Source: Silvibacterium dinghuense (GTDB lineage: Bacteria > Acidobacteriota > Terriglobia > Terriglobales > Acidobacteriaceae). Taken from it: a stretch of 64,000 nt of DNA. Below, in pieces: positions 1 to 64,000 of the stretch. The position numbers and the translations under genes were made by a program. The DNA lies in contig NZ_SDMK01000001.1 in NCBI RefSeq assembly GCF_004123295.1, positions 806,001 through 870,000 of the forward strand, given 5' to 3'. The notes below the pieces were generated by a model. That model did not search any database, was not told the origin of the DNA, and worked only from the letters and a program-made list of their open reading frames with translations. How positions within the stretch are numbered: the stretch's first letter is position 1; the number at the start of each line of letters is the position of its first letter.

Positions 1-1
1 C

Positions 2-3000
2 GGCATATCTGCCCTTTCGTTTTTCCTTGGTCTACTCCTGCTCACCGGTAACAGCTGGGCTCAGCAGACCCTCGGCGGCATTACCGGCGAGGTTAGTGAC
101 GCCTCCGGAGCCCTCATCTCCGATGCCACCGTCACCGCCGTGGATACCGGTACCGGCCTGACGCGCTCTGTAAAGACCAGCGCCAGCGGTGCGTATCTCT
201 TCTCAAGCCTCCCCATCGGCACCTATAGCCTCACCATCACCCATGACGGCTTCGAGACGCAGAAGATGCCCTCGATCCTCGTGCAGGCCGACCGCACGGC
301 GACCATCAACGCCTCGCTCAAGATCGGCCAGACCAGTGAATCGGTCACCGTTGAAGCTTCCCCGCTGATGAATGCCGTCGATACGACGAACGGCTACATC
401 CTCGATAAAGCGCAGATCGACGCCGTTCCTCTGCCCACTGGCAGCTTCACCGGTGTCGCCATTCTCGCTCCGGGTGTCAATGCCGAGCTGCCCGGCGGCA
501 CCGGATCCAACTCCGGCCTGGGCAATGCACCCATCTGGGCCAACGGCCAGCGCGACACATCGAACAGCTTCCTGCTGAACGGCGTCGATGCCTCGAACCT
601 CTTCAACGGCAAGAGCACCAGCCAGGTGGCATCGGCCCGCATCGTCAACAACACCGGTGTCGGCAATGCCGGAGCCGGCGGTGTTGAGCAGAGTTCGGCA
701 TCGGTCTATCTCGCTATCGGCAACGCATTGCCCAGCCCGGCGCCTGAAACGCTACAGGAAATCCGCGTCAACACCTCTATGTACGATGCACAGCAGGGTG
801 CCACCTCCGGTGCGCATATCGATATGAGCACCGAAACCGGCACCAACAAGTACCATGGCCAGCTTTACGCCCATCGCGGCACCGACTGGCTGAATGCCGC
901 GCCCTTTTTCTTCAAGCAATCTTCCTTCATCCCGGAAGATGAAAAAGTACCGCAGCTGCATCGGTATATCGCTGGCGGCTCTATCGGCGGCCCCATCATC
1001 AAGGACAAGCTTTTCGGCTACGTCGCCTATCAGCATGTTCACATTGCAGACCAGGAGATCGGCATCTCCCGCCTCGTCGTTCCTGCCGCACTCACCGACG
1101 ACCGCAGCGCCGGCGCGCTCGCGAACGTGGCGAACGAGGAGTTCGGAACCGACATCACCGCAGCCGACATCAGCCCGGTCGCTCTCTTCCTGATGCAGTA
1201 CAAGATGCCGAACGGCCAGTACCTGATGCCGTCGCCGACGACCAGCGCCGCTCCCACTGCGAGCGACCCGTATAACGCATCCATCCCCGGCACCAGCTAC
1301 TTCACCGCCGACCAGGGCATCGCCAACCTCGATTGGAACGCCACGTCGAAGGACACACTGGCCGCGAAGTACTACTACCAGCACGATCCGCTGGCCGCGC
1401 CCTATGCTTATTCCAACGTCTCCGGTTTTACCCAAAAGCTCGACACCGGCAGCCAGGTCTTCTCGCTCAATAACACCCAGCTTGTAAAACCGGCTCTTTC
1501 CATCACCGAAGTACTCGGCTTTCTTCGCGAAAAAGCTTATGGCGTCAATGAGCAGCCCTTCGGTCCGGCCGCAGCAGGCATCAGCGCCTTCGGCAGCTCC
1601 TATTTCCCGGGCATCAGCATCATCGACAATCTCGGCAACGACTCGTCAACATACAACCCGAACGGTGTTTACGACGCATCCGCGAATATCGGACCTGGCT
1701 CTTTTACCCAATCCCCCTTCACCGGCCTCTTTCAAAACCGCATCATGCCTTCGGCCAGCGCTATCTGGACACTCGGCAAGCACACTGTCACCTTCGGTGG
1801 CAGCTACTCCTACACCCAGCTCAACGTACGCGACGATCGTACGGGTAAGGGCATGATCGCTACCTCCGACTTCGGAAACTTTCTCGAAGGCAACCTTGCC
1901 CCACAAAACACCGACTACACGACAACATCCTTCATGGTAGGAAATGCGAATCGCTACTACCGGGCTAACCAGGCCGGCGCCTACATCCAAGACAAGTTCC
2001 AGGCAACCCCGACCCTCAGTCTTACCGCCGGCATTCGCTATGACTGGAACGGCGGGCTCACCGAGAAGGATGGAAAGATCTTCAACTTCGATCCTTCAGG
2101 CTATGCCTTTGACGGTAACGAGGTGACCAGCAACGGCTTCGTAGTTGCCGGCAACAATAAGCTGTTCCCCACTGCAGGCGTGAGTGACACGACGCTCACC
2201 GGCCGCCAATGGGGCATCGGCCCGCGCCTTGGCCTGGCATGGGAGCCGAAAGAACTCAACGGCAAGGTTGTCGTGCGCAGCGGCACCGGCATCTACTACG
2301 ATCGCGGTGAGCTCTTCACCTATCTCTCCCCCGGTTATGCCGCGGGCGAAGTCACTGGCGGCCCCTTCGGCGTGAACCAGACTCCACCGTTCGTGAATAC
2401 CGTGCAGTGCAATCCCAACGATCCGCAGCCCACCGTTGCCTCGGATTGCGGCGGCACATTCAATCTTTCCACCCCATGGGGCGACTCAGCCGCCAACGCA
2501 CCCAGCGGCAATCCAGCCGACATCTCCAAATATCTTCCGACTGTCTCAGAGATTGAAAACGGCGCACAGCTCTTCTCTTTCGCGAACTACAACCGCGCCA
2601 ACAAGCTCCCCTACAGCATCAACTACACGCTCGATGTGCAGTGGCAGCCGCGTAGCGATCTTGCCATCGATATCGCTTACGTCGGCAATGTGGGTCGTCA
2701 CCAGGTGGTTCCGGTGCCGTTTAATCAGGCCGAAACCGCTTCTCCCACCAGCCCGATCAACGGGCAGAACTACACCTATGGATACTCGGTCCAAAGCGCC
2801 GGTTCAGCTGCGGATACATACTGCAACTGCTCTCCGGCCACACTGGCTGACGGCACTACCTATCTTGCTACTTATGAAGGCGGCAACATCGATCTCCGCG
2901 TTCCTTACGTCGGCTACTCGGCTGAATCCGAAACCTACAAGGCCGCTGGACTTTCTGCCTATAACGCGGTCACCGCACACGTGGAAAAGCGCCTGAGCCA

Positions 3001-3841
3001 TGGTATCCAGGGCGGACTCTCTTATACCTACTCTCACTCGCTCGATGAGCAGAGCGCGATGGGCCTCTTCTATAACGGAAATAACCCGCTCGACCTCCAT
3101 GACGGTTACGCTTCGTCTGACTTCGACCGCACTCACGTCATCAACTTCACCTGGTCTTATACCAGCCCTGCCTTCCTCGGCGAGAATACCCTTGCTGGCC
3201 GCGCACTCAACAGCTGGACGCTTCAGGGCCTCACTGTACTGCAGAGCGGCCAACCCTACAGCATCATCGACTACTCAGGCGCAGTAGGCTCCATCTACTA
3301 CGGAGTCTCCGACGGTATCACCAATCCCATCGTGCCACTCGCTCCTGGCTGCACGCCGAAGAAGGCCTACACGGGCAAATCGGGTGCCTTCGGCACACCG
3401 GCTCTCGACTCCACCTGCTTCACCATCCCGCTGCTGAACGGTGGCGCGCTGAATGGTGCCATCCCCGCCAACGATACCTTCGAGACCAACTTCACCAGCG
3501 GTCAGCGCAATATCTTCCGTCAGTCCTGGCAGAAGCGTGCCGACGCCTCGCTGGCCAAGAACTTCAAGATCACCGACAGCATTGCTGCCCGCTATACTTT
3601 CGACGTCTTCAATCTCACCAACACCACCAGCTTCGACATCCCCGGAGACAACGTCGCACAGAACGACGGGTACAACGACTTCCCCGTTGCCGGGACGACA
3701 CCAGCACCATCCGCAGCCGCCTGCGCAGCAGGCACAGCCTCCTCAACCCCCTTCTACAACTGCCCCTCGGGACTCGGCTACGTGACCCATACCATCGGCA
3801 GCCCGCGCCAGATCCAGATGTCCCTGCGCGTCACCTTCTAA
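2..3841 (+). CDS. TonB-dependent receptor, Oar-like (5' end outside window)
   Basis: Outer-membrane receptor that probably imports a large substrate, such as an oligosaccharide or metal chelate, using TonB energy. The frame is open from base 2, so the start lies left of the window. The first visible residues form a hydrophobic signal-peptide core ending in 'SWAQQ'. Next comes a carboxypeptidase-regulatory-like domain ('GGITGEVSDASGALI', then 'YLFSSLPIGTYSLTITHDGF'), a plug-like region ('NGQRDTSNSFLLNGVDASN') and a long beta-barrel ending in the aromatic C-terminus 'LRVTF'. About 1,279 residues are visible. This architecture is amplified in Acidobacteriota. No substrate-specific neighbour is seen, so the ligand is unknown. 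A terminator hairpin follows the stop. Confidence 0.93.
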   Translation, partial: GISALSFFLGLLLLTGNSWAQQTLGGITGEVSDASGALISDATVTAVDTGTGLTRSVKTSASGAYLFSSLPIGTYSLTITHDGFETQKMPSILVQADRTATINASLKIGQTSESVTVEASPLMNAVDTTNGYILDKAQIDAVPLPTGSFTGVAILAPGVNAELPGGTGSNSGLGNAPIWANGQRDTSNSFLLNGVDASNLFNGKSTSQVASARIVNNTGVGNAGAGGVEQSSASVYLAIGNALPSPAPETLQEIRVNTSMYDAQQGATSGAHIDMSTETGTNKYHGQLYAHRGTDWLNAAPFFFKQSSFIPEDEKVPQLHRYIAGGSIGGPIIKDKLFGYVAYQHVHIADQEIGISRLVVPAALTDDRSAGALANVANEEFGTDITAADISPVALFLMQYKMPNGQYLMPSPTTSAAPTASDPYNASIPGTSYFTADQGIANLDWNATSKDTLAAKYYYQHDPLAAPYAYSNVSGFTQKLDTGSQVFSLNNTQLVKPALSITEVLGFLREKAYGVNEQPFGPAAAGISAFGSSYFPGISIIDNLGNDSSTYNPNGVYDASANIGPGSFTQSPFTGLFQNRIMPSASAIWTLGKHTVTFGGSYSYTQLNVRDDRTGKGMIATSDFGNFLEGNLAPQNTDYTTTSFMVGNANRYYRANQAGAYIQDKFQATPTLSLTAGIRYDWNGGLTEKDGKIFNFDPSGYAFDGNEVTSNGFVVAGNNKLFPTAGVSDTTLTGRQWGIGPRLGLAWEPKELNGKVVVRSGTGIYYDRGELFTYLSPGYAAGEVTGGPFGVNQTPPFVNTVQCNPNDPQPTVASDCGGTFNLSTPWGDSAANAPSGNPADISKYLPTVSEIENGAQLFSFANYNRANKLPYSINYTLDVQWQPRSDLAIDIAYVGNVGRHQVVPVPFNQAETASPTSPINGQNYTYGYSVQSAGSAADTYCNCSPATLADGTTYLATYEGGNIDLRVPYVGYSAESETYKAAGLSAYNAVTAHVEKRLSHGIQGGLSYTYSHSLDEQSAMGLFYNGNNPLDLHDGYASSDFDRTHVINFTWSYTSPAFLGENTLAGRALNSWTLQGLTVLQSGQPYSIIDYSGAVGSIYYGVSDGITNPIVPLAPGCTPKKAYTGKSGAFGTPALDSTCFTIPLLNGGALNGAIPANDTFETNFTSGQRNIFRQSWQKRADASLAKNFKITDSIAARYTFDVFNLTNTTSFDIPGDNVAQNDGYNDFPVAGTTPAPSAAACAAGTASSTPFYNCPSGLGYVTHTIGSPRQIQMSLRVTF

Positions 3842-3869
3842 CCCATCCTGCGCACCATGCGCAGCAGAG

Positions 3870-3895
3870 ACGGCAGCCCTCGGGCTGCCGTTTTC
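3870..3895 (+). terminator. Rho-independent terminator after the TonB receptor
   Basis: A 9-bp stem ACGGCAGCC / GGCTGCCGT with a CTCG loop is followed by TTTTCC. It lies 29 bases after the receptor stop codon. Confidence 0.8.
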
Positions 3896-3898
3896 CGT

Positions 3899-3952
3899 TC
3901 AGGGCTGTACTCCCGCTCAAGGTTGTATTCCTGCTCAGGGCTGTCTATCGTG
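3899..3952 (+). repeat. Three imperfect 18-bp direct repeats
   Basis: Three units begin TCAGGGCTGTACTCC, TCAAGGTTGTATTCC and TCAGGGCTGTCTATC, in exact 18-bp register. They lie between the receptor terminator and the -10 box of the amidase gene. They could be regulator sites or simple slippage repeats. Confidence 0.55.
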
Positions 3953-3956
3953 CGGA

Positions 3957-3962
3957 TACAAT
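3957..3962 (+). promoter_or_regulatory. Putative -10 box (TACAAT) for the amidase, likely leaderless
   Basis: TACAAT ends 6 bases before the ATG at 3969, which puts the expected transcription start on or next to the start codon. No Shine-Dalgarno sequence is possible in that space. No good -35 box is visible at normal spacing. The same arrangement precedes fabG and the DUF1015 gene. Confidence 0.45.
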
Positions 3963-3968
3963 CGCCGC

Positions 3969-5267
3969 ATGCCATCTGCCTGCTCGCCCATTGCCTCGCT
4001 GCTTCACTCCTTCCTCACACGCGAAGCCGATCCGGAGCAGGTACTCCGCGCTGCGCTCGCCCGCGCCAATGGCAATGCCTCTGCCAACACCTACCTTGTG
4101 CGCGACGAGCAGTGGTCGCTCGACCAGCTCAAGGCACCCTCGTCACGCAGCGAGCGCGGTGCGCTGCAAGGCCTTCCTGTCGCGCTCAAAGACTGCTTCG
4201 ATCTCGAAGGGTTTGTCACCAGCAGCGGCTCGCGCTTCTATGCCGAGCACCACTCCCCTGCAGCGGCGGATTCCTGGGTCGCTGCGCAGCTCAAGCGCGC
4301 CGGAGCAATCGTCACCGGCAAAACACACCTGCATCAGCTTGCCTACGGCATCACTGGCGAGAATCGCGACTACGGCGACTGCCTGCAACCCGGCGCGCCC
4401 GAGTTGCTCACCGGCGGCTCCTCTTCCGGTTCCGCGGCCTCTGTCCTGGAAGGCTCCGCCTTTGCCGCCATCGGCACAGATACCGGCGGCTCGGTGCGCG
4501 CGCCAGCCGCGCTCTGCGGCCTCGCCGGTTATCGCGCCTCGCTCGGTGTGGGCAACTGGCAGGGAGGAGCGCATCTGGCACAGTCCTTCGACACCATCGG
4601 CTGGCTCTGCCGCGACCTTCGCGATCTTCCACTGCTTGCATCTGCGCTCTTCGGGCTCGACATTCCCGAAGCCTCACCAGCCGCATCTGTCCGCGTCGGC
4701 ATTGTCACCGGCGCTTTGCTCGAGGACTGCAATCCATCCATACTTACGGCGCAGAGCCGCTGGATAGAACGCATCCAGAGTCTTGGCGTGCATGTTGCAG
4801 CGTGCGAAGCCTCTTTCTGGACCGAAGCCTATGACATCTACGCTCCAATCCAGGCCCATGAAGCTGCTGCGATTTACAAGGGCCACTACGAAGATCCACA
4901 GGCCGATGTCTTCGAGACGGCCATTGCCGAGCGTCTACGCTGGGGCGCTGCGCTCTCCATGCAGGACGTTCGGAACTTCCGCCAGCGTCATGCGGCCTTT
5001 CAGCAACGCATGGCCGCTCTCTTCACGCAGTTCGACTTCCTACTGCTCCCCGCGCTGCCAATTACGCGTCTCGTCGCCGGAGAAGACCAGACGCCGAATC
5101 GCCCACGTATCCTGCGCTACACCACGCCAGCCAGTCTCGGCGGAAATCCCACCGTTGTACTACCGGCAGCGCCTGCGGGACTGCAACTGCTTGCACCACT
5201 TGGAGACGATGCCCGGCTGCTCGCCTTCACCCGCCTGCTCGGTGAAGCGTTGCGCACCGAGAGCTAA
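3969..5267 (+). CDS. Amidase-signature family hydrolase
   Basis: A 432-residue cytoplasmic enzyme of the amidase-signature family, which hydrolyses carboxamides through a Ser-cisSer-Lys triad. The catalytic lysine sits in 'GLPVALKDCFD' (about residue 74), the cis-serine in 'GGSSSGSAAS' (about 148) and the nucleophile in 'TDTGGSVRAPAALCG' (about 172). It is shorter than GatA (about 480 residues), and no gatB or gatC is nearby, so a tRNA amidotransferase role is unlikely. It better resembles AtzF/allophanate-hydrolase-like or general amidases. The substrate cannot be inferred. The start is set by the adjacent -10 box. Confidence 0.88.
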   Translation: MPSACSPIASLLHSFLTREADPEQVLRAALARANGNASANTYLVRDEQWSLDQLKAPSSRSERGALQGLPVALKDCFDLEGFVTSSGSRFYAEHHSPAAADSWVAAQLKRAGAIVTGKTHLHQLAYGITGENRDYGDCLQPGAPELLTGGSSSGSAASVLEGSAFAAIGTDTGGSVRAPAALCGLAGYRASLGVGNWQGGAHLAQSFDTIGWLCRDLRDLPLLASALFGLDIPEASPAASVRVGIVTGALLEDCNPSILTAQSRWIERIQSLGVHVAACEASFWTEAYDIYAPIQAHEAAAIYKGHYEDPQADVFETAIAERLRWGAALSMQDVRNFRQRHAAFQQRMAALFTQFDFLLLPALPITRLVAGEDQTPNRPRILRYTTPASLGGNPTVVLPAAPAGLQLLAPLGDDARLLAFTRLLGEALRTES

Positions 5268-5510
5268 ACGTGTGCGCGCAGCTGTGCGGCCGACACGATT
5301 CCATGCTCGGCCACCGTTCTCCCTGTATCCTCTATCCCATTGATCCTGCATACTGTTGTCTGGTCCTTTCTTTCGGCCTGGAACAACATCTCGATACGCA
5401 GCCCGCATCGCACTAAGTGCCTTGTCCCCGAATAATGACGGCGCTTCCAGCCCTGTCTCACGACGGAACAGGCGAAGACCAGTCGAAACACCGGGGAACA
5501 CCGAACAAGA

Positions 5511-7337
5511 ATGAGCGAATCGAAGCAAGCCAGTACCCATAGCGCATGGGGCGACCGCATCCGCGCCCTCAAGAACGTCCCCCAGGTCCTGCGCATCGTC
5601 TGGAAGTCCGGCCCCGCGGTCGTCAGCTGGGGGCTGATCCTTCGCGTCATCGTTCCTGTACTCGGGCTGTTCATCGGCATCGTCGCCGCGCGCATCATCA
5701 CCGGCGTCGCTCGCGCCTTCGAGCACCAGCCGCAGTTTCCGCACTTCTGGTGGCTGGTGATCGCGGAGATTGTCCTCGCGCTGCTGACAGGCATCCTCTC
5801 GCGCACCATCGATTACACCGATCAGCTGCTGGCCAATCGCTACACCTTCCACGTAAGCGTGCAGGTGATGGAACAGGCCGCGCAGCTCGATCTGACCACC
5901 TACGAGAATCCCGAATACTACGACCGCCTGGAACGCGCACGCGCCCAGGCCACCGATCGGCTGGCCATGATCCAGCAGATGGGCCGCCTCTTCCAGCTTT
6001 CGGTGCTCACCCTGATCTGGAGCGGCGTGCTTGTCTATCGCTCGCCAGGCATGATTCTGCTGCTCATCGCCGGCGTGCTGCCCAGCTTCTTCGGCGAGAC
6101 GCATTTCGCCTTCCTCGGCTATGCGAAGAATTTCCGCCAGACGCCGGCCAAGCGCCAGATGGATTATCTGCGCCAGGTGGGCGGCAGCAAGGAAGCAGCC
6201 AAGGAGCTGAAGCTCTTCAACCTGAGCCGTTACTTCAGCGGACGCTTCCGTGCGCTCTCCCAGCAGATCTACGATGAAGACGTTGCGCTGGCCAACAAGA
6301 AGCTGCTCTGGGGCGGTCTGCTCTCGCTCATCAGCACCGCCGGCTACTACGGCGCCTATGCCTTCGCCATCTATGAAGCTGTGAGCGGCAAGTACCCGAC
6401 CATCGGCGTCTTCTCGCTGATCACCGTCGCGATCCAGCAGGCCTCAACCAACTTTATGCAGGCATTCTCGACTGCATCCGGCATTGCCGACCAGGCGCTC
6501 TTCCTTACCGACCTCATCGCCTTCTTCGAGATGAAGCCGACGGTCTACTCGAAGCCCAACGGCCTCAAGCTTCCTCGCCCCATACGGCGCGGCTTCGAAT
6601 TCCGTAATGTCTCCTTTGCTTATCCCGGCACCGGGCGGCGCGTACTCAAGAACTTCAACTTCACGCTGCATCCCGGCGAGCGCATCGCGCTCATCGGCGA
6701 GAACGGCCAGGGCAAGACCACCATCGTCAAGCTCATCACGCGCCTCTACGATCCGACCGAAGGCGAAATTCTGCTCGACGGCGTGGATCTGCGCGACTAC
6801 GATCTCGACGATCTTCATCACGAGATGGGCGTCATCTTTCAGGACTTCATGCGTTACGAGATGACCGCGAAGGAGAATATCCTCGTCGGCCACATCGAAG
6901 TACCGCATACCGAAGAAGAAATTGTTTCGGCCGCGCACAAGAGCCTCGCCGATACTGTCGTTGCAAAACTTGCCGATGGTTATGACCAGCAACTCGGCCG
7001 CCGTTTTGAAACCGGCGTCGATCTCTCCGGCGGCGAGTGGCAGAAGATCGCCCTCGCACGCGCCTACCTGCGCGACGCGCAATTGCTCATCCTCGATGAA
7101 CCTACCGCCGCCCTCGACGCCCGCAGCGAGCTCGAAGTCTTCGAGCGCTTTGCCGAGCTCACCGAAGGCAAGATGGCGCTGCTCATCTCCCATCGTTTTT
7201 CGACTGTACGCATGGCCGACCGCATCGTGGTGCTCGAAGGCGGCCAGCTCGTAGAAGAAGGCACCCACTCTCAGCTCATGGCCCTCGGTGGCCGCTATGC
7301 CGGCATGTTCGAAATGCAGGCAGCCAGCTACCGATGA
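5511..7337 (+). CDS. ABC exporter, fused membrane and ATPase domains (NdvA-like by context)
   Basis: A 608-residue half-transporter. The N-terminal half (about 1-330) has several membrane spans ('VSWGLILRVIVPVLGLFIGIV', split here by helices, and 'WWLVIAEIVLALLTGI'). The C-terminal half is a complete ATPase: Walker A 'GENGQGKTT', signature 'LSGGEWQKIALARA', Walker B 'LLILDEPTAAL' and switch histidine 'LISHRFSTV'. Its length is close to NdvA/ChvA, the exporter of cyclic beta-1,2-glucan. Only 9 bases separate it from the downstream GT84 glucan-synthase-like gene, so co-transcription and export of that polymer are likely. This is inference from context; the sequence alone would also fit a general lipid or drug exporter. 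Confidence 0.88.
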   Translation: MSESKQASTHSAWGDRIRALKNVPQVLRIVWKSGPAVVSWGLILRVIVPVLGLFIGIVAARIITGVARAFEHQPQFPHFWWLVIAEIVLALLTGILSRTIDYTDQLLANRYTFHVSVQVMEQAAQLDLTTYENPEYYDRLERARAQATDRLAMIQQMGRLFQLSVLTLIWSGVLVYRSPGMILLLIAGVLPSFFGETHFAFLGYAKNFRQTPAKRQMDYLRQVGGSKEAAKELKLFNLSRYFSGRFRALSQQIYDEDVALANKKLLWGGLLSLISTAGYYGAYAFAIYEAVSGKYPTIGVFSLITVAIQQASTNFMQAFSTASGIADQALFLTDLIAFFEMKPTVYSKPNGLKLPRPIRRGFEFRNVSFAYPGTGRRVLKNFNFTLHPGERIALIGENGQGKTTIVKLITRLYDPTEGEILLDGVDLRDYDLDDLHHEMGVIFQDFMRYEMTAKENILVGHIEVPHTEEEIVSAAHKSLADTVVAKLADGYDQQLGRRFETGVDLSGGEWQKIALARAYLRDAQLLILDEPTAALDARSELEVFERFAELTEGKMALLISHRFSTVRMADRIVVLEGGQLVEEGTHSQLMALGGRYAGMFEMQAASYR

Positions 7338-7346
7338 TGGAGACGC

Positions 7347-10300
7347 ATGTTCCAGGTTCCCGCGATCGATCAGGAAATCCTCGATAAAGCCGGCCTCGTC
7401 CCGGCAGAAATGCGCGCACACGCCCGCACTGTCACCGCGCAATGGTCGGTCATTCACCGCCCCCAGTCGCCCATCACGCTTGCGCCCCGCATTCAGCAGG
7501 CAGAAGAGTCTCTCAACGCGCTTTTAGCCGAACTCGAAGAACTGCCCGCCAGCGCCGCACAACAGGGTCCCAATCCGCTGCTGGAGATTCGCGAGAACCC
7601 GCGCCTCTTCCGTACCGCCATCACCGAGATGGTCTCCGTTCAGAAGAAAGTCCCCAAACTTCCCCGCGTGGTCTCACCTCTCGGCGAGGAACCTCGCGCC
7701 GCTGTCGTCGCCTCCGGCTATCTGGAAGGCGCGAAGTCGGTCTGGAACGGCTCGGCGTTGCGCATCTGGCTCGACGAAGCGCAGTCCTTCGATCCACTCG
7801 AACTGCGCGAGCTCTGGATTCTCCCCACTTTTCTGAAATTCGCATTGCTCGACTCGATCCTCATGCAGGCCGACGCGATGCTACACCATCCGGAGATGCC
7901 CGACGCCGGCACTCCGCAGCTGCTCACCGCGCGCATCAAGAGCCTTCGCCAGCTCGGCCACGCCGACTGGACCTCGCTCATGGAGCCGCTCGTTGTCTTC
8001 GACGCGACCCTGCTCAAAGATCCCTCCGGTGCCTACGCGAAGATGGACTTCGACAGCCGCGAGAACTATCGCAAGCGTGTCGCGGAGATTGCGTTCTACT
8101 CTGAACGTTCCGAATCCGAAGTCGCGCAGTCTGTCATCGATTTTGCAGTGAAGGCTCAGCAGCAGCGCATTGAAGATCCCCGTGTGTACCTGCGCCAGGC
8201 GCATGTCGGCTACTATCTGTTCGACCGCGGGTTCCCCGACCTCGCGCGAGCTATCGGCTATCGCCCCAACTTCATCCATAGCCTGCGCCTCACCCTGCGC
8301 CGCAATCCGGACGACTTCTTCATCATCGGCATTGAAGTCCTCACCATCCTGCTGATGGCCGCCATTGTCGTGCCACTTGTCCCTCATCATCCCGTTATCG
8401 GCGGACTCACCGTCGCGTTCTTCCTGCTCCTGCTTCCTGTCTCGCAAACCGCGATCGACTTCATCAACAACACCGTCACCGCCATCTTCAAGGCCGCCGC
8501 CCTTCCCAAGCTCGACTTCACCAAAGGCATCCCGGCAGAGTTCACCACGCTCGTCGCCGTGCCCACGCTGCTCATGCATGAAAAGCAGGTGCGCGAACTG
8601 GTCGGAGAGCTTGAAGTCCGCTTCCTCGCCAACCAGGATCCAAATCTCCACTTCGCGCTGCTCACTGACCTGCCCGATTCTGTCGCGCGCCCCCGTGAAG
8701 CCGACCGTGATCCTCTGGTCGACCTTGCCGTCAAGCTTATCGATGGCCTCAACCAGCGCTACGCTTCGACAGCCGCGAAGCATGGGTCATTCTTTCTGCT
8801 CCATCGCCATCGCATTTTCAATGCGCGCCAGGGCGTGTGGATGGGCTGGGAGCGCAAGCGCGGCAAGCTCCTCGACCTGAATAACTATCTGAAGGGCACC
8901 TTCGACGCATTTCCTGTCAAGGCCGGCGACATGGCGACGCTCGCCCGCACGCAATACATCATCACTCTCGACTCCGACACCCAGTTACCGCGCGGCACGG
9001 CGCAGGCCATGGTCGGAGCCATGGCGCATCCTCTCAACCGCGCTGTCATCGATCCGGACCGCCGCGTCGTCACCGCCGGTTATGGCATCCTGCAGCCGCG
9101 CGTCGGTGTCAGCGTACAGTCTGCTTCGCGTTCGCGGCTGGCCTCGATCTACTCCGGCCAGACCGGCTTCGACGTTTACACGCGCGCTGTCTCCGATGTT
9201 TATCAGGACCTATACGGCGAGGGCATTTTCACCGGCAAGGGCATCTACGAAGTCAACGCGCTGCATGCGGTGCTCGATCGCCGCTTCCCGCGCAATTCGC
9301 TGCTCAGCCATGACCTCATCGAAGGCGCTTACGCCCGCGCAGGCCTGGCCACCGACATTGAGGTGATCGACGATTATCCCTCGCACTACAGCGCATACAC
9401 CCGCCGCAAGCACCGCTGGGTACGCGGCGACTGGCAGATTGCGCAGTGGCTCTTCTCGCGCGTGCCGGATGAGTCCGGCCACTATGTCCGCAACCCCATC
9501 TCGAATATCTCGCGCTGGAAGATTCTCGATAACCTGCGCCGCTCGCTGGTGGAACCGATCACGCTGATCCTGCTTGTGGCGGGCTGGTTTGGCCTGCCCG
9601 GAGGACCGCTCTTCTGGACCGCGGTCACTCTCTTTCTGCTCTTCACTCCCACGGTTGTGCAACTAATCTTCAGCCTTGGCCGCGCCATGGCCAGCGAGAT
9701 GCCCGGCGAAGTCCGCGAAGCCCTGCTTGGCTTCTACCAGGCGCTCATCATCACGCTGCTGAACCTCATCTTTCTGCCTCACCAGACAATGCTCTCGCTC
9801 GACGCCATCGTGCGCTCGCTCGTGCGCCGCTTCATCACCGGCCAGCGTCTGCTGGAGTGGGAGACAGCCGCCGAAGCCGAATCGAGCAAAGCGAAACGCA
9901 CCCCGGTCGATCGCTATCTCGCCGCTTCACCGGTCTTCGCTCTCGCACTCGCCGGGCTACTGGCACTCTTCCATCTCAAGGCGCTCTTTGTCGCTGCGCC
10001 TATCCTCGTGCTCTGGGGCCTCGAAAGCGCGATCACTGTCTGGCTTAACCGCGCTCCGCGGGAAGAAAAAACTCCTCTCACCGCGCAGGACGAGGCATGG
10101 ATGCGCCAACACGCGCTGCGCATCTGGCGTTTCTTTCACGAGTTTGGCGGTGAGCGCCACAACTACTTCATCCCCGACAATGTCGAAGAAGAAACGCTCT
10201 TCGAAGCCGCGCGCGTCTCACCGACCAACTTCGGCCTGCTGCTCAATGCACGCCAGGCTGCTGTCGAGCTCGGCTTCCTCACCCTGCCCGAGTTCTGCGA

Positions 10301-11888
10301 CCTTTCGCTGCGCAGCCTCGATGCCATGGACCGCCTGGAGAAGTTCCGCGGCCACATCTACAACTGGTACAACACGCATACCTTCGAACCGCTCACGCCA
10401 ATCACCGTTTCCTCGGTCGACAGCGGCAACCTCATCGCATCGCTCTACACGCTGCGTACCGGCGCGCGCGAGCTTCTGCACCGCCCGGTTCTCAAACCCA
10501 CGCTCTTTACCGGGCTCGAAACACATTGGCAACTGTTGCGGTTACAAAAAGGCCTGCCCGCCGAACTGGCGAACCGTACCACTCCGGCCCGCACTGCCGG
10601 GATCTATGGCTGGATAGGGTGGATCTCCGAAACCTCCCAGCTTCCCTCGCTCCAGCAGCTGCCCGCATACGCTGCGCCCTCGCCGGATGAGCTCGCCTGG
10701 TGGCTTCGCGAAACCCGCGCCCGCCTCGACGCCATCCTCAGCCTCGTCCGCAACTACCTGCCCTGGATCTCCTGCGGCTATATTCCCATCCGCGAGCTCG
10801 TACAGCAGACACTCAAGGACAAGGAGATCATTCCTACCCTCGAGAACGCACCCGAATTCCTCGATCAGCTCGAGCAGCGCCTTGCCCGCGCCTGGGCTAC
10901 GGCCAACGCCACGCAATCGTCGGCAGGCTCTTCGGATCTGGACAGCTCTGCGCAGGGCATTCTCATCGAACAGCTCCGCTCCGAGCTCCCCGCTGTCCGC
11001 CAGAGGCTCACCGCGCTCTCCGAGCAGTTGCTTGCAGTCTCGAACGGCGCTCTCCGCGCCGCCGAGGAGATGGACTTCGCCTTCCTCGCCGACAAGGGCC
11101 GTCAGCTGCTCTCGATCGGCTATGAAATTGCGACGAACACGCTGCACGAAGCCACCTACGACATGCTCGCCTCCGAAGCGCGCATCGCCACCTTCATCGC
11201 CGTCTCACGCGGCGAGCTGCCGCAGCAGGGATGGTTCAAGATGGGCCGCGTGCACACCATGGCCTACGGTCGCGCCATCCTGCTCTCCTGGACGGGCACC
11301 ATGTTCGAGTACCTGATGCCGGCGCTCTGGATGCGCAACTATCCGGACACGCTCATCGCCCGCTCGCTTTCATCGGCCGTCGCCATCCAACGCGAATTCG
11401 GCAAGGCGAACGGCATTCCGTGGGGCATCTCCGAATCCGGTTTCGGCAAGACCGATGACGCCGGCCACTATCACTATCAGGCCTTCGGCATCCCGGCCAT
11501 CTCGCTCAAGTACGACGCGACCGCCGGCCCGGTCGTTTCGCCCTACTCCACCTTCCTTGCCATCGGCGTCGAGCAGCAGGAGGCTATTCGCAACCTGCGC
11601 CGCATGGAAGGCATGCAATGGGTTGGCGCTTACGGTTTCTATGAAGCTGCCGACTTCTGCGAATCGACCTCGAAGCCAGTCGTCGTGCGCGAGTGGATGG
11701 CCCATCACCAGGGTATGGCCATGATGTCGCTGCTCAACCTGCTGGCCGACAATGCCGTCCAACGCTGGTTCCATGCCAACCCGGAGTTCCAGGCTTCGGA
11801 GCTGCTGCTGCATGAAAAGCCTATCCGCGAGGCGGGCCTCAAGGCCGATCAGAAACCTGTCCGCAAGGCGAAGAAATCCGCGGCATAG
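7347..11888 (+). CDS. Cyclic beta-1,2-glucan synthase-like protein (GT84 plus glycoamylase-like domain, no GH94)
   Basis: A 1,513-residue membrane glycosyltransferase. Order: an N-terminal region to about residue 325; two membrane spans (about 325-370); a GT84-type transferase core with 'ITLDSDTQLPRGTA' (about 535) and 'HRWVRGDWQIAQW' (about 688); more membrane spans (about 735-780 and 860-890); then a glycoamylase-like domain (about 905-1480; 'WFKMGRVHTMAYG', 'PWGISESGFG', 'VREWMAHHQGMAMMSL'). In NdvB/Cgs proteins (about 2,800 residues) this last domain closes the glucan ring and a GH94 phosphorylase region follows. Here the protein stops after it with a basic tail. A ribosome site GGAG lies 5 bases before the ATG. 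Co-directional with the ABC exporter. Confidence 0.88.
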   Translation: MFQVPAIDQEILDKAGLVPAEMRAHARTVTAQWSVIHRPQSPITLAPRIQQAEESLNALLAELEELPASAAQQGPNPLLEIRENPRLFRTAITEMVSVQKKVPKLPRVVSPLGEEPRAAVVASGYLEGAKSVWNGSALRIWLDEAQSFDPLELRELWILPTFLKFALLDSILMQADAMLHHPEMPDAGTPQLLTARIKSLRQLGHADWTSLMEPLVVFDATLLKDPSGAYAKMDFDSRENYRKRVAEIAFYSERSESEVAQSVIDFAVKAQQQRIEDPRVYLRQAHVGYYLFDRGFPDLARAIGYRPNFIHSLRLTLRRNPDDFFIIGIEVLTILLMAAIVVPLVPHHPVIGGLTVAFFLLLLPVSQTAIDFINNTVTAIFKAAALPKLDFTKGIPAEFTTLVAVPTLLMHEKQVRELVGELEVRFLANQDPNLHFALLTDLPDSVARPREADRDPLVDLAVKLIDGLNQRYASTAAKHGSFFLLHRHRIFNARQGVWMGWERKRGKLLDLNNYLKGTFDAFPVKAGDMATLARTQYIITLDSDTQLPRGTAQAMVGAMAHPLNRAVIDPDRRVVTAGYGILQPRVGVSVQSASRSRLASIYSGQTGFDVYTRAVSDVYQDLYGEGIFTGKGIYEVNALHAVLDRRFPRNSLLSHDLIEGAYARAGLATDIEVIDDYPSHYSAYTRRKHRWVRGDWQIAQWLFSRVPDESGHYVRNPISNISRWKILDNLRRSLVEPITLILLVAGWFGLPGGPLFWTAVTLFLLFTPTVVQLIFSLGRAMASEMPGEVREALLGFYQALIITLLNLIFLPHQTMLSLDAIVRSLVRRFITGQRLLEWETAAEAESSKAKRTPVDRYLAASPVFALALAGLLALFHLKALFVAAPILVLWGLESAITVWLNRAPREEKTPLTAQDEAWMRQHALRIWRFFHEFGGERHNYFIPDNVEEETLFEAARVSPTNFGLLLNARQAAVELGFLTLPEFCDLSLRSLDAMDRLEKFRGHIYNWYNTHTFEPLTPITVSSVDSGNLIASLYTLRTGARELLHRPVLKPTLFTGLETHWQLLRLQKGLPAELANRTTPARTAGIYGWIGWISETSQLPSLQQLPAYAAPSPDELAWWLRETRARLDAILSLVRNYLPWISCGYIPIRELVQQTLKDKEIIPTLENAPEFLDQLEQRLARAWATANATQSSAGSSDLDSSAQGILIEQLRSELPAVRQRLTALSEQLLAVSNGALRAAEEMDFAFLADKGRQLLSIGYEIATNTLHEATYDMLASEARIATFIAVSRGELPQQGWFKMGRVHTMAYGRAILLSWTGTMFEYLMPALWMRNYPDTLIARSLSSAVAIQREFGKANGIPWGISESGFGKTDDAGHYHYQAFGIPAISLKYDATAGPVVSPYSTFLAIGVEQQEAIRNLRRMEGMQWVGAYGFYEAADFCESTSKPVVVREWMAHHQGMAMMSLLNLLADNAVQRWFHANPEFQASELLLHEKPIREAGLKADQKPVRKAKKSAA

Positions 11889-11905
11889 CTGGCTTCTCAG
11901 CACAA

Positions 11906-11947
11906 AAATAGAACGGGCCGGCAAAATTTCGCCGGCCCGTTCTATTT
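11906..11947. terminator. Bidirectional terminator between convergent genes
   Basis: A 17-bp inverted repeat beginning AAATAGAACGGGCC, with an 8-base AAAATTTC loop. It has an A-tract on the left and a T-tract on the right, so it can end both the glucan-synthase transcript (+) and the hydrolase transcript (-). Confidence 0.88.
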
Positions 11948-11971
11948 CCTTCACATGCTCATCTTTACCGG

Positions 11972-13426
11972 TTATTCCACGGGCTCTACCAGGTACTGCT
12001 CCAGCTTGCCATCCGGCATGGTGTAGGTGGTCACGCGCAGCGTCTGCGGGCGGCTATCGAACTTCACCGCAAAGCTGTGGAAGGTCATGCCGCCGCGCAG
12101 GCTCTCACTTCCCTGCGTGAAGGAGGAAGGCTCTCCCAGCGGCCCCAGGCTGTTCTTGAAGTCTTCGAGTGCCTGATCGCCGAAGTACGCATTGCAATTG
12201 TCGGTGAAGAGCGAGCGGTCGATCTTCCCCTGCTGCAGACCGGCGAAGATCTGCTTCGCCTGAGTCAGCTCCGCGCTGGAAGGTGTTTTCCCTGCTGCGG
12301 TATCGAGCACCAGGTCCGCGACTGCGCGCGCAATGCCACTGCCCGCCGAAGCCGCATCCTGATTGGTCAGAACCGCGATCGCGATCTTGTCGTCGGGGAA
12401 AACCAGATTCTCCGCAGTGAAGCCTGAGACCTCACCCGAGTGCTCCCACAATACATGCCCGTCGTACTGGCGCACGAAGATGCCAAGCCCGTAGTGCGAG
12501 TCTGTGCCGTCCTTGAGCTTCACACTCGCAGCCATCTCGTCATACGACTTCTTCTCAAGCAGCGAGCGATTCATCATGCTGATGTTCCATTGCGAGAGGT
12601 CATAGGCCGGCATCGCCAGCTCGCCGGCCGCGAACATCCAACCTTTGCCTTCCTTCGGCGCCGGACGCAGTGGCCCCAGCGCGTAGCGGATGTACCCCTC
12701 GGCATCGGTATCGCCCAGCTTCTTCGCATCGGAGTTCCACACCGCCTCCATATCGAGCGGCTTGAAGATATGCTCCTGCAGAAACGGCATCAGCTCTTCG
12801 CCGCTCACCATCTCCACAATGCGTCCGGCGATCACGAAGTTTGTGTTGGAGTACTGCCACTTCGTTCCCGGCTCAAAATCCAGCGGCTTCTTACCCCACA
12901 CATCGAGGATGTGCTGCGCGGTGACAGCCTCGCGCATGGGAGGCATCAGGTAATCCTCCGGCCAGTAATCCTGATAGCCCGAGGTATGCGAGAGCAGCAT
13001 GCGGATGGTCACATCCTTGGCCTGCGTGAGATCGGGCAGATACTTCGAGACGGGGTCGTCGATCGAGAGCTTGCCCTGCTGCTCGAGCAGCAGGATTGCC
13101 GCCGCGGTGAACTGCTTCGAAATGGAACCGACCGAATAGCGCATGGCCGGCGTTGCCGCCAGCTTTGGCGAGAGGCGGGCATCGCCATACGCGTGCGTGT
13201 AGACGATCTCGCCGTGCTCAACGACCGCCAGCGTTGCCGAAGGCACACCCGTCGTGGCCAATACCTTTTCGGCTGCCGCGTCGATCTTCGCCCGTTCGGC
13301 TGAGGGCATTGTCTCCACCACAAGCCCCGGCGGCGCAGACTGTGCGATGAGCGCGGCACTCATCGAAAAAGCAGAGAGGACAGAGGCGAAACGAAGCGCA
13401 TGCGAAATAGAGATAGGGCTCTTCAT
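11972..13426 (-). CDS. Secreted serine hydrolase, beta-lactamase class C/esterase type
   Basis: A 484-residue protein with a signal peptide ('SVLSAFSMSAALIAQ'). It has the penicillin-recognising fold motifs: 'SVGSISKQF' (SxxK nucleophile), 'YSNTNF' (YxN) and a C-terminal extension of about 100 residues with a 'GGMTFHSFAV' segment. Proteins of this type include periplasmic D-aminopeptidases, esterases and true AmpC enzymes; the sequence does not tell which. The longer open frame upstream overlaps the MFS gene and is not credible; the ATG at 13426 begins a good signal peptide. It lies 50 bases downstream of the MFS pump on the same strand. Confidence 0.88.
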   Translation of the reverse strand: MKSPISISHALRFASVLSAFSMSAALIAQSAPPGLVVETMPSAERAKIDAAAEKVLATTGVPSATLAVVEHGEIVYTHAYGDARLSPKLAATPAMRYSVGSISKQFTAAAILLLEQQGKLSIDDPVSKYLPDLTQAKDVTIRMLLSHTSGYQDYWPEDYLMPPMREAVTAQHILDVWGKKPLDFEPGTKWQYSNTNFVIAGRIVEMVSGEELMPFLQEHIFKPLDMEAVWNSDAKKLGDTDAEGYIRYALGPLRPAPKEGKGWMFAAGELAMPAYDLSQWNISMMNRSLLEKKSYDEMAASVKLKDGTDSHYGLGIFVRQYDGHVLWEHSGEVSGFTAENLVFPDDKIAIAVLTNQDAASAGSGIARAVADLVLDTAAGKTPSSAELTQAKQIFAGLQQGKIDRSLFTDNCNAYFGDQALEDFKNSLGPLGEPSSFTQGSESLRGGMTFHSFAVKFDSRPQTLRVTTYTMPDGKLEQYLVEPVE

Positions 13427-13476
13427 AGGAAAGAGCCAGCCTAACAGCTGGCTCTCGACGTGCGCCAGTTCCGTGA

Positions 13477-14952
13477 TTATGCGCTGGGATGATCTTCGAG
13501 CAGGTGCTTCACCGACTCCGCCGTTCCACGTGCCCAGGGTGAGGTTGAGACGAATGCCAGCACCAGTACCGCAGCACCGGCAGCGGTCATCGTCCACCAG
13601 ATGGCATGCGTCGCCGTGGTGAAGTCCGTACCGTGCACGCGGCTCGCAGCCACCACCGAGCCGCTGACTGCGACACCCAGCGCTGCGCCTACCTGCCTGC
13701 TGGTCGAGGCGATGGCCGCAGCCACGCCCGCCTGCGAGAGCGGCATGCCGGCCACCGCGCTGTTGGTGATTGCGGGGTTGATCAGTCCCAGTCCGATACC
13801 GAAGAGCGTGTAGGCCAGCAGCAGCCAACCCACGTGCGTCGCCTGGCCGAGACCGGTCAGGGTCAGCGCAGCCAGCAGAAATCCAAGCCCCGCTCCAATC
13901 AGCGAACGCTTCGGGCCATGCGCAGCTACCAGCCGCCCCGACCACGGCGCGCAGATGATCATCATGACCGCCAGCGGCAGCGTAAACAGCCCGGTACGGA
14001 ATGCCGAGAGGCCGCGCACCTGCTGCAGATAGAGCGCATTCAAGAAGAGAAAGCCGGCAAAGCAGGAGAAGGCGCTCACCGCCAGCACCGTCGCACTGGC
14101 AAACGGCATGCTACGGAAGAAGCGCAGATCGAGAAGAGGATCGCGCCGGCGCGGCTCGTAGAGCACGAAGCCGAGAAATGCAACTGCGGTGGTGACAAAT
14201 AGTCCGATGATCAACCCCGAGGTCCATCCTGCATGCGGCCCTTCGATCACGCCCCAGGTCAGCGACGCCAGACCGATGAGCACCAGCGACTGACCCACGG
14301 GGTCAAACCGCCGCGCCCGCGCCGCCTTCGACTCATGGATAAAGATCGCAGCCAGTGTCGCCGCGACGATTCCCACCGGGATGTTGATCCAGAAGATCGA
14401 TCGCCATCCGATGGCCTGCGTCAGCGCACCGCCGATCAAGGGGCCAATGCCCAGCGACACACCCGCTACCGCGCCCCAGATGCCCACCGCCTTGGCGCGG
14501 TCCTTCGGATTGGGAAATGCATTCGCAATAATCGAGAGCGCCACCGGGTTCAGCATCGACGCGCCGAAGCCCTGCAGCGCACGGAAGGCAATCAGCTGCT
14601 CAATCGTCGCCGCGCGGCTGCACAGCAGCGATCCCAGGGTGAACACGCCGAGGCCGATCTGAAAGACGCGTCGCCGCCCGAAGCGGTCTGACATGGAGCC
14701 GGACAACATCAGGAAGCTCGCCACCACCAGCGTGTAGGCGTCGAGGATCCACTGCAGGCCGTTCATCCGCGCATGCAGGTCCTTCTGAATTGCAGGCAGC
14801 GCGACATTCACAATCGTCACGTCCATGCCCACGATCAGCAGGCTCATGCAGCAGATGGCCAGAATCAGGTTGGGATGGGTTGTCTTCTTCACGGCGGCCG
14901 AAACCCCACCGCTCACCTCAGCAGGCGTGCGCATAGTTTCAATCTTCGACAA
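13477..14952 (-). CDS. MFS drug/H+ antiporter, DHA2 (EmrB/QacA) type
   Basis: A 491-residue membrane protein with about 14 hydrophobic segments. Family motifs are visible: 'LDAYTLVVASFLMLSGSMSDRFGRRR' region (motif A 'GSMSDRFGRRR') and the motif C-like 'GVSLGIGPLIGGAL' in TM5. DHA2 proteins export lipophilic drugs, dyes or bile salts. There is no MFP (EmrA) partner nearby, so it probably works alone in the inner membrane. The TTG at 14952 is preceded by GGAGA at 5-6 bases, which favours it over the ATG at 14934. It probably forms an operon with the downstream hydrolase. Confidence 0.9.
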   Translation of the reverse strand: MSKIETMRTPAEVSGGVSAAVKKTTHPNLILAICCMSLLIVGMDVTIVNVALPAIQKDLHARMNGLQWILDAYTLVVASFLMLSGSMSDRFGRRRVFQIGLGVFTLGSLLCSRAATIEQLIAFRALQGFGASMLNPVALSIIANAFPNPKDRAKAVGIWGAVAGVSLGIGPLIGGALTQAIGWRSIFWINIPVGIVAATLAAIFIHESKAARARRFDPVGQSLVLIGLASLTWGVIEGPHAGWTSGLIIGLFVTTAVAFLGFVLYEPRRRDPLLDLRFFRSMPFASATVLAVSAFSCFAGFLFLNALYLQQVRGLSAFRTGLFTLPLAVMMIICAPWSGRLVAAHGPKRSLIGAGLGFLLAALTLTGLGQATHVGWLLLAYTLFGIGLGLINPAITNSAVAGMPLSQAGVAAAIASTSRQVGAALGVAVSGSVVAASRVHGTDFTTATHAIWWTMTAAGAAVLVLAFVSTSPWARGTAESVKHLLEDHPSA

Positions 14953-15024
14953 GGTATCTCCAATAAAGAGATGCGCCCTGCGCCGCGAGGATGAAAAATC
15001 CCTCTTGAAAATGCCCGGCGAAGA

Positions 15025-15345
15025 TTACTTCACCATCGACAGCAGCTGCGAGCCGTAATTCACCGCCGATGTCACGTAGCCGATCACCTTCTGGATATTG
15101 TTCAACTGATCCGCCGCATTTTTGATACCAGCATTTGCAGCCTTCAACTGCTTGCTGACCGCCGCCACCTGCGCGTCGTTGTCGCTAAGTATCTGGTTCA
15201 GCGCCTTCTCGTAGTTTGCCTCCGCCTCAGTCACCTGCCCGTTCAAGACCTGTTTCTGCTCGCCCGTACACTTTGCGCTTACAGTCTCGTACTGGCTCAG
15301 CAGGGCCGTGTACGTATCCAGCACATCTTCGAGTGCGTTTGCCAT
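15025..15345 (-). CDS. Small helical protein of unknown function
   Basis: A 106-residue, mostly helical, alanine- and glutamine-rich protein ('YETVSAKCTGEQKQVLNG', 'ALNQILSDNDAQVAAV') with no signal peptide and no recognised domain. It could form a coiled coil. The start at 15345 (MANALED) is chosen because GAGGA overlaps the stop codon of the upstream lipoprotein gene 11 bases away; the longer frame would overlap that gene. The two genes are almost certainly co-transcribed and may act together. Function unknown. Confidence 0.72.
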   Translation of the reverse strand: MANALEDVLDTYTALLSQYETVSAKCTGEQKQVLNGQVTEAEANYEKALNQILSDNDAQVAAVSKQLKAANAGIKNAADQLNNIQKVIGYVTSAVNYGSQLLSMVK

Positions 15346-15356
15346 CGTCCCCGTCC

Positions 15357-16259
15357 TCACTTCGCCAGAATTTCGTCCGTCCACTGCTTCACGCCATCGA
15401 TCGTGGGCGGGGGCAGGCGAAAGGCCATCGGCTTCTCGGTCGCCACCAGATCGATCCGCTTTGCCATCTCCTTCAGCGCCGCCGACATGGCATCGCTTGC
15501 CTTGTCATACGCAGCCAACTGCGCTGTCTTTTTATCGGCGATCTGCTGCTTTACCAAGGGAGTCAGCTTCACGCTCACCGCAGCCGGCACCGGCGCAGTC
15601 CCTAGACCGAAAGGATCGAGCGCCGGCTTCAGCAGCGCCGCACTGTCTACCGCATTCTGATCGGACAGCATATCCGCCAGCATCGAAGCCTCGGCCAGAT
15701 ACGCCTCTTCCATCGTCCGCCAATCCGGCGCTTCCTTGTCGAAGAGCCCGCTCAGCGCGCCTGCCACCTGGTCCAGCGACTTGGCCACCTCGTGCTCCTT
15801 ATGCGCCTTCACCGCAGTCACCAGAGCCTCAATGCCCGCCTTGATCGCAGCCTGCTCGTCAGACGAGGCCTTGTGCGATGCCAGCCCGTCCACCTCCATC
15901 TCCAGCTTGCCGCAGGCGGTCGATACATCGTCGGCAGCCTTTGAGCCAGCCAGCGCGGCAAAGTCTCCAGCCACGGCAGTCAGGTCTGCGGCCATCGCCT
16001 CGCGCGTGGCCAGTTCCTCTTCGGTGGCATGAATCTCCTGCCGGCTCGCCGCCGGATAGGCAATCCCGAAGAGCGCCTCGCGCACCTTGAGCATCTGGTC
16101 CCGCGCGGTGAGCACCGTACCCAGCGCCGCGTAGTAATCGCTCAGCGACTTCGCCGTTGCCGACATCTGCGTGGCCGCGGCGGTCGCATCTTCGGCGGTC
16201 TTACAGCCCGCGATCACCAGCAGCCCCACCATGGCCGCCGCACATCGACGCCAGGACAT
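15357..16259 (-). CDS. Lipoprotein of unknown function
   Basis: A 300-residue protein with a lipobox ('GLLVIAGCKTAED'), so it should be lipidated at Cys19 and anchored to a membrane. The mature part is almost entirely helical and alanine-rich, with no recognised domain. A strong ribosome site (GGAGGTGAGG) precedes the ATG. It is the first gene of a two-gene unit with the small helical protein. Divergent from fabG, with 123 bases between them. I do not recognise the family. Confidence 0.82.
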   Translation of the reverse strand: MSWRRCAAAMVGLLVIAGCKTAEDATAAATQMSATAKSLSDYYAALGTVLTARDQMLKVREALFGIAYPAASRQEIHATEEELATREAMAADLTAVAGDFAALAGSKAADDVSTACGKLEMEVDGLASHKASSDEQAAIKAGIEALVTAVKAHKEHEVAKSLDQVAGALSGLFDKEAPDWRTMEEAYLAEASMLADMLSDQNAVDSAALLKPALDPFGLGTAPVPAAVSVKLTPLVKQQIADKKTAQLAAYDKASDAMSAALKEMAKRIDLVATEKPMAFRLPPPTIDGVKQWTDEILAK

Positions 16260-16367
16260 ACCTCACCTCCAGAACCGGACCTGAGCCGCATAAAGGGAAA
16301 AGCTGCCAAATGCTAGGAGACGCGTCCCGCGCTGTCAACGCAGAAGTTTCCCTGTGCCTGGCGAGAT

Positions 16368-16373
16368 TACAAT
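16368..16373 (+). promoter_or_regulatory. Putative -10 box (TACAAT) for fabG
   Basis: TACAAT ends 9 bases before the fabG ATG. That predicts a leader of 0-2 bases. No convincing -35 box is seen. Confidence 0.4.
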
Positions 16374-16382
16374 CACCTGAGC

Positions 16383-17129
16383 ATGTCTTCTCTGACCGGA
16401 AAAACCGCCCTCGTCACCGGAGCCTCGCAGGGCATCGGCCGCGCCATCGCCCTCGAGCTTGCCCGCGCCGGAGCCAACGTCGCTCTCGCCGCCCGTAACG
16501 AAGCCGCTCTTGCCGAACTGGCGCAGGAGATCACCGCCGCCGGCGGCACCGCCCAGCCCTTCGCACTCGACATCTCGAGCGAAGACTCGATCAAGGAATG
16601 CGCCAAGGCTATCCTCGCCCACTTCGGCACGGTGCACATCCTGGTCAACAACGCCGGGATCACAAAAGATACGCTCCTGCTGCGCATGAAGCGCGCCGAC
16701 TGGGATTCGGTCCTGAACACCAACCTCACCGGCACCTTCCTGCTCACGCAGGCGCTGGTCAGCTCCATGATGAAAGCACGCTGGGGCCGCATCATCCATA
16801 TCTCTTCGGTGGTCGGCGAGATCGGGCAGGCCGGGCAGGCCAACTACGCCGCCAGCAAGGCCGGACTCATCGGCTTCACCAAATCGCTGGCCCGCGAGCT
16901 CGCCTCGCGCGGCATCACCGCGAACGCCGTCGCTCCCGGCTACATCGAGACCGCGATGACCGCCGTCCTCGATGAGAAACAGCGCGAGGCTATGACGACG
17001 AACATCCCGCTCGGCCGCCCCGGCAGCGCGCAGGACATCGCTTACGCCGTCCGCTTCCTCGCCTCCGATGAGGCCGCCTATATCACCGGCCACACGCTCG
17101 ACGTCAACGGCGGCATGCACATGAACTAA
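16383..17129 (+). CDS. fabG: 3-oxoacyl-[acyl-carrier-protein] reductase
   Basis: A 248-residue short-chain dehydrogenase that reduces beta-ketoacyl-ACP with NADPH in fatty acid elongation. Cofactor motif 'TGASQGIGRAIA' (about 11-22), 'NNAGIT' (about 88-93), catalytic serine in 'HISSVVGEIGQAG', and Tyr/Lys in 'NYAASKAG' (YxxxK). The C-terminal 'ITGHTLDVNGGMHMN' is typical of FabG. Length matches E. coli FabG (244). It stands alone rather than in a fab cluster, so a paralogous SDR role is possible, but overall similarity to FabG is strong. Confidence 0.92.
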   Translation: MSSLTGKTALVTGASQGIGRAIALELARAGANVALAARNEAALAELAQEITAAGGTAQPFALDISSEDSIKECAKAILAHFGTVHILVNNAGITKDTLLLRMKRADWDSVLNTNLTGTFLLTQALVSSMMKARWGRIIHISSVVGEIGQAGQANYAASKAGLIGFTKSLARELASRGITANAVAPGYIETAMTAVLDEKQREAMTTNIPLGRPGSAQDIAYAVRFLASDEAAYITGHTLDVNGGMHMN

Positions 17130-17134
17130 GGACT

Positions 17135-17200
17135 GGCCGGGACTGGCCGTCCAGGCCTTTCGCCTTCGGCTGCTGCGCACAGGGCGCGCTGCGGTCGCGA
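17135..17200 (-). repeat. Dispersed GC-rich intergenic repeat (family A)
   Basis: A reverse-orientation copy: GGACTGGCCGTCCAGGCC, then TTTCGCCTTCGG and a degenerate GCGGTCGCGA end. It matches copies near 24.1, 27.97, 39.83, 46.8, 47.13, 54.0 and 60.94 kb. It lies just after the fabG stop codon. Confidence 0.6.
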
Positions 17201-17274
17201 GCTCGCCTGGCACGGAAGAATGGGGCCCATCCAAGCCTGAAGTTGGCCTGAACGGCGAGCGAGAATTCGAGTGC

Positions 17275-17307
17275 CCCACCCATGACACGCGGCCGGTCAT
17301 GGGTGGG
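17275..17307. repeat. Hairpin repeat (family B), 12-bp perfect stem
   Basis: CCCACCCATGAC / GTCATGGGTGGG with a 9-base loop (ACGCGGCCG), preceded by GTGCC. The same stem with a different loop lies at 24182-24215. The right arm contains the stop codon of the minus-strand gene that ends at 17297. Confidence 0.75.
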
Positions 17308-17929
17308 TCTCGCACCAATTCCAAAGCAGCAACCAGCTGCCATCAGCGGACGGGTACCACCTTCTCCTCAGCCGTAACCGTAAAAACAAGGGGTGCACTG
17401 GACACGGAGCCAACCAGTAGCGCATCAGGGCAACCCCTTTGAAGTCGAGATTGGCTTCCGCCATCGACACGGCTCTTCCTGTGAATTGCGCCTGCAACGT
17501 ATAGCTACCGGGCGGAAAATTGATCTTCCAGATCTTTTCCTTGGGCGCCGCATATTTCCGGAGGTCCACCTCGAAGGAGAACGCTGCGCCGACTGGCAAA
17601 GACGCGATCAAAGGATCGACACGTCCTGCAATAAAGCCCGGCTCCACAGGCTCAAGATGCAGAACCTGTCCACTCGGCAGAGTGAGCGTGTATTTCACCG
17701 CATGGGGATACTGCTTCGCTCCATTCGCCAGCGAGATCCCTACATTGAATGTCTGATCCTGCGAAGTGGCGTTGCGCAGTTCCACGCGAAAAAGCCCAGG
17801 CGTGGGTGTGGGAGCAAGCAGCAGGAGCGGCTCTCCCTGCGATGCCTCCGAAGTCTGTGCCGAGCCTGCGCCAACCCACCCGAAAACGACAACGAGCAAA
17901 GCAATCGCGCACGCTTTCATAGCGGACAC
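17297..17929 (-). CDS. Secreted protein of unknown function, 3' end invaded by a repeat
   Basis: A 210-residue protein with a signal peptide ('AIALLVVVFGWVGAGSAQ'). Residues about 35-160 read like a beta-sandwich ('FRVELRNATSQDQTFNVG', 'GSYTLQAQFTG'), similar in style to bacterial intermolecular-interaction domains, but I recognise no family. The last 40 residues change character: arginine-rich 'LRLRLRRRWYPS', then 'WNWCETHP'. The final codons lie inside the family B hairpin repeat, so the original C-terminus may have been replaced. Start could be either of two nearby ATGs (MSAMKA or MKA). Confidence 0.7.
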   Translation of the reverse strand: MSAMKACAIALLVVVFGWVGAGSAQTSEASQGEPLLLLAPTPTPGLFRVELRNATSQDQTFNVGISLANGAKQYPHAVKYTLTLPSGQVLHLEPVEPGFIAGRVDPLIASLPVGAAFSFEVDLRKYAAPKEKIWKINFPPGSYTLQAQFTGRAVSMAEANLDFKGVALMRYWLAPCPVHPLFLRLRLRRRWYPSADGSWLLLWNWCETHP

Positions 17930-18163
17930 AGCATAGCGAACGCCCTCCCTTGCCGCAAGCGCTGAAAAGCACGCTCCTTGATTTCAAAGCCGCCCCTTAG
18001 GTGCGCAGAGAGATTCCCTGGCCTGCTTCTCCAGGCAATGGAACCTCCAGTCAAGCCAGAAAGCTTGGCAACCGTGCGCAACTCGCTCCCCATCAGCTAC
18101 TTGCGAAAGCCTCGCGCTGGCATGGAATTTCCCCTCGCGGAGCTACACTGAAATCAGGAAAAG

Positions 18164-18202
18164 AAACGGCCGTCCGGCATCCCCGGGCGGCCGTTTTCTT
18201 TT
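18164..18202 (+). terminator. Strong terminator without an obvious upstream gene
   Basis: A 14-bp stem (AAACGGCCGTCCGG / CCGGGCGGCCGTTT, one G-T wobble) with a 5-base loop, then TCTTTT. The closest upstream + gene, fabG, ends 1 kb away beyond a minus-strand gene. The hairpin may therefore end a small RNA from 17930-18160 or act as a leader attenuator for the gene at 18242. A weak TACACT -10-like box lies at about 18144. The rest of 17930-18241 holds nothing I recognise. Confidence 0.7.
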
Positions 18203-18241
18203 GCGCAAAACTCGATCTCAAGCCGTGAGGAAGCCATCCCG

Positions 18242-19006
18242 ATGACCTATCAGGACCAGAATCCACCCCAGCCGAAGCCCTGCCCGCCTCAACCCTTCTG
18301 CCTGGAAGCGGTCGTCGTCTGCGACCAATATTCCGACTTCCTCGCCCACACCCTACCGCACAACAAGTTCCTCTTCGACCGCATCGTCGTCGTCACTTCC
18401 TACGAGGACCGTGCCACCCGCAAGCTCTGCGAGTTCCATCATGTGCAGTGCCTCCCCACCGACCTGCTGCAGAGCCGCAAGGGGGAGTTTCACAAGGGCA
18501 AAGGCATCAATCTCGGCCTTGAAGCGTTGAGCCTGAAGGGCTGGGCCGTGCACCTGGATGCCGACATCTACCTGCCGCCGCAGACCCGGCTCCTGCTCCA
18601 GCAGGCCGAGCTCGATCCCCGCTGCATCTACGGCATCGACCGCTTCAACGTCCGCGGCTACCAGGCCTGGGCCGCTTTCCAGGGCGAGCCACGACTCCAG
18701 CAGGAGGCCGAAACCTACATTCACATGCACGCCTTCCCCATCGGCACCCGTGTCATGCATCGTCACGCCGGCGGATACGTCCCCATCGGCTTCTTCCAGC
18801 TCTGGAATCCATCGACCTCCGGCATCACGCGCTATCCGGAAGAGCACACCAATGCCGGCCGCGGCGACACCGTCTTCGCACAGATGTGGCCGCGTTCCCG
18901 GCGCGCTTTTATCCCGGAAATCGTCGGCTACCACCTCGAGAGCGACGACGCGCGCAACGCGGCGAACTGGAATGGCCGCACCACCGCGCCTTTCATCCAC
19001 GCATAG
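18242..19006 (+). CDS. Glycosyltransferase-like protein (GT-A fold, DxD motif)
   Basis: A 254-residue cytoplasmic protein. The N-terminal third reads as a nucleotide-sugar-binding fold ('AVVVCDQYSDFLAHTLPHN', 'FDRIVVVTSYEDRATRKLC'). 'GWAVHLDADIYLP' (about 100-112) carries a DxD metal motif, and 'HLES' near the end could supply a further metal ligand. No membrane segment. It resembles small GT-A proteins acting on glycans, but donor and acceptor cannot be inferred. Preceded by GAGGA and the 18164 terminator hairpin; transcribed alone. Confidence 0.7.
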   Translation: MTYQDQNPPQPKPCPPQPFCLEAVVVCDQYSDFLAHTLPHNKFLFDRIVVVTSYEDRATRKLCEFHHVQCLPTDLLQSRKGEFHKGKGINLGLEALSLKGWAVHLDADIYLPPQTRLLLQQAELDPRCIYGIDRFNVRGYQAWAAFQGEPRLQQEAETYIHMHAFPIGTRVMHRHAGGYVPIGFFQLWNPSTSGITRYPEEHTNAGRGDTVFAQMWPRSRRAFIPEIVGYHLESDDARNAANWNGRTTAPFIHA

Positions 19007-19024
19007 CCGGGCACAAAAGCAGAA

Positions 19025-19055
19025 CGGCGCGCCGGCAGAGCTGCCCGGCGCGCCG
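19025..19055. terminator. Hairpin terminator between convergent genes
   Basis: A perfect 11-bp stem CGGCGCGCCGG / CCGGCGCGCCG with a 9-base loop lies between the glycosyltransferase-like gene (+) and the YihY gene (-). The T-tract is poor on both sides. Confidence 0.65.
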
Positions 19056-19073
19056 CAAACATATTTCTACACT

Positions 19074-19967
19074 CTAGCTCTTCGCCTTCATCGTTCTCCG
19101 CTTGCATAACTCCGCGTTCAGTTCGGCTCCGATGAGAATGGCAACCGCCGACAGGTAGAACCACAGCATCAGGCCCACCAGCGCGCCCATCGATCCATAG
19201 GTCGCGTTGTAGTTCGACAGATGGCTGAGGTAGAAGCTCAGCCCCGTAGACCCCAGAAACCACCCCGTGATGGCCACCAGAGCACCCGGCTGCGTGGTGG
19301 CAAAGCGATGCTTCACATTCGGGCCGAGATAGTAGATCAGCTCCAGGCTCAGGAAGAAGGCCAGGAAGGTGACAGCCAGCCGCAGCAGCGGCCACACATG
19401 CTCGAATGCCTGCGGAATTGGGAACAACCGCGTAAGAAAGTGCCCGAAATGCGGTCCGGCCACCAGCGCCAGCAGCGAGATTGACACCAGTCCCCCGCTG
19501 GTAAAGGTCAGCAGCAACGCCTGCAGCCGGTTGCGCCACCAGTTCCGCTGCTTCTCGGGCGGCACATCGTAGGCAATATCCAGAGCCTCGATCAACGATG
19601 AGAATCCTCCCGTAGCCGCCCACAGATAGCCCGCGACGCCGAAGGAGAGCAGCTTTCCCCGGTTCGGGGTCAGGATGCTGGACAGGATCGTCACGACGAA
19701 ATTCATCGAGTCCGCCGGCACCACCTCCGCCATTAGGTCCAGCATGGCCTGAAAGACATTGGGGATAGGCAGAAACTGCAGCAGCGAGGAGAAAATGACG
19801 ATCAGCGGCACCAGCGCCAGCAGGAAGTAGTAGGCCAGCGCGGCGGCAATCGTGAACGCACGTGTCCGCCAGAGCTCGTTATAGATCAGGACGGTGATCT
19901 GCCAGATCTCCCGTGCCTCCGCCTCTACGCGCTCCCTCAACCCTGGCCATCTGGTTACGCTCTGCAT
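19074..19967 (-). CDS. YihY/BrkB family inner-membrane protein
   Basis: A 297-residue membrane protein with about six spans. Family features: 'FTIAAALAYYFLLALVPLIV' region near the first span (seen as 'AAALAYYFLLALVPL'), 'GYLWAATGGFSSLIEALDIAYD' region, and 'YGSMGALVGLMLWFYLSAVAIL' region with 'SMGALVGLMLWFY', then 'LIGAELNAEL'. Formerly confused with RNase BN; the biochemical role is unsettled. The start at 19967 (MQSVTRW) has GGGAGA upstream at good spacing, so the longer frame to 20042 is not used. Transcribed alone. Confidence 0.88.
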   Translation of the reverse strand: MQSVTRWPGLRERVEAEAREIWQITVLIYNELWRTRAFTIAAALAYYFLLALVPLIVIFSSLLQFLPIPNVFQAMLDLMAEVVPADSMNFVVTILSSILTPNRGKLLSFGVAGYLWAATGGFSSLIEALDIAYDVPPEKQRNWWRNRLQALLLTFTSGGLVSISLLALVAGPHFGHFLTRLFPIPQAFEHVWPLLRLAVTFLAFFLSLELIYYLGPNVKHRFATTQPGALVAITGWFLGSTGLSFYLSHLSNYNATYGSMGALVGLMLWFYLSAVAILIGAELNAELCKRRTMKAKS

Positions 19968-20201
19968 CGTTCTCCCGCGGCTCACTCTCTCCGATGTGCG
20001 AAGCACTCGTCTGGATGCGTTCTCTCTTCCGGCTGCAGGCACATCACCATCCCATGTTGCCCACGGAAAGCAGCCCGCCGCAGTGCGCCATGGCTCCCTG
20101 TGCCAGCAGGCCTATCGCGCAGCCGGACATCCGGATTCGCCGCATCTACCGCCCTCCTTTTACAGCCAACCGCTATGATAGGCATCCAAAGGCCTGACAC
20201 C

Positions 20202-20690
20202 ATGAATGAACTGCAGCGCAACCTCATCGCCGACGGATATGGCACACCGCCTCCACGCATCCTCGAAGCCCTGACCGAAACGCTCGTTCACACCCGCGTT
20301 CCCGGCGCTCCCCACACGATCTACGAGGAGCTCTGGCACCTCGCCTTCTGGCTCGAGCTCTCGCTCGACTGGATCACCGGGCGACCCACTCCTTACCCGG
20401 CTCACTCCGCCGAGGGTTTCCCTTCCCCCGAGGACGTCGCCGACGAGCCCATCATCCCACTCCTCCGCCGCTTCCTGGACGGCCTCGAGCTTGCCTCCGG
20501 CATGGCCGCCGACGAAGCTACCCTCGAACGCCGCTTCGAACGCCCTTCTCGGAAAGGCACGCTTCGCCTTACCGTCGAGGACGAACTCCTTGGCCTCGCT
20601 ACCCACAATGCCTACCATCTCGGCCGCATTGTCCTCTTACGCCAGATCCTCGGCGCATGGCCGCCGCCTTCCGGTGGAGACAGCTGGTAA
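20202..20690 (+). CDS. DinB-like four-helix-bundle protein
   Basis: A 162-residue protein of the DinB/YfiT type. Helix 2 has 'HTIYEELWHLAFWLELSLDWI' (His followed by xxxxHxxxW), and the C-terminal helix has 'LATHNAYHLGRIVLLRQIL' (HxxYHxG), giving the three-histidine metal site typical of the fold. Family members include thiol-dependent S-transferases (bacillithiol or mycothiol); no cofactor can be assigned here. The upstream ATG at 20175 falls in what may be the promoter (TATGAT), so 20202 is preferred. Confidence 0.78.
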   Translation: MNELQRNLIADGYGTPPPRILEALTETLVHTRVPGAPHTIYEELWHLAFWLELSLDWITGRPTPYPAHSAEGFPSPEDVADEPIIPLLRRFLDGLELASGMAADEATLERRFERPSRKGTLRLTVEDELLGLATHNAYHLGRIVLLRQILGAWPPPSGGDSW

Positions 20691-20698
20691 ACGTCCTG

Positions 20699-20728
20699 TT
20701 TGGGACCAAATATGGTTCATTTTGGGAC
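20699..20728 (+). promoter_or_regulatory. Paired TTTGGGAC direct repeats upstream of XRE gene
   Basis: TTTGGGAC occurs at 20699-20706 and again at 20721-20728, 22 bases apart, which is two helical turns. The region is AT-rich compared with its flanks and lies between a gene end and the XRE regulator start. It could be an autoregulatory site. Confidence 0.35.
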
Positions 20729-20846
20729 TTAGCTCGCACCTATACGAAATTCTTCTTGCATCGCGCATTTCCGCATGTTAACTATGCAGCCAATACCTCC
20801 ACAAAAACCCACCTTGAGGTATGAAGGGGAAAGTGCGGTCATAGCT

Positions 20847-21200
20847 ATGTCTATGAAAATTGGAACCACCATTCGGGGATACCGCCTGCAAAAAGGGCTC
20901 TCCCAGGGCGATATCGAAAAGCGCACAGGCTTGCTGCGTTGTTATCTGTCCCGGGTAGAGAACGGTCATACCGTTCCCTCTCTCGACACCCTGGCAAAAA
21001 TCGCCCAGGCGTTGGATCTCCCGCTGGCTCAGTTTTTTGCCGAAGATTCACTCGGCCGCGAGCTGAACCCGCAGAAGCTCTCCGACGATGAGCTCCGTTT
21101 TCTCACCCAGATTCGTCGCTACTCGTCGAATCTGAACGACAGCGATCGCAAACTTCTGCTGGCTATGGTCAAGAAGTTTGCCGCCACAGCAGTTCGCTAG
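20847..21200 (+). CDS. XRE-family HTH transcriptional regulator
   Basis: A 117-residue DNA-binding protein. The helix-turn-helix spans about residues 8-62: 'IRGYRLQKGLSQGDIEKRTG', 'LLRCYLSRVENGHTVPSLDT', 'LAKIAQALDLPLAQFF'. A helical tail of about 50 residues ('LSDDELRFLTQIRRY', 'DRKLLLAMVKKF') may be the dimer part. The start at 20847 gives the usual short N-terminus; ATGs at 20775 and 20784 would add an unlikely 21-24 residues. No partner toxin or phage gene is adjacent, so the target is unknown; paired upstream repeats suggest self-regulation. Confidence 0.85.
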   Translation: MSMKIGTTIRGYRLQKGLSQGDIEKRTGLLRCYLSRVENGHTVPSLDTLAKIAQALDLPLAQFFAEDSLGRELNPQKLSDDELRFLTQIRRYSSNLNDSDRKLLLAMVKKFAATAVR

Positions 21201-21316
21201 GCCCGGCCGCTTCCCCCTTGCGGCAAGACCTTTCACCCCACTCCCTCAGACGCATTTTCACGCCCCGGCTTCGGCCGGGGCTTGTTCTTTGGGGTCGCCG
21301 TTCTGTACGCCGTTCG

Positions 21317-22324
21317 TTATTTCCAGAAGGAATAGACACCGTAGGTCAGCAGCGCCAGCAGGAAGGCCATGCCGCCGACGGCCAGCATCCGGCGCCGTGC
21401 AAACAGTGCCCGCGGAGAGCCGATGCGCGGCACCAGAGGCACTCCCAGAGCCAGCCCACCCAGGAAACCTCCGAGGTGCGCCATATTGTCGATCTGCACC
21501 GGGCTCTTGCCGAAGGCGGTGTAGAGTCCAATCCCAAAATTCAGGATGGCGAACTGGATCACGCTCCAGCGCAGGCGCTTGGCCTCGATCTGCGGCAGCG
21601 GCAGCCGCTTCGACTTGAGCAGCAGGATCAGCACCCCGGCCAGCCCGAAGATGGCCCCGGAGGCGCCCGCGCCGACGATAGCCGAATCGGCAGGCACAAT
21701 CTGTCCGCCCTGGTAGGCCAGCCCCGGATGCACCGCAAGGCTCAGCAGGTTCCCGGCAAAGCCGGTGAGCACGTAGGCGGCGACCACGCCGAACGGCCCC
21801 ATCAGCGGCTCGGCCAGCAGCCCCAGGTTCCACAGGCACCACATGTTGGTCGCGATGTGGATGATGCCGACGTGCACGAACATCGCCGTGAACAACCGCC
21901 ACCACTCATGGCCTACCAGAACATAAGGGCCGCAGTTCGCGCCCCAGCGCAGCAGTTCCGACGTAGTGGGAGAGATGATCGAGGTGCCCGTCAGCAGCAT
22001 TCCCAGGAAGACGAGGCAGTTGATGCCCAGCAGGGTGTAGGTAGCCGGAGCGAAGGCCCAGGCGTGGCCCTTGCGCTGCGGCCCCGAAGGCCGTGGCATC
22101 CACTGGCCCTGTCCTTCAAAATTTGGCTGCGGAGCCCCAGGCCCGCGTCCATCCTGCCAGCCCCACTGGCGGGTACCTTCGTCCGGCTCCCGGCCCGGCG
22201 GCAGAATCTCCGGCTCGTATTGAGAAAAGTGCATGCTCCGGCCGGCGTCACCCGCCGGTCCGAAGGATCCTTCCTGCCGTGCATTCGCTCCGGCAGCCGA
22301 CCAGCTCAGGTTTCGCTCCATCAT
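21317..22324 (-). CDS. Rhomboid family intramembrane serine protease
   Basis: A 335-residue membrane protein. An N-terminal cytoplasmic stretch of about 85 residues is followed by about six to seven spans. The catalytic serine is in 'GASGAIFGLAG' and the histidine in 'NMAHLGGFLGG', the rhomboid dyad. 'EWWRLFTAMFVHVGIIHIATN' region carries the conserved 'WRLFTAMFVH' and N. Rhomboids cleave transmembrane segments of substrate proteins. The start is one of two adjacent ATGs (22324 or 22321); an upstream GTG at 22345 is less likely. Divergent from purH. Confidence 0.9.
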   Translation of the reverse strand: MMERNLSWSAAGANARQEGSFGPAGDAGRSMHFSQYEPEILPPGREPDEGTRQWGWQDGRGPGAPQPNFEGQGQWMPRPSGPQRKGHAWAFAPATYTLLGINCLVFLGMLLTGTSIISPTTSELLRWGANCGPYVLVGHEWWRLFTAMFVHVGIIHIATNMWCLWNLGLLAEPLMGPFGVVAAYVLTGFAGNLLSLAVHPGLAYQGGQIVPADSAIVGAGASGAIFGLAGVLILLLKSKRLPLPQIEAKRLRWSVIQFAILNFGIGLYTAFGKSPVQIDNMAHLGGFLGGLALGVPLVPRIGSPRALFARRRMLAVGGMAFLLALLTYGVYSFWK

Positions 22325-22523
22325 CCGTGCAGTCTTTCCTCTCACTATACCGTCTGACCGCTTTCTGTCCTCTGAGCACAGCCCTGCGACTCTCGCACCC
22401 AGCGCCTGCGGCTCTCACACCACAGATGCGCCATCCCTCCCCAGGGGATGCGCAGAACCGCTACACTGGAGGGTTGTACACCATTTCCGCAGCCATCCTG
22501 GCTGCATTCAGGAGCAGTCCCCA

Positions 22524-24095
22524 TTGAGCGGCATCAAGCCTGTGAAGCGCGCCCTCCTCAGCGTCACCGATAAGACCAGCCTGGTCGATTTTGCCCAGCA
22601 TCTCGCCTCCGCCGGCGTCGAGCTGGTTTCGACCGGCGGCACCGCCCGTACCCTGCGCGAGGCAGGCCTTAAGGTTCTGGATATCTCCGAGCTCACCGGC
22701 TTCCCCGAGATGCTCGATGGCCGCGTAAAAACCTTGCACCCCAAGGTCCACGGCGGCATTCTGCACATCCGCGGCAATGCCGAGCATCGCGCCGCGGTCG
22801 AGGCCCATGCCATCCAGCCCATCGACATGGTGGTGGTGAACCTCTACGCCTTCGAGAAGACGGCTGCGAACCCCGAGGCGTCCTTTGCCCACCTGATCGA
22901 GAACATCGACATCGGCGGCCCCTCGATGGTGCGCTCGGCGGCCAAAAACTTCGAGGACGTCGCCATCGTGACCGCGGCCGCAGACTACCCGGCGCTGGCC
23001 GAGGAGCTGAAGTCGACCGGCGGCCTCTCGCGCGAGACCCGCTGGAAGCTGGCCAAGGCGGCCTTTGCCGTGACCGCAGCCTACGACACCGCCATCGCCA
23101 ACGCTCTCGAGCGCATAGACTCGGCCGAACAGCCGGATGTCGCCCCACACTTCACCGATGCCGAGTTCCCCAAGGCGCTGCGCGTCAACTATCCGCTGCA
23201 GATGAGCCTGCGCTACGGCGAGAACCCGCACCAGAAGGCCGCTCTCTACTCCGACGGCACGGGCACCGGCGTCGCCGGCTGCACTCAGCTCCAGGGCAAG
23301 GAGCTGAGTTACAACAACCTGGTCGATCTCGACGCCTGCTGGGAGCTGGTTCAGGAGTTCGACAAGCCCGGCGTGGCCATCATCAAGCACACCAACCCCT
23401 GCGGCGCGGCCACCGGCGCGACCATCCTCGAGGCCTACCAGAGCGCCCTCGCCGCTGACCCGATTTCCGCCTTCGGCGGCGTAATCGGCATCAACCGCGA
23501 AGTGGACGAGGCCGCAGCCGAGGAGATCGCGAAGCTCTTCGTCGAAGCCATCGCCGCTCCGTCCTTCTCCGAAGGTGCGAAGGCCCGCTTTGCCGCCAAG
23601 AAGAACCTGCGCCTGGTCGAGGTTCGGCCGTCCACGACAGCCCGCGTGGTCAAGCAGGTTTCCGGCGGTCTTCTGCTGCAGGATGCCGACCGCGGCCACG
23701 TCACTGCGGATGAACTGAAGGTCGTCACCGCTCGCAAGCCCACCGAGGACGAGCTCGAAGCACTGCTCTTCGCCTGGCGCGTCTGCAAGCACGTCAAGTC
23801 AAACGCGATTGTCTATGCCAAAAACGGTCAGCTGCTGGCCGCCGGAGCCGGGCAGACCAGCCGCGTCGACGCTGCGAAGTTCGGCGCCATGAAGGCCGTG
23901 CTGCCGCTCAAGGGCTGCGTCGCCGCCTCGGATGCCTTCTTCCCCTTCCCCGACGGGCTCGAAGTCGTGGTCGCCTCTGGCGCCACGGCGGTCATCCAGC
24001 CCGGAGGCTCAGTCAAGGACGCGGACGTCATCGCGGCGGCCGACAAGCTGGGCATCGCCATGGTCTTCACCGGCATGCGCCACTTCCGCCACTAG
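22524..24095 (+). CDS. purH: Bifunctional AICAR transformylase / IMP cyclohydrolase
   Basis: A 523-residue enzyme catalysing the last two steps of purine synthesis: formylation of AICAR and cyclisation to IMP. N-terminal IMP cyclohydrolase domain ('[12 protein letters not shown]', 'STGGTARTL', '[20 protein letters not shown]' split motif '[14 protein letters not shown]'); C-terminal AICAR transformylase domain ('[14 protein letters not shown]', '[11 protein letters not shown]', '[10 protein letters not shown]', '[12 protein letters not shown]'). Length matches PurH. A TTG start at 22524 is chosen because AGGAG lies 10 bases upstream; a GTG at 22542 is the alternative. Confidence 0.96.
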
Positions 24096-24534
24096 GCACT
24101 GGCCGTGCCGGGCATTTCGCCTTCGGCACCCGCTCCCTTTGGTCGCGCTCCGGCGGGAGTACCTGAGTCCCGGCCGGGTGCCCCACCCATGACATGTTTT
24201 GCCGTCATGGGTGGGTCTCACCCAGATATCCCAGGAAAGAACCGGACAAACCATCTCCGCCGGGCGCAGGCCGTGGCCCTCGCAACCCCTGCCCTGGCAG
24301 GGGTTTGTCGTCTACACCCTCCCCCTATCCCTTACCCTCTTCTCCAGCGCCGAACCCGGAGCGGGTTACAATCGTCTTATTGTTGGAAGCATGCCTGGGT
24401 CGCTGGACCGGGTGACCGGAAACCGACCGACCACAGACACGTCCCAAACGTAAAAAGGACACGATCTGCACGCGTCGCACGTCTTATTGAATCGGTCGGC
24501 CGTCATATCTCCGACACAGGAAATTCCAACCACC
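24096..24534. repeat. Intergenic repeat cluster (families A and B)
   Basis: After purH a reverse family A copy (about 24104-24160) and a family B hairpin (24182-24215; stem CCCACCCATGAC / GTCATGGGTGGG, 10-base loop) occur in the same order as at 17135-17307. A pyrimidine-rich run (about 24310-24352) and a TACAAT box (24367-24372) follow; the latter may be the promoter of the TPR gene, with a leader of about 155 bases. Nothing coding is seen. Confidence 0.65.
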
Positions 24535-26661
24535 ATGACCAGCAAGCCGCAGCCGCGCCGACTCTCTCTCTGCCATATCGCCACCCTCACGCTCGCGGCT
24601 TTTGTTTCGAGCAGCGGGGCCTTTGCACAAACCGGGACCCAGACCGTTCCCGCAGTGCCGCAGAAGACTGCCGCACCTGACGCCGCACAGCAGCCCGATC
24701 GCGCCGCCGCCTATTACCACTACATGCTGGCGCATGAATATGAAGAGCTGGCCATGACCACCGGCCGTTCCGAATACGCCACACGCGCGGGCGAAGAGTA
24801 CAAGCTGGCTCTGAACAACGATCCGACGTCGAAGTTCCTCAACAACGGCCTCGCCGAGCTCTATTACCGCACCGGCCGTATCCGCGACGCCATCTCGGCC
24901 GCGCAGGAGCAGATCAAGAAGGACCCGAAGAACCTCGACGCCCACAAGCTGCTCGGCAACATCTATCTGCGCACGCTCAGCGACGGCCAGCAGAACAGCG
25001 CTTCCGACGAGATTCTCAAGCTCGCCATCGACGAATACAACACCATCGTCCAGCTCGAGCCCAATTCCATCGAAGACCACCTGCTGCTTGGCCAGCTCTA
25101 CTCCTTTGCGCATGACTCGGTCCACGCCGAGCAGCAGTTCGATGCCGCGCAGAAGATCGATCCCGGTTCCGAGGATACGGCGCTCAATCTCGCCCGCCTC
25201 TATACCGAGCAGGGCGATACCAAGCGCGCCATCACCATCCTGAACCAGGTTCCGCCAGACGCCCGCACCGGGAAGACCGAATTTCTGCTCGGCGCGACCT
25301 ACGAGCACATCAAGGACGACAAGAACGCAATCGCAGCCTACCAGCGGGCGGTCGACCTCGATCCCGATAACCTCGATGCGGAACGCGCCCTGGCCAAGCT
25401 GCTGCTGGCCAACAACCAGCTCGACCCGGCACTGAAGGCCTTTCAGGATATCGCCGCCGGCGATCCCAGCGATCCCGAGGCATTTCTGCGTATTTCCGAG
25501 ATCCAGCGCCGTGAGGGTCACTACGAAGACGCACTCGCCTCGCTCAAAAAAGCCAAGGCCCTGGCCTCCGATTCGATTGAGATCTCCTTCCAGGAAGGGC
25601 TCCTCAACGACGCGCTCGGCCGCTATGACGAGGCCACGAAGATCTTCGAGAAGCTGGCCTCCGACTCCGAACACTCTACCGGCCAATACTCCGAGCCCGA
25701 GAAGAACAACCACGCTCTCTTCCTCGAACGGCTGGCCATCGTCTACGGAGAAGCAAACCAGACCGACAAGGCCGCGGCCACCTGGCAGAAGCTCGCCGAG
25801 CTGGGCACGCCCTTTGCCGACCAGGCGTATGAGTCCGAAGTCGATGCCTACCGCGATGCCCACGAGTATGACAAGGCCACGCAGGTAGCGCGCGACGCCC
25901 TCGCCAAGGATCCCTCAAACCGTGCCCGCAAGCTGATGCTTGCCGGCCAGCTTGCCGATAACTATCACGCCGAGGAAGGCATCGACCTGGCGAAGTCGAT
26001 GCTCTCGAAGCAACCGAGCGACCTCGAGGTTTACCGCGCCCTGGCGACCATGTACACGCGGCTGCGCAGGTGGAAGGACGCGGCCCAGGCCATCGACGAT
26101 GCCGAGCAGCTCTCCACCAAGCCTGACGACAAGCTCTACATCCATTTCCTGCGCGGCGTGCTCTACGAACGGCAGAAGGAGTTCGTCCCGGCCGAAGCCG
26201 AGTTCCGCCAGGTGCTGGTCATCGACCCCAAGAACTCGATGACTCTCAACTACCTCGGCTACATGCTCGCCGACCACGACATGAAGCTCGACGAAGCGCT
26301 GGCCATGATCCAGAAGGCCGTTGAGCTCGATCCGCAGAACTATGCGTATCTCGATTCGCTTGGTTGGGCCAACTTCAAGCTCGGCAAGTACACCCAGGCT
26401 GAAGAGCAGCTCCGCAAGGCGGTCGAGCGCAACTCCACCGATCCCACCGTGCATGACCATCTCGGCGAGCTCTACGAGAAGACCGGACGTCTGAAGCTGG
26501 CGGCCTCGCAGTGGGAGGAGTCGCTGAGCGAGTACGCACACACCCTGCCCGCAGATACCGATCCCGGTGACGTAAGCAAGGTGCAGAAGCGGCTCGACAA
26601 TGCCCGTGTCCGCCTGGCCAGGGAAGGCTCTGCGCCGGTAGAGACCACGGCCAAGCCGTAA
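24535..26661 (+). CDS. Secreted tetratricopeptide-repeat protein
   Basis: A 708-residue protein with a signal peptide ('TLTLAAFVSSSGAFAQ') and more than ten TPR units over most of its length, e.g. 'DAISAAQEQIKKDPKNLDAH', 'AIAAYQRAVDLDPDNLDAER' and the strong C-terminal pair 'ALAMIQKAVELDPQNYAYLD' and 'AEEQLRKAVERNSTDPTVHD'. It probably scaffolds a periplasmic or envelope complex; no enzymatic domain is seen. Start at 24535 places the signal peptide correctly; a TTG at 24487 would add 16 polar residues. dgt follows 25 bases downstream, so the two may be co-transcribed. Confidence 0.87.
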   Translation: MTSKPQPRRLSLCHIATLTLAAFVSSSGAFAQTGTQTVPAVPQKTAAPDAAQQPDRAAAYYHYMLAHEYEELAMTTGRSEYATRAGEEYKLALNNDPTSKFLNNGLAELYYRTGRIRDAISAAQEQIKKDPKNLDAHKLLGNIYLRTLSDGQQNSASDEILKLAIDEYNTIVQLEPNSIEDHLLLGQLYSFAHDSVHAEQQFDAAQKIDPGSEDTALNLARLYTEQGDTKRAITILNQVPPDARTGKTEFLLGATYEHIKDDKNAIAAYQRAVDLDPDNLDAERALAKLLLANNQLDPALKAFQDIAAGDPSDPEAFLRISEIQRREGHYEDALASLKKAKALASDSIEISFQEGLLNDALGRYDEATKIFEKLASDSEHSTGQYSEPEKNNHALFLERLAIVYGEANQTDKAAATWQKLAELGTPFADQAYESEVDAYRDAHEYDKATQVARDALAKDPSNRARKLMLAGQLADNYHAEEGIDLAKSMLSKQPSDLEVYRALATMYTRLRRWKDAAQAIDDAEQLSTKPDDKLYIHFLRGVLYERQKEFVPAEAEFRQVLVIDPKNSMTLNYLGYMLADHDMKLDEALAMIQKAVELDPQNYAYLDSLGWANFKLGKYTQAEEQLRKAVERNSTDPTVHDHLGELYEKTGRLKLAASQWEESLSEYAHTLPADTDPGDVSKVQKRLDNARVRLAREGSAPVETTAKP

Positions 26662-26686
26662 TGACATCCCGGATGCCGTCCCTCCG

Positions 26687-27832
26687 ATGACAGACGATAT
26701 CCATCGCTTACCTGCTGCCTGCGCGGTCTCCAATGAGGGACCGCTCAGCGAGCGGCAGCATCTCGAACCTCCTCATTCGTATCGGCCCGCATTTGACCGC
26801 GACCGCGCGCGCATCATTCATGCCCGTGCCTTCCGCCGCCTCGCCGGCAAGACGCAGGTCTTTACGCACCGCTCTTCCGATCACTTCCGCAGCCGGCTGA
26901 CCCACACTATGGAGGTCGCGCAGATCGCGCGCACCGTTGCCGCCACTCTGGGGCTCAATGAGCCTCTGGCGGAGTCGCTGGCGCTGGTCCACGACATCGG
27001 GCATCCGCCTTTCGGCCATACCGGCGAGCACGCCCTCGACAAGGCATTGCGTCCCTACGGCCTGCGCTTCGACCACAATCTCCACGCGCTGCGCATCGTC
27101 GAGTATTTCGAGACAAGCTATGCCGGCTTTCGCGGGCTCAACCTGACGCTCGGCGTGCGCGAGGGCATTATCAAACATTCCCGCGACTACTCAGCCGTCG
27201 AACACCCCGAGCTTGCGGAGTATTTCCTCGATCTGCGGCCGCCGCTCGAGGCTCAGCTCATCGACGTGGTGGACGAGATTGCGTATTTGACCGCGGATCT
27301 CGACGACGGCATCGAAGCCGGCATTCTCTCGCTCGAGGAAGCAGCCTCCCGGGTCACACTTTTCCGCCAGTTCTGGGAGCCGATGCTGGCGAAGTATCCT
27401 GATGCGCGGGACAAGCTGGTCTTCAACGAGGCGCTCAAGCGCATGCTCAATGCGCTGGTCGGTGACCTGATCGCGGAAACCGCCCGCCGTGTCGAATCCG
27501 CCGGCGCGCTCTCGCTCGACGCCATCCGCCATCATCCCGAACGGCTGGCCGCACTCTCACCCGAAATGGAAGCCCTGCGCGTCGAAGCCAAGGCCTTTCT
27601 TTCCGAGCGGCTTTACCGCTCGCCGGAGCTGGCCGAGGGCCGGTCTGAAGCCGAGAAGGTGGTCGCCACACTCTTTCAGGCCTGGGTCGAGGAACCTTCG
27701 CGAATGCCTGCCGGCCAGCTGCCGGACGTTGAAACCGAAGGCGCGCCGCGTGCCGTCGCCGACTACATCGCCGGCATGACCGATCTTTATATCCTCGGCC
27801 GCTACGAGGAGTTCCTGGATTCGGAACGGTAA
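26687..27832 (+). CDS. dgt: Deoxyguanosinetriphosphate triphosphohydrolase-like protein
   Basis: A 381-residue HD-domain enzyme that hydrolyses dNTPs to deoxynucleoside and triphosphate. Diagnostic features: 'FRRLAGKTQVF' (about 44-54), 'HFRSRLTHTMEVAQIAR' (first metal histidine), 'ALVHDIGHPPFGHTGE' (HD pair, about 100-115), 'DHNLHALRIVE' and 'EIAYLTADLDDGI' (metal aspartate). The length matches the shorter bacterial dGTPase-like type. It could control dNTP pools or restrict phage. Transcribed with the preceding TPR gene; a repeat cluster follows. Confidence 0.93.
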   Translation: MTDDIHRLPAACAVSNEGPLSERQHLEPPHSYRPAFDRDRARIIHARAFRRLAGKTQVFTHRSSDHFRSRLTHTMEVAQIARTVAATLGLNEPLAESLALVHDIGHPPFGHTGEHALDKALRPYGLRFDHNLHALRIVEYFETSYAGFRGLNLTLGVREGIIKHSRDYSAVEHPELAEYFLDLRPPLEAQLIDVVDEIAYLTADLDDGIEAGILSLEEAASRVTLFRQFWEPMLAKYPDARDKLVFNEALKRMLNALVGDLIAETARRVESAGALSLDAIRHHPERLAALSPEMEALRVEAKAFLSERLYRSPELAEGRSEAEKVVATLFQAWVEEPSRMPAGQLPDVETEGAPRAVADYIAGMTDLYILGRYEEFLDSER

Positions 27833-27860
27833 ATCCCTACCCGCCTGTTGTTTTGTCCCA

Positions 27861-28016
27861 AACTGCAGATTCCTCCACTGCGCGAGACGAAAAAACCGTC
27901 TCGCTTCGGTTGGAATGACAACGTGGGGGGAGGACAAGTCCTCCATTCTGCACACAGCCGGAGCGGAACCAACGGGAGCGGAAGCCGAAGGCGGTTCGCC
28001 CTGCGCGCAGCAGTCC
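27861..28016. repeat. Intergenic repeats: family D (reverse) then family A
   Basis: 27861-27920 is a reverse family D copy (CTGCAGATTCCTCCACTG ... GGTTGGAATGAC) containing the hairpin GCGAGACG / CGTCTCGC. 27955-28016 is a forward family A copy (ACCAACGGGAGCGG ... GCGCGCAGCAG). A small palindrome GGAGGACAAGTCCTCC lies between them. This fills most of the gap between dgt and tig (27833-28141). Confidence 0.65.
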
Positions 28017-28141
28017 ACTTGCTGGCTGGGCGGAAGCTCCGTACCATAAGTAGAAGCGTCCACCGCTGCGTCTTCGCCGGAGTAACGGCCCGTTCGAACG
28101 CATGCAAACCATATGGACGGACACATCTGGAAGGCAATACG

Positions 28142-29542
28142 TTGAGCACAACTGACACTGTCGAAAACACTCCGAACGCCGCCGAGCCCACCGCAGAGGC
28201 GCATGACCACGCGCACCACGACCATGACCATGACCACGCGCATCACGATCATGCGCATCAGCATGGCCCGGCCCTGAATCCCGAAGTCACCCGCGAGGTG
28301 GAAGTCGAGATTCCCGCCGACGAAGTCTCGAAGGCCTTCCGCACCGTCATCAAGCGCTACCAGAAGCAGGCGCGCATCCCCGGCTTCCGCGCCGGCAAGG
28401 TGCCCGAGACGCTGATCAAGAGCCGCTTCAACGACGGTATCCGCCAGGACGTGGTCGAGGCCGTGCTGCCCGCGCATTTCCGCAGCGCGATCGACGCCCA
28501 GGGCATCCAGCCCGTCTCCCAGCCGCAGGTCACCGACCTGGAGCTCGAGGACGGCAAGCCGCTCAAGTTCAAGGCCGTCTTCGAAGTTCTGCCCGAGATC
28601 CACATCGACGGCTATCAGGATGTGAAGGTGGAGAAGTCCGTCTCCGAGCTAACCGATGAGGAGTTCAACGCCGAGCTCAACCGCGTCATCGATTCGCGCT
28701 CGACTCTCGAGCCGGTCGAAGAAGAGCGTGAGATCGTCGACGGCGACTTTGCCGTAATCAGCTTCAAGGGCCAGATCCAGGGCGAAGAGCCTGCTGCCGG
28801 TGAGCAGCCCCTCGAAGGCACCGACGTGCCGGTCGAAGTGGGCGGCGAGAATACCCTGGCAGCCTTCAACGACGCCCTCCGCGGCTCGAAGCCCGGCCAG
28901 GAACTGAAGCTCGAAGTGGCCTACCCGGCCGAGTTCGGCGATCGCCGCCTCGCAGGCAAGACCGTCTCCTACGAAGTCGAGGTGAAGGCCATCAAGAAGA
29001 AGATCTCCCCCGAGCTGAACGACGACTTCGCCAAGGAGCTCGGCGACTACGAGGGCATCGAAGACTTCAAGGCCAAGCTGCGCGAGCACCTGGCCAACGA
29101 CAAGGATCGCCGCGCCAAGGCCGAGACCCGCGACAAGCTGGCCGAAGCCCTGATCGCGAAGTTTACCTTCCCGGTTCCCGAGTCGCTGGTGCAGAACCAG
29201 GTGGATGCACGCCTCGACCGCGGCCTGCGCGCCCTGGCGCAGCAGGGCATGAACCCCGAGGACATGCGCAAGCTGGACTTCGCACGCCTGCGCGAGGCGC
29301 AGCGCGACTCGGCCGTGAACGAAGTGAAGGCCACGCTGATCTTCGACAAGATCGCTCAGACCGAGAATGTCGAAGTCTCCGACGAAGAGCTTGAAAACGA
29401 GCTCCAGCTCATCTCGCTGCAGACTCGCGAACCCCTGGAAACGCTCCGTGAACGTTTGACGAACGATGGGGCGCTGGCTAGAATTCGTGAACAACTACGC
29501 AGGGAAAAGACAGGAAATCTGCTCTACGAGCGGCTCGCTTAA
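28142..29542 (+). CDS. tig: Trigger factor with a histidine-rich N-terminal extension
   Basis: A 466-residue ribosome-associated chaperone and peptidyl-prolyl isomerase. After an acidic start come residues about 21-41 with 12 histidines. The ribosome-binding domain follows with 'RIPGFRAGKVPE' (signature GFRxGKxP). Next are the FKBP-like domain ('GDFAVISFKGQIQGEEP', 'LEVAYPAEFGDRRLAGK') and the helical chaperone C-terminus. The TTG at 28142 is set by GGAAGG 7 bases upstream. Typical trigger factors (about 430 residues) begin near 'EVEIPADEV', so the His-rich part is extra; it may bind metal ions. First gene of tig-clpP-clpX-lon. Confidence 0.95.
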   Translation: MSTTDTVENTPNAAEPTAEAHDHAHHDHDHDHAHHDHAHQHGPALNPEVTREVEVEIPADEVSKAFRTVIKRYQKQARIPGFRAGKVPETLIKSRFNDGIRQDVVEAVLPAHFRSAIDAQGIQPVSQPQVTDLELEDGKPLKFKAVFEVLPEIHIDGYQDVKVEKSVSELTDEEFNAELNRVIDSRSTLEPVEEEREIVDGDFAVISFKGQIQGEEPAAGEQPLEGTDVPVEVGGENTLAAFNDALRGSKPGQELKLEVAYPAEFGDRRLAGKTVSYEVEVKAIKKKISPELNDDFAKELGDYEGIEDFKAKLREHLANDKDRRAKAETRDKLAEALIAKFTFPVPESLVQNQVDARLDRGLRALAQQGMNPEDMRKLDFARLREAQRDSAVNEVKATLIFDKIAQTENVEVSDEELENELQLISLQTREPLETLRERLTNDGALARIREQLRREKTGNLLYERLA

Positions 29543-29555
29543 GTGTAGATTTCTG

Positions 29556-29583
29556 GCCTGCGGAGAGCGCGATCTCCGCAGGC
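29556..29583 (+). other. Hairpin in the tig-clpP spacer
   Basis: A perfect 11-bp stem GCCTGCGGAGA / TCTCCGCAGGC with a GCGCGA loop and no T-tract. It could be an RNA processing or stability element that separates tig from clpP expression. Confidence 0.55.
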
Positions 29584-29627
29584 TGTAACGTCACCTGATC
29601 GCGGAAGGATTGAGAGTAAGGCAGGAT

Positions 29628-30218
29628 ATGGCACTCGTACCCATGGTCATCGAGCAGACGAGTCGCGGCGAACGCGCCTACGACATTTATTCCCGTCTGC
29701 TTCGCGATAACATCATCTTCCTCGGCACGCCCATCGACGACCAGATCGCCAACCTCGTGATCGCCCAGATGCTTTTCCTCTCGGGTGAAGATCCGGAAAA
29801 AGATATCCAGCTTTACATCAACTCCCCGGGCGGCTCCATCACCGCGGGCCTCGCTATCTATGACACGATGCAATACATCAAGAACAACGTGGTGACCTTC
29901 TGCATCGGTCAGGCTGCCAGCATGGGCGCATTCCTGCTCATGGCCGGCACTCCGGGCAAGCGTTTTGCGCTGCCCAACTCGCGTATCCTCATTCATCAGC
30001 CGTCCATGGGCGGGCTCTCCGGCCAGGCCACGGACATCGACATTCACGCGCGCGAAATCCTGCGCATTCGTGAAATCACCAACACTCTGATGTCGAAGCA
30101 CACGGGCCAGTCGCTCGAGCGTATCGAACGCGACGTGGAACGCGATTTCATCATGAACGCCCCCCAGGCCAAGGAATACGGCATTATCGATGAAATCATC
30201 GATCGGCCGCGAACCTAG
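29628..30218 (+). CDS. clpP: ATP-dependent Clp protease proteolytic subunit
   Basis: A 196-residue serine peptidase that forms the tetradecameric barrel of ClpXP. Catalytic Ser98 in 'GQAASMGAF', His123 in '[10 protein letters not shown]', and the aspartate in the following helix region ('[10 protein letters not shown]'). '[17 protein letters not shown]' is the oxyanion/handle strand. Length matches E. coli ClpP. The ATG at 29628 ([10 protein letters not shown]) has AAGG and AGGA upstream; the 6-residue longer version is unlikely. clpX starts 31 bases after the stop. Confidence 0.97.
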
Positions 30219-30249
30219 CCCTTTTCGGGCAAGTTGAAGGAGCAGAAGC

Positions 30250-31527
30250 ATGAAAACGCGCACCGGTTCGGACGATACTCTCCGTTGTTCGTTCTGCCAT
30301 AAATCGCAGGACGCTGTCGCAAAGCTGATTTCTTCGCCCAGCGATTATCCGCGTGCGTATATCTGCGATGAGTGCGTCGCGGTCTGTAACTCCATCCTGG
30401 AGGACGACCGCGGCGAGGCTCCCGCAGGTGCAGCACCGGCGCATCTTCCCAAGCCGCTGGAAGTCAAGGCTTTCCTCGACGAGTACGTCATCGGCCAGGA
30501 TACGACCAAGAAGAAGCTCGCCGTCGCTGTCTATAACCATTACAAGCGCATCCAGATGAACCGGACGCGCGGCAACGACGTGGAACTGTCGAAGTCGAAC
30601 ATCCTGCTCGTGGGCCCCACCGGCAGCGGCAAGACGCTGCTGGCGCACACGCTGGCGAAGATGCTCGATGTTCCCTTTGCCATCGTCGACGCCACCACGC
30701 TCACCGAAGCCGGCTACGTCGGCGAAGATGTCGAGAACATCATTCTCAAGCTGCTCCAGGCCGCTGACGGCGACGTCGCGCGCGCCCAGACCGGCATCAT
30801 CTACATCGACGAGATCGACAAGATCGGCCGCAAGGACGAGAACCCCTCGATCACCCGCGATGTTTCCGGTGAAGGCGTGCAGCAGGCGCTGCTCAAGATT
30901 CTCGAAGGGACGGTCGCCAATGTGCCTCCGCAGGGCGGACGCAAACATCCGCACCAGGAGTTCACGCCGGTAGACACCACCAACATCCTCTTTATCTGTG
31001 GCGGCGCATTTGTCGGACTCGAGCGTGTGGTCGGACGCCGCGTCGGCAAGAAGGCCCTCGGCTTCAAGGCGATTGCAGAGAAGGACGCCTCCGGCGAGAC
31101 TTCGGTTCGCACCCAGCGCGATGCCGAATTGCTCCGCCAGGCAGAACCTCAGGACCTGATCCGCTTCGGCCTCATCCCGGAGTTCGTCGGACGCCTGCCG
31201 GTGCTCGGCATTCTCGACGAGCTGGATGAGGAGGCGCTGGTGGAAATCCTCACCAAGCCGCGCAATGCCATCCTGAAGCAGTACCAGCGCCTCTTCGAGT
31301 ATGAGGGCGTGAAGGTGCTCTTCACCGAAGACGCCTCCAGGGCCATCGCCCAGGAAGCACTCGCCCGCAAGGTGGGCGCACGCGGTCTGCGCATGATCCT
31401 CGAAGAGCTGATGCTGGACCTGATGTATCACCTGCCCAGCAACAAGAAGATCAAGGACCTGGAGATTACCGCGGAAATGGTCAAGAACCGCGATCTCTCT
31501 GTCTCATTGCTTGAAAAAGCTGGCTAG
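30250..31527 (+). CDS. clpX: ATP-dependent Clp protease ATP-binding subunit ClpX
   Basis: A 425-residue AAA+ unfoldase that feeds tagged proteins to ClpP. N-terminal zinc domain with Cys13, Cys16, Cys39 and Cys42; Walker A '[11 protein letters not shown]' (about 120-130); Walker B '[11 protein letters not shown]'; pore loop 'GYVGEDVE'; '[10 protein letters not shown]' (ClpP-docking IGF-like loop region precedes it); sensor 2 '[11 protein letters not shown]'. Length matches E. coli ClpX (424). Between clpP and lon on the same strand, closed by a terminator at 31555. Confidence 0.97.
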
Positions 31528-31554
31528 TGCACTGATTCGAGCCACGAGTTAACG

Positions 31555-31592
31555 GGAAGGCGAGCTGTCCAGCTCGCCTTCCTTTTTATTTC
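31555..31592 (+). terminator. Rho-independent terminator after clpX
   Basis: A 13-bp stem GGAAGGCGAGCTG / CAGCTCGCCTTCC separated by 2 bases, then TTTTTATTT. It separates clpX from lon, so lon should have its own promoter in 31593-31695. Confidence 0.92.
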
Positions 31593-31701
31593 CTCTACTT
31601 TCACTGCACAAAATCCAGTGCAAAGGGATCACCGAAGTTCACACGTCGCGAGACGGAATGCGTTAAAGTTCATCTAACAAGGAACGAAAGAAAGGGATCC
31701 T

Positions 31702-34146
<2,445 letters not shown>

Positions 34147-34156
34147 CCGTCACTGC

Positions 34157-34204
34157 GACAAAAGCAGAGAGGGCGTCCGCAATTCGGACGCCCTCTCTTT
34201 TGTT
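34157..34204. terminator. Bidirectional terminator between lon and the transsulfuration gene
   Basis: A 14-bp stem AGAGAGGGCGTCCG / CGGACGCCCTCTCT with loop CAATT, flanked by ACAAAA on the left and TTTTGT on the right. It serves lon (+) and the convergent gene ending at 34215 (-). Confidence 0.9.
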
Positions 34205-34214
34205 ACACCTTCAG

Positions 34215-35369
34215 TTACAAAACCGACAGCGCCTGCTCGAGATCGCCCAGAATATCGTCCACATCTTCGATACCCACCGAGATACGCACCAATCCATCGG
34301 TAATGCCGAGATTTGCCCGCGCCTCGGCGCCGATCGCCGCGTGCGTCATCGTCGCCGGATGCGAAATCAGCGTCTCGACACCACCCAGCGACTCACCGAG
34401 CGTGCAGACCTTTACCCGCTTCAGCACTGCGTTTGCCTGCTCCAGGCCGCCGGTCTGGAATGCGATGAGCGCGCCGAAGCCGGACATCTGCCGCGCTGCA
34501 AGGTCATGCTGCGGATGTGTGGCGAGGCCGGGGTAGTAGACCTTCGCCACCTTCGGATGCGCGGCGAGAAATTCGGCCACGCGGCGGCCATTCGCATCGT
34601 GCTGCTTCATGCGCACGGCCAGTGTCTTGATGCCGCGCAGCACCATCCAGCACTCGAAGGGAGACAAAATCCCGCCGGTGCACTTCTGCACGAAGGCGAA
34701 GGCTTCCTTGTGCTCGGGCTTCGTGCCTACCAGGACGCCGCCCAGTCCATCGCTATGGCCGTTGAGGAACTTGGTCGTCGAGTGCATCACGATATCCGCG
34801 CCCAGCTCGATCGGCCGCTGAAAGTAGGGCGACATGAAGGTGTTATCGACAGCCAGCTCGACGCCTCGCTCGTGGCACACATCGGCGACGGCGCGAATAT
34901 CGGTCAGCGTCATCAGCGGATTCGTCGGCGTCTCGATATGCACCAGCTTCGTCTCCGGCCGGATGGCCGCGCGCACCTTCTCCAGATCGGAGGTATCGAC
35001 GTAACTGAACTCGATGCCGTAGCGGGTGATGACCTGATTGAAGAGCCGCGGCGTGCCGCCATAGACGTTTTCACCACAGATGACGTGGTCACCGGATTTC
35101 AGCAGCGTCACCATGGCGGTGATCGCCGCCATGCCGCTGGCAAAGACATGCGCGCTGGCGCCGCCTTCGAGCGAGGCCAGGTTTGCCTCGAGCGCATCGC
35201 GCGTGGGATTCGAGACACGCGAATACTCGTAGCCCTTATGTTTACCGATCTCCTCCTGCGCATACGTGGAGGTGAGATAAATCGGCACATTTACTGCGCC
35301 AGTCAACGGATCGGCTGCCTGCCCATCGTGAATCGCGCGTGTCGCAAAACCGTGCTTCGTTTCCGTCAT
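34215..35369 (-). CDS. Cystathionine gamma-lyase/gamma-synthase family PLP enzyme
   Basis: A 384-residue PLP enzyme of the Cys/Met metabolism family. 'YEYSRVSNPTRDALEANLASLE' region ('YSRVSNPTRDALE') and 'VYGGTPRLFNQV' are family signatures; the PLP lysine is in 'HSTTKFLNGHSD'. MetB, MetC, CGL and homocysteine-forming sulfhydrylases share these motifs. Its partner directly upstream is a cysteine-synthase/CBS-like enzyme, an order like the mccA-mccB pair of Bacillus, so cystathionine gamma-lyase activity (reverse transsulfuration) is my preferred guess. The start at 35369 has AAGGA upstream; the ATG at 35384 is less good. Confidence 0.88.
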   Translation of the reverse strand: MTETKHGFATRAIHDGQAADPLTGAVNVPIYLTSTYAQEEIGKHKGYEYSRVSNPTRDALEANLASLEGGASAHVFASGMAAITAMVTLLKSGDHVICGENVYGGTPRLFNQVITRYGIEFSYVDTSDLEKVRAAIRPETKLVHIETPTNPLMTLTDIRAVADVCHERGVELAVDNTFMSPYFQRPIELGADIVMHSTTKFLNGHSDGLGGVLVGTKPEHKEAFAFVQKCTGGILSPFECWMVLRGIKTLAVRMKQHDANGRRVAEFLAAHPKVAKVYYPGLATHPQHDLAARQMSGFGALIAFQTGGLEQANAVLKRVKVCTLGESLGGVETLISHPATMTHAAIGAEARANLGITDGLVRISVGIEDVDDILGDLEQALSVL

Positions 35370-35423
35370 GCCATTCCTTATCATGTGAAATACTTCTGCA
35401 TTTGCCAGGATAAGCCGTCGTCT

Positions 35424-36365
35424 TCAGCCTTCATCCAGCGCGTGCTCATCGAGAATCTTCTTTGAAAGATAGCGCTCGGCCGAATCCGGGACGATCGTCG
35501 CCACGCGCTTCCCTGCTCCCAGCCGCTGGGCAATCTGCAAGGCCGCATAGACATTCGCGCCGGAGCTCGATCCTCCGAGGATTCCCTCTTCGGCCGCCAT
35601 TCGCCGCACCATGCCGAAGGCCTCCGGATCATGCACCATCACGATCTCATCCGTCACCGCGGCATCGAAGGTCTCGGGGATAAACGAGGCGCCAATCCCT
35701 TCCACCTTGTGCGGTCCGCGCTCACCACCGCCCAGCACCGAGCCCTGCGTCTCGACAGCTACGGTCAGGATCTTCGGGTTCTGCTCTTTCAGATAACGCG
35801 CCACGCCGCTGAAGGTGCCTCCCGTGCCGACACCCGCAATCCAGGCGTCGATGCGTCCTTCCATCTGCTTCCACAGTTCCATGGCCGTCGTGTCGTGGTG
35901 ATACTGCGGGTTCGCCCGGTTCTCAAACTGCAATGCCGGAAACGCGCCCTCGCGCTCTGCCAACTCCCGCGCGCGGCGGATTGCCCCGGCCATCCCCTCG
36001 GCCTCCGGTGTGCGCACCACGGTCGCACCGAAGCCGCGCATCAGGATGCACTTCTCCTCGGCGAAGCCTTCGGGCACAAACAGCACCACGCGATAGCCGC
36101 GCTGCACGCCGATCAGCGCCAGCCCCACGCCGGTATTCCCGGCCGTCGCTTCCACAATCGTCGCGCCGGGGCTGAGCCGCCCATCCCGCTCTGCCGCGAG
36201 GATCATTCCCAGCGCGGCCCTATCCTTCACGCTCCCACCAGGATTGAAGACCTCCAGCTTCACGCAGACCTCCGCCCAATCCGGACGGCACAACCTGCCG
36301 AGCCTCACCATCGGGGTGTGCCCAACCAGATCCAAGACGCTCTCCGCAATCTGCAATTCGCTCAT
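35424..36365 (-). CDS. Cysteine synthase / cystathionine beta-synthase family PLP enzyme
   Basis: A 313-residue fold-type II PLP enzyme. PLP lysine in 'NPGGSVKDRAALGM' (about 41-54), phosphate/substrate loop 'EATAGNTGVGLAL' and glycine loop 'GVGTGGTFSGVARYL'; C-terminal 'GGSSSGANVYAA'. No C-terminal CBS regulatory domains. The 'TAGNTG' loop, in place of the usual CysK 'TSGNTG', reminds me of MccA-type O-acetylserine-dependent cystathionine beta-synthases, and the next gene is a CGL-like enzyme. AGGAGG abuts the ATG at 36365 with no spacer but lies 9 bases before a TTG at 36356, which would give MQIAESVLDL; the true start may be that TTG. Confidence 0.87.
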   Translation of the reverse strand: MSELQIAESVLDLVGHTPMVRLGRLCRPDWAEVCVKLEVFNPGGSVKDRAALGMILAAERDGRLSPGATIVEATAGNTGVGLALIGVQRGYRVVLFVPEGFAEEKCILMRGFGATVVRTPEAEGMAGAIRRARELAEREGAFPALQFENRANPQYHHDTTAMELWKQMEGRIDAWIAGVGTGGTFSGVARYLKEQNPKILTVAVETQGSVLGGGERGPHKVEGIGASFIPETFDAAVTDEIVMVHDPEAFGMVRRMAAEEGILGGSSSGANVYAALQIAQRLGAGKRVATIVPDSAERYLSKKILDEHALDEG

Positions 36366-36718
36366 CCTCCTGAGGCCCGAACATGGCGCCTGTCTCTGTC
36401 ACCAAGATGCATAGAGCCAAAACAACATAGTCTAGCCGCTGACTCACTGTTTGTCGCTGTCGCCCCTGTGTTATTTCCGGACAGTGGCAGGCTGAAAAAG
36501 CAACTTCAGCGCTAACGTCATCCATCTATAGATAAGAGATAGGAAGAGTTCCTGCCCCTGGACGTTACATTTTCCTTTTATGGCATGAAACTTCCTAAGG
36601 TAAACTTTAGTCACTCGATCGGGCCTGTGGTCTGCTCGGATTGAGCAGCCGCTCCATCTTGTCTGAGCGATAGGATGGAGACTCCAGTCTCTATCGAGCA
36701 TCCGTTCCAGACCTATTT
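36366..36718. other. Intergenic region with lower GC, divergent promoters expected
   Basis: 353 bases between a minus-strand gene start and a plus-strand gene start. It is AT-richer than its surroundings around 36510-36620. A small inverted repeat GAGACT CC AGTCTC lies at about 36678-36691. I see no riboswitch, tRNA or open frame I would defend. Confidence 0.5.
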
Positions 36719-38407
36719 GTGCCTCTAGCGCCACCCAATCCGTCACCGGGGAAAACCCGTGCCATCCCGCTGCTGCTTCTTGCAGCTCTTGGAACGTGCT
36801 TCTGCATCGGCACGGCCGGCTGGCTGCACTATGCTGCCGCGGCCCGGCTCAACCAGTCCCGCGACTGGGTCGAGCACTCGCAGAACGTACTCTTCACTCT
36901 GCAGTCGCTCGGGCAACGGGTCGATCGCATCGAAGCGGCGCTGCGCATCTACCGGCTCAATCCCTCGACAGCGGAACTCCGGCTCGCCTCCTCCAACCAG
37001 GTCTCCTTCAACACCGATGTTCTGCACCTGCGCTCCCTGGTGCAGGACAACCCTCGGCAGTCGGCACAGCTGGCCTCACTCTCCACCTGCTCCAGTTCGC
37101 TCGGCCAGCTGATCGGCAATGCCGACCAGGACATGCACCTGCTCATCCCGGACGTCCAGCAGTGCCGTGAGGTGCTGGCCACGCTCGTCGAAGTAGAACG
37201 CGAGATGCTCGAGAACCGGACCGAGACCACGCGCAGAGGCGCCGCCCACAGTCTTGAGCTCAGCGTGGTTGTGACCTCGCTCTCGATTGCCGTCGTTCTC
37301 ACCCTCTTCGGCTTTCTTCTCCGCGATACCATTCGCCGCCGCCGCGATGAGTTTCAGCTTTACGAGGCCAACGAAAAGCTGGCTTCCACTATCCGTGCTC
37401 TCGAGCGGCAGATGCGGGAATCGTCGCTGGTCACCAGCTTCCGCGATGAGCTGCAGCTCTGCGTCAAGCCGCTCCAGACCCAGCAATGCGCGGCCCGATA
37501 CTTCGAGCAGCTGATGCCCGGCACCTCGGGAAGCATTCACATCATCAATAACTCGCGCCACGTAGCCGAATCCACGGCCTCCTGGGGCTCTTCTACCGCC
37601 GCGTTAGAGAGCTTTCCTCTCGATGCCTGCTGCGGCCTGCGCTCCGGCCGCCCGCGCTGGCGCCGGCCGGCCCGCTCCGAGGTGCACTGCAGCCATTTCA
37701 ACGGCACGCCGCCCGAGTGCTATCTCTGCCTGCCGCTCGCCGCCTATGGAGACACACTCGGCAGCCTCTATATCGAGTGCTCTTCCACCGGCATCGCCGC
37801 CATGGTCGATGCGAAGATGAGCCGCCTGCAGGAGCTGGTCGAGCTGACCTCCATCTCCATTGCCGGCCTGAATCTTCGTAGCCGCCTCGAACACCAATCG
37901 ATCCGCGACAGCCTCACCGGCCTCTTCAACCGCCACTTCATGGAGATCGCGCTCGACCGCGAGATCGGCCGCGCCCTGCGGCAACAGAAGTCCGTTGCCA
38001 TCCTCATGCTGGATCTCGACCACTTCAAGCAATTCAACGACACCTACGGCCACGAAGCGGGCGACGTCGTGCTCAGGGAGATCGCCTCCGCCCTGCGCGA
38101 TTCGGTGCGCAGCGAAGACATTCTCTGCCGCTATGGCGGGGAAGAGCTGGTCGCCATCATGCCCGAGCTGAGCCTCGAAGCCGCGATGGACCGCGCCGAG
38201 TTTCTGCGCGACGTTGTCAGCAACATCCACATCCGCAATCGCGGCGAGATTCTGCGCGATGTCAGCATGTCTGTCGGCGTGGCGATCTATCCCCAGCATG
38301 GAGAGCGGGCCGAAGACGTGATGCGCGCCGCCGACCGCGCACTCTACGAAGCCAAGCACCGGGGCCGCAACCGGGTGATCGCAGCCGAAGCCCTTCTGCT
38401 CTCGTAA
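36719..38407 (+). CDS. Membrane diguanylate cyclase (GGDEF)
   Basis: A 562-residue signalling enzyme that makes cyclic di-GMP. Two membrane spans (about 16-40 and 185-205) frame a mostly helical periplasmic sensor rich in Gln/Leu, similar in layout to CHASE3-type sensors. A cytoplasmic GAF-like region follows (about 230-385), then a GGDEF domain with 'DSLTGLFNRHFME', 'LDLDHFKQFNDTYGHEAGD' and active-site loop 'RYGGEELVAI' (GGEEL). An RSED sequence lies five residues before GGEEL, matching the RxxD inhibitory site, so product feedback is expected. The GTG start has no clear Shine-Dalgarno. The sensed signal is unknown. Confidence 0.9.
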   Translation: MPLAPPNPSPGKTRAIPLLLLAALGTCFCIGTAGWLHYAAAARLNQSRDWVEHSQNVLFTLQSLGQRVDRIEAALRIYRLNPSTAELRLASSNQVSFNTDVLHLRSLVQDNPRQSAQLASLSTCSSSLGQLIGNADQDMHLLIPDVQQCREVLATLVEVEREMLENRTETTRRGAAHSLELSVVVTSLSIAVVLTLFGFLLRDTIRRRRDEFQLYEANEKLASTIRALERQMRESSLVTSFRDELQLCVKPLQTQQCAARYFEQLMPGTSGSIHIINNSRHVAESTASWGSSTAALESFPLDACCGLRSGRPRWRRPARSEVHCSHFNGTPPECYLCLPLAAYGDTLGSLYIECSSTGIAAMVDAKMSRLQELVELTSISIAGLNLRSRLEHQSIRDSLTGLFNRHFMEIALDREIGRALRQQKSVAILMLDLDHFKQFNDTYGHEAGDVVLREIASALRDSVRSEDILCRYGGEELVAIMPELSLEAAMDRAEFLRDVVSNIHIRNRGEILRDVSMSVGVAIYPQHGERAEDVMRAADRALYEAKHRGRNRVIAAEALLLS

Positions 38408-38467
38408 GCAAACATAGCAACATTCAGAAATGGTGCGCCTGCCGGGCCGCCATATCCTTGCGTTCTT

Positions 38468-38833
38468 CTAGTCTTTGCGATACCAGAAAAAATAGGAAAC
38501 TCCCAGCAGCACCCCTGCGCCAACCGCCCAACCCCAGGCCTCCGGGCCGTCCCCGACCGCGAGGTGAGCGATGATCGCGGAAACAAGCGTGATGGCGAAG
38601 CCGGCATACGCCCACTCCTTCATGCGCGCCGGCACCGCAGGAATCAGAAGCGCAAGAACGCCCACAAGTTTGGCCCACGACAACTCGATACGGAAATAGC
38701 TGGGAAAGCCAAGATGAGCGAAGGCCGCGGCGACCTGGGGAAGCTTCAGCTGCGCATAGGCGGTGAAGGTCATGTGCAACGCGAAGAGTGCCGTGGCGAC
38801 CCAGAAGCCTACGGCACGTCCCTTCGGCGACAC
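38468..38833 (-). CDS. DoxX-like membrane protein
   Basis: A 121-residue protein with four membrane segments ('GFWVATALFALHMTFTAYAQ', 'LVGVLALLIPAVP', 'WAYAGFAITLVSAIIAHLAV', 'WAVGAGVLLGVSYFFWY'), fitting the DoxX-like family. The GTG start overlaps the preceding stop codon in TAGTG, with GGAGG 9 bases upstream, so translation is coupled to the SRPBCC gene. Third gene of an ArsR-SRPBCC-DoxX operon, an order seen often in bacteria; the role is unclear but may be redox or stress related. Confidence 0.82.
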   Translation of the reverse strand: MSPKGRAVGFWVATALFALHMTFTAYAQLKLPQVAAAFAHLGFPSYFRIELSWAKLVGVLALLIPAVPARMKEWAYAGFAITLVSAIIAHLAVGDGPEAWGWAVGAGVLLGVSYFFWYRKD

Positions 38834-39261
38834 TACTGGAGACCTCCGGCGAGCACCTGCTCCAGCTGGCCCAGGAACCTCTGCCATCCATACTGCGCAC
38901 CCTGGAAGGCCGCTTCCTGATCCGGTCGGAAGCCCGACTGTTCCATGCGCAGGCGTGTCCCACCCTCTTCCGGGGTCAGAGTAAAGAGAACCACACTCTG
39001 GAGCCCCATCGAGTTCCACGTATAGGAGAGCCGATGCTGAGGCTCAATGGCCAGCACCTCGCAATCGATGACACCATTCCAATTCTGAACCGGTTCGGCA
39101 CGGAACTGAAACAGCTGCCCGACCGATGGGCTGAAATCATTCTTCAGGAGCCACTGTGCCAGCAAAGATGGGTCGGTGAGCGCGCGCCACAGCTTTTCAG
39201 GCGGATGCGGGAAGACTCGTTCCACAAAAACGGTACGGGGTGCTTCTATCGGATTGCTCAT
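38833..39261 (-). CDS. SRPBCC (AHSA1-like) domain protein
   Basis: A 142-residue protein with the START-like fold of activator-of-Hsp90 homologues: 'VERVFPHPPEKLWRALTDP' at the start, 'LLAQWLLKNDF', 'CEVLAIEPQHRLSYTW', 'VLFTLTPEEGGTRLRMEQSG' region, and the final helix 'GWQRFLGQLEQVLAG'. Such proteins bind hydrophobic ligands in a deep pocket. It overlaps the ArsR gene by ATGA and the DoxX gene by one base, so the three are one operon. Confidence 0.88.
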   Translation of the reverse strand: MSNPIEAPRTVFVERVFPHPPEKLWRALTDPSLLAQWLLKNDFSPSVGQLFQFRAEPVQNWNGVIDCEVLAIEPQHRLSYTWNSMGLQSVVLFTLTPEEGGTRLRMEQSGFRPDQEAAFQGAQYGWQRFLGQLEQVLAGGLQ

Positions 39262-39590
39262 GGTTCCATCCTTTCCAGTACTTCTTCAAGCCGGTCGAAC
39301 CGTTCGCGCCAGAAGGCGCTGTAGAGGCGCAGCCAATCTGCCATAGGTGCCAGCGCATCGGGCTGTGCACGATAATGCGTCTCACGGCCATCGCGACGAT
39401 GACCTACCAGCCTTGCCCGCTTGAGCACATTCAGGTGCTTGGAGACAGCAGGCTGCGAGACACCCGCAAAACGAGTGAGCGCGTGAACCGATTGCCCTCC
39501 TTGCCGCGTGAGCTCTTCGAAGATCGCTCTTCGGGTGGGATCGGAGAGTGCGCGGAACACCAGATTGGCAGTAGCTTGCGTCACGGACAA
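39258..39590 (-). CDS. ArsR-family HTH transcriptional regulator
   Basis: A 110-residue winged-helix repressor: 'ALSDPTRRAIFEELTRQGG' helix, recognition region 'FAGVSQPAVSKHLNVLKRA', wing 'GHRRDGRETHYRAQ'. No cysteine metal site is seen, so this is not a metal sensor of the classic ArsR/SmtB kind; it belongs to the type paired with SRPBCC proteins. The start is a TTG at 39590 (or the GTG at 39584), lying inside or next to a perfect 32-bp palindrome that is its likely own operator. First gene of the ArsR-SRPBCC-DoxX operon. Confidence 0.88.
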   Translation of the reverse strand: MSVTQATANLVFRALSDPTRRAIFEELTRQGGQSVHALTRFAGVSQPAVSKHLNVLKRARLVGHRRDGRETHYRAQPDALAPMADWLRLYSAFWRERFDRLEEVLERMEP

Positions 39591-39617
39591 ACCATAACCA
39601 TATGGTTATGGTTTGTC
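39586..39617. promoter_or_regulatory. Perfect 32-bp palindrome, putative ArsR operator
   Basis: Left arm GACAAACCATAACCAT and right arm ATGGTTATGGTTTGTC are exact reverse complements with no spacer. It covers the TTG start and the ribosome-binding region of the ArsR gene. Within each arm CCATA/TATGG is repeated, suggesting two overlapping half-sites per arm. Confidence 0.8.
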
Positions 39618-39756
39618 AACGGGCACTGGCGCCGAAACTTTCCTGGCAGCAAAGTGCGAAGTGCAGCTCGCTAGTGTGTATCTCCAGAGAGTGGCCTTGG
39701 AAATAAACACTTACCACTGCCTTGTCTTCCCGGCCGGAGCATTCGTTCTTAACTTT

Positions 39757-39953
39757 GTCATTCCGACCGGAGCGAAGCGAAGTGGAGGAACCTGCAGTCT
39801 TATCTATCCCCGCAACATCCCAGCTCGCGACCAACGGGAGCGGAGGCGCGAAGCGCAAAAGGCCTGGACGGCCAGTCCCGCCCTGCGCGCAGCAGAACCG
39901 CAGGTTTCTCCACTCCGCAGGACGATGAAACTGTCCTGCTCCGGTCGAAAGGA
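39757..39953. repeat. Composite intergenic repeat: D(+) - A(+) - D(-)
   Basis: 39757-39797 is a forward family D copy (GTCATTCCGACCGGAGC ... GGAGGAACCTGCAG). 39828-39895 is a forward family A copy (CGACCAACGGGAGCGG ... GGACGGCCAGTCCCG). 39896-39953 is a reverse D copy with an extra hairpin GCAGGAC / GTCCTGC. The remainder of 39618-40008 shows nothing coding. Confidence 0.68.
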
Positions 39954-40008
39954 CAGATCTCTGCTTGAGCGATCTATAGGTGGATACTCCCCGGCAAACG
40001 AATCTGCT

Positions 40009-41178
40009 TCAGTGGTTATTCGCTGGAGCCGCAGGCTTCGCCGCCGTCTGGCCGGCCTTGGGATAGTAGCCACTGCGGGTGCGCACAATCAGCCTGCCAT
40101 GCCCCTGTGCATGCGCGTCCACGCGGATCGTGCGATAGGCTCCGCCGCCTTCATCCGGCGGCCGCGTCGAGTGATAGCCGATGGTGTATTGATTGCGGAT
40201 ATCCCGCGCCACCTCGGCAGCGATTGAGTCCACCTCGCTCAGCGAATGTGGAAAGAAAGCCAGACCGCCGGTATCGTCGGAGAGCAGCTGGAGCGCGCGC
40301 TTGGCCCGCCTCGATTCCCGTCCGCTGCTGTCGTCTCCAAAGAGCAGGCCGATCGAATAGACGATTGGCCCCTGGAGCTGCTGCACGCGGCGGATGGTCT
40401 GCTCGAGGGTCAGGCTCGAGGCGTTGTCCTCGCCGTCGGTGATGACCAGCAGCACCTGCTTCGGCCGTTTCGCCGCTTTGGCCATCTGGTCGGCAGAGGC
40501 TACCACCGCGTCATAGAGCGCGGTTCCACCCTTGGAGTCGATGTGTGAGAGCCCCTCGCGGAGCTTGCCCAGGTCGGAGGTGAAGTCCTGGTCGATAAAC
40601 GCCTCGTCGGAGAAGTTCACGACAAAGGCCTCGTCTTCCGGATTCGACGCCTTCACCAGGTCGAGGGCCGCCGCATTGACCGCTGCACGCTTGTCGCGCA
40701 TCGACCCCGAGTTATCGACCAGGATGCCCATCGATACCGGAATGTCCTGATACTGAAACGAAGCGATGGTCTGCGGCGCGTTGTCTTCCCAGATTTTGAA
40801 GTCGTCCTTCTTCAGATCCGTAACCAGACGCTTGTTCTCATCCACCACCGTCGCGTTGAGCACCACTTCGTCCACGGTACGGGTCAGGGTGTACCCGTGG
40901 TTGCCCTTCACCACATCCTGTGGCTGCTGTCGCGCCGCGCCAGGATGATCCGGACTAACGCCGAGATTGTCCATGGCATCGGGAGAGGTGACCGGGTCGC
41001 GGTCTTCATTCAATGGCTGCTGAGACTCCGGCCGCAGCACGGGGCGGGATGGCGCAGGCGCAGTGGATGCAGGGACCGTCTGCTGGCCTTGCGCTGCTGC
41101 CTGGGCATGACCGGCAAGCGGAGTGAGGAGAAGCAGAAGAAGCAGGGTGGGAACAATCCGATTACTGCAAGGGCGCAT
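40009..41178 (-). CDS. Secreted VWFA-related acidobacterial domain protein
   Basis: A 389-residue protein with a signal peptide ('TLLLLLLLTPLAGHAQA'), a Pro-rich linker, then a von Willebrand A-like domain. The metal-site motif is 'ILVDNSGSMRDKR' (DxSxS), with 'LVITDGEDNASS' further on. The preceding 'VVLNATVVDENKRLVTDLKKDDFKIWEDN' region ('VTDLKKDDFKIWEDN') is the hallmark of the acidobacterial VWFA group. Probably a periplasmic or surface adhesion module; function unknown. Its start overlaps the end of the upstream paralogue by about 17 bases, so translation is coupled. Other possible starts: 41187 and 41196. Confidence 0.88.
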   Translation of the reverse strand: MRPCSNRIVPTLLLLLLLTPLAGHAQAAAQGQQTVPASTAPAPSRPVLRPESQQPLNEDRDPVTSPDAMDNLGVSPDHPGAARQQPQDVVKGNHGYTLTRTVDEVVLNATVVDENKRLVTDLKKDDFKIWEDNAPQTIASFQYQDIPVSMGILVDNSGSMRDKRAAVNAAALDLVKASNPEDEAFVVNFSDEAFIDQDFTSDLGKLREGLSHIDSKGGTALYDAVVASADQMAKAAKRPKQVLLVITDGEDNASSLTLEQTIRRVQQLQGPIVYSIGLLFGDDSSGRESRRAKRALQLLSDDTGGLAFFPHSLSEVDSIAAEVARDIRNQYTIGYHSTRPPDEGGGAYRTIRVDAHAQGHGRLIVRTRSGYYPKAGQTAAKPAAPANNH

Positions 41179-42250
41179 AGTATCCATTACGGGCATGAAC
41201 CGTGAGTGGAGGCAGCCCTGAAGGTGGCACCAGCCTCACCTTCACTTTACGCCACTTGCCATCCCGTTTTGCGTTGCTCGGCCGGTATCCCAGCACATAC
41301 TCGTGCCGCAGCTCGGAGCTGATCTTCTCCGCCACATCTCCCATCTCGGAGATGTCATCGACACGGAACAACCGCCCGCCCGTCTCATTGCTGATGTCGT
41401 TCAGCAGCATCGGCCCGAGCCGCTCTTCGGTGGTAGACGCATAGGGATCGAAGATGCCGATCGAGTAGATCTGCACGCCGCTCTCACGAATCACCGAGCG
41501 CACTTCGCCTTCGGTATAGCGGCTGCGGTTATCGCCTCCGTCGGAGACTACGAGCAGCGCCTTGCGTTCGTATTTCGCCTGCTTCATTTTGACCATGCCG
41601 AAATAGATGGCATCGAGCAGGGCGGTGCGATGACCCGCCTTGACCATGCTGAGCCGCGCCTCGATCTCATCGGTCGACTGCGTAAAATCCTCGATCAGCT
41701 CCGGCCGGTCATTGAATCCGACGACAAAAAACTCATCCTGCGGGTTCGATGTCTTCATGAATTGCAAGATCGAGTCCCGCGCGCGAAGAACCTTGTTTGC
41801 CATGCTCCCGCTCAGATCGAAGATGACGCCGATCGAGACCGGCACATCGTCCGACGAAAAGCTTTTGAGCGTCTCCGGGTGATTGTCCTCATACAAGGAG
41901 AAGTTCTCCTTCTCGAGCCCCGTCACCAGCCGATCCATGGGATCGGTCACCGTGAGCGGCACCAGCACCAGGTTCACATCCACGCGAATCCGCTCACCGG
42001 AACGGGCCTTCAGAGCGGCGTTGCCCTCGACCGGCGCCGGCTCCTTGGAAGGCTGAGTCACAGGCGGAGGCGCTTCAACGTGCACAGTGCCCAGGGGATT
42101 CTCCTGCGCAAAGGAGAACATGCTGCCGGCGAACAACAGACCCGCCATCCCCACTCCACGCAGCCTGCTCGCGCGTAGCAGGGATGTCGGAATCGGCCGA
42201 AAAAGAAGAGGCCTGAGACGGAGAAATGCAGAAGTCAGGATACACGCCAT
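41162..42250 (-). CDS. Secreted VWFA-related acidobacterial domain protein
   Basis: A 362-residue paralogue of the downstream protein: N-terminal hydrophobic segment ('GVGMAGLLFAGSMFSFAQ'), linker, then 'LVTGLEKENFSLYEDNHPET' and VWA motif 'IFDLSGSMANKVLRARDS' (DxSxS), 'LVVSDGGDNRSRYTEGE'. The two proteins are clearly related but divergent, so the duplication is old. No ATPase (MoxR) gene is nearby, so this is not a MoxR-VWA cluster. Starts at 42286 (GTG) or nearer the signal peptide are possible; 42250 is the first ATG. Divergent from the DUF1015 operon. Confidence 0.87.
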   Translation of the reverse strand: MACILTSAFLRLRPLLFRPIPTSLLRASRLRGVGMAGLLFAGSMFSFAQENPLGTVHVEAPPPVTQPSKEPAPVEGNAALKARSGERIRVDVNLVLVPLTVTDPMDRLVTGLEKENFSLYEDNHPETLKSFSSDDVPVSIGVIFDLSGSMANKVLRARDSILQFMKTSNPQDEFFVVGFNDRPELIEDFTQSTDEIEARLSMVKAGHRTALLDAIYFGMVKMKQAKYERKALLVVSDGGDNRSRYTEGEVRSVIRESGVQIYSIGIFDPYASTTEERLGPMLLNDISNETGGRLFRVDDISEMGDVAEKISSELRHEYVLGYRPSNAKRDGKWRKVKVRLVPPSGLPPLTVHARNGYYAPLQ

Positions 42251-42431
42251 AAAAGAGCCGCCCGCACCTCGTGAACCCGCTTCCACTGCCTCCCATCCTC
42301 AGGGCTCAAACAAGGTTGTGCAGCATCCTAGCACGCCGGCGCAACACGTCTGCCTGCCGCTTTCGTCGCGTCCAACCCCGCTGTCCCTTCCCAGGAACCT
42401 TCCCACAGCCGAACCGGGTTTGGCACTGATT

Positions 42432-42437
42432 TACAAT
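42432..42437 (+). promoter_or_regulatory. Putative -10 box (TACAAT) for the DUF1015-murI operon
   Basis: TACAAT ends 8 bases before the ATG at 42446, predicting a leaderless or nearly leaderless transcript, as for the amidase and fabG genes. No clear -35 box. Confidence 0.42.
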
Positions 42438-42445
42438 CGACCAGA

Positions 42446-43897
42446 ATGCTCCGGGCTCCCGCGCCGGTCGTTGTCTGCCTGCCGCCCGTTGATTTCAGCC
42501 AGGCTTCCCGCCTCTTTCAGGAGCTCGTCTCTTACCGCATGGCCCGCATCTATCCCTTTCGAGCCCTTCGCTACAACTCCTCCCAGGTCCGCCTTGCCGA
42601 TGTTGTCACCCAGCCCTACGACAAGATCAGCCCGGCACTGCAGCAGGCCTATTACCAGCGCAGCCCTTATAACCTGGTGCGCATCATCCTCGGCCTGCCG
42701 GAGCTCTTCGATCAGCCGGGCGACGCCGCGTCTGACATTTATGCCCGCGCCGCCGGAGATTTCGCATCCTGGCGCAGGAATGGCATCCTGGCCCAGGAAA
42801 ATGAGCCCTCCATCTTTGCCTATGCGCAGCGCTTCGCCGTGCCCAGCACGGCAGGAGATGGGGAACCCGAGACCCTGGTCGAACGCCGCGGTCTGATCGC
42901 ACTCGGCCATCTCCACGACTACGCCGACGGCGTCGTTTTTCGCCACGAGCAGACCCTCGCCAAGCCCAAGAGCGATCGCCTCAACTTGTTGCGGACGACC
43001 CGCGCTCACTTTGGCCAGCTCTTCATGCTCTACTCCGATCCGGCCAACACGATCGAAAGCCTGATCTTCACCGATGGCGCTGCGCCGGAAATGGAAGTCA
43101 CCGACGATTACGGCGTGCTGCACCGGGTGTGGCGCATCTCCGATCCGGCAGTTATCCGGCTGGTGACTGCGGAGATGGCCGACCGGAAACTCATCATCGC
43201 CGACGGACATCATCGCTACGAGACAGCGCTGGCCTATGCGCGCGAGCATGCACCGGAAACAATGGCGACGCCGCATGAGAGCTCTCCCACGGCGCTGCCG
43301 GCTCCGCCCTGGCCCGAAGCCGCTGCCATGATGACCTTCGTCAACATGGACAGCGACGGGCTGGTCATCCTGCCCACGCATCGCGTGGTGCACAGCCTTG
43401 CGCACTTCGATGCCGCCGTTTTTTTCGACCAGGCAAAGCACGCCTTCGAGCTCAAACAGCTCGATACGAACGATACTTCTGCCCTGCTTGCGCAGCTTGG
43501 CGCAGATCGGGCAGATACGACCTCGTTCCTCGCCATCACCACCGGCGGAGCGACGCTCCTTACACTCAAGCCGGAGATCTCCTCCGCCGCACTGGCCGCG
43601 CTTTCGCCCCGGCAACAGCAGCTCGATGTCGTCCGCCTGCACACGCTTGTACTGGAAGAGCTCCTCGGATTGACGCCGGAAGATATCCGCCAGCAAACGC
43701 ATCTGCGCTATCTGCGCGATGCGGACGAAGCCATGGCCCAGGTCCGCACGGGGCAGGCCGATATCGCATTTCTCGTCCGCCCGATTACGCTCGAACAACT
43801 GCGGGAAGTCGCCTTCGCCGGTGAGGTCATGCCGCAGAAATCGACCGATTTCTATCCCAAACTTCTCAGCGGGCTTACGATTTATGCGCTGGATTAA
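42446..43897 (+). CDS. DUF1015 family protein
   Basis: A 483-residue protein of the DUF1015 family, typically about 420-450 residues and often described as a SpoOJ/ParB-like or HTH-like hypothetical. Typical sequences: 'ARIYPFRALRYN', 'VVTQPYDKISPALQQ', 'ADGHHRYETALAYARE' and 'FYPKLLSGLTIYAL' at the end. The family name does not define a reaction; the 'DGHHRYETA' motif resembles a nuclease or kinase-like acid/His centre but this is not established. Start at 42446 agrees with the adjacent -10 box; the ATG at 42539 (MARIYPF) matches the usual family N-terminus and may be real. First gene of a four-gene operon ending with murI. Confidence 0.85.
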   Translation: MLRAPAPVVVCLPPVDFSQASRLFQELVSYRMARIYPFRALRYNSSQVRLADVVTQPYDKISPALQQAYYQRSPYNLVRIILGLPELFDQPGDAASDIYARAAGDFASWRRNGILAQENEPSIFAYAQRFAVPSTAGDGEPETLVERRGLIALGHLHDYADGVVFRHEQTLAKPKSDRLNLLRTTRAHFGQLFMLYSDPANTIESLIFTDGAAPEMEVTDDYGVLHRVWRISDPAVIRLVTAEMADRKLIIADGHHRYETALAYAREHAPETMATPHESSPTALPAPPWPEAAAMMTFVNMDSDGLVILPTHRVVHSLAHFDAAVFFDQAKHAFELKQLDTNDTSALLAQLGADRADTTSFLAITTGGATLLTLKPEISSAALAALSPRQQQLDVVRLHTLVLEELLGLTPEDIRQQTHLRYLRDADEAMAQVRTGQADIAFLVRPITLEQLREVAFAGEVMPQKSTDFYPKLLSGLTIYALD

Positions 43898-43937
43898 CGC
43901 CCGCGTAAGGAGCCGGATCGGCAGCTGCGGGAAGCCG

Positions 43938-44687
43938 ATGCGTAGGCTGGCGCTGCCGCTTTCCCTCACGCTCGCCACCGTGACGCTGGCGCAGCAGCCG
44001 CAACAGGCCCCACAACAGATCACGGTGCAGACGGCATCTCCGGCACCGGCCGTGCCTTCGGCCCCGCCACCCACTCCCGTCAGTCCGCGCTTTGTCGTGG
44101 TACTCGATGCCGCACACGGAGGCTCCGACACCGGCGCGCGCATCAACAACACGCTGCTGGAAAAGAGCGTGACGCTGAACTTCTCCGTCTGGCTGCGCTC
44201 GGCTCTTTCAGCGCGCGGAATCGGCGTGATCACCACCCGCGAATCAGACAGCGATCTTTCCGCCCTAGCCCGCGCTGCTACCGCCAACGGCACGCAGGCA
44301 GCGGCATGCCTGCTCATCCACGCCACGCCAACGGGGAGCGGAGTACATCTCTACACCTCATCGCTGGCCCCGGCACCATCGCAGCCGGGAAAGTTTCTCC
44401 CCTGGCAGACAGCACAGGCCTCCTATGTGACGCAGAGCCTGAAGCTCTCGTCCGAGATCGACTCGGCCCTGGCGCATGCCGAGGTGCCGGTGATGATCGG
44501 CCGCACCTCGCTTGAGCCGATGGACAGCTTCGCCTGCCCTACGGTTGCGCTTGAGATCGCGCCTCTGCAGGAAGGTGCTACCACGCACTACAAAACGCTC
44601 ACCGATATCAGCTATCAAAAATCGATCATCGATGCCCTGGCCGCCGCCCTTGAACAGTGGAAGAACGACTGGAGGCAGCAGCCGTGA
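43938..44687 (+). CDS. N-acetylmuramoyl-L-alanine amidase (Amidase_3)
   Basis: A 249-residue secreted zinc hydrolase that cleaves the bond between MurNAc and the peptide in peptidoglycan. Signal peptide 'RLALPLSLTLATVTLAQ', a Pro/Gln-rich linker, then zinc ligands in 'VVLDAAHGGSDTGA' (His), 'LLEKSVTLNFS' (Glu) and 'ACLLIHATPTGSGVHLY' (His); the catalytic glutamate is in 'TVALEIAPLQ'. Start is the ATG at 43938 in front of the signal peptide; an ATG at 43884, overlapping DUF1015 by 14 bases, is possible. The next gene overlaps its stop. Confidence 0.85.
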   Translation: MRRLALPLSLTLATVTLAQQPQQAPQQITVQTASPAPAVPSAPPPTPVSPRFVVVLDAAHGGSDTGARINNTLLEKSVTLNFSVWLRSALSARGIGVITTRESDSDLSALARAATANGTQAAACLLIHATPTGSGVHLYTSSLAPAPSQPGKFLPWQTAQASYVTQSLKLSSEIDSALAHAEVPVMIGRTSLEPMDSFACPTVALEIAPLQEGATTHYKTLTDISYQKSIIDALAAALEQWKNDWRQQP

Positions 44688-45385
44688 TCTCCCGCGCGCA
44701 GCGCATTCTCTTTATTTCCATGCTGGTCGCCGTGGTCATCATGGCAACCATCCTTATCCGGCTGCGCGAGCGCGCGCAGGACCGCTTCCGCTCGCTGCAG
44801 GTAGAGGTTCCCACCGTGGAACCGGTCAGCCACGCACCGGAGTCCATCGCCCTGCTCATTCCGAACGACACCGATGGCTCGCTCGTCGAAACGCGGCGCA
44901 GCATGCCGATGCCGCAGGACGAGAGCGCACGCGCCAAGGTGCTCATCGAAACGCTGCTGCACGCCTTCCGCGAGCCGCATTCCACGCACCCGATCTCTCC
45001 GCTGAACGCGCAATCGACTGGCACAGAAGACGCGCTGGCCGCGCAGGATCTCGACGAGATCTATCTCATGCCCATCCCTCAGGCCAAGGGCTCGACGCCG
45101 GTCAAAGGCCAGATGGCAGTTATCGATTTCAGCTCGGCCTTCGCCGCCGCGCATCCCTCCGGCATCGAACCGGAGACTCTGACCCTGCTTGCCGTCCTCG
45201 GAACGCTGCACGACAACCTGCCGGACATCACGCAGGTGCGCTTCCTGGTCGACGGCCGCACCAAGGACACACTGGCCGGCCACGCCGACCTCACGCGCAC
45301 CTATGTGGCCTCGGATACGGCTACCAGTGTTTCCGGAGATACCGCCATCGACGTAACGAACGGAGCCGGAGCCACCACGCAATGA
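44684..45385 (+). CDS. GerMN domain membrane-anchored protein
   Basis: A 233-residue protein with one N-terminal membrane anchor ('ILFISMLVAVVIMATILI') and a GerMN-type domain ('SIALLIPNDTDGSLVETRR', 'VLIETLLHAFREP', 'MAVIDFSSAFAAAHPSG', 'LLAVLGTLHDNLPDITQVRF', 'VDGRTKDTLAGHADL'). In Firmicutes GerM is a spore peptidoglycan protein; outside them it is commonly found next to cell-wall amidases, as here. The GTG start overlaps the amidase stop (GTGA) with GGAGG about 8 bases upstream. Probably works with the amidase in envelope remodelling. Confidence 0.86.
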   Translation: MISRAQRILFISMLVAVVIMATILIRLRERAQDRFRSLQVEVPTVEPVSHAPESIALLIPNDTDGSLVETRRSMPMPQDESARAKVLIETLLHAFREPHSTHPISPLNAQSTGTEDALAAQDLDEIYLMPIPQAKGSTPVKGQMAVIDFSSAFAAAHPSGIEPETLTLLAVLGTLHDNLPDITQVRFLVDGRTKDTLAGHADLTRTYVASDTATSVSGDTAIDVTNGAGATTQ

Positions 45386-46185
45386 ACATCGGCGTATTCG
45401 ATTCCGGCTTCGGTGGTCTCACTGTCCTCCGCGCATTGCTCGAACAAATTCCGCAGGCCGATTACATGTATCTCGGCGATACGGCACGTCTGCCCTACGG
45501 TGCGAAGTCGCAAGCGACCGTCGCGCGATACGCCGTCTCCAGCGCAAGATTTCTAGTCGAGCAGGGCGCGGACTATCTCGTGATCGCCTGCAACACCGCC
45601 AGCGCGCTTGCGCTCGACGCCATCCGCGATGCCGTGCGTGTCCCCGTGCTCGGAGTGATCGAAACCGGCGCGAATGCAGCTCTCGCCAGCTCGAAAACCT
45701 CCGACGTGCTGGTGATGGCCACCGCGGCAACCGTCGAAAGCCATGCCTATCGCGATGCCTGCCATGAGCGCGGACTGCGCGCATGGGAAAAAGCCTGCCC
45801 GCTCCTCGTACCGCTGGTTGAAGAAGGATGGATTGACCACCCCGTAACCGAAGAGGTGTTGCGCATCTATCTCAACGAGCTGGCCGCCGAATCTGCCGCG
45901 CAACAGCTCACACCGGACACGCTGGTACTCGGCTGCACGCACTATCCGCTGCTGCGCCGCAACATCGAGCGCGCCGTACCGGCAACCATCCGCGTCATTG
46001 ATTCCGCTGACGTGACCGCAGCGCAGGTAGCCGCGGCCATCCCCGCCGAAGCCCTTGCCGGTCCCAAAGGTGATCGCATCCGCCTCTTCTATGCGACGGA
46101 TTCGGTAGCGAAGTTCCGCCGCCTCGGCGCGGCCTTCCTGGGACAGCCGATGGATGAGGTCACGCTGATCGACTTAGGCGGCTGA
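45382..46185 (+). CDS. murI: Glutamate racemase
   Basis: A 267-residue cytoplasmic enzyme that converts L- to D-glutamate for peptidoglycan. Catalytic cysteines in 'VIACNTASALA' (about 72-75) and 'LVLGCTHYPLL' (about 185); 'IGVFDSGFGGLTVLRAL' and 'YLGDTARLPYGAKS' are family signatures. Length matches MurI. It overlaps the GerMN gene by ATGA. The order DUF1015 - amidase - GerMN - murI makes this a cell-wall operon. Confidence 0.95.
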   Translation: MNIGVFDSGFGGLTVLRALLEQIPQADYMYLGDTARLPYGAKSQATVARYAVSSARFLVEQGADYLVIACNTASALALDAIRDAVRVPVLGVIETGANAALASSKTSDVLVMATAATVESHAYRDACHERGLRAWEKACPLLVPLVEEGWIDHPVTEEVLRIYLNELAAESAAQQLTPDTLVLGCTHYPLLRRNIERAVPATIRVIDSADVTAAQVAAAIPAEALAGPKGDRIRLFYATDSVAKFRRLGAAFLGQPMDEVTLIDLGG

Positions 46186-46234
46186 ATTCTCTGCATCTGA
46201 AAGCACAGCGGACGCTCAGGCATACACTGTCGGC

Positions 46235-46783
46235 ATGGCTCTTCGCTTCACTACCTCCTATCTTGACGACTCGATCTCGCTCTTCCGCTACTACAAGAAA
46301 CTCGGCGATCAGGCGGTGGAACAGGTCTCCGACGAGCAGCTCTTCCTGGCGCTCGATGATGAGACGAACTCCATCGCCGTCATCGTCAAGCACATGGCCG
46401 GCAACATGCTCTCGCGCTGGACGGACTTCCTGACCACGGACGGCGAGAAGCCAGGCCGGAATCGCGATGGCGAGTTTGAAAATCCACCATCCACCCGGAC
46501 CGAACTGCTCACCTGCTGGGAAGCAGGATGGGCCACGCTCTTTGCAGCGATAGAACCACTGACCGAAGCCGACCTCTCGCGCACCATCACCATCCGCGGC
46601 GAAGCGCACAGCGTGATGCAGGCCATCAACCGCCAGCTCGCCCACTACCCGCATCACGTCGGCCAGATCGTACTGCTCGCCCGCCACATGGCCGGAGGCA
46701 ATTGGCGCTCCCTCAGCGTGCCTCGCAACCGCTCACAGGAATTCAACCGCCAGGTAGCCTCCGGAAAAGCCAGCCAGCGCTAG
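46235..46783 (+). CDS. DUF1572 (DinB-like) protein
   Basis: A 182-residue helical protein of the DUF1572 group of DinB-like folds. 'IAVIVKHMAGNMLSRWTDFL' (HMAGNM, helix 2) and 'AHYPHHVGQIVLLARHMAGG' (HYPHHVGQ) hold the three histidines of the metal site. The family is probably a metal-dependent thiol transferase or hydrolase but no substrate is known. It starts 50 bases after murI; its own promoter is not obvious. A long repeat-filled gap follows. Confidence 0.85.
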   Translation: MALRFTTSYLDDSISLFRYYKKLGDQAVEQVSDEQLFLALDDETNSIAVIVKHMAGNMLSRWTDFLTTDGEKPGRNRDGEFENPPSTRTELLTCWEAGWATLFAAIEPLTEADLSRTITIRGEAHSVMQAINRQLAHYPHHVGQIVLLARHMAGGNWRSLSVPRNRSQEFNRQVASGKASQR

Positions 46784-47332
46784 CTGCTCCGCGTCCGGCG
46801 ATCCGCTTCGCGTGGCGCTCCCTTTGGTCGCGATTTGGGGTCTGTGGGGTGGATCGGAAAGGGGTGCCCCATCCAAGCTCCGCTTGGGTGGGACGGTACG
46901 AACCTTCGTGACGCCTTTCTGCTGCGAACCCATGTCTCAGAAGCGAGACATGGGGCACCCGGGTCGTTCTTCTTAAAAGTCTTTGCGGAACTTGGCGTTC
47001 TTGGCGTCCTGGCGCGAAAGGGATGCGCGCAGATGCACGACTCCCTCTGTGCTCTCTGTGTCCTCTGTGGTGAATCGCCTTTGTGCTTCCCCACGCAAGC
47101 CAAAATCAGGCTTGCATGGACCACCGTAAATCTCAGCTCGCGACCAACGGGAGCGGCGGCCGAAGGCAAAAGGCCCGCACGGTCAGTGCCGCGACCAACG
47201 GAAGCGGAGGCCGAAGGCGTAAGGCCGGGACGGCAGTCCCCGAAGGCGATCCGGCCTGCGCGCAGCAGCCGGGACGGCCAGTCCCGGCGAGCACTTGATA
47301 TCCTGATTGGGTCTGGAGGAAACACCCCACCT
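46784..47332. repeat. Repeat-filled intergenic region (families A, B, C and 9-base tandem repeats)
   Basis: Contents in order: reverse family A (about 46790-46840); family B hairpin CCCATCCAAGC / GCTTGGGTGGG (46868-46892); a second B hairpin CCCATGTCTC / GAGACATGGG (46929-46954); 9-base tandem repeats CTTGGCGTT/CTTGGCGTC (46991-47016) and CTCTGTG at 47045, 47054 and 47063; family C (47097-47134, CAAGCC ... GGCTTG then ATGGACCACCG); and two joined forward family A copies (47133-47298). No credible gene. Confidence 0.68.
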
Positions 47333-48100
47333 ATGTTGAACCTGCAAGGAAAAGTCGCGGTCATCTTCGGCCTCGCCAATAAGCGCTCCATCGCCTGGGG
47401 CATCGCCCAGAAGCTGCACGAGGCCGGTGCCACGCTCGCCATCGGTTACCAGAATGAGCGCCTCAAAGCCGAGGCCCATCAGCTCATCACCGAGCTGCCC
47501 GGCTCCGATGCCTTCCAGTGCGATGTCGTCAACGACGCGGAGATCGAGCAGACCTTCGCGCTGCTCAAGGAAAAGTACGGGAAGGTCGATATCCTGGTCC
47601 ATTCCGTCGCCTACGCCATGGCCGACGATCTCAAGAACGACTTCTCGCTCACCAGCCGTGAAGGCTTCCGCACCGCGCTCGAGGTCAGCGCCTACTCGCT
47701 GATCGCGCTCAGCCGCGCCGCGGCCCCGCTGATGCCCGAAGGCGGCAGCATCCTGACGCTCACCTATTATGGTGCGGAGAAGGTCGTGCCCAACTACAAC
47801 GTGATGGGCGTAGCCAAGGCCGCGCTCGAGGCCAGCGTCCGCTACCTGGCTGCCGATCTCGGCAGGAAGCAGATCCGCGTCAACGCCATCTCCGCCGGCC
47901 CCATCAAGACGCTGGCAGCACGTGGCATCGGCGGCCTGAGCGACATGCTCAAGGCGCACGCCGACCGCGCTCCGCTGCACCGCAACACCGACCAGCTCGA
48001 AGTCGGGGGTACCGCTGCCTTCCTGGCCTCGGACCTGGCCAGCGGCATCACCGGAGAAGTCATCTACGTCGACTCCGGCTACAGCATCATGGGGTTCTAG
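47333..48100 (+). CDS. fabI: Enoyl-[acyl-carrier-protein] reductase (NADH)
   Basis: A 255-residue SDR-type reductase that completes each fatty acid elongation cycle; target of triclosan in other bacteria. Features: 'VIFGLANKRSIAWGIAQ' (NAD motif), 'DILVHSVAYAM', catalytic pair in 'NYNVMGVAKAALEA' (Tyr-x6-Lys), 'AGPIKTLAARGI' and 'GEVIYVDSGYSIMGF' at the end. Length matches FabI. GGAGGA lies about 10 bases before the ATG. The much longer open frame upstream runs through repeats and is not real. Confidence 0.95.
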   Translation: MLNLQGKVAVIFGLANKRSIAWGIAQKLHEAGATLAIGYQNERLKAEAHQLITELPGSDAFQCDVVNDAEIEQTFALLKEKYGKVDILVHSVAYAMADDLKNDFSLTSREGFRTALEVSAYSLIALSRAAAPLMPEGGSILTLTYYGAEKVVPNYNVMGVAKAALEASVRYLAADLGRKQIRVNAISAGPIKTLAARGIGGLSDMLKAHADRAPLHRNTDQLEVGGTAAFLASDLASGITGEVIYVDSGYSIMGF

Positions 48101-48259
48101 AGCGGAATCTGGGTAACCGTACCCTCCCCATATGGGTACATGTGTCCTTTTCTTGAGGAAAAGGACACGGAGAGATAGCGCCTCCGGATATATCTACCCG
48201 GATTCCGCTGGAACCTCACCGGCCTCGCGGCTGCGCTTCCAGCGCCGCGAGGCCGTTTT
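48101..48259 (+). ncRNA. Candidate structured RNA with terminator, downstream of fabI
   Basis: 48101-48115 pairs with 48195-48209 in a continuous 15-bp helix (one U-G wobble). Inside are three hairpins: GTACCC / GGGTAC (48119-48139), an 11-bp stem GTGTCCTTTTC / GAAAAGGACAC with loop TTGAG (48142-48168), and GGAG / CTCC (48169-48185). A terminator with an 11-bp stem GGCCTCGCGGC / GCCGCGAGGCC then GTTTT follows (48221-48259). The layout is a four-way junction, like a riboswitch or sRNA, starting right at the fabI stop. It could instead be a mobile miniature element. Family not recognised. Confidence 0.55.
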
Positions 48260-48300
48260 ACGCCCTTGCGCGTCTGCTATGCTGCCCACAACAGCAATCC

Positions 48301-49176
48301 ATGCGCATTCCGGCTCTGGCCCTTCTTCCGCTCGTTGTGCTCTCGGCCCCGGCCGAGAAGAAGCACCGCGCGGTCTTCTACTGGAACATGCGCCAGCAGG
48401 ATGTGATCTCCCTCGTCCATCACGTCCCCCAGAACGATGCCATCCGCCTCGCCCAGCTCCGCCAGACCTTCCACGACCTGCACTGTCTCTCGCCTGACAT
48501 CCAGGAGCAGCACTCGTCCCAGGGCGTTAATCTGCTCTGCCAGCTCCCCGGCGAAACTCCCGGCATGATCGTTGTCGCTGCTCACTATCAGCACATCGGC
48601 AATGGAGAAAGCGCAGTCGGCGACTGGTCAGGCAGCACCATGCTGCCCTTTCTTTACCATGCGCTCACAGCGCAACCCCGCCGCCACACCTATCTCTTTG
48701 CCGCCTTTGCCGGTGAAGACGGGGCCAGGGACTGGATGCGCAGCCTCACTTCCGATCAGCGCAAGCATATTCAGTACATGATTGCCCTGGACGCTCTCGG
48801 CCTCAGCCCTGTGAGCTTTTATCTCCACCCGCTCGACATGCACTTCACAGCAACGGAGACCACTCTAGTCGACACGCTGGAATTGTCGGCGCGCGAATCC
48901 GGCCTTCCGATACCGCAGCCACTCACCCCGCATCGATGGTTCCGCATCGATGACACGAAGCAGTTCCGGTATCGGAATATCCCCTCCATCGTGATCTATT
49001 CCGAAGGAGCCGACCACGGCACGCTGCCTGGCGGCGATCTGGACACCGCTGCCGCCATCCAGGATGACCTTTATTACGACACCTACCACCTGCTGTGCAC
49101 CTTCATCGCAGAGCTGGACCAGGTATCCGACACAGACAGTTTTTCCTCCAGCCCGCAGCGATTCCACATGTGGTGA
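48301..49176 (+). CDS. M28-like peptidase fold protein with altered metal site
   Basis: A 291-residue protein with an N-terminal hydrophobic stretch that may be a signal peptide. The M28 metallopeptidase pattern is recognisable: 'VVAAHYQHIG' (His95), 'GDWSGSTMLPFL' (Asp108), 'FAAFAGEDGARDW', 'ALDALG' and 'EGADHGTLPGGD' (final His). In standard M28 enzymes the first motif is HxD and the third has EE; here they are HYQ and ED. Activity may be changed or lost. It lies behind the structured RNA and directly before the glycosylasparaginase-like gene (39 bases), so the two may be co-transcribed. Confidence 0.75.
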   Translation: MRIPALALLPLVVLSAPAEKKHRAVFYWNMRQQDVISLVHHVPQNDAIRLAQLRQTFHDLHCLSPDIQEQHSSQGVNLLCQLPGETPGMIVVAAHYQHIGNGESAVGDWSGSTMLPFLYHALTAQPRRHTYLFAAFAGEDGARDWMRSLTSDQRKHIQYMIALDALGLSPVSFYLHPLDMHFTATETTLVDTLELSARESGLPIPQPLTPHRWFRIDDTKQFRYRNIPSIVIYSEGADHGTLPGGDLDTAAAIQDDLYYDTYHLLCTFIAELDQVSDTDSFSSSPQRFHMW

Positions 49177-49215
49177 GCTGCGATGCCGGAGAGTTATCCC
49201 CCAACTGGAGTACGC

Positions 49216-50538
49216 ATGACGACAAGACGTAACTTTCTTTCCCTTGGCGCTCTCACCGCCGCCGGCCTCGGCCTCGGCACACAAGCCTCTTTTGCCGACG
49301 AAATTCGCCCTTCACTTACCGCGGACGAGGTTCGCGCGCTCAAGCCGCCGTCCAAGCCGGTCATCATTACCCGTGTGACCGGCGATCAGACCGTCCAGGA
49401 AGCCTATCAGATGCTGCTCGACGGCCAGGACACCCTCGACGCCGCGCACCATGTCTGCCTGGGACGCGAAAACGACCCCAACGATCACAGCGTCGGCTAC
49501 GGCGGCCTGCCCAACGAGCAGGGCGTCGTCGAACTGGACTCCTGTTGTATGCATGGCCCCACGCGGCGGGCCGGCTCAGTGGCCGGCGTGCAGAATATCC
49601 GCAACGTCTGCCTGCTGGCCCGCAAGGTCTACGAGCACTCGGCCCACGTGATGATGGCCGCCAAGGGCGCGGAGGATTTCGGCGTAGACCTCGGCTTCAA
49701 GCGCGAAGACCTGCTCACCGAAGATGCCCGCCGCATCTGGATGCTCTGGAAGGAAAGCAACTCGCAGATGGACTGGTGGGGCCCCGGCCTGCCCGATCCG
49801 GACTGGAAAGACCCGTATGCCGGCCGTCCAGCCCCGAAACCGACGATGGACCTGCATGGCATGTCGGAAGACCAGAAGAAGACTTCAGAGCTCGAACCGC
49901 TGCCTGTCCCGGGCGGCAAAGTTCCCCGCCAGCCTACTGCGGAATGGCAGCCGGTGATCGCTGACCGCACCCGGAAATTGATGGCCATGGCTGCCGATCT
50001 CGGCATCACGCCGGAAAAACGCCTGTTCGCCGCACAACAGATCCTCTGGCCGACGACCGGCACCATCCACGTCTCGGCGATCAATACAAAGGGCGAGATG
50101 TCCGGCGCGACAACCACCTCCGGCCTGGCATGGAAGCTGCCCGGCCGTATCGGCGACTCACCCATCCTCGGAGCCGGCTCATGGACCGATCAGGACGTAG
50201 GCTCGGCCGGTGCCACCGGTACCGGCGAGGAAAACATCAAGATCGTCGGCGCACACACCATCGTCGAGCTGATGCGCCACGGCTACAGCCCGAAGGAGGC
50301 CGGTCTCGAGGCATTGCGCAGGATCGTGCGTAACTATAACGGGGACATGCGGAAGATCCGCTATCTGGATATGGAGTTCTATATTGTCCGCAAGGACGGT
50401 GCTTACGCCGGTGTCTCACTCTGGAGCACAGGGGCAACAGGACGGCCGCGCGAGTTTGTAGTCCACGATGGCACGTTCCGGGTCGAGCCCTGCGCTTATC
50501 TATTGGAAGGCACGATGACGATCTGGCCACCCTTCTAG
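49216..50538 (+). CDS. Tat-exported N4-(beta-N-acetylglucosaminyl)-L-asparaginase-like Ntn hydrolase
   Basis: A 440-residue protein beginning with a twin-arginine signal ('TTRRNFLSLGALTAAGLG'). The asparaginase_2-type Ntn fold is seen in 'TLDAAHHVCLGRENDPNDHS', 'GYGGLPNEQGVVELDSCCMH' region, and the maturation site near 'WPTTGTIHVSAINTKGEMSG', where the Thr before Ile would become the N-terminal nucleophile after self-cleavage. 'TTSGLAWKLPGRIGDSPILG' is the conserved sequence after it. In this family 'HDT' is usual; here it reads TGT. Likely removes GlcNAc-linked Asn or acts on a related amide in the periplasm. GGAG lies 6 bases before the ATG. Confidence 0.87.
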   Translation: MTTRRNFLSLGALTAAGLGLGTQASFADEIRPSLTADEVRALKPPSKPVIITRVTGDQTVQEAYQMLLDGQDTLDAAHHVCLGRENDPNDHSVGYGGLPNEQGVVELDSCCMHGPTRRAGSVAGVQNIRNVCLLARKVYEHSAHVMMAAKGAEDFGVDLGFKREDLLTEDARRIWMLWKESNSQMDWWGPGLPDPDWKDPYAGRPAPKPTMDLHGMSEDQKKTSELEPLPVPGGKVPRQPTAEWQPVIADRTRKLMAMAADLGITPEKRLFAAQQILWPTTGTIHVSAINTKGEMSGATTTSGLAWKLPGRIGDSPILGAGSWTDQDVGSAGATGTGEENIKIVGAHTIVELMRHGYSPKEAGLEALRRIVRNYNGDMRKIRYLDMEFYIVRKDGAYAGVSLWSTGATGRPREFVVHDGTFRVEPCAYLLEGTMTIWPPF

Positions 50539-50563
50539 TTCTTCCAAGAAATTCCATTTTGGG

Positions 50564-50592
50564 AAAAGGCATAGCTTCGGCTATGCCTTTTT
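50564..50592 (+). terminator. Rho-independent terminator
   Basis: AAAAGGCATAGC / GCTATGCCTTTT with a TTCG tetraloop, then T residues. It ends the M28-like/glycosylasparaginase unit. Confidence 0.93.
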
Positions 50593-51045
50593 ACTTTTGA
50601 TTTGCAGCGTTTTCTTTCTTTCCAATAAAGATCAGTTATTAGTAAATGAATTATCTTTCCCTATCTCCCTTCTAACCGGAATCGACGGACAGATAGCCTG
50701 GACAGCACTTTTCTATGCAGCAGGAGTACACGAGTCAAAGATGTGCTCCTGGAAGATAGGCGATGGAGATAGCGCCATCGAGTCAACAATTTATTGACAC
50801 CGCCAGCCTATCTACGCGTTGACGCTTCCATTCTGGCCTGCTACTTTCTGCGACTTTTTCCCTTCCTATTACTTCCGCCGCAGCTAGTAACTGACAGGTT
50901 AGAACTTGGCGTGTACAGAAGTGCAAACTTCCCCAAATCTAGAAAATAGTTCCACAAAAGTTGTACATGCCTACAACTTACGAGGGTAATCTCGACACAA
51001 GACATCTAGCTCCGGCGTCCCCCGGGCTCTTAGGAGAAACCTCTC
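50593..51045. other. Low-GC intergenic region before the repeat protein
   Basis: About 450 bases with markedly lower GC than the rest of the window. A short frame (50597-50797) could encode 66 residues but has no supporting features. Seen here: an inverted repeat CGATGG / CCATCG at about 50762-50781 and a TTGACA at about 50796. No tRNA or known RNA is recognised. It probably contains the regulatory region of the gene at 51046, preceded by TAGGAGAAA as ribosome site. Confidence 0.5.
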
Positions 51046-51456
51046 ATGACCAAACTGATTCCAGCTTTCGTACTCGCCACATTTGCTCTTCCTCTTACTT
51101 CCGCCTTGGCCATGAGTGTTTCCACCTCTAACCTGGCGATGAGCCCCAGCAGCCCGCATCCGGTTCCGCCGCCTGCTCTGGCGATGAGCCCTGCCAGCCC
51201 GCATCCGGTTCCGCCGCCTGCTCTGGCGATGAGCCCTGCCAGCCCACATCCGGTTCCGCCGCCTGCTCTGGCGATGAGCCCTGCCAGCCCGCATCCGGTT
51301 CCGCCGCCTGCTCTGGCGATGAGCCCTGCCAGCCCGCATCCGGTTCCGCCGCCTGCTTTGGCGATGAGCCCTGCCAGCCCGCATCCGGTTCCGCCGCCTG
51401 CTCTGGCGATGAGCCCTGCCAGCCCGCACCCGGTTCCGCCGCCTGCTCTGGTTTAA
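51046..51456 (+). CDS. Secreted protein of seven tandem 15-residue Pro-rich repeats
   Basis: A 136-residue protein: signal peptide (residues about 1-21, 'FVLATFALPLTSALA'), an 8-residue linker, then seven copies of 'LAMSPASPHPVPPPA' and a final Leu-Val. The first copy has SPSSPH instead of SPASPH. No cysteine, no aromatic residue after the signal region and no recognised domain. Signal peptide, good ribosome site (TAGGAG) and terminator argue for a real gene. The repeats would form an extended polyproline-like chain. Function unknown; surface or secreted role inferred. The opposite strand is also open but has no start signals. Confidence 0.75.
   Translation: MTKLIPAFVLATFALPLTSALAMSVSTSNLAMSPSSPHPVPPPALAMSPASPHPVPPPALAMSPASPHPVPPPALAMSPASPHPVPPPALAMSPASPHPVPPPALAMSPASPHPVPPPALAMSPASPHPVPPPALV
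51133..51447 (+). repeat. Seven 45-bp tandem repeats inside the secreted protein gene
   Basis: Seven in-frame 45-bp units, nearly identical at DNA level, with isolated synonymous differences (such as CACATCC for CGCATCC in one copy and GCTTTG for GCTCTG in another). Such identity suggests recent expansion or gene conversion, so copy number probably varies between strains. Confidence 0.92.
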
Positions 51457-51475
51457 CGTCCTAACACAAATGTGC

Positions 51476-51515
51476 AAGGCCTGAATTGCATCTATCGTGC
51501 AGTTCAGGCCTTTTC
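51476..51515 (+). terminator. Terminator after the repeat protein
   Basis: AAGGCCTGAA / TTCAGGCCTT with a long partly paired loop (GCA/TGC inside), followed by TTCTT. It lies 20 bases after the stop codon. Confidence 0.82.
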
Positions 51516-51553
51516 TTCTATGCTGTATCCTTTGCCTTAGCTAAGAGGCAGGA

Positions 51554-52336
51554 ATGCAGACGACGTATCTTGACAATGCTCTCTGGGGAATCGCATTTCT
51601 TGGCGAATGCGCACTCCTCTGCATTCTGCTCTTCCGTAGGGCCTTTCGCAGCTTTCCCGTTTTTACCCTACTGATCTCCCTCTATTTGGCATCGGAAGGC
51701 TACTATTACTTTTTTCTCCGTCACGCCAGCTATAACGTTTATTTAAAGTCCGACTTTATCCAGTCGTTGATTCTTTCAGCTGTTGAGCTGGGCGTTCTGA
51801 TTGAAATTGCAGCCAATGTCCTGGCACCTGCCAAACGATCCCTGCTCGGGAAGCTATTCTCTATCCTGTTTATTCTTATAGGACTATTTGGCTTGGGCGG
51901 TTTCACCTACGCAATGCACGCCAATGCTTCGAGTTTGGCACATCCCCGCACAATCTTCGTAGCCAACAATACGATTGCGATTCTTCGGCTCATCACGTTC
52001 CTGGTTATCGCAGGATTTGCGCAGGTCCTGGGACTGGGCTGGAAGAATCATGTCCTGCGGCTTGCTTCCGGACTTGCCTTCTATGCCGCCGTCTCGCTGG
52101 TCGCCACATTGCTCCAGAACCGGATGCATGGCGGCCCGAGCTATTACACCCAATACCATGCCCTCCAACAGGTCGTGGGAGCCAGCTACATCTGTGCCCT
52201 GTACTACTGGTCTTATGCCTTCCTGAGAAAAGAAGCCCCAAGGAAGGAATTTAATTCCAAAATGTCGGAATTTTTGATATCAATATCAGCATTCCCAAAG
52301 CAGCAGCAGTCAATCGTTGCTAGGAAACACAGGTAA
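51554..52336 (+). CDS. Multi-span membrane protein of unknown function
   Basis: A 260-residue integral membrane protein with about seven hydrophobic segments ('ALWGIAFLGECALLCILLF', 'VFTLLISLYLASEGYYYFFL', 'FSILFILIGLFGLGGFTYAM', 'ILRLITFLVIAGFAQVLGLG', 'LASGLAFYAAVSLVATLL', 'ASYICALYYWSYAFL'). The tail is basic and polar. I do not recognise the family; the layout recalls seven-helix sensor modules but no output domain is attached. AGGA precedes the ATG. The next gene follows after 3 bases, so the two are co-transcribed. GC is lower than in the neighbouring housekeeping genes. Confidence 0.78.
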   Translation: MQTTYLDNALWGIAFLGECALLCILLFRRAFRSFPVFTLLISLYLASEGYYYFFLRHASYNVYLKSDFIQSLILSAVELGVLIEIAANVLAPAKRSLLGKLFSILFILIGLFGLGGFTYAMHANASSLAHPRTIFVANNTIAILRLITFLVIAGFAQVLGLGWKNHVLRLASGLAFYAAVSLVATLLQNRMHGGPSYYTQYHALQQVVGASYICALYYWSYAFLRKEAPRKEFNSKMSEFLISISAFPKQQQSIVARKHR

Positions 52337-52339
52337 CGT

Positions 52340-52864
52340 ATGGTTCTGCCTATTCTCACAGCCTCCGTCGTGCTCCTGCTCTTCGGCTATGCGGTCTACT
52401 GGCGTCGCAGCCAGTCCCGTCGCCGGGCTAAGGATTGGGATTCGATCGTCGCACGGCTCCGCTCCAACAGTGAGTTCGGCTTCGCCGAAGTCACCGAACG
52501 CTACCTCTACAGCGACCAGATCAACGCCACCCCCGCCGACATCTGGCGCCGCATTGACGGCGCGAACGGCCTCTGGGCAATGTTTACCAATGCCGGAGTC
52601 CTGCTCGAACTCGCCGATTACGCCAGCGAACATGGTGAAAACGTCCCGGAGCAGCTGATCGAAGAGCTGCGGAGCGACGCCCTCCAGCTCCGTGTCGCGG
52701 TACTGATTTCTCTCGTCAAGTATGGTTTCTCCCGCTCGGGCGTTGCCGCCTCGGTGCATGCGCACCGTGCGGCCAGCGCATACAGCGCCATGCTGGCTCA
52801 TATGACGATGCTCTTCCAGGAGCACTCTACCCTGTTCTTCCCGCGCTTCCTGGAATCGATGTAA
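52340..52864 (+). CDS. Membrane-anchored protein of unknown function
   Basis: A 174-residue protein with one N-terminal span ('PILTASVVLLLFGYAVYW') and a helical cytoplasmic part ('WDSIVARLRSNSEFGFAEV', 'GLWAMFTNAGVLLELADYA', 'ALQLRVAVLISLVKYGF'). No recognised domain. It starts 3 bases after the stop of the seven-span protein, so the two probably act together. Ends before a terminator shared with the convergent aldo/keto reductase gene. Confidence 0.78.
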   Translation: MVLPILTASVVLLLFGYAVYWRRSQSRRRAKDWDSIVARLRSNSEFGFAEVTERYLYSDQINATPADIWRRIDGANGLWAMFTNAGVLLELADYASEHGENVPEQLIEELRSDALQLRVAVLISLVKYGFSRSGVAASVHAHRAASAYSAMLAHMTMLFQEHSTLFFPRFLESM

Positions 52865-52933
52865 AGCTCGATGTAAAACATCGATCAAGAGCCTCAGTCA
52901 AAACGCAAGGCCGCTTTGCCCCTCCCCGGAATA

Positions 52934-52965
52934 AAAGCCCACGCACCAAGCGTGGGCTTTGCTCT
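52934..52965. terminator. Bidirectional terminator between convergent genes
   Basis: AAAGCCCACGC / GCGTGGGCTTT with loop ACCAA, then GCTCTTTTT on the plus strand. It separates the 52340 gene (+) from the aldo/keto reductase (-). Confidence 0.88.
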
Positions 52966-52981
52966 TTTTGGAATGAATGCC

Positions 52982-53974
52982 TTACGCGGGGTTTTCAGCG
53001 AGAAAACGTTCCAGGCGGGATGCCTCTTCCTCGCTGAGGCGGAAGGTCGCCGCAGGCAGCACGCCATCCACCTGGTCAGGCCGGCGGGCGCCGACTATGG
53101 CTGCGGTAATCGCCGGATTGCGAAGCGTCCAGGCGATGGCGACCACGCCCGCCTCAACACCATGCGTTTTACCTATTTCCCGCAGGATTTCCACAAGCTT
53201 CAGATTGCGTGAAAGCTTGGGTTCGTTGAAGTTCGGGCTCTTCCTGCGCCAGTCATCGGCCGGCATCTGGGCAATACGCTCGGCGGTCATCTTGCCGGTG
53301 AGCAGACCTGAAACCATGGGCGAGTAGTTGATGACGCCGATATTGTTCTCCCGGCAGAAGGGCAGAATTTCGGCCTCGATGTCACGGCGCAGCAGGGAGT
53401 AAGGCGGCTGGAGCGAGGTAATCGGGGCGATCTTCTGGGCGCGCTTCATCTGCGCGACGGAAAAATTGGAGACGCCGAGATAACGGACCTTGCCCTGCTG
53501 CTGGAAGCGGGCAAGCGTCTCCCAGCCTTCTTCAATCTCCTCATCCGGATTAGGCCAGTGAATCTGGTAGAGGTCGATGGTGTCGACACCGAGGCGGCGG
53601 AGCGAGTTTTCGATCTCCTCCTCGAGCGACTTCGCCTTGAGGCTGCGGTAGATGGAGCGGTCTTCATGCCAGCGCATGGAGCACTTGGTGAAAACAAAAG
53701 GCTTGTGCGGGTTCTGTCTCAGGGCCTTGGCAACCACCTCTTCCGAGTGGCCGAGGCCGTAGATAGCCGCAGTGTCGATCCAGTTCAGGCCAAGATCGAG
53801 AGCGCGCTCGATGGTGCGGACCGACTCGTCGTCATCCTGGGCCCCCCAGGCGAACTCCCAGTTGCCGCCGCCGATCGCCCAGGCCCCGTAACCGATCGGG
53901 GTCAGATCCATATCCGAGTTGCCGAGGCGGCGCAGCCCGAATGTCTTCTCTTGAGAAAGCTGTGGTGTAGCCAT
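52982..53974 (-). CDS. Aldo/keto reductase
   Basis: A 330-residue NADPH-dependent oxidoreductase with a TIM barrel. Catalytic tetrad: Asp and Tyr in 'IDTAAIYGLGHSEE', Lys in 'FVFTKCSMRW', His in 'YQIHWPNPDEE'. 'RYLGVSNFSVAQM' and 'GARRPDQVDG' are family sequences, the latter binding the cofactor phosphate. It resembles the YccK/IolS-type group (AKR11-like). Substrate unknown. The start at 53974 (MATPQLSQ) removes an upstream stretch that reads through a repeat. Confidence 0.92.
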   Translation of the reverse strand: MATPQLSQEKTFGLRRLGNSDMDLTPIGYGAWAIGGGNWEFAWGAQDDDESVRTIERALDLGLNWIDTAAIYGLGHSEEVVAKALRQNPHKPFVFTKCSMRWHEDRSIYRSLKAKSLEEEIENSLRRLGVDTIDLYQIHWPNPDEEIEEGWETLARFQQQGKVRYLGVSNFSVAQMKRAQKIAPITSLQPPYSLLRRDIEAEILPFCRENNIGVINYSPMVSGLLTGKMTAERIAQMPADDWRRKSPNFNEPKLSRNLKLVEILREIGKTHGVEAGVVAIAWTLRNPAITAAIVGARRPDQVDGVLPAATFRLSEEEASRLERFLAENPA

Positions 53975-53985
53975 ATCCGATTGGA

Positions 53986-54110
53986 TGCCGGGACTGGCCG
54001 TCCAGGCTTTTCGCTTCGCGTGGCGCTCCCGCTGGTCGCGATCTGGAAGTATAGCCCTCTTCTTAAACAAGATCGTCATTCCGACCGGAGCGTACCGGGG
54101 CCGGAGAAAC
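53986..54110. repeat. Intergenic repeats (family A reverse, partial family D)
   Basis: 53986-54046 is a reverse family A copy (GGGACTGGCCGTCCAGGC ... CGCTCCCGCTGGTCGCGA). 54074-54110 begins as a forward family D copy (GTCATTCCGACCGGAGCG) and then diverges. They lie between the aldo/keto reductase start and the end of the M29 peptidase gene. Confidence 0.65.
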
Positions 54111-54138
54111 ACCAAGGCACGAACTTTGCCGGCAAGCC

Positions 54139-55185
54139 CTACGCTTCGATGAGAAACCTGCCATCCTGCATGATCTGCTCGTCGTCGACCCAGATGCTGA
54201 AGCGGAGGCCAACGACATCGATGTGCGTGGTCGAGGTCCAGGGCGCGCCGGTGTGCTCGCCATAGGGGTTACCGAAGGCGATATGAATGCCGGGGAACTT
54301 CTCGTCCTGCAGGATATTGCCGATCACGTGATCGACGCCGAGATTGGTTCCGATAGCAAACTCACCGACACGATCGGAGTTCTCGTCTGTGTGCGTGTAA
54401 GCCCAAAAGTCGTCGCGCAGTTCGCGGTTCTCGCTCTCGCAGCTGACAATGCGGTTGCTCTTGATCTCGATGGTGAGCGGGTTGGCTTCGAGCAGGCCAT
54501 AGCGGGCACAGAGGTAGTCGCCGACAACGCCGTCGACAACAAAGGTGCCGTTGACCTCGCCGGGAGTAGTGAAGATTTCGCCGCCGGGAAGATTGCCCCA
54601 CTTATCGCGGGAGATGATGCCAGAGGTCTTGAGCCAGTTGTAGCCAGGATTCAGGTCGGCGCGGATGTCGGTGCCCGCCGGAGTGGTGGCGCGGACATAG
54701 CCGGCCTTGCGGACCTTCTCGATGACCTTCTGGGAAAGCTGGTCGACACGATGGAAGTCGGCGCGCATACCCTCGCACATGATCTGCGGGGTGATGTTGA
54801 CCATGTGCGCGTGGCGCATGCGGCGGCGGTTGACGACCTCGGTCATCTGCATGCGGGAGCGCAGCTCATTGCGCTGGACGCCGACGGCAAAGATGCTGAC
54901 GTCAGAGGTCTCCATATCGGCGAGAACGGCCGAAGGCATGTCGACGAGCGGACGGGGGGCCAGGTCTTCGAGGACGAAGACGTTCCAACGGCAGCCGTTG
55001 GCCGCCAGCTCCTGCGCCAGCGAAGCCGCGATAGGCGCCGTGGCGCGGTCGGTGATGAGGGTGACCTTCTCGGAGGGCTCGATACGCAGACAGGTAGAAA
55101 CAGCCGAATGCGCTCCGGGAAGGAACTCGGGAGAGAAAGGCGTGGTCAGCAGGGCCTGGGCCTGCGATGAAAGTTGTGTCTGCAT
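54139..55185 (-). CDS. M29-type aminopeptidase
   Basis: A 348-residue metallo-aminopeptidase of the thermophilic/AmpS-like M29 type. Metal and active-site sequences: 'NLPGGEIFTTPGEVNG' (Glu), 'DRVGEFAIGTN' (Glu), 'HIAFGNPYGEHTG' and 'WTSTTHIDVVG' (His). 'TDIRADLNPG' belongs to the same fold. M29 enzymes remove N-terminal residues from peptides in the cytoplasm using two metal ions. No signal peptide. Transcribed alone, with the GH18 gene upstream on the same strand behind a terminator. Confidence 0.85.
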   Translation of the reverse strand: MQTQLSSQAQALLTTPFSPEFLPGAHSAVSTCLRIEPSEKVTLITDRATAPIAASLAQELAANGCRWNVFVLEDLAPRPLVDMPSAVLADMETSDVSIFAVGVQRNELRSRMQMTEVVNRRRMRHAHMVNITPQIMCEGMRADFHRVDQLSQKVIEKVRKAGYVRATTPAGTDIRADLNPGYNWLKTSGIISRDKWGNLPGGEIFTTPGEVNGTFVVDGVVGDYLCARYGLLEANPLTIEIKSNRIVSCESENRELRDDFWAYTHTDENSDRVGEFAIGTNLGVDHVIGNILQDEKFPGIHIAFGNPYGEHTGAPWTSTTHIDVVGLRFSIWVDDEQIMQDGRFLIEA

Positions 55186-55247
55186 GTGCGGGGTCGGCGG
55201 GAAAACCGCTCTTTTCAGGGTAGCGGAAACGGGCTTGCGGCGCAGCC

Positions 55248-55276
55248 AAAAAATCGGCGGACCCGCAGGTCCGCCG
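55248..55276 (-). terminator. Terminator after the GH18 gene
   Basis: On the minus strand, CGGCGGACC / GGTCCGCCG with a 4-base loop, followed by a T-run (seen as AAAAAA at 55248-55253). Confidence 0.88.
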
Positions 55277-55295
55277 AGGTTCCTTCCGCCCGAGC

Positions 55296-56342
55296 CTATT
55301 TGTGGCTGGGCAGAGCCGACCAGATATCCGGATCCTCGTCGCCCAGGTCCCAGGAGCAGAAGCCCTGGAGGCCCTTCTGCTTCGCCAGGTCATAGCGGGC
55401 CTCGAAGGTGCGCTTGTCGGTGAAGAAAATCCATTCCCGTTCATCGTCGCGATAGAAATAAAGCCACGCAGACTTATCGACCGGATCCCACTGGACTGCT
55501 CCCCCATATGCTTTCGCCAGGTCGAGGGCGTCGGAACCGCTGATGTATTCGGCGGTAGGATTGGGCTTCTCTTCGGGCTTCTGCGGCGTGCCCGAGAACC
55601 AGTGATAGCCGTAGATGGCAATACCCAGCGACAGCTTCTGCGGAGGAACGACCTTGAGAGCGTAGTCGAGGTTTTCATTGGTCCAGCCCCAGCCGCCGAC
55701 CGGTCCCGGCGGGGTGTAGCGGGTGTGCTGGTCGTAGGTCATCAGGCAGATGAGATCGACGTACCTGGCCAGGGCAGCGAGATCGTAGGCGCCGCGCCAA
55801 TTGGCAAACATCCACTTCGCATAGCCCGTCTCTCCGGCAAGACCGGGCGCATTGGGCACGGTGGCGATGGTGAGCTGCAGGCCTGCCTTGTGCAGACGGT
55901 CGGCAGTCAGTTCGACGATCCGGGAGAGAGCATCGCGGTCGGTCCAGTTCACATTCTCAAAGTCGAACTGCCAGCCGGTATAGCCATTCTGCTTGGCGAT
56001 CTCGATCAGCTGGTCGACCATCTGAGACTGCGCGTGGATATCGCCCAGGAGCTTGTGAAACGGCTCCTGCGAAGAGGCGTCATTCGCGACGATCGGCATC
56101 ACCGGGGTATGAGCGGCTTTGGCCTTCTCAATGACAGCAGGATTGGGGCCGCCGGAGACCAGACCATCCGCATCGACCGAATACCAGGCAGGCACGAGAA
56201 TATCGATCTGGCTGGCGTGCTCCATGAAAGAGCGCACGGATTTCGGATCACGCGTGAGATAGAACAACGCCTTGGGATTCTCAGCCTGCGCGAGGCCGCC
56301 GAACACAAGCAGGAAGGCAGCAAGACAGAACAGCTTCTTCAT
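55296..56342 (-). CDS. Secreted glycoside hydrolase family 18 protein
   Basis: A 348-residue protein with a signal peptide ('LFCLAAFLLVFGGLAQAE'). The GH18 TIM barrel is seen in 'DILVPAWYSVDADG', 'GYTGWQFDFENVNW' (DxE catalytic motif) and 'LICLMTYDQHTRYTPPGPVG', with 'LSLGIAIYGYHW' and a chitinase-insertion-like segment. It is closest in style to the YaaH/SleL-like group that cuts N-acetylglucosamine linkages in peptidoglycan or chitin. Its substrate is not decided by sequence. Lies beside a GH51 gene and an M29 peptidase, but each has its own terminator. Confidence 0.88.
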   Translation of the reverse strand: MKKLFCLAAFLLVFGGLAQAENPKALFYLTRDPKSVRSFMEHASQIDILVPAWYSVDADGLVSGGPNPAVIEKAKAAHTPVMPIVANDASSQEPFHKLLGDIHAQSQMVDQLIEIAKQNGYTGWQFDFENVNWTDRDALSRIVELTADRLHKAGLQLTIATVPNAPGLAGETGYAKWMFANWRGAYDLAALARYVDLICLMTYDQHTRYTPPGPVGGWGWTNENLDYALKVVPPQKLSLGIAIYGYHWFSGTPQKPEEKPNPTAEYISGSDALDLAKAYGGAVQWDPVDKSAWLYFYRDDEREWIFFTDKRTFEARYDLAKQKGLQGFCSWDLGDEDPDIWSALPSHK

Positions 56343-56352
56343 GAAACACCGC

Positions 56353-56710
56353 TCAAAGAGGATGCTTCGACGATACCACCGCCATCAGCTCCTCCTTCTC
56401 GAGATCATGCAGCTCTCCAACCCGCGCATGGCGGAACTCGATCACCACGTCATCCGGATCAGTGGCGGGAGAAAACAGCGTGCGGAACTTTGCGGCCGAA
56501 GCAAAGAAGACCGAGCCTTTGAGCTCATAGACCTTGTGCCCGTCTTCGTTAGTCCGCACTGCCACAGTTAGATGTGCTTCGCATGTTCCCACGCGAATGC
56601 CAGAGCGGCGATCAGGATGCCGAGCACCACGGCCATCTCCGCGACCAGCACCGACATGATCATCAACAGCTTTCCCGCTGTCCGGAAGAACTCAATATCT
56701 GTCTGCTTGA
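56353..56710 (-). pseudogene. Truncated and frameshifted SulP-family transporter remnant (C-terminal STAS part)
   Basis: Read on the minus strand, 56710 to about 56575 encodes the last membrane part of a SulP anion transporter ('VVLGILIAALAFAWEHAKHI') and then hits a stop (TAA). The adjacent frame, 56592 to 56353, continues with the STAS domain ('TNEDGHKVYELKGSVFFASA', 'PDDVVIEFRHARV'), as expected after 'AFAWEHAK' in intact SulP proteins. So one frameshift separates the two pieces and most of the membrane domain is missing. The upstream end stops at the GH51 terminator. Confidence 0.72.
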
Positions 56711-56716
56711 GCAAAG

Positions 56717-56746
56717 AAAAACGGCGCTCCTGAAGGGAGCGCCGTT
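56717..56746 (-). terminator. Terminator after the GH51 gene
   Basis: On the minus strand AACGGCGCTCC / GGAGCGCCGTT with a 5-base loop, followed by TTTC. It lies 22 bases after the GH51 stop. Confidence 0.88.
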
Positions 56747-56768
56747 CGCCTTCTGTATTGAGTTTAGA

Positions 56769-58685
56769 TTACTTGGCCTTCAGACGGATGACCGCGATCG
56801 AGTACGGAGCCATCTCGTAGTCGAAGGTTTTTCCGGCCCGCTCAAAACGCGACTCCACCGGCACGATGTTCTTCGGGTCGGTGAGCGAGTTAGTCGCCGA
56901 AAGCGTGCGCGCCTTGAGTGTCGTCACGTCGGCGATCTTCTCGACGCTGGACACGCCATCCAGCTTCACCGTGACCGGCTTGGGCTCGGAGGTCGCATTG
57001 ACCAGCTTCACGAAGATCTCGCCGTTCTCGCTCTTACGCGTGATCGAGGAGAAGAAACGCAACTCGTCGCCCGTTGTCTCGGTCTTCGGGATCTCGTCGC
57101 CATGGTAGCTGCCGAACATCACCTGCGCGTAGTAGCTCGGCGAGCCGTAGCTGTGCAGCGCGTCGTAGCCAATCAGATCGCTCTCCCACTGCATGCCGCC
57201 GGGGTTCACGTTCACGAAGAGCGGCGCATAGCTGGCCATCACGATGATGTCGCTGTTCCGCTCCATGCCCGTCATCCACGCCGCATCGCCCAGCGCCGCG
57301 CCGAAGTTCGGCGTCGGCGAGCCTTCGCGCGTCGCCCACTCGCCCACGAAGACCTTCGGCCCGTTGCGGTCTGTCTTGTCGTAGTGGTGGACGTCGGCGA
57401 AGAACTCCTCGGCCGACTTGTAGTAATGGTCGTCGACCACATCCGGCTTGACCGTCTTCACCGGCGTCGTGGCAATCAGCTCATACTGCGGATACTTCGC
57501 CTTGATGGCCTTGTAGAACTGCGCATAGCGCTCATCGTACGAACCCGACTTGTCGAACCAATCCTCGTTGCCGATCTCGATGTAGTGCAGCTTGAAGGGC
57601 GCGGGATGGCCGTCCTTGGCGCGCTCGGCACCCCACTTCGTCGAGGTATCGCCGGTCACGTACTCGATCTCATCGAGCGCATCCTGCACGTAAGGCTCAA
57701 GATCCTTGCCCGGATTCACGTGCTCCTGCTGCAGCGAGTAGCCCGCGTACACGGCCAGCACCGGCTGAATCTTCAGGTCTTCCGTCCACTCCAGGAACTC
57801 GAGCAGCCCCATGCCGTCTGAGGACTGATAGCCCCAGGGACCGCGATGCGTCGGCCGGTCCACCATCGGACCGATCGTCTTCTTCCAGTCGAAACGCTCC
57901 TTGATGTGGTCGCCCTCGAGGTAGTTCCCGCCCGGCATGCGCAGGAAGGTCGGCTTCATCGCCGCCATCAGCTCCATCAGGTCCGGCCGGAAGCCGTTCT
58001 CGCGGTCGTGATAGGTCGGCGGGAAGAGACTCACCAGGGTGAACCAGATCGAGCCCGGCTTCGCAATCGACAGCACCAGGTGATTCGTGCTGCTGGCGGT
58101 CTCCGCATGGGAAACCAGCTCGTAACTGTACTGCTTCCAGCCGCTTCCGTCGAGGGTCACATCGGCCGAAGCCAGCTCCACGCCCGTCTCATCGCCCACT
58201 ACGGCTACATGCACCGACCCCACCGAGCCATCGGCCTTCGCGTAGAACGATCCCTTGTAGGTCGCGTGCGGACGGACGGGAATCCCCCAGTAGCCCTGGT
58301 TCTCCAGCTCAGCCGAGCCACCAGTGCCCACGCTCTCGAGCGTCAGCTTCGCGCTATGCGGCAGCGCCGCGCTCGGCCCGGTCGTCTTGTCGATGGTCAG
58401 CGTAGCCTTGGCCTGCCCCTTCGGCACCATCCGCCAATAGGGAGCGCCTTCCCAGTCGGTAAAGAAGGTGCGATTGCGCACCAGCTCGCCATACAGGCCG
58501 CCGTCATAGGAGTAATTGATCTCCTCGGTCATCAGGCCGTGCAGCATCGGGCTGGCTTTGGCCGTCGGCTGGTCGAAGTGTGCTTCTACGGTTACCGGGG
58601 GCGCAGTCTGAGCCACGGCCGTGGTAAGAAAAGCGCTCAATACTAGGGGAAGAGAACAGGCAAACCGAGCCGGCACAGATCGCAT
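56769..58685 (-). CDS. Secreted alpha-L-arabinofuranosidase, GH51
   Basis: A 638-residue exported hydrolase that removes arabinofuranosyl side chains from plant polysaccharides such as arabinoxylan. Signal peptide 'LPLVLSAFLTTAVAQTAPP'; N-terminal CBM_4/9-like sandwich (about 45-220); TIM barrel with 'TFLRMPGGNYLEGD', acid/base 'YIEIGNEDWFDKSG' and nucleophile 'VFVGEWATREG'; C-terminal sandwich ending 'YSIAVIRLKAK'. Length fits GH51 exo-enzymes of plant-litter bacteria. No transporter or other hemicellulase is adjacent apart from the GH18 gene. Minus strand, with its own terminator. Confidence 0.94.
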   Translation of the reverse strand: MRSVPARFACSLPLVLSAFLTTAVAQTAPPVTVEAHFDQPTAKASPMLHGLMTEEINYSYDGGLYGELVRNRTFFTDWEGAPYWRMVPKGQAKATLTIDKTTGPSAALPHSAKLTLESVGTGGSAELENQGYWGIPVRPHATYKGSFYAKADGSVGSVHVAVVGDETGVELASADVTLDGSGWKQYSYELVSHAETASSTNHLVLSIAKPGSIWFTLVSLFPPTYHDRENGFRPDLMELMAAMKPTFLRMPGGNYLEGDHIKERFDWKKTIGPMVDRPTHRGPWGYQSSDGMGLLEFLEWTEDLKIQPVLAVYAGYSLQQEHVNPGKDLEPYVQDALDEIEYVTGDTSTKWGAERAKDGHPAPFKLHYIEIGNEDWFDKSGSYDERYAQFYKAIKAKYPQYELIATTPVKTVKPDVVDDHYYKSAEEFFADVHHYDKTDRNGPKVFVGEWATREGSPTPNFGAALGDAAWMTGMERNSDIIVMASYAPLFVNVNPGGMQWESDLIGYDALHSYGSPSYYAQVMFGSYHGDEIPKTETTGDELRFFSSITRKSENGEIFVKLVNATSEPKPVTVKLDGVSSVEKIADVTTLKARTLSATNSLTDPKNIVPVESRFERAGKTFDYEMAPYSIAVIRLKAK

Positions 58686-58881
58686 AACGCTCCAGTCGAA
58701 CGAGTGGGTTTACTGCAGGCATTCACAGGTTAGGTAAACGTTATCTCCATGCTGGAAATATCGTCAACCCAAACCGCGAAAGATTCTAAGGCCTGCTTTT
58801 TATCGCTGGCAATTCCCGTTTTTTGCTCCGCTCTTCCCGCGTCTTCTGCAATTCCTCTCCAGCCGAATCCCCAGCCTCGGT

Positions 58882-58887
58882 TACAAT
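58882..58887 (+). promoter_or_regulatory. Putative -10 box (TACAAT) for the ferredoxin gene
   Basis: GGTTACAATG lies 42 bases before the ferredoxin ATG, leaving room for a short leader with AAGAGGA as ribosome site. The -35 region is not convincing. Confidence 0.35.
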
Positions 58888-58929
58888 GACCTTGTCTAAC
58901 CACACACACCAGAAGAAGAGGACTTCTCC

Positions 58930-59190
58930 ATGGCTTATGTAATCGCGGAACCCTGCGTCGGCACGAAGGACACGGCTTGTGTCGATGCCTGTCCGGTGGA
59001 TTGTATCCACCCCAAGAAGGATGAATCCGGTCACGGCGACGTCGACCAGCTCTTCATCGATCCGGTCGAGTGCATCGATTGCGGCGCCTGCGTCCCGGTC
59101 TGCCCCGTCTCGGCCATCTACGCCTCCGACGACCTGCCGGAGAACTGGGCCAGCTACGCGCAGAAGAACGCGACCCACTACGGCCGCTAG
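58930..59190 (+). CDS. 7Fe ferredoxin ([3Fe-4S][4Fe-4S] type)
   Basis: An 86-residue electron carrier. The first cluster site is 'CVGTKDTACVDACPVDC' (C-x7-C-x3-CP), the spacing found in 7Fe ferredoxins where one cluster is [3Fe-4S]. The second is 'CIDCGACVPVCP', a standard [4Fe-4S] site. The tail 'DDLPENWASYAQKNATHYGR' is usual for this type. Small, acidic and cytoplasmic. It probably serves several oxidoreductases; no partner is adjacent. AAGAGGA precedes the ATG. Confidence 0.94.
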   Translation: MAYVIAEPCVGTKDTACVDACPVDCIHPKKDESGHGDVDQLFIDPVECIDCGACVPVCPVSAIYASDDLPENWASYAQKNATHYGR

Positions 59191-59285
59191 ATCGCTGTAA
59201 GGCTGTCGGCTTTCCTGGCGCAAGGCTAAGCCAACGGAGCATGCGCAGCCTGGGAAGACTTCTGTGGCTTAACCACGATGCAAGC

Positions 59286-59317
59286 AAGACCGGCCAATGC
59301 GGCCGGTCTTCGCATTT
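59286..59317 (+). terminator. Terminator after ferredoxin
   Basis: AAGACCGGCC / GGCCGGTCTT with a 5-base loop, then CGCATTTT. The T-tract is short and displaced. Confidence 0.6.
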
Positions 59318-59377
59318 TCCGGCAATTCGCTTTCAGCCGTTGTCCATCCTGAATCCACCACGATACAGAGTTCGCCC

Positions 59378-60061
59378 ATGCCCGAGCCCACGCCACCGCC
59401 CAGTCCCCGCACCCGCGTTGCCCGTCTGCCCAAGCGCGGCGACTATGACAAAGCCACCATCCATGCCATTCTCGACGAGGCATTTCTGTGCCATGTCGGC
59501 TTCGTCGTGGACAGCCAGCCTTATGTGATCCCCACCGGCTACGGCCGCGAGGGTGACACCCTCTACATCCACGGCTCAGCCGCCAGCCGCATGCTGCGTA
59601 ACCTGGATAAAGGAGTGGAAGCCTGCATCACGGTCACGCTGCTCGACGGCCTGGTGCTCGCCCGCTCAGCCTTCAATCACTCGATGAACTACCGCTCTGT
59701 CGTCATGCTGGGCACCGCGACGCTGATCGAAGGCGAGGACGCGAAGAACCACGCGCTGCGCATCATCTCCGACCAGATACTGAAAGGCCGCTGGGACGAG
59801 GTGCGTCTTCCTACCTCGCAGGAACTGAAGGCCACGACCGTACTGTCGTTCCCCATCGACGAGGCCTCGGCGAAGATCCGCACCGGCCCTCCGCATGATG
59901 ACGAGGAAGACTACGCGCTCGGTGTCTGGGCGGGCGTGCTGCCATTCAGGACCGTGGTCGAGACGCCTGTGCCCGATCCTGAGTTGAAAGCGGAGATTGA
60001 GGATCTTCCGGGGTCGGTAGTGCGGGTGCTGGGGCGGAAGCTCTGGGTCAGCCCTCGATGA
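59378..60061 (+). CDS. Pyridoxamine 5'-phosphate oxidase-like flavoprotein (NimA type)
   Basis: A 227-residue split-barrel protein. 'RLPKRGDYDKATIHAILDEA' at the start, 'CHVGFVVDSQPYVIPTGYG' strand pair, 'YIHGSAASRMLRNL' (flavin phosphate site) and 'AFNHSMNYRSVVMLGTATLI' region. Proteins of this group bind FMN or haem and include nitroimidazole reductases; substrates are mostly unknown. The ATG at 59378 is preferred because the longer frame runs back over the ferredoxin terminator. Its 3' end overlaps the convergent gene at 60048 by 14 bases. Confidence 0.87.
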   Translation: MPEPTPPPSPRTRVARLPKRGDYDKATIHAILDEAFLCHVGFVVDSQPYVIPTGYGREGDTLYIHGSAASRMLRNLDKGVEACITVTLLDGLVLARSAFNHSMNYRSVVMLGTATLIEGEDAKNHALRIISDQILKGRWDEVRLPTSQELKATTVLSFPIDEASAKIRTGPPHDDEEDYALGVWAGVLPFRTVVETPVPDPELKAEIEDLPGSVVRVLGRKLWVSPR

Positions 60062-60752
60062 CTAGATGTTCGTCATCAGTTCCCGGCTTAAACAGACGCC
60101 AGTATTCATCATCTATTGAGTTGTTCGGCATGATCTCGAAGCAATAGTTCTGGTTGAACTGAATTTTTAGTGCCCCGGCTATTCCTAGTTCCGCGTTCAC
60201 TACTGTCAGACGCTCATCGCCTCGCATAAGCTCTTCCATGAGCGCGTCGCGACGGCTCGCGCCAGGGATATCCCAATTGAAGTCAGAACGGTCCTCGCGC
60301 CCGTCTGCCGGATAGTAAAGGTCTGAGCTTCCTAGCAGTACAGAATCGCCGCCAACCAATCTCCATGCACATTGAAGATGCAGAGCAAGGTCTGGCTTTT
60401 GTCGCACCCCTCGCGATGTCTGGACCTCACGGAGCGCCCCGAAAGAGAATGTCGCCAGCTCTCCCGCACGGTTTGCTCCGATGAGCGGCAAGCCAACTAA
60501 GGCGCTTAGCTGAACGGGGTGTAGTTTCTCCGCCCGCAGGAAAGCACTTCCGCCATCACGCGCCTCCTCGCAAAAAACAATCGAGCCGGGAACGAACTCC
60601 CACTCCTCATCGTTGGAGTCGTAGTCAGCTGTTGGCAGCAGGCTGTATGCGCCATTCTTTAGGTGTACGGCTGAGGTCGGACGCGAGCACGGCGTTCCTT
60701 CATTCAAAAGGCGGACGTATACAGTGAAGCGGGAGTTAACGCTCTTGAGCAT
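60048..60752 (-). CDS. Unrecognised protein, accessory-gene character
   Basis: A 234-residue protein without signal peptide or membrane span. Visible: 'SRFTVYVRLLNEGTPCSR', 'EWEFVPGSIVFCEEARDGG', 'ALHLQCAWRLVGGDSVLLGS', 'SDLYYPADGRED' and 'MMPNNSIDDEYWRLFKPG'-like end ('IMPNNSIDDEYWRLF'). I recognise no family; its mixed-codon use and lower GC than its neighbours suggest acquisition. It resembles in style the small single-domain proteins found with contact-dependent toxins, but nothing else supports that. The ATG at 60752 excludes an upstream stretch that reads through repeats. Confidence 0.68.
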   Translation of the reverse strand: MLKSVNSRFTVYVRLLNEGTPCSRPTSAVHLKNGAYSLLPTADYDSNDEEWEFVPGSIVFCEEARDGGSAFLRAEKLHPVQLSALVGLPLIGANRAGELATFSFGALREVQTSRGVRQKPDLALHLQCAWRLVGGDSVLLGSSDLYYPADGREDRSDFNWDIPGASRRDALMEELMRGDERLTVVNAELGIAGALKIQFNQNYCFEIMPNNSIDDEYWRLFKPGTDDEHLVIEG

Positions 60753-60788
60753 CTTCTTAAAATATCCGGGAAGGTAGATTCGTGCTTT

Positions 60789-60877
60789 CCCACGTCTCAG
60801 AATCGAGACATGGGGCACCCGGGCTGGCGCCGCTCCACTCAAGCCAACACCGGGCTTGAATGGACCACCCGAAATCT
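60789..60877. repeat. Intergenic repeats (families B and C)
   Basis: 60789-60814 is a family B hairpin (CCCACGTCTC / GAGACATGGG, one mismatch) followed by GCACCCGGG, as at 46929. 60840-60877 is family C (CAAGCC ... GGCTTG, then AATGGACCACCC ... AAATCT), as at 47097. Confidence 0.65.
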
Positions 60878-60885
60878 GCAAACGG

Positions 60886-60916
60886 AAAGCCCCGGCCTGA
60901 GCCGGGGCTTTCTTTG
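60886..60916. terminator. Terminator, probably of glutamine synthetase
   Basis: AAAGCCCCGGC / GCCGGGGCTTT with loop CTGA. T-rich sequence follows on the plus strand (TTTCTTTG), and the minus strand has TTTCCGTTTG. Because the closest gene reading into it is the glutamine synthetase (-), I assign it there; a partial family A copy (60942-60970) lies between. Confidence 0.7.
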
Positions 60917-61018
60917 TTCCGATCCAGCCGCGATCCAAGGACCGCGACCAGCGGGAGCGCCACAATCGCTAGCGTCCGCAAGATGCGAGCGAAGCGAGCG
61001 TGTCGCCGAGCGCGAAGC

Positions 61019-62449
61019 TCAGAACTGGTTCCAGAGGAACTGGTTGTAGACCTCGTGGTGGAACTGGACTTCCGAGGGCTTGACGAAGGTGCCGAGCAGG
61101 CGCGGGCAACGGTCCGCCGAGGCCTGCTTCAGGTCGGCGTAGCGGGCCTTCACATCCTCGCCCAGCAGGGTCGAAGTCCAGCTGGCGCCGCGGAAGTTCT
61201 CGAGCGCGGTGTAGATGTTGTCGGGCAGGTAGCGCTCCGCCTGGCGGATGTTCTTGATCTTCGCCAGCTCGCCGTGCAGGCCGCTCTTGAAGATCGAGTA
61301 CAGCACCAGGTAGGGGTTCGCGTCCGGAGCCACCGAGCGCACTTCCACGCGCGACGACTTTTCGTTGCCGATCGGAATGCGGACCATCGAACCACGATCG
61401 ACAGCCGAAGCCTTGATCTGGTTCGGTGCCTCGAAGTGCGGATCGAGACGGCGGTAGGAGTTCACGCTCGGATTCAGCAGCAGGCAGATGTCATTGCCGT
61501 GCGAGAGGATGCGGTCGACGAACTTCCAGCCGAAGCTGGAGAGCTTCTCTTCGCCCTTCGGATCCCAGAACAGGTTCTTGCCGTTCTTGCTGATCGAAAG
61601 GTTGGTGTGCATGCCGCTGCCGTTGACGCCGACCACCGGCTTGGGCAGGAAGGAGGCCGTCATGCCCATCTTGGTGGCCACCTGGCGGCAGATCAGCTTG
61701 TAGAGCTGGATCTGGTCGGCCGCGGTCAGCACGTCACCGTAGCTGTAGTTGATCTCGAACTGCGAGGGCGCGACTTCCGGGTGGTCCTTCTCGTTCTCGA
61801 AGCCGAGCGCGCGCTGCACTTCAGCGGTCGTGTCGATGAAGGTGCGCAGCGGGTCACCGGGGAGCGAGTGGTAATAGCCGCCCGTGTTCACGTACTCAAA
61901 CTTGCCGGTCTCGTGGAACTTCTTCTCGGCGTCGGTGCCGGCGAAGAGGAAGCCCTCGATCTCGTTGGCGGCGTTCAGGGTGTAGCCCTGCTCGTCGAAG
62001 AGTGTCTGGGCGAAGTTCTTGAGCACGCCGCGCAGATCGCCCGAGTAGGAGGCGCCGTTCTTGTCGATGACTTCGCCGAAGACCAGGGCCTTGCCCGAAC
62101 CGAAGATGTCGGCCGGCGCGTAGTAGAACGAGCTCCAGTCGATGCCCAGGCGCAGGTCGCTCTCGCGCTGCGCGGTAAAGCCGCGGATCGAGGAACCATC
62201 GAAGGTCAGGTTGTCGAAGCTCTTGACCAGGAACTTCTTGTCGTAGTCCAGCGTGTGCAGCCGGCCTTCGAGGTCGCTGAAGAGAACGGTGACAGCCTTG
62301 ATGCCCTTCTGGTCGGTCAGGTACTTCAGCCGCTCTTCCTGGATCACATCGGCCGGGACGCGCTTGCGGCGCTGTTCCTTGGCAGCCAGGTTCAGCTCTT
62401 CCAGTTCTTCATACGACAGCTCAAGAAAATTGCGAAGTTCGGTGGACAT
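61019..62449 (-). CDS. glnA: Glutamine synthetase
   Basis: A 476-residue enzyme that makes glutamine from glutamate, ammonia and ATP. Sequence landmarks: 'TFDGSSIRGF' (beta-grasp), 'NEIEGFLF' and 'PSQFEINY' (metal glutamates), 'VVGVNGSGMHTNLSI' (ammonia/His loop), 'SRRLDPHFEAPNQIK'-like loop ('NSYRRLDPHFEAPN') and 'SRVEVRSVAPDANPYL' (arginine, ATP region). I see no NLY-type adenylylation tyrosine in the usual place, so regulation is probably different from E. coli. No glnB nearby. Start ATG at 62449 is preceded by GGAG. Confidence 0.93.
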   Translation of the reverse strand: MSTELRNFLELSYEELEELNLAAKEQRRKRVPADVIQEERLKYLTDQKGIKAVTVLFSDLEGRLHTLDYDKKFLVKSFDNLTFDGSSIRGFTAQRESDLRLGIDWSSFYYAPADIFGSGKALVFGEVIDKNGASYSGDLRGVLKNFAQTLFDEQGYTLNAANEIEGFLFAGTDAEKKFHETGKFEYVNTGGYYHSLPGDPLRTFIDTTAEVQRALGFENEKDHPEVAPSQFEINYSYGDVLTAADQIQLYKLICRQVATKMGMTASFLPKPVVGVNGSGMHTNLSISKNGKNLFWDPKGEEKLSSFGWKFVDRILSHGNDICLLLNPSVNSYRRLDPHFEAPNQIKASAVDRGSMVRIPIGNEKSSRVEVRSVAPDANPYLVLYSIFKSGLHGELAKIKNIRQAERYLPDNIYTALENFRGASWTSTLLGEDVKARYADLKQASADRCPRLLGTFVKPSEVQFHHEVYNQFLWNQF

Positions 62450-62839
62450 GCTTCTCCTTCAGATGTTTATCTGCCACTGCATTGCTCAAGGACCGCCCGC
62501 TCCCGCAGGCAGAAACCCGCGAAATGCGCGCGAAATTCCGGACGTGGCTTGTCGTATTACAGACTAAAGGGCCAGTCCGTAAAGATGCCGTCATATTAAA
62601 GAAAGTGATTCGGAGCATGCGAGATATTTATGGAGAAGCATGGAAAGCGATGAAACGGCCAGCAGTCAGTCACAAATACGGCCAGTGGAGCATGCCGCAG
62701 TAAAGCTGCCGTCGATTTCCCATGAACATGAAATGGATGCCCCTGAAAGCGGAATACAAACTGGCCGTATCGGAGACTGACTGCTTGACGCAGACCCACT
62801 CCACTACACCCTATCCCCTACGCCCTATACCCTAGCCTC
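62450..62839. other. Divergent intergenic region, glnA and recO promoters
   Basis: 390 bases between divergent starts. Contains direct repeats GTAAAG-A/C-TGCCGTC (about 62579 and 62700) and, just before recO, a run of 7-base units of the form NCCCTAN (about 62810-62833). No sigma-54 or known riboswitch motif is visible. A short frame (62482-62703) has no support. Confidence 0.5.
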
Positions 62840-63580
62840 ATGACCCACCAGGCCGAAGCCCTCATCCTCCGCACCTGGCCGGTCCAGGAGGCGGACCTCA
62901 TCGTCTCCCTGCTCACCCGCGATCAGGGGCGGATCAAGGGCATCGCCAAGTCCGGAGCCAAGAGCCGCAAACGCTTCGGCGGGGCCCTCGAACCGATGAC
63001 ATACGTCCTCGCCTCCTACGCCGAAAAGCCCCGCCAGGAGCTGGTTCGCCTCGACTCCTGCGAGATTCTCGCCTCGCCACTCTCCGCGCCCATCGACTAC
63101 CCTCGCGCCGCGGCGCTCGCCTTCTACGCCGAGGTGCTGGAGGAGACGCTGCCCGAGCGCGATCCGCAGGATGCCGTCTTCCGCCTGGCGCTGGCCGTGC
63201 TCGAGCAGACCCGCGACGGCCACATCTGGCTGCCGGTGACGTATTTTGCGCTCTGGATTCTGCGCCTGATGGGCTGGATGCCGGAGCTCTCGCGCTGTAT
63301 CGTCTGCGGCCGGGCGCTGGCGGGCCAGCCAGCCTGGTACCAGCCCCACGCCGACGGCCTGCTCTGCGTGGATCACCGCCAGCTCTCAAGCCGGGCGCTG
63401 GCCGCCCCCTCGCTCGAACTGGCCAATCGCATCTTTCACGCTCCAATTGCCGCTCTCATCAGCCATCCCTGGTCCTCCGGTCTCGCCGCCGATCTGCGCC
63501 GCTTCGCCTTCCAGTCGCTCGAGCGGCACCTCGAGCGCCGCCTGCGCACCTCCGCCGCGCTCAACAAACTCGCCTCCTGA
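62840..63580 (+). CDS. recO: DNA repair protein RecO
   Basis: A 246-residue recombination mediator that helps RecR load RecA on gapped DNA. The N-terminal OB fold is clear: '[20 protein letters not shown]', '[20 protein letters not shown]'. The C-terminal zinc-finger region keeps two of the usual cysteines ('RCIVCGRAL') and a further one at 'GLLCVDH'. Length matches RecO (about 240). It is followed by the glyQ start 152 bases later; recO-glyQ neighbourhood is common in bacteria. Confidence 0.93.
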
Positions 63581-63732
63581 GCCGATTGGTTTCTCAGGGT
63601 TACGAACCGCCCCGACTATGCCGGTCCACCGATCACGATAAAATCGCGGGAGACCACAGCCGCGCCAGAGCTGGCGCCGGGCGTCGCAATTTACTGACGG
63701 AATCAGTCGGAAACAGAGAGACGGAACGCATC

Positions 63733-64000
63733 GTGCCTTCGACCATCACATCCTCCACCGTGCATACCAAAGCGCAGCCGCTGACCTTTCAGGAGCTGCT
63801 CTTCCGCCTCCAGAGCTTCTGGGCCGAGCGCGGTTGCGTCCTCCAGCAGCCCTATGACACCGAGGTAGGTGCCGGCACCATGTCGCCCGACACCTTCCTG
63901 CGTGTGCTCGGACCGAAGCCGATCGCGATCGCCTATGCGCAGCCCTCACGCCGCCCCGCTGACGGCCGCTATGGCGAGAACCCGAACCGCCTCTACAAGC
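63733..64000 (+). CDS. glyQ: Glycyl-tRNA synthetase alpha subunit (3' end outside window)
   Basis: The frame is open from a GTG at 63733 to the window end (89 codons). It encodes '[20 protein letters not shown]', '[20 protein letters not shown]', '[20 protein letters not shown]', which are the highly conserved start of the GlyQ subunit of the alpha2beta2 enzyme. It charges tRNA-Gly with glycine; glyS should follow to the right. An in-frame GTG at 63760 is an alternative start. Confidence 0.95.

Follow-up and report, generated by a model that had tools for sequence, protein, structure and literature searches.

We asked what the strongly folded DNA directly downstream of fabI in Silvibacterium dinghuense is. 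An earlier note on the window (the whole stretch of DNA that was analysed, 64,000 nucleotides of contig NZ_SDMK01000001.1) had preferred to read it as a cis-regulatory RNA of the following M28-like gene or as a free small RNA, and had named a miniature transposable element (MITE) as the main alternative. The two genes are as described there: fabI (enoyl-ACP reductase; PF13561, 4e-90) occupies 47333–48100 on the + strand, and the downstream gene carries a Peptidase_M28 domain (PF04389, 7e-9). As to the fold between them, the named alternative has prevailed, and we are highly confident that it is one copy of a mobile palindromic MITE that inserts at TA.

Anatomy of the window copy

The element proper measures 111 bp (48100–48210, + strand), as delimited by the own-genome matches to the whole model and by the match to a second covariance model, R2 (both described below). 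It begins with the left terminal inverted repeat GAGCGGAATCTGGGTA (48100–48115, +) and closes with the right terminal inverted repeat TACCCGGATTCCGCT, then G (48195–48210, +). Arm comparison and folding both confirmed the 15-bp helix with one wobble that had been noticed earlier: the arms at 48101–48115 and 48195–48209 are 15 nt long, 93% complementary with one T·G, and lie 79 nt apart. A seed-limited scan across the 64 kb found no second pair of 15-nt arms with one mismatch or none at a spacing of 60–100 nt. In the MFE fold of 48085–48275 the outer helix encloses three hairpins, as the earlier note had proposed, namely one of 6 bp, one of 12 bp (48142–48168) and a weak one of 4–5 bp, and a GC-rich hairpin follows. 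The 12-bp hairpin, GTGTCCTTTTC-TTGAG-GAAAAGGACAC (+), is the central hairpin of the element, assigned from fold, alignment and pair counts. The fold has an energy of −105.4 kcal/mol (z = −9.8) and none of 200 dinucleotide shuffles was as good. The reverse strand of the same segment is also well folded (z = −6.9); a good fold on both strands is expected of a DNA palindrome and was the first hint of one.

The end of fabI reads TTC-TAG-AGCGG, where the G at 48100 is the first base of the element, and the TAG stop thus consists of the left target-site dinucleotide TA (48098–48099, +) and this base. The TA was assigned from the sequence and from the TA duplication at other copies. The right dinucleotide (48211–48212) reads GA and is probably a decayed TA. 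R2 matched the window at 48098–48210 on the + strand (98.8 bits) and at 48100–48212 on the − strand (78.9 bits), and gave no match at E ≤ 1 elsewhere in the 64 kb.

A second, terminator-like hairpin (48220–48259, +) starts nine bases past the end of the element. It is GC-rich, its arms (48220–48231 and 48244–48255) form a perfect 12-bp stem and TTTT follows, so that this part of the earlier description stood; its attribution to the same structured candidate did not, since the hairpin is a separate flanking feature and the unit is 48100–48210 plus the TA at 48098–48099. A terminator scan of 47200–48700 did not list the hairpin because the scan requires 5 T in 8. It is perhaps fabI's own old terminator, which the insertion would have displaced downstream.

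Two further features of the window were observed. Upstream of fabI, two 44-nt direct repeats (CGCGACCAACGGGAGCGG...) lie within 47139–47233 with an inverted partner at 46806–46833, and may represent another dispersed repeat. At 51046–51456, a short protein with near-identical proline-rich repeats (ALAMSPASPHPVPPP) had no Pfam match.

A strong fold is also what would be seen in a dedicated structured RNA under selection for RNA structure, either a small RNA or a 3'-UTR or 5'-leader element regulating the M28-like gene. No Rfam family reached its gathering threshold in the window, and the two families that had been suggested, Acido-1 and Acido-Lenti-1, were absent from the four Rfam hits obtained up to E 10 in 48000–48400; at 16 other loci, the only Rfam match was a tRNA. 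Nor did a single scan of 47200–48700 yield a sigma-70-like promoter. These results argue against a dedicated RNA, as do the copies and empty sites described below.

Copies in the genome and in relatives

A BLAST search of the own genome with 48095–48265 found 12 places. None of the other 11 matches extended beyond query position 115 (48209), which places the terminator-like hairpin outside the repeat. R1, a covariance model made from 11 own-genome copies, the window's among them, found 15 full-length matches in the same genome (weakest E, 0.011); one further BLAST place, C1:1963910, is partial and was excluded from alignments A1 and A2. Most copies are ∼110–118 bp long (roughly 112) and a few are longer; they are imperfectly palindromic, with terminal repeats of ∼16 bp that contain GAATC in this genome. 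One own-genome locus (L095) holds an enlarged copy. Six copies form a young group, 94–98% identical to their own consensus; the window copy, with 75% identity to that consensus, belongs to a more diverged group. Judged by their flanking sequences, the copies sit in differing surroundings, and both strands match R1 and R2.

Among 120 genomes, 13 (own included) had R1 matches at E ≤ 0.1, two of them from a second family of the same order. R2, which was built from the alignment also used for the model-fitted pair counts (A4), matched 16 (own included) of 396 genomes in the phylum at E ≤ 0.001, all within the own family; as this survey scored nine candidates per genome, it gives minimum copy numbers. 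A search of 84,980 species, with one genome each, for a single exact form of the ends hit five stretches, whose sources were two Granulicella genomes and two MAGs with the label Acidobacteriaceae. No similar DNA was found in plasmids and phages, and R2 had no match in 50 kb of S. meliloti pSymB, a weak test.

The end sequences are specific to a genome or subfamily (e.g. GCATTTTCGGAAA, GCGGATTCACGAT, GCAGAATCACAGT, GCATTTCTCCTGT and GCAAAACCAGGG). Length and the pairing of the ends are constant across subfamilies, and the central hairpin is present in most copies, its stem sequences differing. Two of the genomes, G016 and G514, are rich in such ends: the G016 terminal repeat had 174 matches with at most two mismatches (control, 21) and the G514 repeat 35 with at most one (control, 0).

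Several single copies are unusual. Locus L275 (G016:C34:27560-28060) combines the usual G016 ends with another core and another central hairpin, as though subfamilies could swap ends and cores. L058 (G002:C169:8971-9128) is a copy enlarged to 158 nt by an extra GC-rich hairpin within the core. At L122 (G082:C77) the end of another element directly precedes the copy, as if one element had inserted at the other's end, and at L094 (506–619 and 623–695; G000:C3) the copy ends three bases from a tRNA gene.

Empty sites and the TA target

Has the element moved? Two sister species (G269 and G208) share one copy, with flanks 95–96% identical, and 11 loci were compared there: one filled, seven empty and three without a call. 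In the seven genomes of the same genus with an empty site (G437, G261, G336, G533, G472, G502 and G217) both flanks meet at a single TA, so that the empty site reads ...GACTA|GCAGAG... and the filled one ...GAC-TA-element-TA-GCAGAG. Insertion is therefore precise and duplicates TA, and the element is accordingly a MITE that duplicates its TA target. Extraction from 19 places in G514 gave 17 copies of 110–113 bp, 13 of them flanked by TA on both sides; in another count, TA was found at 122 of 150 ends, a few bases of slack being allowed. The element is thus short, has terminal inverted repeats, occurs in dispersed copies, and shows TA duplication and empty sites, as a MITE does. At ∼110–118 bp it is too short to hold a transposase gene.

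The earlier note had itself held that many copies with target-site duplications would favour a mobile element; both were looked for and both were found. The dispersal of the copies in varied surroundings, the matches on both strands and the precise empty sites all speak against a dedicated RNA.

The window copy has the left TA only, and an empty form of its locus was not seen: when the locus was sought through fabI–M28 synteny in the genus, the M28 relatives were mostly 40–46% identical with no FabI beside them, and FabI was absent by tblastn (E ≤ 1e-5) within up to 1.5 kb on each side of six genus loci with M28-like relatives.

The exact TA duplication also bears on a third reading, a REP/BIME/REPIN-type repeat mobilised by the single-strand transposase RAYT, to which the palindromic form, the frequent position at gene 3' ends and the genome-specific sequence versions would be suited. 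Y1/HUH transposases are not known for duplicating TA exactly. Moreover, no GTAG/CGTC tag was seen by eye at the ends, and the outer arms pair together rather than as two separate REP hairpins. A REP/RAYT origin is thus very unlikely.

Conservation of the fold

The covariance search in acidobacterial genomes, which the earlier note had put forward, did reveal compensatory changes in the stems of the homologues. In the model-fitted alignment (A4, 64 rows from 40 loci, many copies being entered as both strands), 31 of 35 pairs had changes on both sides and 89.5% of cells were paired, whereas all sliding controls fell to 39–48%; for the central hairpin (helix 3) the figures were 10 of 12 pairs and 94.3% of cells, and all these counts are inflated because both strands were counted and the alignment was fitted to the model. 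A model-free alignment and fold of 30 oriented copies (A6, 30 of the 42 rows of A5) gave 14 outer pairs, 11 of them with changes on both sides; the central hairpin, a region in which the alignment slips, was not recovered. Stem pairing is thus maintained between lineages and subfamilies by compensatory change, and active lineages seem to need the fold.

We also compared the central stem with the linkers among copies of one genome. In G016, 26 copies chosen by their ends (both ends among 100 of the 174 matches listed; L275 excluded) had 18 changes in 624 positions of the central stem versus 72 in 1066 of the linkers (p 0.0005), or 12/598 versus 47/1014 when columns with more than four changes were removed (p 0.006) and 21/648 versus 84/1107 when L275 was added (p 0.0002), all of these p values being too small as the copies share ancestry. 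Twelve G016 copies not listed by the model gave 14/288 versus 29/492 (p 0.63), in a sample that favours poor folds because it was chosen for absence from the model listing. In G514, the 17 copies had 11/306 changes in the central stem and 25/731 in the linkers (p 0.85). Among model-selected copies, changes per site and copy were 0.012 in the central part versus 0.059 in the rest for G016 (19 copies) and 0.057 versus 0.100 for G082 (11 copies); the six young own-genome BLAST copies gave 0.024 versus 0.045. Single changes in central pairs kept the pair in 11 cases and broke it in five in G016, and in two versus nine cases in G514.

A central stem that changes more slowly than the linkers, as in G016, would be expected if the fold were protected in place. 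Protection of single copies after insertion is therefore possible in G016 as far as these changes tell, while G514 shows no such difference. The strong covariation that outer stem and central hairpin show between genomes and the slow G016 stem are, with the fold itself, what a dedicated RNA would have in its favour; given the G514 central stem, which is not slower, together with the dispersed copies, the two-strand matches, the empty sites and the Rfam and promoter results, we consider a dedicated RNA very unlikely.

For the MITE, the covariation can be seen in another light. Across genomes, many outer-stem pairs swap among A-U, U-A, G-C and C-G, while length, end pairing and central hairpin stay; replacement of the pairs within a constant layout would fit an enzyme that reads shape. 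It is conceivable, though doubtful, that the element is recognised mainly by its shape, the enzyme reading a folded, perhaps single-stranded, element and leaving a DDE-like TA duplication.

Search for the mobilising enzyme

A transposase acting in trans would recognise the ends of the element; TA targets are characteristic of IS630-like enzymes and of certain IS5-like ones. We asked whether an autonomous element with the same ends is present. In the own genome, none of the 49 end matches lay head-to-head 0.5–5 kb apart, and reading 17 of the 33 stray matches outside known copies revealed no longer element. No autonomous element was found among the 100 of 174 end matches listed in G016, where one pair of ends among those listed, 2.6 kb apart, encloses an arylsulfotransferase-like gene. 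In G514 none was found in all 35 end matches, and at the two loci with a single listed end (L249 and L250, 6 kb each) there was no transposase in the seven ORFs scanned of 27 (≥120 aa).

A DDE_3 transposase occurs in four of six genomes, with none in the own genome or in G070. Of 15 DDE_3 loci, 10 were scanned for ends, and only L147 has ends of its own, TACCAATTTG..., which are unlike those of the MITE. DUF4096 (IS5-type) is present in three of nine genomes at five loci, where ends are different or none were recognised; at one of these, L266 in G016, the ends GGGCGTGTCATCAAA lie beside CTA/TAG and resemble the MITE in their first bases only. PF13358 and PF13340 were tried as mobilising families, and the loci scanned had no matching ends. 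At L269 (467–580; G016:C20), ∼0.9 kb away from an IS5-type match (DUF4096), we observed a palindrome of ∼114 bp that has the ends TAGAGCGTGTTTCAAA / TAGAGCTTGTTTCATAA and lacks the usual central hairpin; its ends are faintly like those of L266 in the same genome. The terminal repeats of the element differ strongly between genomes, to a degree that is uncommon within a single MITE family. This variation and the lack of an autonomous element among the matches read, like the missing right TA and the unseen empty site at the window and the slow central stem of G016, count against the MITE explanation.

Insertion at stop codons

Does the position in the fabI stop codon recur? Of 61 element ends of the TAA/TAG type, 26 terminate an open frame of 100 codons or more, compared with 197 of 1426 TAA/TAG triplets in the flanks, a control that includes true gene ends. 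Insertion into stop codons thus looks over-represented, probably through the survival of harmless insertions. Most G016 copies start TAC or TAT, so not all insertions are of the stop type. One candidate case, a G269 insertion restoring the stop of a gene, was rejected: the frame is open for 52 codons only, and a possible ATG follows shortly after the site.

At the window, the anatomy suggests that the element entered the TA of fabI's TAG stop; as its first base is a purine, TA plus this base again reads as a stop. The fabI mRNA would then carry the fold in its 3' end, ahead of the terminator-like hairpin, and effects on the stability of the message would be possible by analogy with Correia and ERIC.

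This raises the question whether the MITE was co-opted at this site, where it might stabilise the message or act as an RNase III/E site in the 3' end of fabI, a reading compatible with the MITE explanation. Lying between the fabI stop and the terminator-like hairpin, the element should be transcribed, and its fold is near-perfect despite its place in the diverged group at 75% identity to the young consensus. ERIC and Correia are described as altering message stability (PMC10969869, PMC2229807), and the slow central stem of G016 adds slightly to the case. On the other hand, the right TA is lost, the sequence has diverged, and some other diverged copies fold well too. We regard co-option as unlikely.

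Relation to known elements

Finally, we asked how the element compares with known small repeats. RUP of Streptococcus pneumoniae is similar in being 107 bp long with terminal inverted repeats and a TA target (PMC2229807); RUP ends resemble those of IS630-Spn1, whereas our element, among the matches read, had no IS counterpart sharing its ends, which vary strongly between genomes. ERIC (IRU/RU-1) of enterobacteria, of 127 bp (RU-1, PMC2759123), likewise has TA at its termini (PMC2229807) and can sit at a gene's 3' end and affect the mRNA (PMC10969869). ERIC has 7 bp of contiguous terminal pairing (PMC2229807), whereas our element has 15–16 bp and a separate central hairpin, the two being compared by description only. 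Correia/NEMIS of Neisseria also has TA termini, in forms of 107 and 155 bp, and is described as having 24-bp terminal repeats and transcripts processed by RNase III (PMC2229807, PMC10969869); it differs in that its hosts belong to a different phylum, and that neither a promoter (one sigma-70 scan) nor an IHF site is among the features described here for our element. CIR of Caulobacter and Brucella is close in length (∼110 bp), TA termini and GANTC (PMC2229807), as own-genome ends have GAATC, but it folds into two arms and a linker with no 5'-3' end pairing, while the ends of our element pair. The two-arm fold with exposed GANTC was not seen here: GAATC lies in the outer stem, and in some subfamilies only. 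QMITE2 of Coxiella burnetii is also a MITE, found mainly in 3' untranslated regions and between genes; it differs in length (150–190 bp), variable direct repeats of 7–11 nt and a contained REP (PMC5896051). In its workings the element resembles ERIC, Correia, RUP and other small TA-inserting elements (PMC2229807, PMC10969869). We found no published description of this family in the open literature, where subscription papers are mostly missing.

Young copies are present in the family, yet among the matches read no mobilising element shared its ends. Where the element restores the stop, an insertion into a stop codon can do no harm. A strong fold and strong covariation between genomes need not mean a functional RNA, since the same signal arises from a MITE in which ends and core change in concert; empty sites in sister species can distinguish the two.
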